Shown: positions 1 to 26,230 of the stretch, piece by piece
Position numbering within the stretch: the stretch's first letter is position 1
Layout of the letters: every line of letters begins with the position of its first letter
IMG/VR virus record: IMGVR_UViG_3300028025_001283
Location: 1-26,230 of that record
DNA from: a virus
Strand: one strand, 5' to 3'
Length of the DNA stretch: 26,230 bases
Translations under genes and position numbers: made by a program
The notes under the pieces: generated by a model
What the model saw: only the letters and a program-made list of their open reading frames with translations
The model's database searches: none
Told to the model about the DNA's origin: nothing

Positions 1-170
1 TTATTTACGTAGAATCCGATGAAGTTGAGTTCGAGGATGATGGTTATGAGTACGATGAAGAAGGCATAGCTTGGTCTTTCGATGAAGAAGAAGAAATCTG
101 GTACTGGTACTGTGAAGAAGATGACGAATGGTACGCTGACGAGTTCGATTACTTTGAAGATGAAATCTAA
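1..170 (+). CDS. Very acidic, aromatic small protein (5' end outside window)
   Basis: An open frame enters from the left edge and ends at TAA 168-170, giving 55 visible residues. Of these, 27 are Asp or Glu, 15 are Tyr, Trp or Phe, and none is Lys or Arg. A dense stretch reads IWYWYCEEDDEWY. This composition is far from random and makes the + strand the coding one here. The minus-strand frame across the same bases is low-complexity and is probably a shadow. Its stop overlaps the stop of the convergent gene at 167-490 by two bases. Acidic-aromatic small proteins in phages are sometimes DNA mimics that block host DNA-binding proteins (T7 Ocr is the classic case), but that role is inference here. 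The start codon and total length cannot be seen. Confidence 0.7.
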   Translation, partial: IYVESDEVEFEDDGYEYDEEGIAWSFDEEEEIWYWYCEEDDEWYADEFDYFEDEI

Positions 171-490
171 ATAGTTGAACGCTCAAGGAACCTATTAGAA
201 GCCTCCTGAGTGCGAAACACGTCAATCCTAGCCTGAGCCGCTATGAGCATCCAGCGTAGCGTCTCAGCCCTTTCTACAGCCTCCCTAAGCCCTTCTAATA
301 CTGCTTGATACTCTGGATGAGCGTAAGCATCAGCTTCCTTCTCTGCCATCGTACTTTTCATGCTATTTTGAAAACATAACGCTTTCTTAGTCTTACGGAA
401 TTCTGACAAATAAGTAACGTCAGCTTTAGCCTTAGCGTATTCTTTAGAATGTTTTATTATGTAGTCGATTGCAATGTGAGGATCAGACAC
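167..490 (-). CDS. Small conserved phage protein, helical
   Basis: A 107-residue protein that starts with GTG (488-490), preceded by the good Shine-Dalgarno GGAGAAG. It overlaps the end of the upstream gene by eight bases. It is rich in Ala, Glu and Lys and looks wholly alpha-helical. The central KAKADVTYLSEFRKTKKALC and the later EGLREAVERAETLRWMLIAA resemble a small protein often found beside nuclease and recombination genes in phages. I recognise the type but know no proven function. It is the last gene of the minus-strand replication operon and converges with the acidic gene at 1-170. A DNA-binding or nuclease-partner role is possible from context only. Confidence 0.8.
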   Translation of the reverse strand: MSDPHIAIDYIIKHSKEYAKAKADVTYLSEFRKTKKALCFQNSMKSTMAEKEADAYAHPEYQAVLEGLREAVERAETLRWMLIAAQARIDVFRTQEASNRFLERSTI

Positions 491-767
491 TATTCTTCTC
501 CTTTAGCTTTTGTAGCCATGCTTCAGGTGGTTCACTGTCATGCCATATTATTTCTGTACCATATTCAGGATGTCCATGAATGTTTAAACAATCTTCAATA
601 TTATTCCAAACTGAGTGTGATGAGCATGAAGTTAACCATCGCAAAGTTACTGTTCCATCAGTCCAAATGATTCCTTCAAATTGTGGTTCGTTATCTGCAT
701 TTTTTTGATAATGATTATGTGTATCTCGGTTGCTTATATTTCTTCTATATGCTGTGAATCTTTTCAT
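483..767 (-). CDS. Small conserved hypothetical protein
   Basis: A 94-residue protein that starts at ATG 765-767, in an ATGA overlap with the nuclease gene upstream, so the two are probably translationally coupled. The N-terminus is basic (MKRFTAYRRN). The middle looks like short beta strands (GIIWTDGTVTLRWLT), followed by IEDCLNIHGHPEYGTEIIWHD. That HGHPEYGT-type segment recalls small phage and plasmid proteins of unknown function. It has no membrane segment and no signal peptide. Its position behind a VRR-NUC-like nuclease suggests an accessory role in DNA metabolism, but nothing in the sequence shows one. Confidence 0.75.
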   Translation of the reverse strand: MKRFTAYRRNISNRDTHNHYQKNADNEPQFEGIIWTDGTVTLRWLTSCSSHSVWNNIEDCLNIHGHPEYGTEIIWHDSEPPEAWLQKLKEKNSV

Positions 768-1051
768 GCGTTCTTCTTTAGTAAATTATTAATAGTCTCT
801 ACTGCGTTCTCTGGACTCGTTACAACGACTACCTGACCTTTCCAGTTGTAATGCCATATCACTTGATCTGGTGTTAGCTTCCACGCCTTTTTACCGTCTT
901 TGACTTCTACTAGGAAGTTCTTTTCTTTAGCTCCTACGATCAAATCAGGACAGCCCTTACCTACCTCGTGTAGATGCTGAACAGTCCAGCCTTCAGCTCG
1001 TAACGCTTTGGTCACTAGTGCTTGATTATCGTCCACACGCTTGTAAGTCAT
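764..1051 (-). CDS. VRR-NUC-like PD-(D/E)XK nuclease
   Basis: A 95-residue protein with the compact layout of a virus-type VRR-NUC nuclease: an N-terminal helix (NQALVTKALRAEGW), then GCPDLIVG and FLVEVKDGKKAW. Asp36 of the PD pair, Glu49 and Lys51 of EVK form the expected PD-(D/E)XK metal-binding core. The length (about 90-120 residues) fits the family. Such proteins in phages are thought to cut branched DNA such as Holliday or replication junctions, which fits this operon of helicase, primase-like and replication genes. The start ATG 1049-1051 has a modest AAGG Shine-Dalgarno. The upstream HNH gene runs 26 bases into this gene, an irregular overlap unlike the neat ATGA joints elsewhere and a likely scar of HNH insertion. 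Confidence 0.85.
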   Translation of the reverse strand: MTYKRVDDNQALVTKALRAEGWTVQHLHEVGKGCPDLIVGAKEKNFLVEVKDGKKAWKLTPDQVIWHYNWKGQVVVVTSPENAVETINNLLKKNA

Positions 1052-1562
1052 TATTTACCTTATTTTTCAAGTAATGTATTTTTTTATTATTTGCTTGCTC
1101 TTTGTGTGTTGCCCATCTGCAATTTGATGGCTCATAATTTCCAAAAGGATTTATTCTGTCTAAACTATGAGCTTCAGGTCTTTCTCCCATATCTTCTAAA
1201 AAATTAGAATAAGAATTTATCCATCTTTCGCAAACTATAGTTCCTAAAGCTCCATATCTTTTATATTCTCTATGATTTTTTGAATAACACCTATCTTTCA
1301 TGGCTCTCCATGAATTATAAGTTAAAGTATTTGATGCTCCATGAGTAGTAGCTCTTTGCGCTAAAGTTAATCTGGATGATTTGCAGCCACAACTTTTAGT
1401 TTTTCCTGTTTTTAAATTTGTACCCATTACAACAGTTTCATTCCCACAAGTACATTTACACTTCCAATGCAAATAATATCCATACCTAGAACTTCTAAAT
1501 ACTTTATGTGAAAATCCTAAAACTGTTAATTCTCCATATACATTATTTGTAATATCTATCAT
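1026..1562 (-). CDS. HNH-type free-standing (homing) endonuclease
   Basis: A 178-residue protein. Residues 30-65 hold a probable zinc ribbon (CKCTCGNE ... KSCGC). The C-terminal half carries the family signature: YNSWRAMKDRCY, YKRYGALGTIVCERW, FLEDMGERPEAHSLDRI and NYEPSNCRWATHKEQANNK. This pattern is typical of phage HNH/AP2-like endonucleases that spread as selfish genes. The gene is clearly more AT-rich than its neighbours. It starts in an ATGA overlap with the 67-residue gene upstream and ends 26 bases inside the VRR-NUC-like gene. It therefore sits exactly at the junction of two genes that were probably adjacent before. The protein ends shortly after the HNH core, so it lacks the extra C-terminal DNA-binding part of longer relatives. 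It is probably an endonuclease, although activity cannot be judged. Confidence 0.88.
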   Translation of the reverse strand: MIDITNNVYGELTVLGFSHKVFRSSRYGYYLHWKCKCTCGNETVVMGTNLKTGKTKSCGCKSSRLTLAQRATTHGASNTLTYNSWRAMKDRCYSKNHREYKRYGALGTIVCERWINSYSNFLEDMGERPEAHSLDRINPFGNYEPSNCRWATHKEQANNKKIHYLKNKVNNDLQACGR

Positions 1563-1762
1563 CTCCAGTCTCCTTTAAGGCCTTTATTTCCTCGCTCCCA
1601 CTGTTCTTTACAATCTTTCTCTAGCTTATCTGCTGCGTTGTTTCCTCGCATCTTACGAACTAGCTGTAAGTAATCTGATGACTTGTTCCTATCCTGCGCT
1701 CTCCATCGTAGTACAGTCCAAACTTCACAGCGATGTCTTTCTTCCTCAAAAAACTCATTCAT
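1559..1762 (-). CDS. Small basic conserved phage protein
   Basis: A 67-residue protein rich in Arg, Lys, Glu and Trp: RHRCEVWTVLRWRAQDR, then LVRKMRGNNAADKLEKDC and the terminal RGNKGLKGDWR. I recognise this as a small family seen in betaproteobacterial phage replication modules (it resembles DUF7696, from memory). Its function is unknown. It overlaps the helicase stop by ATGA at 1759-1762 and the HNH start by ATGA at 1559-1562, so it belongs to the same transcript. The highly charged helical character would suit a nucleic-acid or helicase partner, but this is inference. Confidence 0.8.
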   Translation of the reverse strand: MNEFFEEERHRCEVWTVLRWRAQDRNKSSDYLQLVRKMRGNNAADKLEKDCKEQWERGNKGLKGDWR

Positions 1763-2766
1763 CCTCTAAACCTGCCATTGTTATCAAAGTCCATCGTAGC
1801 ACCACCCAAAGTCTCAATAAACTGCTGACTAGATTGATGGTAATAAAGTCCGTACATTTCCTGAGCCTCACCGTTACGCTGTTTCTCGCACATCAAGTAA
1901 GCGTCAGGTAAATCCTCCTCGTACTTCTCTCCGTTACGCTTACGATTCTCTTTCTGTTTATTGCGCCACATTAAGAATACGTTATCAACCTGATCCGTTA
2001 TAGCTCCAGTACCTTTGATGTCGTACTTGCCAGGCTGAACTTCCTCAGACTGTAACTTGCGAATATGGTGGATTAAATGAATGTGAACATTATGATCTCG
2101 TGCCAATGCAGTTAGCTCATCGACAAAGTATTTCTGCTCGTTGAAATTATCCTCAGCATTACAAACTTTCATTAACGAGTCAATAAAAATATGTTCGATG
2201 CCTAACTCTACAGCGCAGTACCTAGCCATAGCTATAGTCTGATTCGGAGTTGTCGAACCTTGCTGATCGTAGATGTATAGATGCTCTCCTGCGAACTGGT
2301 TAAATCGCTGAGTCAGTCCTTTGATGTACTTCTCTCTATCGTTAGTAAGTGGATCGTCAATAAACTCTCCTGCAAACTGTCTAAGCATCCTGTGAATGGT
2401 GCTAGTTGGTTTCATCTCAAATGACGCTATAACGCACTTACGCTTTTGCTTAATCAAATGTAACGCTATCTGACCTGTGATTAGAGACTTACCACCACCG
2501 TTACCACCAGCGTACAAAGTAACCTCACCTAAACGAAAGTTAAAGTCATCCTGCGTCTTAGTCCACGGCATCTTTGCATTATCGTTAACAGGTGGATTGA
2601 TGTAGTTCTCTGTGATCTCATCAAGCCAATCTGAAACAATACGAACCTTCTGACCGACATCGTTATTTTTAAGATACTTCTCTACATCAATATCCTGTGA
2701 CTTTACTAGTCTTGCTTTACGCTCAACGTCTAGTTGTATTGCTACACTCTCTAAATTTGTTTTCAT
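1759..2766 (-). CDS. Replicative DNA helicase, DnaB/RecA-like
   Basis: A 335-residue protein with the RecA-type ATPase core of DnaB-family helicases. The Walker A loop GGNGGGKS is at residues 87-94. ASFEM at 114-118 supplies the probable catalytic Glu117. The Walker B strand is IFIDS at 193-197 (Asp196), and the DnaB motif with HLIHHIRK lies near 230-237. The protein lacks the N-terminal DnaB domain and any primase domain, so it is a single-domain hexameric helicase that would unwind the phage replication fork. The primase-like gene lies two genes upstream, an arrangement that separates functions fused in T7 gp4. The C-terminus (residues 260-335) has the GTGAITDQVDNVF stretch usual in the family. 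The start is an ATGA overlap with the upstream gene, whose last codons supply the Shine-Dalgarno AGGGG. Confidence 0.93.
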   Translation of the reverse strand: MKTNLESVAIQLDVERKARLVKSQDIDVEKYLKNNDVGQKVRIVSDWLDEITENYINPPVNDNAKMPWTKTQDDFNFRLGEVTLYAGGNGGGKSLITGQIALHLIKQKRKCVIASFEMKPTSTIHRMLRQFAGEFIDDPLTNDREKYIKGLTQRFNQFAGEHLYIYDQQGSTTPNQTIAMARYCAVELGIEHIFIDSLMKVCNAEDNFNEQKYFVDELTALARDHNVHIHLIHHIRKLQSEEVQPGKYDIKGTGAITDQVDNVFLMWRNKQKENRKRNGEKYEEDLPDAYLMCEKQRNGEAQEMYGLYYHQSSQQFIETLGGATMDFDNNGRFRG

Positions 2767-2999
2767 TCTTGTCCCCTAGCTCTAATTTTGTTAGCAGCTA
2801 CTTTATAATAATTAGATAAATTATCTTTTGCTGCCATATCATCCATTAACTTCGCACACGCTTCACGCTCTGCTGCTGCGACTAGTTCTGCAAAGCGTTC
2901 AAGGCTTTCGTCTAGTTTCCCATGTGTGAAAGTTGTGCCAAGACTATTTTTGTCAAATCCTGCTTCTTTAGCCATACGAATAATGTCATCTATAGTCAT
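2763..2999 (-). CDS. Small phage protein with EREACAKL motif
   Basis: A 78-residue, mainly helical protein: an N-terminal IDDIIRMAKEAGF, then LERFAELVAAAEREACAKL and a C-terminal helix ending ARGQE. Proteins with this LERFA...AEREACA pattern are widespread small phage genes of unknown function. Both ends are ATGA overlaps, with the primase-like gene upstream and the helicase downstream. The last codons (AGG GGA CAA GAA TGA) are also the Shine-Dalgarno of the helicase gene. Two other genes of this operon end the same way. The gene is probably co-translated with the replication proteins. Confidence 0.8.
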   Translation of the reverse strand: MTIDDIIRMAKEAGFDKNSLGTTFTHGKLDESLERFAELVAAAEREACAKLMDDMAAKDNLSNYYKVAANKIRARGQE

Positions 3000-3409
3000 C
3001 TTATGTGCCTCGCTGCTTCAATGATCCGTTCTTGTGCTTTTCTTAAACGTGATCTGTCATTATCAGTTAATTTAACTCCGTTAGCTAGATTACTTGCAGC
3101 TACAGATACCAGTACGGACTCGAACTCAATAACCCTAAGTAAGTCTGTTGCGTAAAAAGCATTTTTAACTTTAGGCATATGGTGTGTATCGTGTGTTTTA
3201 GGAAATAACTCACCTATGTCCATACCGATAGCACCGACTATTTCCTGAACAGAACAACCACCAAAGCATTTCAATAGGATACGACCATCTTCTGTTTCCC
3301 TTATCGCTAAGGAAGGACTACGATCTTCATGGCTAGGACAGCAAGCAGTCCACCTACCTCTACCACCTTTTACTTTCGTTAGACGATTGAGTAAGTTTTC
3401 TATGCTCAT
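2996..3409 (-). CDS. Primase-like CHC2 zinc-finger protein without catalytic domain
   Basis: A 137-residue protein. Residues 20-36 (WTACCPSHEDRSPSLAI) and 46-52 (LKCFGGC) form a CHC2-type zinc finger with likely ligands Cys24, His27, Cys48 and Cys52. The finger is preceded by the helix LLNRLTKVK and followed by the helix VQEIVGAIG. This is the template-recognition domain of bacterial and T7-type primases. The C-terminal half is helical with no Toprim (EGxxD, DxD) motifs, so the polymerising domain is absent. It could be a zinc-finger subunit that works with a separate primase domain, either host DnaG or a phage protein outside this window, or a regulator of initiation. It is ATGA-coupled to the DUF1376 gene upstream and the small gene downstream. 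Confidence 0.85.
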   Translation of the reverse strand: MSIENLLNRLTKVKGGRGRWTACCPSHEDRSPSLAIRETEDGRILLKCFGGCSVQEIVGAIGMDIGELFPKTHDTHHMPKVKNAFYATDLLRVIEFESVLVSVAASNLANGVKLTDNDRSRLRKAQERIIEAARHIR

Positions 3410-4059
3410 TTAGCACCTCTCAGTCTGCCATCAAATACTGGTGTACTTACGCTAGGACGTTTAAAGTCAGCAGCATTTCTTAACCATGTATTTAAAGCAT
3501 AGTCCCAACTTTTAAACTTACTACCTTTAGATTTATGATAATCACTAAACTTCAATAGCTCTTGATTTATGTTGATATTTAATTCCTTAGCTAATTGATA
3601 ATGCTTATCGTTAGGTGTGTAATCATCAGGAAGTTGAGTTTCTTTTGTTTCAACTTTCTTTTTTGGTTTTAGTTCTTCTATATTGTTTATTGTTTCTTGT
3701 TTAATGTTTAGGATCTGAGACGTATCTGATTTCAGATGCCTTTCAGAACCCCAACGTATCTGATTCGCTTTACGTGCGCTATCCGCTTTGCTCTGATAAG
3801 CCTTTATTTCAGAATCCGCACGCTTGTTATGCCAGCTATGATCTTCAACGTTAAACTCAAAAAACTCCTGCAAAATGAGCATTACAGTTTCTTCATTTGA
3901 TTTAACTTTTCTAGCTACTTTAGGTAAGTCCGCAACATCGAAAGACTTTTCTGTTTGATAATATAGATCAAGTAATCTTCTGTAAGTTAAGTCCTCAGAA
4001 TCCGTTAAATGAGCTGTATGACTTACGTAATCACCGATATTGAATTGATAATAGTGCAT
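3406..4059 (-). CDS. DUF1376 (YdaU-like) replication protein
   Basis: A 217-residue protein. The N-terminal ~100 residues match the DUF1376 family: MHYYQFNIGDYVSHTAHL followed by DLTYRRLLDLYY, and later SWHNKRADSEI and ARKANQIRWG. DUF1376 proteins occupy the place of initiator or helicase-loader genes in many prophages. A low-complexity charged linker at residues 120-145 leads to a C-terminal helical segment (LLKFSDYHKSKGSKF, WDYALNTWLRNAADF) like the DnaT/phage-O DNA-binding tail. It probably loads the helicase at the phage origin; that is inference from context. The gene begins just 3' of the candidate small RNA, with only a weak Shine-Dalgarno (GGAAAAG), and ends in an ATGA overlap with the zinc-finger gene. 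Confidence 0.88.
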   Translation of the reverse strand: MHYYQFNIGDYVSHTAHLTDSEDLTYRRLLDLYYQTEKSFDVADLPKVARKVKSNEETVMLILQEFFEFNVEDHSWHNKRADSEIKAYQSKADSARKANQIRWGSERHLKSDTSQILNIKQETINNIEELKPKKKVETKETQLPDDYTPNDKHYQLAKELNININQELLKFSDYHKSKGSKFKSWDYALNTWLRNAADFKRPSVSTPVFDGRLRGAK

Positions 4060-4072
4060 GGCTTTTCCAAAT

Positions 4073-4096
4073 AAAAAAAGCCCTAGGTGAGACTCT
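4073..4096 (-). terminator. Intrinsic terminator ending the candidate small RNA
   Basis: The 3' arm of the long closing stem (4079-4096, pairing with 4133-4150) runs directly into seven T residues on the minus strand. It should stop transcripts from the local promoter and at least some read-through from the upstream operon, before the DUF1376 start at 4059. Confidence 0.65.
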
Positions 4097-4154
4097 CGAT
4101 CAATGATCGTTGGAGGACTGGTTAGTACCAGCAGAGTCCCATCTAAGGCTTACT

Positions 4155-4176
4155 AAAAACACGCCTCCAAGCGTGT
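4155..4176 (-). promoter_or_regulatory. 5' hairpin with T run and SD-like loop
   Basis: On the minus strand the arms ACACGC (4171-4176) and GCGTGT (4159-4164) enclose the loop TTGGAG, followed by TTTTT (4155-4159). By itself this could be a weak terminator. It sits at the very start of the candidate small RNA, about six bases after the predicted start point. The loop plus the next G, UUGGAGG, is exactly complementary to CCUCCAA in the three-way junction downstream. It may be a pseudoknot partner or a built-in copy of the antisense target. Confidence 0.5.
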
Positions 4177-4188
4177 GCTACTACCAGA

Positions 4189-4217
4189 ACTATACGCTTT
4201 TGTTCCTAATCCTGCAA
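4189..4217 (-). promoter_or_regulatory. Sigma70-type promoter for the candidate small RNA
   Basis: On the minus strand, TTGCAG (4212-4217) and TATAGT (4189-4194) are separated by exactly 17 bases. The -10 box matches the consensus at five of six positions and the -35 at three. Transcription would start at the purine at about 4182, just before the 5' hairpin. It lies in the gene-free gap downstream of the 4260-4697 gene. Confidence 0.55.
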
Positions 4218-4259
4218 GTCTTACAAATATCACTACTCTTAAACTGGATTATCGACCGA

Positions 4260-4697
4260 CTACGCTTGCAGACCGGACATAACTTCGTTGAGAACTGATA
4301 AGTCGTTTCCTGTTTCTTCTTTTGCTCCATTGCTTAATCCTATGTGGCAGAAGTCCCTTAGTGGCTGACCTCTTGGTGAAACTCTTGGTAAAAAATACTT
4401 GCTCGATAATGGCGTAAACGGCTTAGGTTCACGTGGCTTAACGTACTCCACACCTTCTATCTTGATACCCTGCTTGAGCTTGCCAGAAGGGCTGTAGGAG
4501 CCTTTAAACTCCTTTAGCAACCCTTCCCTTACCAGCTCGTCAAACTCGCACCTGAGATTCGCTAAAGTCGGTGCGTTCATCATTCCGTAAGCCTCAACAA
4601 ACTGCTCAGGACTTAGTGGATGATTCTTGAGGAAATTCATGCAAATTTTATATCTCTTAGTGCCTTCTTTCGGCAGCTCTTGAAACATATCACTCAT
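4260..4697 (-). CDS. Putative winged-helix-like protein
   Basis: A 145-residue protein. Residues 14-65 (KRYKICMNFLKNHPLSPEQF, then TLANLRCEFDELVREGLLKE) look like two or three helices ending in a beta hairpin, as in winged-helix domains. A basic segment (YSPSGKLKQGIKIEG) follows. The C-terminal half is Pro- and Lys-rich, with PRVSPRGQPLRDFCHIGLSN near its end. I do not recognise a specific family. The probable role is DNA binding or regulation. It is the last gene before the 200-bp gap with the small RNA, so transcripts through it may end or be controlled there. Its start overlaps the end of the 52-residue gene upstream by eight bases. Confidence 0.7.
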   Translation of the reverse strand: MSDMFQELPKEGTKRYKICMNFLKNHPLSPEQFVEAYGMMNAPTLANLRCEFDELVREGLLKEFKGSYSPSGKLKQGIKIEGVEYVKPREPKPFTPLSSKYFLPRVSPRGQPLRDFCHIGLSNGAKEETGNDLSVLNEVMSGLQA

Positions 4698-4848
4698 CTT
4701 TATCCTCTACCTGACGCTTACGCCACAATGACTCTGATTTAGCCATTTGTTCCTTGAATTTCCTTGTGTTCTCACGTATCTCGTCTAAGCGATCTTCACG
4801 CTCGTTATATTCACGCTCGAACTCTTTAAACCATATTGGATCTCTCAT
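4690..4848 (-). CDS. 52-residue charged coiled-coil protein
   Basis: A short frame that starts at ATG 4846-4848 with a very strong Shine-Dalgarno (AAGGGGGG) inside the end of the upstream gene, in an ATGA overlap. The protein begins MRDPIWFKEFEREYNERED. About half of its residues are Glu, Asp, Lys or Arg in a heptad-like helical pattern without Gly or breaking Pro after residue 4. It overlaps the next gene by eight bases. No family is recognised. Continuous coupling on both sides and a strong ribosome site make it a real gene. Confidence 0.75.
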   Translation of the reverse strand: MRDPIWFKEFEREYNEREDRLDEIRENTRKFKEQMAKSESLWRKRQVEDKDE

Positions 4849-5054
4849 TTACCCCCCCTTGCTCGTACATTAACTACACCTGAATCAAATTGTTTTGCTA
4901 TTCGCTCACGCTCTGCTTCTGCACCAGCTTCTTTACCGTAGTTCCAACCCATCTCTATTAAAAGTAATTCGTCACTGGTGTACGCTTGTTTTCTAGGCTC
5001 ACCGTCCTCAAGCCACAGTCCAGCAGCCCATTCTTTAAAAGTTTTGTAGATCAT
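4845..5054 (-). CDS. Small conserved phage protein, C-terminus ARGGK
   Basis: A 69-residue protein: MIYKTFKEWAAGLWLEDGEP, then SDELLLIEMGWNYGKEAGAE and ERERIAKQFDSG, ending RARGGK. The WNYG...AEAERERIA pattern belongs to a common family of small phage proteins with unknown function. Both junctions are ATGA overlaps. The final codons GCA AGG GGG GGT AAA TGA double as the Shine-Dalgarno of the next gene. Confidence 0.78.
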   Translation of the reverse strand: MIYKTFKEWAAGLWLEDGEPRKQAYTSDELLLIEMGWNYGKEAGAEAERERIAKQFDSGVVNVRARGGK

Positions 5055-5251
5055 TTCTGCCCCCTTGCTTTCATCATGTGGTCAGCCATAATATATGCTT
5101 CTTCTGCTGTATCAATCATAATTCCAGTAGGTAATTTTCCTGAAGCAATCATTGCGTGCATAGCCTTAGCTGCAAAGTAATCACGTAAGTCCATACCTCT
5201 TAGTTCTTCTTTTGGCAAATAGTCCATAAATACACTAGGAAATGCCTTCAT
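5051..5251 (-). CDS. Small phage protein, GMDLRDYFAAKAM family
   Basis: A 66-residue protein whose core, GMDLRDYFAAKAMHAMIASG, then AEEAYIMADHMMKARG, is a pattern I know from many phage and prophage early operons. The function is unknown. The start has an AGGAG Shine-Dalgarno right after the stop of the 35-residue membrane peptide gene. The end overlaps the next gene by ATGA, with the SD GGGGG coded by its last residues (KARGQK). Confidence 0.82.
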   Translation of the reverse strand: MKAFPSVFMDYLPKEELRGMDLRDYFAAKAMHAMIASGKLPTGIMIDTAEEAYIMADHMMKARGQK

Positions 5252-5260
5252 TTAAGTCTC

Positions 5261-5368
5261 CTATCCAAAGATTGTTTGCAAAATTGCTACTGTACCAAAG
5301 ATTGTTACAGCAAAAAATACCCCTAACGCTACCGACAAATACAGCCAAATTAGTATTTTTTTAATCAT
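5261..5368 (-). CDS. 35-residue single-span membrane peptide
   Basis: ATG 5366-5368 follows the excellent Shine-Dalgarno GGAGGTG. The frame codes MIKKILIWLYLSVALGVFF and continues hydrophobic to a TAG at 5261-5263. A short basic N-terminus before about 28 hydrophobic residues predicts one membrane span, cytoplasmic N-terminus first. It is the first gene of the minus-strand early operon, nine bases before the next start. The function is unknown. Small membrane peptides in this position can modify host membrane processes or block superinfection, but nothing here shows which. Its ribosome site carries the UUGGAGG target complementary to the candidate small RNA. Confidence 0.7.
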   Translation of the reverse strand: MIKKILIWLYLSVALGVFFAVTIFGTVAILQTIFG

Positions 5369-5415
5369 TGTCACCTCCAATGAACGGATAGCTTGCCATA
5401 CTTTTGATGTTTCTG

Positions 5416-5480
5416 CTTATAAATTATTTCTATTGATTTCTATGTTTCTATTAATAAATAGTTGTTGACCATGTTTACAA
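5416..5480 (-). promoter_or_regulatory. Weak candidate promoter(s) for the minus early operon
   Basis: Two possibilities are visible on the minus strand. One is TTGTAA (5475-5480) with TATTAA (5451-5456), 18 bases apart, overlapping the + promoter. The other is a TATAAG -10 box (5416-5421) without a clear -35. A promoter is expected here because the operon starts at 5368, but neither match is strong, which would suit an activator-dependent promoter. Confidence 0.3.
5427..5451. repeat. Three TTTCTAT direct repeats in the control region
   Basis: TTTCTAT occurs at 5427-5433, 5437-5443 and 5445-5451 (+ strand), with spacings of 10 and 8 bases, in an AT-rich stretch between the divergent operons. 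The near-helical spacing of the first two suggests a protein-binding site on one face of the DNA: a regulator or, less likely, an initiator. Confidence 0.45.
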
Positions 5481-5493
5481 ACGTAACTATGAT
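5465..5493 (+). promoter_or_regulatory. Strong sigma70-type promoter of the + strand early operon
   Basis: TTGACC (5465-5470) and TATGAT (5488-5493) each match the consensus at five of six positions and are exactly 17 bases apart. Transcription would start near A5500, leaving a leader of about 29 bases with GAGGGAG as ribosome site before ATG 5529. The spacer contains GTTTACAAAC, whose arms GTTT and AAAC are inverted around AC and could be part of an operator. Confidence 0.7.
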
Positions 5494-5528
5494 TCGTACA
5501 TCAACTAAACACAACGAGGGAGAAATAA

Positions 5529-5744
5529 ATGGACTTAACAATATACAAGCAAATGCCTGATCTGCCAAATGCAGATATAGACTTCCTTAACGACTTAGAC
5601 GATACGCTACTAGGCAGACCAGCAGAAGATTACGAGTCTGAAGAAATTATGCGGATACGTCAAGAGATAGAAGATGAGGAAGAATCAGAAGCACAGTATC
5701 AACGTGATTTACGTGAGTTCAAACTTAAAAGGAGTATATTTTGA
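5529..5744 (+). CDS. Small acidic phage protein
   Basis: A 71-residue protein, first gene of the + strand operon, with a strong Shine-Dalgarno (GAGGGAG). The middle is acidic (FLNDLDDTLLGRPAEDYESE, then RQEIEDEEESEAQYQRDLRE) and the last residues are basic (KLKRSIF). It looks helical from residue 35 on. No family is recognised. Its place directly behind the strong promoter implies early, high expression, as is usual for host-takeover genes. The AAAAGGAG near its end is the ribosome site for the next gene. Confidence 0.75.
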   Translation: MDLTIYKQMPDLPNADIDFLNDLDDTLLGRPAEDYESEEIMRIRQEIEDEEESEAQYQRDLREFKLKRSIF

Positions 5745-5920
5745 TAGATAAATGGATGATGGCAGAAATGACTTATGTTCTGCGCTTAATGGTAGATAAG
5801 TTAGAACGTAGGGAGTTATCAGAAAGCGAACGTGAAGTGCTTATGATGGCTTACAGAGCATTGCAAATAACACCTAGAGAAGTACACGACTTAGTTAACG
5901 AAATGGAGAGTGAAGAATGA
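5741..5920 (+). CDS. 59-residue protein with TTG start
   Basis: The frame starts with TTG 5741-5743, overlapping the previous TGA, with AAAAGGAG six bases upstream. An ATG at 5756 would also be possible but has no ribosome site. The protein is charged and helical: LRLMVDKLERRELSESERE, then EVLMMAYRALQITPREVHDL, which looks like a small helical or HTH-like bundle. It ends in an ATGA overlap with the next gene. No family is recognised. Confidence 0.65.
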   Translation: MIDKWMMAEMTYVLRLMVDKLERRELSESEREVLMMAYRALQITPREVHDLVNEMESEE

Positions 5921-6000
5921 TTAAATGGCTTGATGAACACCAAATGGCTATAATTAGCATCCTTTTTGTACTATGGTTGTTAGTGTCGAGCTATGAATGA
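5917..6000 (+). CDS. 27-residue single-span membrane peptide
   Basis: ATG 5917-5919 is in an ATGA overlap with the upstream gene, with GGAGAG as ribosome site. The peptide is MIKWLDEHQ followed by about 15 hydrophobic residues (MAIISILFVLWLLVSSYE), so one membrane span. It overlaps the next gene by eight bases. Together with the 35-residue peptide at 5261-5368 it gives each of the two divergent early operons a very small membrane peptide. Confidence 0.6.
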   Translation: MIKWLDEHQMAIISILFVLWLLVSSYE

Positions 6001-6160
6001 AAAATCAATTCTTAACCCAAAGTTTAAATATACGTCAGCTACTAAGACTGATATTAAAAAGACTTTTAAACGTATTAGAGAGGAGCAAGCAAAGGCTAAA
6101 CAGGATCAGGATGTATCGAAAGTTCAATGTATCAATGAGAAGCTCGTTAAGATTAAGTAA
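5993..6160 (+). CDS. 55-residue basic conserved phage protein
   Basis: ATG 5993-5995 overlaps the end of the 27-residue peptide gene. The protein is rich in Lys: MNEKSILNPKFKYTSATKTD, then IKKTFKRIREEQAKAKQ, ending EKLVKIK. I know similar short proteins (NPxFKYxxAxxTDIxxTFxRIR) from phage recombination modules, but no function. It lies directly in front of the ERF annealing gene, 13 bases away. The basic helical nature would suit nucleic-acid binding. Confidence 0.7.
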   Translation: MNEKSILNPKFKYTSATKTDIKKTFKRIREEQAKAKQDQDVSKVQCINEKLVKIK

Positions 6161-6173
6161 ATTCAGGAGATAA

Positions 6174-6815
6174 ATGATGGAAAATTTTGAAGTTTATGCA
6201 AAATTACAGAAATGCCGTGTCGAACTACAGAACATGGAATTGAAAAAGTCTGGACATAATAAATTTGCCGGATACCGTTACTTTGAGTTAGGTGATTTCC
6301 TGCCAGCAGTTAACACGTTATTTGACATCTATGGTTTAGCCTACTCATTACAGTTTGATCGTGAGATGGCTACTATGTTTATCGTTGACGTAAGCAATGG
6401 CAACTCAATTAAGTTTACCTGCCCTATGGAGCAAGCAGTCCTAAAAGGCTGTATGCCAGTACAGAATCTAGGCGCATCAATAACCTACATTACTCGTTAT
6501 CTTTTAGTTATGGCTTTGGCAATATCAGAGCATGACGCTGTGGACGCTTCAGAGCCTACGAAAGAGAAAAAGACTATATCCGCTACTGATGGCGCAAAAG
6601 ATGCCTTAGACGCTCGTTTAGCAGCCTTAGTGGACAAGTTATCGAGTCATATTCAGGCACAGTTCGATGCAGGTAATGAATGGGCTGCGTTTGAAGCATG
6701 GGATTTGCGAGATAAGACTACTTATGACGCTGATGCATCAACGGCAGTATGGGGGCAATTAAGCAGTAAATGTCGCAGTACATTAAAAACAATGAATCAA
6801 GAAGCTAAAGGATAA
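6174..6815 (+). CDS. erf: ERF-family single-strand annealing protein
   Basis: A 213-residue protein whose N-terminal ~125 residues match the ERF (P22 essential recombination function) family: ELKKSGHNKFAGYRYFELGD followed by LPAVNTLFDIYGL and, further on, GASITYITRYLLVMALAI. ERF proteins bind single-stranded DNA and anneal complementary strands for phage recombination and genome circularisation. The C-terminal part (residues 130-213) is a variable helical tail with LDARLAALVDKLSSHIQAQF. Two ATG codons stand in tandem at 6174 and 6177. The CAGGAG ribosome site favours 6177, which would shorten the protein by one residue. It is followed four bases later by an SSB-like gene, a common pairing. 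Confidence 0.9.
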   Translation: MMENFEVYAKLQKCRVELQNMELKKSGHNKFAGYRYFELGDFLPAVNTLFDIYGLAYSLQFDREMATMFIVDVSNGNSIKFTCPMEQAVLKGCMPVQNLGASITYITRYLLVMALAISEHDAVDASEPTKEKKTISATDGAKDALDARLAALVDKLSSHIQAQFDAGNEWAAFEAWDLRDKTTYDADASTAVWGQLSSKCRSTLKTMNQEAKG

Positions 6816-6819
6816 ATAA

Positions 6820-7062
6820 ATGGCATATGAAGCGAAACCAGGTACATTTTCCCTGTTTAAAAATGACAAGAAAGAATCTGACAAACATCCAGATTATCGT
6901 GGTGACGGGAAAGACGCAGACGGTAATGCGATCTGGGTTAGTGCTTGGTTAAAAGAAGGCAAGTCAGGCAAGTTTATGAGCTGCTCGTTTAAGTTAAAAG
7001 ATGAGCAAGCAAAGCCAGCTAAACACAATGACGATATGCCAATAGACGATATCCCGTTCTGA
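6820..7062 (+). CDS. Small SSB-like protein with acidic DDIPF tip
   Basis: An 80-residue protein: KPGTFSLFKNDKKESDKHPD, DADGNAIWVSAWLKEGKSGK and FMSCSFKLKDE form the short beta-rich pattern of small phage OB-fold-like proteins. The C-terminus, DDMPIDDIPF, closely matches the acidic tip by which bacterial SSB recruits partners. The likely role is ssDNA binding beside the ERF annealing protein. It is about half the size of true SSB, so a distinct phage family is probable. It is the last gene before the structured 176-bp leader. Confidence 0.8.
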   Translation: MAYEAKPGTFSLFKNDKKESDKHPDYRGDGKDADGNAIWVSAWLKEGKSGKFMSCSFKLKDEQAKPAKHNDDMPIDDIPF

Positions 7063-7075
7063 TCCACGAGGGAAC

Positions 7076-7227
7076 ACTAGCGTAAGATACCTTGCATGAA
7101 GTAAATGAGCGTGTAAGGGTGCTAGTAAGTACCTCACCAATAGCCAAGCCGATAGTGGCTTTATAACATCGGCAGCAGGGGCTATTCGTCTCCTTCGGAA
7201 CACTCTCGGTAGTGACCCTGCACTTAC
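7076..7227 (+). promoter_or_regulatory. Structured RNA leader upstream of the HTH gene
   Basis: The 176 gene-free bases 7063-7238 hold three predicted hairpins. The first: 7076-7081 pairs with 7121-7126 (ACTAGC/GCTAGT), and inside it 7090-7098 pairs with 7110-7118 (CCTTGCATG/CGTGTAAGG, nine pairs, two of them G-U). The second: 7139-7145 with 7180-7186 (AATAGCC/GGCTATT), and inside it 7148-7153 with 7168-7173 (GCCGAT/ATCGGC). The third, weaker: 7211-7214 with 7221-7224. There is no T run, so it is not a simple terminator. It lies between co-directional genes in one operon, so it is probably a leader or processed RNA controlling the HTH gene. No known riboswitch is recognised. Confidence 0.5.
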
Positions 7228-7238
7228 AAAGGAAAACA

Positions 7239-7430
7239 ATGAAACTGTTAGATTATTTACAAAAGACTTATGACGTTAAGAATGACCGTCAGCTTGCAAT
7301 AAAACTAGGATTTAGCACGCCTACGTTATCTAAGATTCGTACAGGTAAGTATCCAGTTAGTGCAGATATGATTATCGCTATCCACGAGACATTTAAGATG
7401 TCGATTAAAGATATAAAGGCACTGCTATGA
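7239..7430 (+). CDS. Small HTH (XRE/Cro-like) DNA-binding protein
   Basis: A 63-residue protein that starts at ATG 7239 with AAAGGA as ribosome site. Residues 14-40 (KNDRQLAIKLGFSTPTLSKI, then RTGKYPV) are a classic helix-turn-helix: DRQLAIKLGF is the first helix, STPTLSKIRTG the recognition helix. The rest (ADMIIAIHETFKMSIKDIKA) continues as in XRE/Cro-type repressors, making it one single-domain regulator. It is likely to bind an operator as a dimer; the divergent control region at 5369-5528 is the natural candidate. It follows an unusual structured leader and overlaps the next gene by ATGA. Confidence 0.85.
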   Translation: MKLLDYLQKTYDVKNDRQLAIKLGFSTPTLSKIRTGKYPVSADMIIAIHETFKMSIKDIKALL

Positions 7431-7630
7431 GAATATGGTTTTTGCTAGGAGTTAGCTTGATGCTGCTAGGCATTACGTTAGCTATACAGGATCAACTAGA
7501 GCATGAGTATGAACGTGGATTCCAAGACGGACTACACGCTTTAAGCACCAAGAAAGTCGATAATATTTGTATGCAGTGGTGGTTTCAGTCTGATCTTGAG
7601 TCAGCTAGAAAGAGAGCTTGTGGAAAATGA
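7427..7630 (+). CDS. Small exported or membrane-anchored protein
   Basis: A 67-residue protein. The N-terminus (MRIWFLLGVSLMLLGITLAI) is a signal anchor. It is followed by a charged part (QDQLEHEYERGFQDGLHAL) and a C-terminus with two Cys: NICMQWWFQSDL and ARKRACGK. The C-x-x-WWF-x-SDLxxAxxRxCG pattern is one I have seen in small phage proteins. The two Cys could form a disulfide outside the cytoplasm. The function is unknown. Both junctions are ATGA overlaps. Confidence 0.75.
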   Translation: MRIWFLLGVSLMLLGITLAIQDQLEHEYERGFQDGLHALSTKKVDNICMQWWFQSDLESARKRACGK

Positions 7631-7851
7631 CTGACAGAGAGCTACTACAAAAATCATTAGATATATTGAGTTTTATAGATACTATGGGATTTACTCCAAT
7701 GATACTTAAAAAAGAATTTATTGAAACATTACGTGAGAGAGTAGATCAGCCTGAAAAAAATAAAACAGTTAAAGACTTAAACGAGATTATCTACCATCTA
7801 CGCATGGAAATTAAACGATTACAAGAGATAATCACTGAGGCTAAACACTAA
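7627..7851 (+). CDS. Small helical phage protein
   Basis: A 74-residue protein that starts at ATG 7627 in an ATGA overlap. A TTG nine bases upstream is less likely. MTDRELLQKSLDILSFIDTM resembles the start of a frequent phage family of small helical proteins. The C-terminal half (LNEIIYHLRMEIKRLQEII) is a probable coiled coil. It is the last gene of the + operon. Its stop overlaps the convergent metallophosphoesterase gene by 11 bases, with no terminator hairpin between them. Confidence 0.75.
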   Translation: MTDRELLQKSLDILSFIDTMGFTPMILKKEFIETLRERVDQPEKNKTVKDLNEIIYHLRMEIKRLQEIITEAKH

Positions 7852-8803
7852 TCACTTGTCCTCTAAAGTAAACAAGACCAGCTTCCTCATCAATAACTTC
7901 GCAGAGTTCTGGAGGCATTAATTTGCCTTTGTAATAAGTCAGGACTGCGAATCCTGAACGATGGTTGCGAGTCCCATCTTCTGTATATAAAAACTGTTGC
8001 CCCCATACATTAGCTAACGAGCCGCAATCGATCCCGTATCTCGTGCCTGTCAGGTCTGTCCAGGGGGTAATTTTGAGACTATGAAGATGGCCATTACAGG
8101 TTGAGACACCTGACTTTAATGTTGCGTTATATGCTGCGTGAATTCCGTTGTAGTTGCGATGCTTGATCTGGGTGTTATTGTTGACCATAATTGACGTAGA
8201 GAATTTCCAACGTGGAAAATGATCTTGTAAATTAAACCCCATCACATCCTTATAAGTATCGCCAACTTGATTAGATATCCTAGCTGAGAATCTTATATCG
8301 TGATTGCCCCACGTCCAAAGAAGTTTGGCGTTACCAGCAACCGCTTCAATCTCTGCTAGTCTATCCTGACAGGCATCAAGTTCTTGCTTTACATTAGGAC
8401 GAACCTCGTAGCCATTAGACGGGTGTCTGCTGATACTAGCACCGTCAAAGACATCACCAGCCATAATCACGATATTAGGCTTTAAGGCATCTACTACATG
8501 GACAAATGCCCTGTGAGCCGTAGCTATATCGTCAGGCCAGTAATGGCAATCACTACCAACAATAATGCAGCCATCAGGCATATCAACTAAAGTTCTAACT
8601 CCGTTTGATGGTAGCGTTACTTTAAAATCTGGACTGCGTTTATCTGCAGCTTTTAATATTATTCCAAGTCTATTTTCTATACTTCTTCTTCTTAAATTAA
8701 CTGATCTTATATGGCAATTTAAAATCTTTGCCACTTCTGCTACTGATGGATTTTGATTCCATAGCGATATAAACTCGTCATCACTACATAATTTAGCTGG
8801 CAT
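7841..8803 (-). CDS. Calcineurin-like metallophosphoesterase with N-terminal HTH
   Basis: A 320-residue protein counted from ATG 8801-8803, which has GGAGAG upstream and overlaps the previous stop as TAATG. An upstream ATG at 8836 would add 11 residues but lies inside the previous gene. All metallophosphoesterase motifs are present: SDCH at 84-87, GDVFDG at 116-121, GNHD at 165-168, GIH at 219-221 and GHLH at 237-240, giving a two-metal phosphatase or nuclease site. Residues 19-50 (PSVAEVAKILNCHIRSVNLR, then RRSIENRLGI) look like an HTH DNA-binding segment. That suggests a nucleic-acid substrate, as for phage DNA-processing phosphoesterases, but the substrate is unknown. It is the last gene of the late operon. 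Confidence 0.9.
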   Translation of the reverse strand: MPAKLCSDDEFISLWNQNPSVAEVAKILNCHIRSVNLRRRSIENRLGIILKAADKRSPDFKVTLPSNGVRTLVDMPDGCIIVGSDCHYWPDDIATAHRAFVHVVDALKPNIVIMAGDVFDGASISRHPSNGYEVRPNVKQELDACQDRLAEIEAVAGNAKLLWTWGNHDIRFSARISNQVGDTYKDVMGFNLQDHFPRWKFSTSIMVNNNTQIKHRNYNGIHAAYNATLKSGVSTCNGHLHSLKITPWTDLTGTRYGIDCGSLANVWGQQFLYTEDGTRNHRSGFAVLTYYKGKLMPPELCEVIDEEAGLVYFRGQVISV

Positions 8804-9018
8804 TAGTTTACTCTCCGTATATATTCTCCGCACCATTCTTCAGAGGCGGTTAGTGCAAAGGAAAAGGAAACGCCACCATTATCTTCAGGTAGCACAGTAG
8901 GTGGGAGTCGGTGACATTCGCCTAAACTTACTTCTTTGTCAGGCTTAAAGAAAGCACACGTAGCGCATCGTGGCAAACAATCGTCAGGAATCTTAGAGGC
9001 ACTTCCTTTTTTCGACAT
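8803..9018 (-). CDS. Small cysteine-rich, probably metal-binding protein
   Basis: A 71-residue protein with a spaced Cys pattern: PDDCLPRCATCAFFK, then LGECHRLPPT, and EEWCGEYIR near the C-terminus. The CxxC...GEC..PP...WCGEY signature recurs in phage and bacterial small proteins and probably binds zinc or an iron-sulfur cluster. The function is unknown. Its start lies 26 bases inside the spanin-like gene upstream, and its stop overlaps the metallophosphoesterase start. Confidence 0.78.
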   Translation of the reverse strand: MSKKGSASKIPDDCLPRCATCAFFKPDKEVSLGECHRLPPTVLPEDNGGVSFSFALTASEEWCGEYIRRVN

Positions 9019-9199
9019 CTTGTACAGCCTTTTCTAGTTCTTCAATACGATGGTCTTGGTACTGAATAACTCTGTTGAGTTCGTTAAAAAGCTCACGAGT
9101 GTTATCTACTTCTTGCTTGGATAACAACAGATTGCCATTATTATCTAAAGTTGCTGCGGTTGCAACACTAAACATTAAAAATATAGCAATCCATCGCAT
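8993..9199 (-). CDS. Spanin-like or secreted coiled-coil protein of the lysis cassette
   Basis: A 68-residue protein. MRWIAIFLMFSVATAAT is a membrane anchor or signal peptide with a possible AxA cleavage site. The rest (NTRELFNELNRVIQYQDHRI, then EELEKAVQDVEKR) is a periplasmic coiled coil. Such a layout next to a lysozyme gene is typical of i-spanin (Rz) proteins, which join inner and outer membranes at lysis. No lipobox Cys and no separate o-spanin is seen, so the assignment rests on position and shape. It overlaps the downstream gene by 26 bases, echoing nested Rz/Rz1 genes. Confidence 0.6.
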   Translation of the reverse strand: MRWIAIFLMFSVATAATLDNNGNLLLSKQEVDNTRELFNELNRVIQYQDHRIEELEKAVQDVEKRKCL

Positions 9200-9201
9200 A
9201 T

Positions 9202-9699
9202 CTAACTCCTATAAGTAGCTCGTTCGTGTTCTCTCCGTCTTACTAATCCTTTGAACTCTTTACCTGCTGCAAAGCGATATAACATGAAAGCATCAGCCGC
9301 ACCATCAAAGTCACCTCGATTGTGCTTCATGCGGATACTAGACTTTTGTAACGCTCCTAGCCCTGCGTTAAAAGCAAAGCTGACCAAAGCGTCAAACCGC
9401 CCTTGAGTAAGATTATTAGGGCAAAGACGTAGTACGCCTCGCTCAAAACGTGATAGATCGTCCTGCAATATCTTATCCACTTCGGCATCTGTAAGAGTCC
9501 TTAACCATTCAACTGGACAAAGTAAATTATGAGCTGCTTTTGCTGCTTTACGTTGGTCTAACGTCATTCTTTGCTGCTCAATTGGTGCGATTAAATGGCC
9601 GACACCAGTTGTCCACAGCAATACTACGTCAAGGTAAGGCTTTTTTCGTACACCTTCGTGGTGAGCCATTACCTCTCTGGCTTTGGCTGACATCTTCAT
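9202..9699 (-). CDS. GH24 phage lysozyme (endolysin)
   Basis: A 165-residue muramidase of the T4/lambdoid GH24 family. HHEGVRKKPYLDVVLLWTTG puts Glu15, Asp24 and Thr30 at the family's characteristic 9- and 6-residue spacing, followed by VGHL. LTQGRFDALVSFAFNAGLGA is the conserved helix, and GLVRRREHERATY ends the domain. It cleaves the glycan strands of peptidoglycan at lysis. It has no signal peptide or SAR domain, so it needs a holin; the gene upstream codes for one and overlaps by ATGA. Its length is normal for the family. It has two Cys (LLCPVEW and LRLCPNN). Confidence 0.95.
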   Translation of the reverse strand: MKMSAKAREVMAHHEGVRKKPYLDVVLLWTTGVGHLIAPIEQQRMTLDQRKAAKAAHNLLCPVEWLRTLTDAEVDKILQDDLSRFERGVLRLCPNNLTQGRFDALVSFAFNAGLGALQKSSIRMKHNRGDFDGAADAFMLYRFAAGKEFKGLVRRREHERATYRS

Positions 9700-10181
9700 T
9701 TTTTAGCAAACGCCTGTGTACCGAACCAAAATGCGACTACGCTAGACCAAATGATCTGAGTCTCGTCATCCCATAGGATATTCATTGCTGCGTCAAACGC
9801 TACACCAGTTTTGATAGCGTAATAGAAGCCAAAGATGTCCACGAATACGAGCAGACCAAATAGACCGAAAGTAATAGCAGGACGAACGATAGCTCTCATG
9901 TTAATAACCCACTGAGACGCACCCTTACCAATCTCTATGTCATGAGCATACAAAGCCTGACGTTCTTGCAGGTTAGCTTCAATCTGTAGCTGCTCAGTAT
10001 GGATAGCTTCAACACGCTCTTGAGCCTGAAATCCTGCTGACTGCATACGCATCTGTTGATCTAGCTGCATCTGAGCTAACTGTAGCTCGTGCTTCTTGTC
10101 AGACTTATCCTGAAAGAAATCAAGCAACTTAGGTAAGCCACCAGTTAAAAACGAAATTAACGTTGAAAATAAAGTAATCAT
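9696..10181 (-). CDS. 3TM-type holin
   Basis: A 161-residue protein when started at ATG 10179-10181, which has the best spacing to GGAGAG; ATG 10184 is the alternative. It has a hydrophobic N-terminus (ITLFSTLISFLTGGLPKLL) and a long charged coiled coil (residues 25-90, rich in Gln, Glu and Ala). Two C-terminal membrane spans follow (AITFGLFGLLVFVDIFGFYY, then IIWSSVVAFWFGTQAF), ending in KK. This matches the GTA-type 3TM holin family. It would form the membrane lesion that releases the lysozyme encoded by the next gene. Confidence 0.85.
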   Translation of the reverse strand: MITLFSTLISFLTGGLPKLLDFFQDKSDKKHELQLAQMQLDQQMRMQSAGFQAQERVEAIHTEQLQIEANLQERQALYAHDIEIGKGASQWVINMRAIVRPAITFGLFGLLVFVDIFGFYYAIKTGVAFDAAMNILWDDETQIIWSSVVAFWFGTQAFAKK

Positions 10182-10702
10182 CATTCTCTCCAATGAAACA
10201 TCCACCAAATACCATATAAAATAGCTGTAGCACACGCTGTACCTACGATAGCAGCGATAATGCTTTGGATTAACTGCATCCTTTCAGCCTTCTTCCTAGC
10301 TATCTCTCTAAGCCTCATACGCTCTATACGAGCTTCTTCCTCAGCTTCTTCTTTAGCAGCAGCTACAATAGCGTCCCTACGAGCGCACATCTCCTCGTAT
10401 AAACCTGTCTCACCTGAGTTATTGTAGATAAGCATTTCACGTAGCTCGACTTCCATGCGATACAGCTTACGTGATGCAAAGGTAGCGTCTAGTGCTTGTT
10501 TGGTTGCTTGCGATAGCGTTATATTCGGATTCTTCTTGGCTACCGTATCAACAACAGCAACAGACTTAATTTCAGCTTGTTTCTCAAAGAACGTAGAGAT
10601 ATCGTGATAGCACTCTTGTATCTCTTTGCCGAGAGCAATAGCTCTTTTAACTCCAGCTACAGCAGCCTCAGCAGCAGCAAAGGCTACCGCTACTTCAATC
10701 AT
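10181..10702 (-). CDS. Coiled-coil protein with C-terminal membrane anchor
   Basis: A 173-residue protein. The N-terminus is Ala-rich (VAVAFAAAEAAVAGVKRAIA). A long helical region rich in Glu, Lys and Arg (AKEEAEEEARIERMRLREIA and further) leads to one membrane span (SIIAAIVGTACATAILYGIW) and the short tail WMFHWRE. I recognise similar proteins next to lysis genes in marine and freshwater podoviruses, without a proven role. It may be a virion or lysis accessory protein. Overlaps at both ends couple it to the holin gene and to the small membrane protein upstream. Confidence 0.7.
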   Translation of the reverse strand: MIEVAVAFAAAEAAVAGVKRAIALGKEIQECYHDISTFFEKQAEIKSVAVVDTVAKKNPNITLSQATKQALDATFASRKLYRMEVELREMLIYNNSGETGLYEEMCARRDAIVAAAKEEAEEEARIERMRLREIARKKAERMQLIQSIIAAIVGTACATAILYGIWWMFHWRE

Positions 10703-10884
10703 TTTGGAATCTGACCGTTAGAGCCTAACCACATTAATAGGAATAAAGCACCTGCACCAACTATCCAGAATATCTTCTTAACGACCGACTTACCGACTTC
10801 CTCGTAAATCTTCTTAAATGCTACCTCAGCAGCACGTTCAGCTATCTTTTCTATTTGATCGTCAGATAAGTTGATGTCAGACAT
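10699..10884 (-). CDS. Small membrane protein, possible second holin or antiholin
   Basis: A 61-residue protein: a soluble acidic helix (LSDDQIEKIAERAAEVAFKK) and one C-terminal span (IFWIVGAGALFLLMWLGSNG). Its place in front of the holin and lysozyme genes fits a pinholin or antiholin, or a membrane-tethered accessory. No specific family is recognised. Its stop is an ATGA overlap with the next gene. Confidence 0.68.
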   Translation of the reverse strand: MSDINLSDDQIEKIAERAAEVAFKKIYEEVGKSVVKKIFWIVGAGALFLLMWLGSNGQIPK

Positions 10885-10886
10885 GA

Positions 10887-11231
10887 TTAGACCTGTTCAA
10901 TCCATTGTTGTTGTGCTTCATCCCAATTGTATCTCTTGCCATCATTAGGCATAACAATAGGGCTTTCCCATAGGCAAGTATCTTCGTTTAATGTCCAACT
11001 AGCAAAAGGCTGAGGAGGAATAAACGCATCTCGCACTGAATCATAAGTAAAACCGATACCTGCATAATTCTTACGTAGTGGACGACCCTCTGGATGCTGA
11101 CCACCATGAGTATTGTAGCTCGTCTGTATCCATTGACCAGGACTTGAATCTACAAACGTATCAAAGAACTCTGGTTCAGCAACGATAACCTGAGTAACAA
11201 TTCCGTTAACAACTTTACAAAAATGCGCCAT
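10887..11231 (-). CDS. Small virion-associated protein (tail module)
   Basis: A 114-residue protein: MAHFCKVVNGIVTQVIVAEP, GQWIQTSYNTHGGQHPEGRP and LRKNYAGIGFTYDSVRDAFI, then PPQPFASWTL. This is a recognisable, well-conserved protein of cyanophage and pelagiphage tail modules. Its function is not firmly known, but it is probably a structural or tail-fibre-associated protein. The internal pattern W-x-L-x-E...W-E-x-P...Y-x-W-D-E suggests a small beta-rich fold. It follows the glycine-rich adhesin gene by two bases. Confidence 0.85.
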   Translation of the reverse strand: MAHFCKVVNGIVTQVIVAEPEFFDTFVDSSPGQWIQTSYNTHGGQHPEGRPLRKNYAGIGFTYDSVRDAFIPPQPFASWTLNEDTCLWESPIVMPNDGKRYNWDEAQQQWIEQV

Positions 11232-11233
11232 AA

Positions 11234-12142
11234 TTAAGCCGTATATGATCCAGAAGAAGTAAATGTGTGGTAAGTATATACACCATCAGAAGTTACAGTA
11301 CCGCCAGTTCCTCTTTGTGATCCTGCGTATCTAACAATAACAATACCAGAACCACCTGCTCCACCCGACCCTGATAATTGAGAAGATCCGCCACCACCAC
11401 CTGTATTAGCAGTTCCAGCCGTTCCTCCATTAACTCCGCCTGCACCGCCACCACCTGATCCACCAGCACCAGTTCCTGCGCCACCACCACCTGCGTAAAA
11501 TGTGCCAAGACCCTGCCAGTTTAATCCTGCTCCGCCAGACGCTGTTGCTGACCCAGTATTGTTATTACCTACAGCACCTGCTCCACCACCGCCTCCACCA
11601 GAATCACTTGCTGCTGTACGTGAACCATACCCACCACGATTGCCTTGTCCAGAAGTTCCAGCTCCAGCGTTTGTATTAAGCGCTCCAATACTTCCTGAAT
11701 TATTACCAGTAGAGCCACCACCTGATCCACCAGCAGCACCAGCTCCTGTAGTGCTATTACCATTGCCTCCTGCGCCACCACCTATCGCAGTAGCAGAAAA
11801 TCCTGTTGTATTTGATCCGTTTGCTATAGCACCACCACCTGCACCAATAACAATTGAATAAGCCGTTCCAGAATTAAGTGTTGGAGTACCTATTAAATAA
11901 CCACCAGCTCCACCACCACCGCCAAATGATGAGCCGCCACCACCACCACCTGCCACCATTAAGTAATCTACAGAATATGTTTTTGGTTGATAAAACTGCC
12001 ACCAATTAGCACCGTCATACCACTCTGTATAACCTAAAGTAGAGTTGTAGCCCATCGTGCCAGCAGATATACCAGTAGGTCTGCCCGCAGTAGTCCAAGA
12101 TGCGTTAGTTATGCCCTTACTTCCATCTATAATCGCTGGCAT
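11234..12142 (-). CDS. Glycine-rich tail tip / receptor-binding protein
   Basis: A 302-residue protein. Residues 1-55 (MPAIIDGSKGITNASWTTAG and LGYTEWYDGANWWQFYQP) form a conserved attachment module. From about residue 60 to 270 the protein is dominated by runs of Gly with Ala, Ser and Asn, entered by YLMVAGGGGGG. It closes with SGIVIVRYAG and a short beta end (YTYHTFTSSGSYTA). Glycine-rich domains of this kind, with SGIVIVRY at the end, are found at phage tail tips, where they are thought to fold as polyglycine-II bundles with receptor-binding loops. The repetitive codons make the antisense strand produce long proline-rich frames that are not genes. Confidence 0.85.
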   Translation of the reverse strand: MPAIIDGSKGITNASWTTAGRPTGISAGTMGYNSTLGYTEWYDGANWWQFYQPKTYSVDYLMVAGGGGGGSSFGGGGGAGGYLIGTPTLNSGTAYSIVIGAGGGAIANGSNTTGFSATAIGGGAGGNGNSTTGAGAAGGSGGGSTGNNSGSIGALNTNAGAGTSGQGNRGGYGSRTAASDSGGGGGGAGAVGNNNTGSATASGGAGLNWQGLGTFYAGGGGAGTGAGGSGGGGAGGVNGGTAGTANTGGGGGSSQLSGSGGAGGSGIVIVRYAGSQRGTGGTVTSDGVYTYHTFTSSGSYTA

Positions 12143-12297
12143 TATTCACTATCCGCAGGAGTTGGTTCGTTGCCAGCCTCAATCCAAGCCTTAAACTCTG
12201 GATAATCTTCTGTGCAAGTTAAACGACATAAACCATCGTCATCTATACGAGCGTAGATTGTTTTGCCATCAATAACTGAATGAATTTTAAATATCAT
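12142..12297 (-). CDS. 51-residue tail-fibre-associated protein
   Basis: ATG 12295-12297 is in an ATGA overlap with the tail-fibre gene, and the stop is a TAATG overlap with the glycine-rich gene. The protein reads MIFKIHSVIDGKTIYARIDD, then LTCTEDYPEFKAWIEAGNEP and TPADSE. The YPEFKAWIEAGNEPTPAD ending is a common feature of small proteins beside phage tail fibres, often described as fibre chaperones or assembly proteins. A chaperone role for the neighbouring fibre is plausible but not shown. Confidence 0.75.
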   Translation of the reverse strand: MIFKIHSVIDGKTIYARIDDDGLCRLTCTEDYPEFKAWIEAGNEPTPADSE

Positions 12298-13409
12298 AAT
12301 TCGGCACTCCATCCAAGATAACCACTTGTGCTAGTCGGATAAAAAGATATTGCTTGTCCTGCTGTAAGGCCAGAAGCAACAGTAAACTGAACTTGAGAAC
12401 CCGCAGTATCTCCGTTATAAAAAGTAGGAACTGAAGAACAAGTTGATGATGTTGCTAAATAAGCTATTCCATAATTTCCGGCTGTTCCGGATTGCTCTAA
12501 TGCAGACGGGGCAGATCTCATTGTTACAGGGAAATTAATTAATCCGTAAGCAATAGTAGTTGTTGAAGCAAAAGCCATACAAATACGTGAAGATGTTACT
12601 GGAGTTGTTCTGTAATAATATCTCTGACACAAAGCCAACTCAGTGCCATAAGGTCTGTAATCAAAGCTAGTAACTGTACTACCCTTCTCTAGTTGTACGC
12701 CAGTAATGTAGAACGTAGCTCCGTTAGTGCCTACTATTGATGTTGAACCAGTAGGCTGTGTGTAATTACCAGCTGAAGTCCAAACACCTGCTGTGCCACC
12801 AACAGATGTGCCAGCCGATCCTAAACCAAAACGAACATATACCCCTGCCGTATTATCTGTATTTGCTCCACCAGTTGCGGTTGGTGCAGTAATTGCAACT
12901 GTAATATATGTCCAAGTATTTGCAGATGAAATTGTGTATGTAAAAGGCATTACCCAAACAGCGGTTTTAGTTGTTGCAATAGAGCCGCCAAAAGTTCCAG
13001 TAAGACTAGATCTAACCCAAAAAGATAATGTTGCTGGTGAAGCAGAAGCAGTACCCCATTCAAAATCAGCTACATTAAATCCTTCAATAATTTGTTGTAG
13101 CAAAAATGTGTCATTTCCTGTAACTGTATAAGCAGATAAAGAAGTAATACCCAAATATTTTGAAAACCCTGATGGAGGAGTAACAGAGCCAGCGTTTTGT
13201 TGAAAACTATATTTAGATGATTGCGTCAATCCGGCAACCCATCTATCTACAAGATATTGTTGATTTGTAGGAGTAACACTCGCACCAGCATTACGCTGAT
13301 CTATTCTCATGTCACCGTTAATAATCCTGTTTTTCATGCCGTATAAACCCGCAGCACTTACACCGTCACTAGTAGTTATCAAATCGGCATTAATAGTTCC
13401 ATACGTCAT
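12294..13409 (-). CDS. Tail fibre protein with carbohydrate-binding-like domain
   Basis: A 371-residue protein. The short N-terminal peptide (MTYGTINADLITTSDG) and the motif KNRIINGDMRIDQRNAG are hallmarks of a large group of podovirus and cyanophage tail fibres. Residues ~60-230 are beta-rich (LSFWVRSSLTGTFGGSIATT, GVYVRFGLGSAGTSVGG), like a carbohydrate-binding jelly roll. ITGVQLEKGSTVTSFDYRPY closes that domain, followed by LALCQRYYYR and a C-terminal beta domain. It probably attaches the virion to surface sugars of the host. It lies directly downstream of a homing endonuclease gene and a 27-residue peptide gene whose product resembles its own N-terminus. Confidence 0.88.
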   Translation of the reverse strand: MTYGTINADLITTSDGVSAAGLYGMKNRIINGDMRIDQRNAGASVTPTNQQYLVDRWVAGLTQSSKYSFQQNAGSVTPPSGFSKYLGITSLSAYTVTGNDTFLLQQIIEGFNVADFEWGTASASPATLSFWVRSSLTGTFGGSIATTKTAVWVMPFTYTISSANTWTYITVAITAPTATGGANTDNTAGVYVRFGLGSAGTSVGGTAGVWTSAGNYTQPTGSTSIVGTNGATFYITGVQLEKGSTVTSFDYRPYGTELALCQRYYYRTTPVTSSRICMAFASTTTIAYGLINFPVTMRSAPSALEQSGTAGNYGIAYLATSSTCSSVPTFYNGDTAGSQVQFTVASGLTAGQAISFYPTSTSGYLGWSAEL

Positions 13410-13411
13410 AA

Positions 13412-14053
13412 TTATTCCTTATATTTCCAAGTATAACCGCCACCAGTTTTTGCTTTACCAGAACAGCATTTATGAACGGATGATCTAGTTCTACCAATAA
13501 ATCTAGAAGCATCAGCTACAGAATCAAAATGATATTCTTCCCCGTTTTTCATTCCAATAACTGGATGTGGTTTTTTACCACCGCCTTCTGGTCTTTTGCG
13601 ACCATATAATGGACTGTCTTTTCCTTTTGGCTTAGAAACTCCTCTCATTGGGCTAGGTTTGCCCCACATAGGGTTCTTTTCGCCTCTAAGCATTTCGCTA
13701 ATTTCAGGTCTTTTCTTACCTTTTAATCTGCTTTCTCTACCGTACATTGGGTTAGTTTCACCAGTAGGCGCACCATCAAAACCATTTTCGTATATAAGGT
13801 TAGCCCATTCTATAGACTTAACAATATCATTTGTTTTAGAAAATTCTAATGCTGCATTATTACATCTATCAGCTTCATAATAAACACCAAGTACACCTAC
13901 GCTAATATCATTCCCATGCTTTGCTCTATGTCTTTTCCAATACTTACCACTACCTTTGTATGAGTTAAGTAAATGTAATTTCGTTGTTTTACAGAAATAC
14001 TGTAATCCAGTTACATTGTGCTTCATAACAAGTAGTGCTGTTGGTGCAAACAT
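13412..14053 (-). CDS. Homing endonuclease-like protein with NUMOD3 repeats
   Basis: A 213-residue protein. The N-terminal part (TGLQYFCKTTKLHLL, YKGSGKYWKRHRAKHGND) resembles the degenerate GIY-YIG-type domain of phage free-standing endonucleases. Residues ~98-160 hold three NUMOD3-type DNA-binding units (NPMYGRE, NPMWGKPSP, SPLYGRKRPE) joined by basic linkers. The C-terminus (FDSVADASRFIGRTRSSVHK, then GGGYTWKYKE) is a NUMOD1-like helix-turn-helix. It is AT-rich compared with its neighbours. Placed between a 27-residue tail-fibre N-terminus and a full tail fibre, it is most likely a selfish element; cleavage activity is not proven. Confidence 0.88.
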   Translation of the reverse strand: MFAPTALLVMKHNVTGLQYFCKTTKLHLLNSYKGSGKYWKRHRAKHGNDISVGVLGVYYEADRCNNAALEFSKTNDIVKSIEWANLIYENGFDGAPTGETNPMYGRESRLKGKKRPEISEMLRGEKNPMWGKPSPMRGVSKPKGKDSPLYGRKRPEGGGKKPHPVIGMKNGEEYHFDSVADASRFIGRTRSSVHKCCSGKAKTGGGYTWKYKE

Positions 14054-14136
14054 TATCTACCCACTGAAGAACTAGGAGCAAGTACGCCACCGCTAGAGTC
14101 TGTTATTGAGTCTGTTAAGATTTGGCCATACGGCAT
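14053..14136 (-). CDS. 27-residue peptide, tail-fibre N-terminus remnant
   Basis: ATG 14134-14136 has AGGAG eight bases upstream, and the stop TAA at 14053-14055 overlaps the endonuclease start as TAATG. The peptide starts MPYGQILTDSITDSSGG. Nine of its first 16 residues are identical to those of the fibre encoded at 12294-13409, and the pattern matches N-terminal anchors of larger fibres. It may be the cut-off beginning of a fibre gene interrupted by the endonuclease, or a retained anchor peptide. A functional role is uncertain. Confidence 0.55.
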   Translation of the reverse strand: MPYGQILTDSITDSSGGVLAPSSSVGR

Positions 14137-14138
14137 GA

Positions 14139-14363
14139 TTATGCTCCTAAAGCTGTTTTGATTTCTTCTGGCGTAGATGCAGAATTAATCTGTGTTTGCA
14201 TAGCTGCGTATTTATCTCTTACTACTTGTCTAGCAGATTCAGCAGCAGACGCTTGACTAGGAATAGTAGCTTGAATATCTAGTGGAGCAAATTCTTCTGC
14301 TCGCTTTGATCTGCGAATATCGTGAGCAATATCCTTAGCTTTGTCTATGTTAATGGTAATCAT
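14139..14363 (-). CDS. Tail-associated helical protein
   Basis: A 74-residue protein that starts at ATG 14361-14363 in an ATGA overlap; an upstream TTG is unlikely. MITINIDKAKDIAHDIRRSK, EEFAPLDIQATIPSQA and VVRDKYAAMQTQINSA form the pattern of a small protein that recurs in phage tail modules next to the 61-residue gene upstream. It looks helical and resembles fibre assembly (chaperone-like) proteins. The function is inferred from position. Confidence 0.8.
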   Translation of the reverse strand: MITINIDKAKDIAHDIRRSKRAEEFAPLDIQATIPSQASAAESARQVVRDKYAAMQTQINSASTPEEIKTALGA

Positions 14364-14545
14364 GCGTACTCCCAAGCATCTCTAAAAGTGCGGTCTGACG
14401 GAATGTCTGCTACATCTACAATCTTGTATGACTTACCTGATGGTACGTCTTTAGCAGCTATTTGCTCTATGGTTAAGCCACATTCAGCAGCAGGAACTAT
14501 GATTGCTACGCCACCGTCATCTGTTGGGTAAATTATTCGTTTCAT
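14360..14545 (-). CDS. Small conserved tail-module protein
   Basis: A 61-residue protein: MKRIIYPTDDGGVAIIVPAA, ECGLTIEQIAAKDVPSGKSY and PSDRTFRDAWEYA. This compact sequence is strongly conserved among phages of Gram-negative bacteria and typically pairs with the gene that follows here. No biochemical role is known to me. It probably takes part in tail-fibre assembly or structure. The end is an ATGA overlap. Confidence 0.85.
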   Translation of the reverse strand: MKRIIYPTDDGGVAIIVPAAECGLTIEQIAAKDVPSGKSYKIVDVADIPSDRTFRDAWEYA

Positions 14546-14554
14546 TTTGTCCTC

Positions 14555-15076
14555 TTAGCGAAAAACAGCAACGTCAACACCTTCAAAATCAATTAATGCG
14601 CCAGCAATATTTCTTGTATTTATTCTTACAGAAGTTGTTGATTGAGAATAAGAACCTACAAATCCAGCATCCGAACTTGCTCTAGTACGTTCTTGTCCCA
14701 AAACTGTCGCATAGTTAGCATCAGTTATAGCTGATGTAAAATTTACCGTATACTCGCCAGTCCCATTATCTGTAATGCTTGTTACATTGCCGCTTCCACG
14801 AATAGCGACTGTCCCTGTACCGTTAAAGTTTACCCAAGCACGACATCCGTATGCAACCGCAGCAGAACCGTAGCCTGAGTTAAACGACATATTTCCGCTA
14901 AATGATCCTGTAGTGCCTGATACACCAGCAGCAAATACAGTAGCTTGTGACGCATCAACGCTAATAGCAGTAGCGCCTGAACCTGATCCAGTAACAATAT
15001 TTAACGTACCGCTAGTGTCTGTAGTAATTGCAGTACCACCGTTGGTAGAATTTCCAGCCGTAATAATATTAGCCAT
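14555..15076 (-). CDS. Tail fibre / virion surface protein
   Basis: A 173-residue, Gly-, Ser- and Thr-rich, beta-type protein. The N-terminal MANIITAGNSTNGGTAITTD and the repeated T-x-T-x-x-G units are typical of fibre shafts. The C-terminal domain (RAWVNFNGTGTVAIRGSGNV, then TDNGTGEYTVNFTSAITDAN) is a frequent phage tail-tip module. It probably forms a trimeric fibre tip or collar with the 191-residue protein encoded next to it. Confidence 0.82.
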   Translation of the reverse strand: MANIITAGNSTNGGTAITTDTSGTLNIVTGSGSGATAISVDASQATVFAAGVSGTTGSFSGNMSFNSGYGSAAVAYGCRAWVNFNGTGTVAIRGSGNVTSITDNGTGEYTVNFTSAITDANYATVLGQERTRASSDAGFVGSYSQSTTSVRINTRNIAGALIDFEGVDVAVFR

Positions 15077-15090
15077 TATGTATTCCTTAT

Positions 15091-15666
15091 TTACACAACA
15101 ACCCAGCGACTACCGCTAGGTACTGTTACCGTTACGCCAGAAGCCACCGTTATCGGGCCAGCACTCATTCCGTTCTTATTCGTAGTAATCGTGTAGTCAG
15201 CTGATACCGTATTAGCGTTCTCAAAAATAGCTCCACCACCACCGTTAGCACCGCCTACTGGAGTCCAGTTTGCTCCGTCATACGTCTCAAGTATTGCTAA
15301 AGTTGAATTATATCGTAACTGACCTGTGGCTGACGATGGTCTTTGTGCAGTCGTTCCTACAGGCACTCTAACAGCTCCAGTGCTGTTTATTGCAAAGGTA
15401 GTAGGTACGTCTATAGTAGCTGCATTAATCGTCACAGATGACGTTGTAGTGCTTCCTATGACCGTTGCACCTGATGCTGTGAAAGTACCAGCTACCGTAA
15501 ATGGATCGCCTGAAGTACCTACCTGCTGATCTTTTAACTGCGCCATTAACTCACGAATTGCGTTATTGACAAGGCTAGGAGCCATGCCTTCAGCTAAGTT
15601 AATACCGTCAATATCAGTATTACTTGACGCTGTTGAGCTAAATTCGCTGATCTTTGTTTTTGCCAT
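15091..15666 (-). CDS. Tail fibre protein, virion-anchoring type
   Basis: A 191-residue protein. The N-terminal ~50 residues (ISEFSSTASSNTDIDGINLA, then LVNNAIRELMAQLKDQQVG) are the conserved virion-anchoring module of many podovirus fibres. A Ser-, Thr- and Gly-rich shaft, then TGQLRYNSTLAILETYDGAN and a short C-terminal tip complete it. The last 23 residues (AGPITVASGVTVTVPSGSRW then VVV) closely match the end of the protein at 23315-23815. It probably trimerises and works with neighbouring fibre proteins. Confidence 0.85.
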   Translation of the reverse strand: MAKTKISEFSSTASSNTDIDGINLAEGMAPSLVNNAIRELMAQLKDQQVGTSGDPFTVAGTFTASGATVIGSTTTSSVTINAATIDVPTTFAINSTGAVRVPVGTTAQRPSSATGQLRYNSTLAILETYDGANWTPVGGANGGGGAIFENANTVSADYTITTNKNGMSAGPITVASGVTVTVPSGSRWVVV

Positions 15667-15668
15667 GT

Positions 15669-17216
15669 TTAATCCTGCTTGTTTGTTACGTTACCGGATT
15701 GATACAGTATGTTATACAGTCTTGGATCAAGTAAGCTAGGTGGGATCATATCTATGCCACGACCTACTACACCAGCACCGTAAGTAGCCTCACCAACTAA
15801 TCTAGGTGAAGATGCCGCCAATGACGCTGCTGCGGCAGGTATCCCACCCAAAGAAAATGCACCTAAACTTGTAGGAATTGCAGCAGCTCTTTGTAACCCT
15901 CTAGGAGTCAACTCACTTAGTGCCTGACCTGACAATGAAGGCATAATATCTCTGCCACCACCTTGAACTAATTGTTCCGCTAATTGCTTTCTCTGACCGT
16001 AGTTAGTATTTGCGTTATTACGCATTAAAGACTGCAGCTTTCTAATACCTGTATCTGCTGAAGCCTTATTCCCTAACGATAAAGCACGCTCAATCTCACG
16101 AATTTGCTCAGTCGAGTCAGAATAATTCTTCATGACTCTTGAGTAAGTAGGAGCTTGTTTTGTAATCTCAGACTTAATTGAGTTATATACGTTATCAACA
16201 GCGGCACGAGCGTTTTTCTGCTCAAATGGTATTCCCTCTAGCACATCACCAACACGCTTCTTTAGCGCATCCATACCTTCAGGAGTATGATACTCAGCAG
16301 GATTCTCACGCTTCCAATCGTCCACAATACGTCTAACCTCAGCTACATCGTCAGCAGCTTTCTGGTTGATTACCTTACCTTTATATACAGTACGGTTCTG
16401 AGCATTAAGTAAAGCCTTATCAATTCCTGCAAAGTCTAATACAGTCTTATCATTTTTAATATTAACCATACCAGAACGATATTCAGCTTGTTTAGCTGCG
16501 TTCATGTCCGATAGATTTTGTTTCGCCATATCTAATACGTCTGATACAGGAACCTCACCACGCATATTCTGCTTAAACTCTTGAGCTGATTGACCGCCAA
16601 CACGACCTGCTTTATATGCCTCTGCAATAGCTTCAGGGCCAGCGCCAGTGGACACTCCTAACCCCTGCTTTACTAGTTTAGATCCACCTGATACAGCAAC
16701 GCCAGTGCCTTTTACAGCTAACGATAAAGGATCAACAGTAGCAGCTAATTTCCCTGCCTTTGGCACAACGCCACCAACGCCAGTAAGAGCAGTAGATACG
16801 TCAGCCATGAAACCAGCAGGATCAGTAGCAATAGTACGTTTAGCATTCTCTACTCCACCGTAACGATCAACATACATTTGACCTACTTTATTTGCAGCCT
16901 CACGAGATGCTTTATCCTCGCCTATAGCCTGAACTAATCTTTCAGGAAGAATATTCTGCAATCCACCAGCAGCAACGTCTAACACTGCTTTACCTGTTTG
17001 CAGTGGGTTAGTAACTGCTTGATAAACTCCACCTGCTAAATTAGCAAAAGACGATGGTAAGTTTGAAATTGCTTGCGTAGCTACATCACCAGCACTTAAT
17101 TTAGGTGGTGTTTGTTTTAATATGTTAGTTTGAATAGCCTGAGATATTTGAGCATCGCTCATTGAGTCAGGAAACTCAACCATGCCATGACCAGGAATAT
17201 CAATAATTTTAGGCAT
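15669..17216 (-). CDS. Internal virion / ejection protein (large helical)
   Basis: A 515-residue protein. The N-terminal motif MPKIIDIPGHGMVEFPDSMS, then DAQISQAIQTNIL, is common at the start of podovirus internal proteins. The rest is predicted helical, with Ala- and Gly-rich hydrophobic stretches (LAGGVYQAVTNPLQTGKAVL; LSLGGIPAAAASLAASSPRL-like near residue 450) and charged helices. The place between fibre genes and other Ala- or Gln-rich proteins fits the set of ejection proteins that cross the cell envelope with the DNA. No lytic transglycosylase motif is evident. Confidence 0.75.
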   Translation of the reverse strand: MPKIIDIPGHGMVEFPDSMSDAQISQAIQTNILKQTPPKLSAGDVATQAISNLPSSFANLAGGVYQAVTNPLQTGKAVLDVAAGGLQNILPERLVQAIGEDKASREAANKVGQMYVDRYGGVENAKRTIATDPAGFMADVSTALTGVGGVVPKAGKLAATVDPLSLAVKGTGVAVSGGSKLVKQGLGVSTGAGPEAIAEAYKAGRVGGQSAQEFKQNMRGEVPVSDVLDMAKQNLSDMNAAKQAEYRSGMVNIKNDKTVLDFAGIDKALLNAQNRTVYKGKVINQKAADDVAEVRRIVDDWKRENPAEYHTPEGMDALKKRVGDVLEGIPFEQKNARAAVDNVYNSIKSEITKQAPTYSRVMKNYSDSTEQIREIERALSLGNKASADTGIRKLQSLMRNNANTNYGQRKQLAEQLVQGGGRDIMPSLSGQALSELTPRGLQRAAAIPTSLGAFSLGGIPAAAASLAASSPRLVGEATYGAGVVGRGIDMIPPSLLDPRLYNILYQSGNVTNKQD

Positions 17217-18637
17217 TATTCAAGCCCTCCAGTTTGCTGATTATATTTTCTTACGCCACCAGCAGGTGCAGCAGCAGGAGCTTGCTGTTCAATACCTTTA
17301 GGAACATCTATCTTGTAGTATTTAGAATACTTTTTACCAGTAGGATCACTAGACATTACTTCGTAATTCTGCTGGTGAGACTGAATTTTTGCTCTAGCAA
17401 CTTTATCTAAACCATCCAATAAAGCACTTATCTCTACAGCAGTGAAATCACGCAAGTTACCACCAGATGCACGAGCAATTAAGCCTCGTTCAAAATCAGT
17501 AATCGTTCCTTGACCCTTCATTGAATTAGCAGCTTCTAACTCAAGAGATGCTAGCTGCTGCATAGCCTGAGCTGTACGAGCTAGTTTTTCTTGAGTATTC
17601 TTGCCAGATACGCCTAAAGCAGTAGCAAACTGGTCAACAGCACGAGGAGCGCCAGCTTGGAATCCATCATAAACACCAGCAGATAGAATTGGACGTAATT
17701 TTTGTACTGCGTTAACTGTATTAACTGATGATTTAGCTTGGTTATAAGATGCTCTAGTATCTTCAACGACACCTTTAGCAAACTCTTTTTCCATCTCTCT
17801 GCTGCCCATATCAAATCTAGCAGCACCAGCAGTAGCTCTTTCTTTCTTTAGTCTTTGCAGCTCGTCATTTAATTGTTTGCTTTGTTCTGCATTTAAAGGC
17901 TTAAATGGATCACGATTAGGGAATAAATAATTAGCAACCCTAATATCTTCGTTAGTAAGATCAGTTAGTTTTCTTTCTTTTTCTTCTTGCTTATCTAAAT
18001 TTTCAAGACGCTTTAAAATAAGTTCTCTTTCTTTTCTAACGCCTTCTCCAGTTTTGCCTTCAAGACGATCTAAAGTCTGATTTAACATACCTCTTTTATC
18101 TAAAGGAGCAACAGCCTCAACGCTAGGCAATACTTTTTCAGCACCATCTAATCTAGGAGCAGATACTTGCTGTTGAGCATATGCTTGAGATACAGCCATG
18201 TTCTCGTTAATCCACTCAAGACCCTTCTTAGGATCAGCACGTAGTAACGCTACTAACGATGGATTATTAGCCACTTCAGGAGTTTGCATAACCTTCTGAA
18301 CATCTTGTTGTAATGCTAAAGCCTGATCTCTTTGTAGTTTTGCTTGATCTCTCTGTATTTGCGCTTGCTGTATTTGTTGCTGAGTCTGGAAGTTTTGCAA
18401 ACCCTGCTGATATGCCCCACCAGCACCTTGAAATCCACCAACTGCTGCACCTAATATGTTTTGCAATGCTGAACGTGGCGCACCACCTCTACTCATACCT
18501 TGAGCTAATGCTAAACCAGCACCTAGCAATCCCTGTATCTGCGCTCTTTTTTGTAACGCAGCAGTTTCTTCAGCACCCAATAATCCTTCGTAGAATTTAG
18601 GGGCAGTTCCAAACGGTGTTAAATCTTCTAATGCCAT
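17216..18637 (-). CDS. Internal virion / ejection protein (Gln-rich coiled coil)
   Basis: A 473-residue protein. The N-terminus (MALEDLTPFGTAPKFYEGLL and QGLLGAGLALAQGMSRGG) is mildly hydrophobic. It is followed by a long Gln-rich coiled coil at residues ~75-130 (QTQQQIQQAQIQRDQAKLQR). Further helices occupy 200-430, including LASLELEAANSMKGQGTITD and RGLIARASGGNL. Pro/Ala-rich residues end the chain. This is the profile of podovirus internal proteins packed in the capsid and ejected with DNA. Its stop joins the next gene as TAATG. Confidence 0.78.
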   Translation of the reverse strand: MALEDLTPFGTAPKFYEGLLGAEETAALQKRAQIQGLLGAGLALAQGMSRGGAPRSALQNILGAAVGGFQGAGGAYQQGLQNFQTQQQIQQAQIQRDQAKLQRDQALALQQDVQKVMQTPEVANNPSLVALLRADPKKGLEWINENMAVSQAYAQQQVSAPRLDGAEKVLPSVEAVAPLDKRGMLNQTLDRLEGKTGEGVRKERELILKRLENLDKQEEKERKLTDLTNEDIRVANYLFPNRDPFKPLNAEQSKQLNDELQRLKKERATAGAARFDMGSREMEKEFAKGVVEDTRASYNQAKSSVNTVNAVQKLRPILSAGVYDGFQAGAPRAVDQFATALGVSGKNTQEKLARTAQAMQQLASLELEAANSMKGQGTITDFERGLIARASGGNLRDFTAVEISALLDGLDKVARAKIQSHQQNYEVMSSDPTGKKYSKYYKIDVPKGIEQQAPAAAPAGGVRKYNQQTGGLE

Positions 18638-18640
18638 ATA

Positions 18641-19294
18641 TCACCCTAATAGTGAAATCGGTTGATTGCTAATCGCTGATGGTCTGTATGGATCCAAGTA
18701 TGCTAATGTCTCGCTAGGTTTAAGCTGACGACCTGTTTGTATTGGCATAGCAGGAGCAGCAGACATTTGTTGTTGATCTGGCGTTAATAAACCTTGAGTT
18801 GCGTTTAATGCTGATGCTGTCATCATGGGATTTTCGAAAGCATTTTTGCCTGACATTGAAATGCTATCCATGAATGATGTTGATGGTGCGCTAGTCACTG
18901 CCGATGGTGCTACTAATGAATAATTGCCCATAGTAGGAGCAGCAGCCAATGAATAACTAGCACCAGGAACCGCAGACGTAAGTGAAGCAGAAGCAGGAAC
19001 AGCAGACAAACCTGCTGTAGTACCACCTAAACCATATAATCCCGCATTAGCAGTATTAGCCCCAGCATTAAGAGCTGCTCCTGTGCCAGAAGTTAATCCA
19101 GTGACTCCACCAGCTCCCATTGCTAAACCGCCACCACTAGCGGCAGCTGGCGCACCTACGCCTAAAGCAGTACCCCCTGTGAAACCTGCTGTAGCACCTA
19201 ATAATGCACCCTGCAATGGATTGTTAGGCTTTAATGCAGCTCCACCTGCCGCACCAATCATGGCTAAAGTAATAGGATTAATTGGGCCAGCCAT
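18641..19294 (-). CDS. Gly/Ala/Ser-rich virion protein
   Basis: A 217-residue protein that starts MAGPINPITLAMIGAAGGAA and is dominated by Gly, Ala, Ser and Thr (for example GATAGFTGGTALGVGAPAAA). The C-terminus is polar and conserved-looking: LKPSETLAYLDPYRPSAISN, then QPISLLG. Small hydrophobic Gly/Ala-rich proteins in this position of podovirus genomes are virion components, probably ejected into the envelope. No enzymatic motif. The start overlaps the stop of the upstream gene. Confidence 0.72.
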   Translation of the reverse strand: MAGPINPITLAMIGAAGGAALKPNNPLQGALLGATAGFTGGTALGVGAPAAASGGGLAMGAGGVTGLTSGTGAALNAGANTANAGLYGLGGTTAGLSAVPASASLTSAVPGASYSLAAAPTMGNYSLVAPSAVTSAPSTSFMDSISMSGKNAFENPMMTASALNATQGLLTPDQQQMSAAPAMPIQTGRQLKPSETLAYLDPYRPSAISNQPISLLG

Positions 19295-20028
19295 TATTTA
19301 CCCCCACTTTGCTGTGTTGTTGTTGAGCTAGTGCCACCAGAAGGTACGCTAGTGAATAGATTAGTATATTGAGCCAACTTACGTTCTGGAGTTGTTTGCT
19401 CAAAGTTGTAACGATTGATAGCGTCTTGCAATGCTTTTTGATCGTAAGACTCTCCAGCTTGACCTGCTGTCAGCAATCTCTGAATATCTTGATAATCAGC
19501 CTGAGCCATTGCAGGAGCATTAGCAATAGCAGTCATTTGACGGTTACGTTCAGCTTCAGCAGAGTTATAAGCTAGTTGACCTGCGTTTTCCGCTAGATTA
19601 CGACTGAATATATCTTGAGCCTGATTTACATTTTGACCCATTGCGCTAGAGCCGTAACGACCCATTGATGACGCTTTAGACTGAATACCTTGTACGCCAC
19701 GAGTATATGCTTCCTCAGCTTGACGATTAGTACCAGCTAAAGCACCCTCTAGGAATGGATTAACGCCACGACCTTGAATTATTCCTAATGTTTCAGCTTG
19801 CGCAGCAGCAGTTAAAGGAGATCCAGCTCTAGCACGTTCAGCCGCTAATCTGATAGCTTCTGATGTTGCTTCAGATGGGCCTACATAAGTTTTACCAGGA
19901 TAGAATTGCGCACCAGGAGCTTGAAATTGACGTTTAGCTTCCTCAAGACCAAACTCAACATACGGTTTGATGCTTGGATCTATACCTGTTGATGTCGTGG
20001 AACTACCTCCACCGCCTCCACCGCCCAT
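19294..20028 (-). CDS. Internal virion / ejection protein (helical)
   Basis: A 244-residue protein. A polyglycine start (MGGGGGGGSS) is followed by DPSIKPYVEFGLEEAKRQFQ and PGAQFYPGKTYVGPSEATSE. The rest is helical, rich in Ala, Gln and Glu (QAEETYTRGV-like, AQDIFSRNLAENAGQLAYNS, then AEAERNRQM). The YVEFGLEEAK...FYPGxTYVxPS segment is a recognisable feature of podovirus structural genes lying before the ejection proteins. It may be a small core protein. Confidence 0.75.
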   Translation of the reverse strand: MGGGGGGGSSTTSTGIDPSIKPYVEFGLEEAKRQFQAPGAQFYPGKTYVGPSEATSEAIRLAAERARAGSPLTAAAQAETLGIIQGRGVNPFLEGALAGTNRQAEEAYTRGVQGIQSKASSMGRYGSSAMGQNVNQAQDIFSRNLAENAGQLAYNSAEAERNRQMTAIANAPAMAQADYQDIQRLLTAGQAGESYDQKALQDAINRYNFEQTTPERKLAQYTNLFTSVPSGGTSSTTTQQSGGK

Positions 20029-20038
20029 ATCGTACCCC

Positions 20039-20437
20039 TTAAATCTCGCAAATCCACTGTTTAGGCTTGAAGCCTAGCTTCTTAGCCCTACGTTGCCAAC
20101 CTTGTCGATGGCTGCTGAAAGTTACATATTTTGCATTAGCTTGACTTGCCAAGCCTTTTATGTATTTTAGCCCATCTTCAACCATTTGATAATCATTTTC
20201 TAACGTCCAAGCAGCCCAAACGTGTAGATGTAAACCAGATGGCTGCAATATGAAGAAGCCACCGAACCTCTGCTCCTTCAAAACTACCCATAGAAGTGAT
20301 CTATTGGAGATTAAATCTGCATAGACATCTTCTACTATCCAATCCTCTGGGCTATACCCTTTAATTTTGTCCAATGGTGCTTTAATTGATGCCCACCATT
20401 TCCTAATATCTGCTACTGGTATATGTCTAAATTCCAT
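20039..20437 (-). CDS. GNAT-fold protein of the virion module
   Basis: A 132-residue protein: RHIPVADIRKWWASIKAPLD, then EDWIVEDVYADLISNRSLLW, GLHLHVWAAWTLENDY and VTFSSHRQGWQRRAKKLGF. This matches a phage family with the GNAT acetyltransferase fold that is usual in the tail/internal-protein region (a position analogous to T7 gp13). The acetyl-CoA-binding loop (Q/RxxGxG/A) is not obvious, so catalysis is doubtful and a structural or assembly role is more likely. It begins right at the stop of the upstream gene. Confidence 0.78.
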   Translation of the reverse strand: MEFRHIPVADIRKWWASIKAPLDKIKGYSPEDWIVEDVYADLISNRSLLWVVLKEQRFGGFFILQPSGLHLHVWAAWTLENDYQMVEDGLKYIKGLASQANAKYVTFSSHRQGWQRRAKKLGFKPKQWICEI

Positions 20438-21234
20438 TAGCCCACCACAATGTATCCATAAGTTTTATCCGCAGTATTGTTTGCCCAGTGCGTAAGAATA
20501 GCACTTCCTTGCTGTTGTGAGGAAACATATACGTTAGATGTTGCTGATGGAGCTATATATTGCATTGTTACGATAACTGAAGGAATTACTGGTCTGTCTG
20601 GACTAGTTGTTGCTGCGTAACTTACTAAAGATACACTTGTATCCGAAACTAATCCTGCAACCTCAACATAATCTCCAGCTACTAACTCAACAAAAATATT
20701 AACTGTCCCAATAACATGGCTAGGATTGCCTGCGCCTTTTCGCACTGGCAAATCAAATCTTGATCCTGACCTAACTATATCAGTACCATTCTTTCTAAAC
20801 CATACATCAGCAAACTGCAAAGCACTACTATCACTAGCTAATTGAATAGAAAATTGCACGTTATAAGTGCCGCTATTTCTTACGTTTAGCCTACTGCTAT
20901 TCGATAAATATATACCGCTAGATAGCTCAGTTGTGTCGTATTCAATAACGCCAGGAGTCATTGCTAATGCAATTGTTTGACTTGTATTCCTGCTAAACGA
21001 ACCATAGGGAGCCGCATCAGCTTCAGCCGCATCTGATATAGGCGTAAAAAATATTAAACTTTGTTTACCTATACGGCTGTCGTATATAGTCGTTGTAGTC
21101 GCATTACCTGTAGCTAAAGTAACCGTACCAGTATTATTCGTCTTGCCGTCCATAACGCCACGAACAACCTCAGCAACCTGTCGCTGATCTCCACCAAAAG
21201 GAGGTAACGTCTGAAACTGGACTGTTCTCGTCAT
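20437..21234 (-). CDS. Tail structural protein with C1q/TNF-like jelly roll
   Basis: A 265-residue protein. The N-terminus (RQVAEVVRGVMDGKTNNTGT, VTLATGNATTTTIYDSRIGK) is a common phage module that ends near SLIFFTPISDAAEADA. The middle (NSGTYNVQFSIQLASDSSAL, then QFADVWFRKNGTDIV) is the strand pattern of C1q/TNF-like jelly rolls. The C-terminus LTHWANNTADKTYGYIVVG is a recognisable ending of this family. It is probably a tail knob or fibre component. Confidence 0.82.
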   Translation of the reverse strand: MTRTVQFQTLPPFGGDQRQVAEVVRGVMDGKTNNTGTVTLATGNATTTTIYDSRIGKQSLIFFTPISDAAEADAAPYGSFSRNTSQTIALAMTPGVIEYDTTELSSGIYLSNSSRLNVRNSGTYNVQFSIQLASDSSALQFADVWFRKNGTDIVRSGSRFDLPVRKGAGNPSHVIGTVNIFVELVAGDYVEVAGLVSDTSVSLVSYAATTSPDRPVIPSVIVTMQYIAPSATSNVYVSSQQQGSAILTHWANNTADKTYGYIVVG

Positions 21235-22652
21235 CGATTACCCTGACCGCTAACATCAACATCAACAGCTACAGCAGTTCTCCAGTTACCACTAGGACTA
21301 GTTTTAACCCTGTGATACCTACCAGCAGAACGTAGCCCACAGCGACCCTCAGAATCAGCTACAGAAGCATCTCCAAACGTAATGGCATCAGACAATAGCT
21401 CACGACTTGCGACCGCTACAGAGCCGCTACCAGCGTCCACAATCGGTCTGCCTAACGTAATGACTGAATGACCTATATCTATATCACCTGACGTTAAAGC
21501 AGCCTGTTTGTACTGACCGCTAAAGGTAACGATATTAGGGCCTCTCGTAGCTGACAACAGCAATAGACCACCAACCCACTGACGATCATCCAAAGAGATA
21601 CCTAGTGCGTCTATGCTTGTGCTAAATGCGTCCAAACCTTCTAGCGTTACCGATGGAGTCAAAGCAAACGATACGCTGTCAGCAGTAGTCTCTGCATACG
21701 ACCATTTGTTTAACGAAATGTTGTAAATCAACAATAAATTGTCACCATTCTGTGCAGGAAACAACCAAACAATCAGGCGTTTCTCTGTATCTATGGCTGA
21801 TGACATTCCTAACTTAATTGCTGTTAGGTTAGCGTTATCAAAGAACCAACGATCTATTTTTTCTGTACCAATTGGCTTAGTTGTTTGTCCATCGCACACG
21901 TAAAATCCATCATCCGCTAGGAAATACGTAAACCCTGCGTAATTTATGATTGATCCAGCAGAAATACAGCCCAAAGTACGTGAGATAGCATCAAACTGGA
22001 AGAAATACGGACTACCTGCATACGTCATACGATATACAGCACGTTCTAAAAATATAAGTCCAAACTCGCCACCAGACACACCTGTAATATCACCGCCATC
22101 TGGGATTACCTGAGAGTCAGATTGACTAGCAAGTCCAGGAGTCCAGTCTGTTTCATCGTTAATATCAGACCAGTAAACCTTATTTTCTTCACCAGTTACG
22201 TTAGCAGCGACTACAAAGTCCTTAACCACTGTCACATACTTAGCTTCAGGAGCAGCAGCAGCTAAATCTGTAGCGTAAGTAGATGAATTAAGCGTGTATT
22301 GCTGTAGTTTGCTATCACCGTTAGCCATAATCATCTTATCGCCATACTGAACAGCATCCCAATACTCAACAGTTCCGTAACCAGTAGTGGTTAGTGGAGC
22401 CATCGCACGAGTACCAGGGGTAAACTTGTACAGATTACTAGCAGAAGCACCAAATAATGAGACCACTCCGGCAGTTTTACCTGCAAAACAACTCAATAAA
22501 TCAGCGTTAGCATCATCAGAATATTCTTCTTCACTTAATATTGGAGCATAGCCGTTAGTAACTGGATAACAGTTAACCGCATCAGTTAAAGCACCTGTAA
22601 CTCCAGGCTGATCTGGTAGCCATTCACCGAATATTATGCGTTGTTTAGCCAT
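21231..22652 (-). CDS. Tail nozzle / hub beta-propeller protein (gpB-like)
   Basis: A 473-residue protein started at ATG 22650-22652 (MAKQRIIFGEWLPDQPG), which lies three bases after the upstream stop with AAGG nearby. The ATG 18 bases earlier is inside that gene. Repeated beta blades (KVYWSDINDETDWTPGLA, GEFGLIFLERAVYRMTYAGS, YFLADDGFYVCDGQTTKPIG, KIDRWFFDN) are typical of podovirus tail tubular/hub proteins that close the tail exit. The length is close to P22 gp10. It probably assembles as a hexameric nozzle below the gp11-like adaptor. Confidence 0.88.
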   Translation of the reverse strand: MAKQRIIFGEWLPDQPGVTGALTDAVNCYPVTNGYAPILSEEEYSDDANADLLSCFAGKTAGVVSLFGASASNLYKFTPGTRAMAPLTTTGYGTVEYWDAVQYGDKMIMANGDSKLQQYTLNSSTYATDLAAAAPEAKYVTVVKDFVVAANVTGEENKVYWSDINDETDWTPGLASQSDSQVIPDGGDITGVSGGEFGLIFLERAVYRMTYAGSPYFFQFDAISRTLGCISAGSIINYAGFTYFLADDGFYVCDGQTTKPIGTEKIDRWFFDNANLTAIKLGMSSAIDTEKRLIVWLFPAQNGDNLLLIYNISLNKWSYAETTADSVSFALTPSVTLEGLDAFSTSIDALGISLDDRQWVGGLLLLSATRGPNIVTFSGQYKQAALTSGDIDIGHSVITLGRPIVDAGSGSVAVASRELLSDAITFGDASVADSEGRCGLRSAGRYHRVKTSPSGNWRTAVAVDVDVSGQGNR

Positions 22653-22654
22653 CT

Positions 22655-23314
22655 TTATTGCCTTATCCAAGTATCAGATTGTGATGCAACTACTGTCCAT
22701 TCGTTATCACCAGTAGGAACAATAGTCCAAGTATTTGCTTGCTCTGTTACGTTATCCCACTCATCGCCAATTACACGACCATCAGCAGAAAAATCTGCAT
22801 TAGCCTGTATATCTGCAACACCATTCCATATCGCTATTACAAAGCACGATACGTCTGCTAAAGCCTCTATTGCAGCGTTACCACTATAATCAACCTCACT
22901 ACCTGCCGTTACGTCAGCAGTACCATCAATAGCCGCAGTACCTACCTGAATTCTGATTCCATCTGCCGTTACTACCGCCTCACAATCAATAGAGCCAGTA
23001 GAAAATACTACCTTTGAAGCCTGAGCTGTAACCGTTGCTGTGCCGTCTATAGCAGCCGTAGCATTGATTACTAAACCACCGTTAGCAGTAACCGTAGCAG
23101 TACCAATTATTGCGCCTGAAACACTGTAAATAATGCCACCAGCAGCACTTACGGTAGCCAGACAAGATATATCGCCAGTACCGAAATACAATATTCCACC
23201 GTTAGCCGTTACTGTCGCATAAGCGTCAATACTAGCTGACCCAGTAACAATACCTCCACCACCACTAGTTAGTGATGAGTACGGTTCCTGTGAGTAAGCA
23301 GAAAATCCAAACAT
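22655..23314 (-). CDS. Tail protein built of eight 20-residue repeats
   Basis: A 219-residue protein. MFGFSAYSQEPYSSLTSGGG is the typical short anchor of a phage tail family. Residues 27-186 are eight repeats of exactly 20 residues with the pattern [A/G]-x-I-x-x-x-A-x-[V/F]-[T/S]-A-x-G. The early units are very alike (AIDGTATVTA, AIIGTATVTANGG) and the late ones diverge. The C-terminus is Trp-rich (TWTIVPTGDNEWTVVASQSD, then TWIRQ). The regular beta repeats suggest a small beta-solenoid or ladder. It is likely to be a virion surface or fibre part. Confidence 0.85.
   Translation of the reverse strand: MFGFSAYSQEPYSSLTSGGGGIVTGSASIDAYATVTANGGILYFGTGDISCLATVSAAGGIIYSVSGAIIGTATVTANGGLVINATAAIDGTATVTAQASKVVFSTGSIDCEAVVTADGIRIQVGTAAIDGTADVTAGSEVDYSGNAAIEALADVSCFVIAIWNGVADIQANADFSADGRVIGDEWDNVTEQANTWTIVPTGDNEWTVVASQSDTWIRQ
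22757..23236 (-). repeat. Eight in-frame 60-bp repeats
   Basis: These bases code the eight 20-residue units of the gene at 22655-23314. The unit length never varies. Conserved sub-motifs such as GTTACTGC and ACGGTTAC recur at 60-base spacing, so copies could be gained or lost by slippage or recombination. Confidence 0.75.
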
Positions 23315-23815
23315 CTACAAAACCACCCATCTCGATCCGTTTGGAACCGTCACGCTAATGCCGTTGCTAATCGTAATAGGGCCTGTACTCATAGCAGAAT
23401 ACCCACTAGGAACAGAGTAACTTGTAGCTACGGTTAATTTATTAATTATGATGCCGTTATTCGCACCAAACTGATCTGCATAAGCAGTATTTAGCGAGTC
23501 CTCGTACACAGCCTTACCAGCAGGATACGTAGCAAATACGTCCTTGCTATTGCTTGCAAACGATATAGGAGAAGTAGTTCCAGAACTATTAGCCAGTACC
23601 GTATCACGAGATAACGTAGTACCTGATGACGTGTACGTGCCGATACCTACTTCCCATGTGCTAGCAGTGCTATCAACAATAGAATAGTAGGTAGTATTGC
23701 CGTTGCCAATTACAGAAAAAGACTGAAAACCAGAAGCAGCACCAGCGAGCGTTAGCGTACCAGTGCCAGCAGTGGTAGATGTTTCCTTGACACGATCCGC
23801 TACAACTAGTGCCAT
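23315..23815 (-). CDS. Tail structural protein with shared C-terminal tip
   Basis: A 166-residue protein. MALVVADRVKETSTTAGTGT, GFQSFSVIGNGNTTYYSIVD and TWEVGIGTYTSSGTTLSRDT are diagnostic of a widespread podovirus/siphovirus tail family of unknown exact role. KDVFATYPAGKAVYEDS ends the first domain. The last ~23 residues (STGPITISNGISVTVPNGSR, then WVVL) match the end of the fibre at 15091-15666 and look like an added tip. The next gene starts immediately after its stop. Confidence 0.85.
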   Translation of the reverse strand: MALVVADRVKETSTTAGTGTLTLAGAASGFQSFSVIGNGNTTYYSIVDSTASTWEVGIGTYTSSGTTLSRDTVLANSSGTTSPISFASNSKDVFATYPAGKAVYEDSLNTAYADQFGANNGIIINKLTVATSYSVPSGYSAMSTGPITISNGISVTVPNGSRWVVL

Positions 23816-23825
23816 TATTTGCCCC

Positions 23826-24212
23826 TTACGCCAGAGTTACGCTAAGACCGCCAATAGCTATCTTAAAGATATCTCCAGAAGAAATAGTTTTAGATGTGTC
23901 TAATGCTGTGTGATACAGCAAGTTGCCGCTAGTAGAAGCGTCAAGAATACCGATCCAACCAACTGTACCCCATGAACCAGAAGCCTGTGGGAACTCTACC
24001 GCAGCACTGTTCGTAGATACACCGTTACTAGGCGAACCCATCGTTACCGCAGTGCGAGCATAAGAACCACCAGATACTTCAGTGCCAGTATTGGCATCAG
24101 TAGGATCAGACGTATAAAGACCGATATAAACAGTAGAAGGACTTGTGTAGCTCGTGTTACGCAAGGTAGCGTTAATCAGAGCGTTTTCTAAATAGTTCGA
24201 CATTTCTGCCAT
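23826..24212 (-). CDS. Conserved phage tail/virion protein
   Basis: A 128-residue protein: MSNYLENALINATLRNTSYT, then PSTVYIGLYTSDPTDANTGT, SYARTAVTMGSPSNG and GTVGWIGILDASTSGNLLYH. This is a very common phage structural family, beta-rich, found near tail and head-completion genes; its exact role is not settled. An internal ATG four codons in (MSNYLE) is an alternative start, but the first has a GAGG ribosome site. Confidence 0.85.
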   Translation of the reverse strand: MAEMSNYLENALINATLRNTSYTSPSTVYIGLYTSDPTDANTGTEVSGGSYARTAVTMGSPSNGVSTNSAAVEFPQASGSWGTVGWIGILDASTSGNLLYHTALDTSKTISSGDIFKIAIGGLSVTLA

Positions 24213-24217
24213 GATTA

Positions 24218-24838
24218 TTACCTCACGTTATAGTTCATTGACATTGGCTGACCACTGTATTCACTACTCTGATCTGCCACCATTATTGATGATATTGCTC
24301 TATCGTACAAACTAGCCCAAGTCTGTAATCTTGCATCATTCATTAGATACGGTTCTGCCTCGCCTAAAGCAGCGTACAGCAACGCATCAGGATAATTATT
24401 CAAGAACACATTATTAGGGTTTGTATCGCTCATGAAATACGGCTGTGCGTAGTAGAGCATTTGAAGCTGATAAGTTGAATCAGGAACAGGAGACAATTGA
24501 ATCTCTGTGGCTAACACAGTATAGTCAGTAGGCTTACCTGATTCTGTAACCCTGTAAGAGTTATAGAACGAGTTAGGCGCACTATAAGCTAGTGTCGTTA
24601 TAGGATTAGTATTGACGTGAATATCACGCATCTCTAGGAAGTCAGTAGGTAATCCTACGGTAGAGTCACCACCAGTCGTAGATGCTACAGCTACAACCAA
24701 CATCTGACGAGTTCTTAATTCTCTACGCAGACGTAATTCAGCCAACTGGATAAACGTAGGAATCATAGCCGTTAAATCACTACGGGCTAAGTAACTAGCA
24801 ATCGTAGTCTTTAAGTCACTGTAGCTCGTAAACGCCAT
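24218..24838 (-). CDS. gp11-like head-tail adaptor (tail tubular protein A)
   Basis: A 206-residue protein close in size to T7 gp11 (196 residues). MAFTSYSDLKTTIASYLARS and TAMIPTFIQLAELRLRRELR, followed by LPTDFLEMRDIHVN and YALLYAALGEAEPYLMND-type helices, match the podovirus adaptor/gatekeeper family. It forms the ring between portal and nozzle. The nozzle gene lies four genes downstream. The assignment is firm as a family, from motif and position. Confidence 0.88.
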   Translation of the reverse strand: MAFTSYSDLKTTIASYLARSDLTAMIPTFIQLAELRLRRELRTRQMLVVAVASTTGGDSTVGLPTDFLEMRDIHVNTNPITTLAYSAPNSFYNSYRVTESGKPTDYTVLATEIQLSPVPDSTYQLQMLYYAQPYFMSDTNPNNVFLNNYPDALLYAALGEAEPYLMNDARLQTWASLYDRAISSIMVADQSSEYSGQPMSMNYNVR

Positions 24839-24839
24839 A

Positions 24840-25493
24840 TTATTCCTCTAGTTGCTCGAAATCGTCCCAACCGTACTCATACGTACCAATGTGTTTGATG
24901 TGCATAGACAGCTCGTGATCCACAAAAGTATCAAAGCCATTGTCACCAGCCTTAACGCAAAAGTGAACATCCTCACCGACTACACCAGTTGGCCCCCATC
25001 CTGCATCAAACCACGGCTGAGGAACCTTCTCAAACACTTCCCTACGAATCATTACCGCCCCAAAACCAACAGCAGTAATCTTCTCAATACCTTCCTTACC
25101 ACGAGAATCGACATTAGACCAATGATGGCGAATCCCTTTCTCATCCTCTGACTTAACTAACAGTTTAGCCGTTGGCATACATGGTTTACGTCTAGTGACA
25201 GCATTGACACCTACGATTCCAACCTCACGAGATAACATTATCGTTATCAAATCAGGAGGAAAACGCATATCGCTATCAATGTACAGAACAGCGTCACAGC
25301 CCTCTTTTAACGCTACCTGAGCTAACTTCTCACGCTGATCGAATATAAGCGTTCCAGGCATCGTATAGAGGCTTAGACCGCCCTTACCGTCTTTGCATCG
25401 AACAGACGCATCGTGTGCAGCCATCCTAGCAAAATCAAACGCAAAACCTGTATGTACTTCGTCTCTACATGGAATACAAACGCCAACTCTCAT
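24840..25493 (-). CDS. GT-A glycosyltransferase
   Basis: A 217-residue protein. MRVGVCIPCRDEVHTGFAFD starts a nucleotide-sugar-binding fold. LYIDSDMRFPPDL carries the metal-binding DxD (Asp73, Asp75). AVGFGAVMIRREVFEKV and GEDVHFCVKAGDNG, with Glu174 and Asp175 as probable catalytic pair, complete a family-2-like GT-A enzyme. There is no membrane segment, so it acts in the cytoplasm. Standing between capsid and adaptor genes, it may decorate a virion protein or modify host surface sugars; the substrate is unknown. It overlaps the upstream gene by ATGA. Confidence 0.87.
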   Translation of the reverse strand: MRVGVCIPCRDEVHTGFAFDFARMAAHDASVRCKDGKGGLSLYTMPGTLIFDQREKLAQVALKEGCDAVLYIDSDMRFPPDLITIMLSREVGIVGVNAVTRRKPCMPTAKLLVKSEDEKGIRHHWSNVDSRGKEGIEKITAVGFGAVMIRREVFEKVPQPWFDAGWGPTGVVGEDVHFCVKAGDNGFDTFVDHELSMHIKHIGTYEYGWDDFEQLEE

Positions 25494-25789
25494 ACTGTTC
25501 CTCGATATATCTTTAATGGTGCTTGTTCAGGATGGTTGAGCCACTTCTTAAAAGCTACCTCGTCCATTATCGCAAATCCACGCATGATTCCCATTTGATT
25601 TAGCTTATCAATAGCCGTAAAAGGTATTGAGCCTATTAAATGTAAATCTTCGGTTGCTCCTGTCCTAGCCTTGTCAACTTCCTGAAGCACTTTATTGCGC
25701 TCTAGGATGTCAGATATATCTTGATTAGTTTCGATGATAATGCCGCCATCACCGTCCGCATGAACCGTCTGAGTACGAAAGTTTTCCAT
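25490..25789 (-). CDS. Conserved protein next to the capsid gene
   Basis: A 99-residue protein: MENFRTQTVHADGDGGIIIE, then NQDISDILERNKVLQEVDKA and GFAIMDEVAFKKWLNHPEQA. Proteins ending in the FKKWLNxP pattern follow major capsid genes of the SU10/DUF5309 group in several phages. It could be a head-completion or capsid-associated protein, but I know no proven role. It starts five bases after GAGGG, only ten bases past the terminator, so some transcripts must read through or initiate nearby. Confidence 0.78.
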   Translation of the reverse strand: MENFRTQTVHADGDGGIIIETNQDISDILERNKVLQEVDKARTGATEDLHLIGSIPFTAIDKLNQMGIMRGFAIMDEVAFKKWLNHPEQAPLKIYRGTV

Positions 25790-25798
25790 TAATCCCTC

Positions 25799-25829
25799 AA
25801 AAAAGCCCCCTACCGTTAGGCAGAGGGCT
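25799..25829 (-). terminator. Strong intrinsic terminator after the capsid gene
   Basis: On the minus strand AGCCCTCTGCC (25819-25829) pairs along all 11 positions with GGTAGGGGGCT (25804-25814), two of them as G-U, around the loop TAAC, followed by TTTTTT (25799-25804). It lies eight bases after the capsid stop. It should end most capsid transcripts and lower expression of the genes downstream, a common way to keep capsid protein in excess. Confidence 0.88.
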
Positions 25830-25836
25830 AGTCAAA

Positions 25837-26230
25837 TTACAGCGAGAAGTCCAAGTCAGCAACGATACCGTGAGCTGCTTCGTTCTTAACTTCGAGAGTA
25901 ACTTCAGCAAGAATCTGAGTTTTCTCGGAGTCACCAGACTTAGCCAATTCATTAGTCATGAATGGACGCAAGTAAGCCATAGCTGCGTACTCAGGATCGA
26001 GAATTAACATATCACGTGTACGCATAAATCTGTCAGGGACAATTGACAACTGGCCAAAATCCGACTGATAAATATCGGCCGCGCCAATTATCACGCCAGC
26101 CTCAGGCTTAGTGATCTGATAGCGATTTACAGCGATACCTGCAAAGGTTGACATCTTCTGTTTACCAGCAGAACCAACGAATACAGCTTTAGGTGAACCG
26201 CCTTGATCGAAGATCGAAGCGATAACAGTT
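25837..26230 (-). CDS. Major capsid protein, SU10/DUF5309 type (C-terminal part)
   Basis: The frame is open to the right edge, so the N-terminus lies outside the window; an internal ATG at 26154 is not the start. Visible C-terminal residues include VFVGSAGKQKMSTFAGIAVN, then DIYQSDFGQLSIVPDRFMRT, RDMLILDPEYAAMAYLRPFM and LAEVTLEVKNEAAHGIVADL. The YQSDFG..IVPxRFMRTRDxLxLDPxYxAxAYLRP pattern is diagnostic of the DUF5309 (SU10 major capsid) HK97-fold family. It forms the shell of the head. A strong terminator follows eight bases after the stop. Confidence 0.9.
   Translation of the reverse strand, partial: TVIASIFDQGGSPKAVFVGSAGKQKMSTFAGIAVNRYQITKPEAGVIIGAADIYQSDFGQLSIVPDRFMRTRDMLILDPEYAAMAYLRPFMTNELAKSGDSEKTQILAEVTLEVKNEAAHGIVADLDFSL

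Follow-up and report, generated by a model that had tools for sequence, protein, structure and literature searches.

A C4-like RNA with two pseudoknots upstream of phage replication genes

Immediately ahead of phage replication genes lies an RNA element, here termed the C4-like RNA, that is, judged by its compensatory sequence changes, a large and real RNA family, with at least 131 distinct true copies collected, mostly from phage contigs in IMG/VR. From its sequence, it is a compact new relative of C4 antisense RNA in which a single molecule unites the antisense segments with their targets, and transcription of the replication genes is probably under its control. The family is absent from Rfam 15, and no description of it was found in the open-access literature, subscription papers being outside the search. 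Its presence at a control point of phage DNA replication, in environmental contigs and in cultured Burkholderia phages, would link the classic immunity RNA of phage P1 to replication control, and the cultured carriers make this idea testable.

The C4-like RNA in the window

The window is the whole stretch of 26,230 nucleotides that was analysed, and the C4-like RNA is the element on its minus strand at 4217-4073. The following features can be identified.

4190-4330, minus strand: upstream 46-aa ORF with a CxxC...CxxC zinc ribbon (PHROG 38162, weak, E 4e-5)
4212-4217, minus strand: -35 box TTGCAG, by sequence reading; the promoter is enriched in relatives
4189-4194, minus strand: -10 box TATAGT after a 17-nt spacer, overlapping the stop codon of the 46-aa ORF
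near 4182, minus strand: predicted transcription start, by sequence reading
4159-4176, minus strand: P0, the 5' hairpin, with a 6-nt a1-like loop, UUGGAG (4170-4165)
4165-4170, minus strand: 5' strand of pseudoknot PK1, the P0 loop UUGGAG; partner 4115-4110, by covariation
4151-4156, minus strand: 5' strand of pseudoknot PK2, UUAGUA, b1-like; partner the P2 loop at 4127-4122, by covariation
4133-4149, minus strand: 5' strand of P1 (7 pairs, a conserved mismatch, 9 pairs)
4118-4131, minus strand: P2 hairpin, CUGG-UACUAA-CCAG, with a b'-like loop (4127-4122) that serves as 3' strand of PK2
4110-4115, minus strand: junction segment CUCCAA, the 3' strand of PK1, a'-like
4098-4108, minus strand: P3 hairpin, of varying length and sequence, pairing always kept
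4080-4096, minus strand: 3' strand of P1, forming the closing stem with 4149-4133
4073-4079, minus strand: U7 tract immediately 3' of P1, an intrinsic terminator by sequence (6-9 U in 128 of 131 copies)
4060-4072, minus strand: ribosome-binding region, 13 nt from U-tract to start codon
3406-4059, minus strand: downstream DUF1376 gene, primosomal or replication-initiation (Pfam PF07120, 6e-18; PHROG primosomal and replication initiation)

The original prediction had named a TTGCAG/TATAGT promoter with 17-nt spacing, a 5' hairpin, a three-way junction and a T7 run, and all were found (at 4217-4212 and 4194-4189, at 4176-4159, with stem 4149-4133/4096-4080, and at 4079-4073, respectively). As read on the minus strand, the promoter is of the sigma-70 type, and the junction is closed by the P1 stem, which is followed by U7. 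The closing stem has 17 positions, or 18 if A4150-U4079 is counted, and with that pair the predicted composition of 15 Watson-Crick pairs, two G-U pairs and one mismatch (A.C) is exact. The minus strand has a minimum free energy of -45.8 kcal/mol (z -3.1, with 1 of 200 shuffles equally good), and the plus strand folds well too (z -3.6), so that the strand is not settled by a single sequence and relatives are needed. A covariance model of the family scores 106 bits on the minus strand of the window versus 18.7 bits on the plus strand, in agreement with the minus-strand RNA originally claimed. The claimed gap in the replication operon does exist, but is smaller than it appeared (approximately 4189-4060), since the 46-aa ORF, which is shorter than the 50-aa cut-off of the ORF list, ends within the promoter. 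The DUF1376 gene is the first of a primase-helicase block, and the genes that follow the C4-like RNA in the window are DUF1376, primase, helicase, HNH and VRR-NUC.

Copies and compensatory changes

For the first alignment, IMG/VR supplied relatives of the DUF1376 protein and of the helicase, and 25 distinct copies of the gap were alignable straight away. Such an alignment of related phages had been proposed as a check on the original prediction, and it revealed compensatory changes in the stem, with pairing kept. In the same 25 copies, compensation also links the P0 loop with the junction, and the strand preceding the stem with the P2 loop; both of these covarying pseudoknots, PK1 and PK2, had been missed. 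A sequence-pattern scan of viral contigs gave at least 120 matches. A T-run ends 131 of 131 collected copies, with at least 6 T in 128, and a promoter score of at least 8 out of 12 is reached by 79% of copies versus 15% of shuffles, the distance from the end of the -10 box to the hairpin region being 6-7 nt in 26 of 43 copies.

Covariation was evaluated in 44 diverged copies (<86% identity). Over the full structure with both pseudoknots, 96.3% of 1760 paired cells are kept as compared to 79.4% in column shuffles, changes on both sides of a pair number 287 versus 69, and 29 of the 40 pairs vary on both sides, whereas sliding the pairing partners lowers pairing to 31-43%. Every helix in this set, including PK1 and PK2, displays compensated variation. 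For instance, P3 is 100% paired and all three of its counted pairs vary on both sides, and the P1 mismatch is located at pair 8 in 33 of the 44 copies and at pair 9 in 7. PK1 is also 100% paired, with three of six pairs varying on both sides, a count that is biased because the 44-copy alignment was chosen partly by pattern and PK1, as is the invariance of P2 and the junction; this bias was corrected by separate tests of PK1 and PK2 on other copies. In the set unselected for PK1, it is present in 25 of 25 copies, and its partners covary (CTCCAA/TTGGAG, TGCCAA/TTGGCA, CGTCAA/TTGACG, CGCCAA/TTGGCG). Among eight members that the alignment did not include, perfect PK2 pairing extends over 4-7 bp, with a mean of 6.0 versus 2.7 when partners are swapped. 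Several of these eight have an entirely different P2 stem, and in two of them (L023 and L024) the core sequence is lost and both pseudoknots are retained.

Pattern matches in genomes comprised 36 loci, only two of which (L269 and L290) are C4-like RNA. Four candidates (L262, L270, L276 and L283) were rejected as members because they are C4, and the remaining loci are chance. A Burkholderiaceae match at 31 bits (L300) was likewise rejected, and no plasmid copies were found with one query.

Position ahead of replication genes and candidate mechanisms

In approximately 120 of 125 testable copies, no more than about 20 nt separate the U-tract from the start of an ORF, and the spacing to the gene that opens the replication block is 7-15 nt. 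The family of the downstream gene varies, and includes DUF1376, lambda-O-like initiators, ParB-like, HNH and GIY-YIG proteins, and small proteins. The upstream gene is codirectional in 41 of 43 copies, and each of 12 positive records carries a single copy. Cultured carriers are the Burkholderia phages BcepMigl, DC1, CSP3 and BcepIL02, and in these phages the order is C4-like RNA, small gene, O-like initiator and DnaC-like loader. The RNA is also carried by the environmental circular phage MW202462, and on a Polynucleobacter chromosome the element is flanked by a divergent repressor-like gene on one side and by O-like and loader genes on the other, as these were identified from their sequences.

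Genes that resemble homing endonucleases recur between the C4-like RNA and the replication genes. Behind the element, as read from sequence, HNH-like genes are found in L104, L136, L178, L213 and L247, GIY-YIG-like genes in L165, L171 and L184, and a further homing-endonuclease-like gene in L299, and by their placement these look as if they had been inserted there. The DNA of the upstream 46-aa ORF resembles part of HNH endonuclease genes of Erwinia and Serratia jumbo phages. One phage record (L219) encodes a Betaproteobacteria-1 RNA (RF02932, 100.8 bits) at 10563-10680, approximately 3.4 kb from its C4-like RNA.

The best explanation for the element, and one that we hold with slightly better than even confidence, is a self-targeted C4-type leader, or attenuator, that acts on the replication operon of the phage. 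Transcription would begin at the 5' hairpin, and comparison of copies shows cis pairing of the a1-like loop with the a'-like junction and of the b1-like strand with the b'-like P2 loop. By the same comparison, the 17-pair stem closes the junction and leads into a tract of 6-9 U, with the next start codon 7-15 nt on. Stem and tract would terminate transcription, releasing an RNA of approximately 110 nt. The interval from U-tract to start codon is too short to hold another promoter, so that the replication genes would be expressed only by read-through, and thus factors that favour or disfavour the folded state would set their expression. The element had originally been described as placed to switch the replication genes; the placement directly upstream holds, and the switching itself would follow from that position. 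Other structured leaders tied to the control of transcription termination include the put RNAs of HK022 and plasmid attenuation RNAs.

Termination may not be universal, given that the U-tract is interrupted in the Burkholderia phage copies (UUUUCGUUUUU) and nearly missing in the L299 copy, and, phage genomes being compact, the short distance to the following start codon may be a coincidence. In many lineages, though not in others, the 3' arm of P1 together with the U-tract can base-pair with the ribosome-binding region (13.6 versus 12.6 with partners swapped). Examples are GGCUUUU/AAAAGCC in the window (4080-4060, minus strand) and AGCCU/AGGCU, overlapping GGAGG, in Burkholderia phages. This hairpin was rejected as a defining feature because it is not found in all lineages and is tied to sequence classes, and it could couple folding to translation, although not universally. 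No conserved alternative antiterminator was found, the competing hairpin of the P1 3' arm being missing in some lineages.

Both halves of the code are present on every RNA molecule, and the released RNA may therefore recognise nascent leaders of the same kind; such recognition may provide dosage or immunity control. Recognition of sister leaders in trans is possible because the code is self-recognising and varies between copies with identical P1 stem and PK1 loop. A tentative extension of the leader reading is that the terminated RNA binds, by base pairing, nascent leaders from the same specificity group and biases them towards termination, which would represent a measure of genome dosage or superinfection immunity at the level of replication, with PK1 and PK2 as a diversifying code.

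A doubtful, albeit possible, alternative is a small RNA that acts in trans, for instance in superinfection or incompatibility control, the nearness to replication genes reflecting genome compactness only. An autonomous promoter and terminator would suit such an RNA, as would the PK2 code, which differs in approximately half of the copy pairs with identical P1 stem and PK1 loop, as expected of a specificity code, and the related C4 acts in trans in P1/P7 immunity, according to literature cited in PMC5320573. However, approximately 1.08 Mb of carrying loci hold no second a..b target beyond control (0.097 versus 0.093 per locus), there is no conserved unpaired seed, and the place right before an ORF start is retained across unrelated gene families.

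It is improbable that the RNA is a riboswitch-like leader that senses a ligand or protein, with the pseudoknotted junction as its binding pocket and a likeness to C4 that is structural only. The compact fold, a terminator at the position of an expression platform, and the single-nucleotide linkers (G, UC, C, G), which are invariant even where P2 is wholly changed (Burkholderia phages), would be in keeping with a sensor. Against this, the linkers differ in the L023/L024 variant, the downstream genes share no metabolite theme, and it is an antisense RNA, rather than a riboswitch, that matches the core in sequence.

Far less probable still is a true C4 RNA whose pairing with the ribosome-binding site downstream would repress translation, even though the b'/a' core is common to both and phage P1 has the same order of promoter, a1b1, C4 and ribosome-binding site. 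C4 membership was judged by the Rfam gathering threshold of 45 bits, with P1 C4 as positive control (68.8 bits); the Rfam search of the window gave no family match, the C4 model (RF01695), named in the original prediction as a check, had no match there at E<=10, and other loci carrying the element had no C4 match at the gathering threshold. The start codon is too near for a2/b2 sites, and the downstream 80 nt display no a2/b2 complementarity beyond control (a' 11.7 versus 11.5 swapped, b' 9.4 versus 9.6). The initial view of a segment complementary to the Shine-Dalgarno sequence fails on this comparison, which covers both antisense segments, and also because the CCUCC in question pairs and covaries with the loop of the 5' hairpin. 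Lastly, a plain intrinsic terminator that has a promoter close by, and nothing more, would account for the stem, the U-tract and the promoter consensus, but it needs neither two covarying pseudoknots nor a conserved three-way junction, and is refuted in sequence by the pseudoknot covariation.

Relation to int-alpA and C4 RNAs

The site of the proposed self-targeted leader can be occupied by another RNA. There is no Rfam match to int-alpA RNA (RF02996) in the window, whereas in sister phages with near-identical upstream DNA an int-alpA-type RNA replaces the C4-like RNA (L085 1661+, L102 3042+, L089 3944+, L092 3822+), and there precedes another initiator or another allele of DUF1376. The int-alpA-type RNA is similarly placed after the promoter and before the replication initiator, but differs in sequence and fold and is without a U-tract. 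The 46-aa ORF is conserved upstream of both types, and in L223 both lie in tandem ahead of a DUF1376 gene, int-alpA second. Two RNA types at one position thus define a slot for leader RNAs that accepts interchangeable modules, int-alpA RNA being one. Rfam int-alpA matches are present in L317, L333, L349, L353, L373, L380 and L384, and the int-alpA-type pattern also matches viral contigs among the matches listed. In L403 (near 1257, minus strand), an int-alpA core directly follows an apparent C4-like 5' hairpin (GUACUUGGCGGUGC), an arrangement suggestive of a possible hybrid of the two types.

With respect to C4 itself, the pattern used for the viral and genome scans was written from this family before P1 C4 was inspected, and it falls inside Rfam-scored C4 RNAs in L262, L270, L276 and L283. 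RNAs of this length are very small targets for a pattern, and chance is therefore no serious explanation for the matches in these four loci. A core-only model (R2) has as its best match in 50 kb of phage P1 the C4 RNA (48368-48400, 21 bits), and the full-length model gives a weak partial match to the P1 region (11.4 bits). The original suggestion of a C4-like regulator or a new family is therefore upheld as to C4 kinship, by the pattern and the core model, but not as to an Rfam C4 match.

The annotated a1 site of phage P1, UUGACAG, is located in a hairpin loop, and a1 and b1 (GUUAGUG) are complementary to C4 CUGUCAA and the C4 loop CACUAAC. By this comparison of sequences, the a1/a' and b1/b' pairings of P1 have their counterparts in PK1 and PK2, respectively. 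Both RNAs have a b' hairpin followed by an a' segment, with a near-identical core (in P1, CUGCUGG-loop-CCAGUCUGUCAAC), and a closing stem of 7 pairs, one mismatch and 9-10 pairs. As in the c4-a1b1 module of P1 (RF03163), a1 lies in a hairpin loop and is followed by b1, and the order of promoter, a1b1, C4 body and first gene of a phage operon is also that of P1. Unlike C4, the targets in the C4-like RNA abut the body and pair in cis; C4 has a tetraloop hairpin 5' of the b' hairpin, whereas the C4-like RNA has only P3, 3' of a', and ends in a U-tract terminator. It also precedes replication genes and not icd/ant, as in P1/P7. Given that a2/b2 sites are lacking, that the third hairpin is on the other side and that the RNA ends in a terminator, it is classed here as a variant related to C4 rather than as an RF01695 member. 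In a Methylovulum C4, a and b sites are found both upstream and downstream.

P1 C4 is an antisense RNA processed by RNase P, with a' and b' loops that bind target mRNAs and specificity provided by a' (PMC5320573, PMC8198154). In the window there is no GGW, relevant to RNase P processing of the C4 5' end, at the base of the P1 stem. Clusters of C4 antisense RNAs are present in Neisseriaceae bacterium ESL0693 (L283 4623-6966, with six within 2.4 kb; L276 7098-7893; L262 6233-7494), and are reminiscent of the multi-copy C4-like sRNAs of A. baumannii. The Group 1 C4-like sRNAs of A. baumannii resemble the C4-like RNA in that a 5' stem-loop precedes the C4 body on the same transcript (PMC5320573). 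These sRNAs are host-encoded, processed, present in approximately 20 copies per genome and called by the Rfam C4 model (PMC5320573), whereas the C4-like RNA is present as one copy per phage record, ahead of the replication block.
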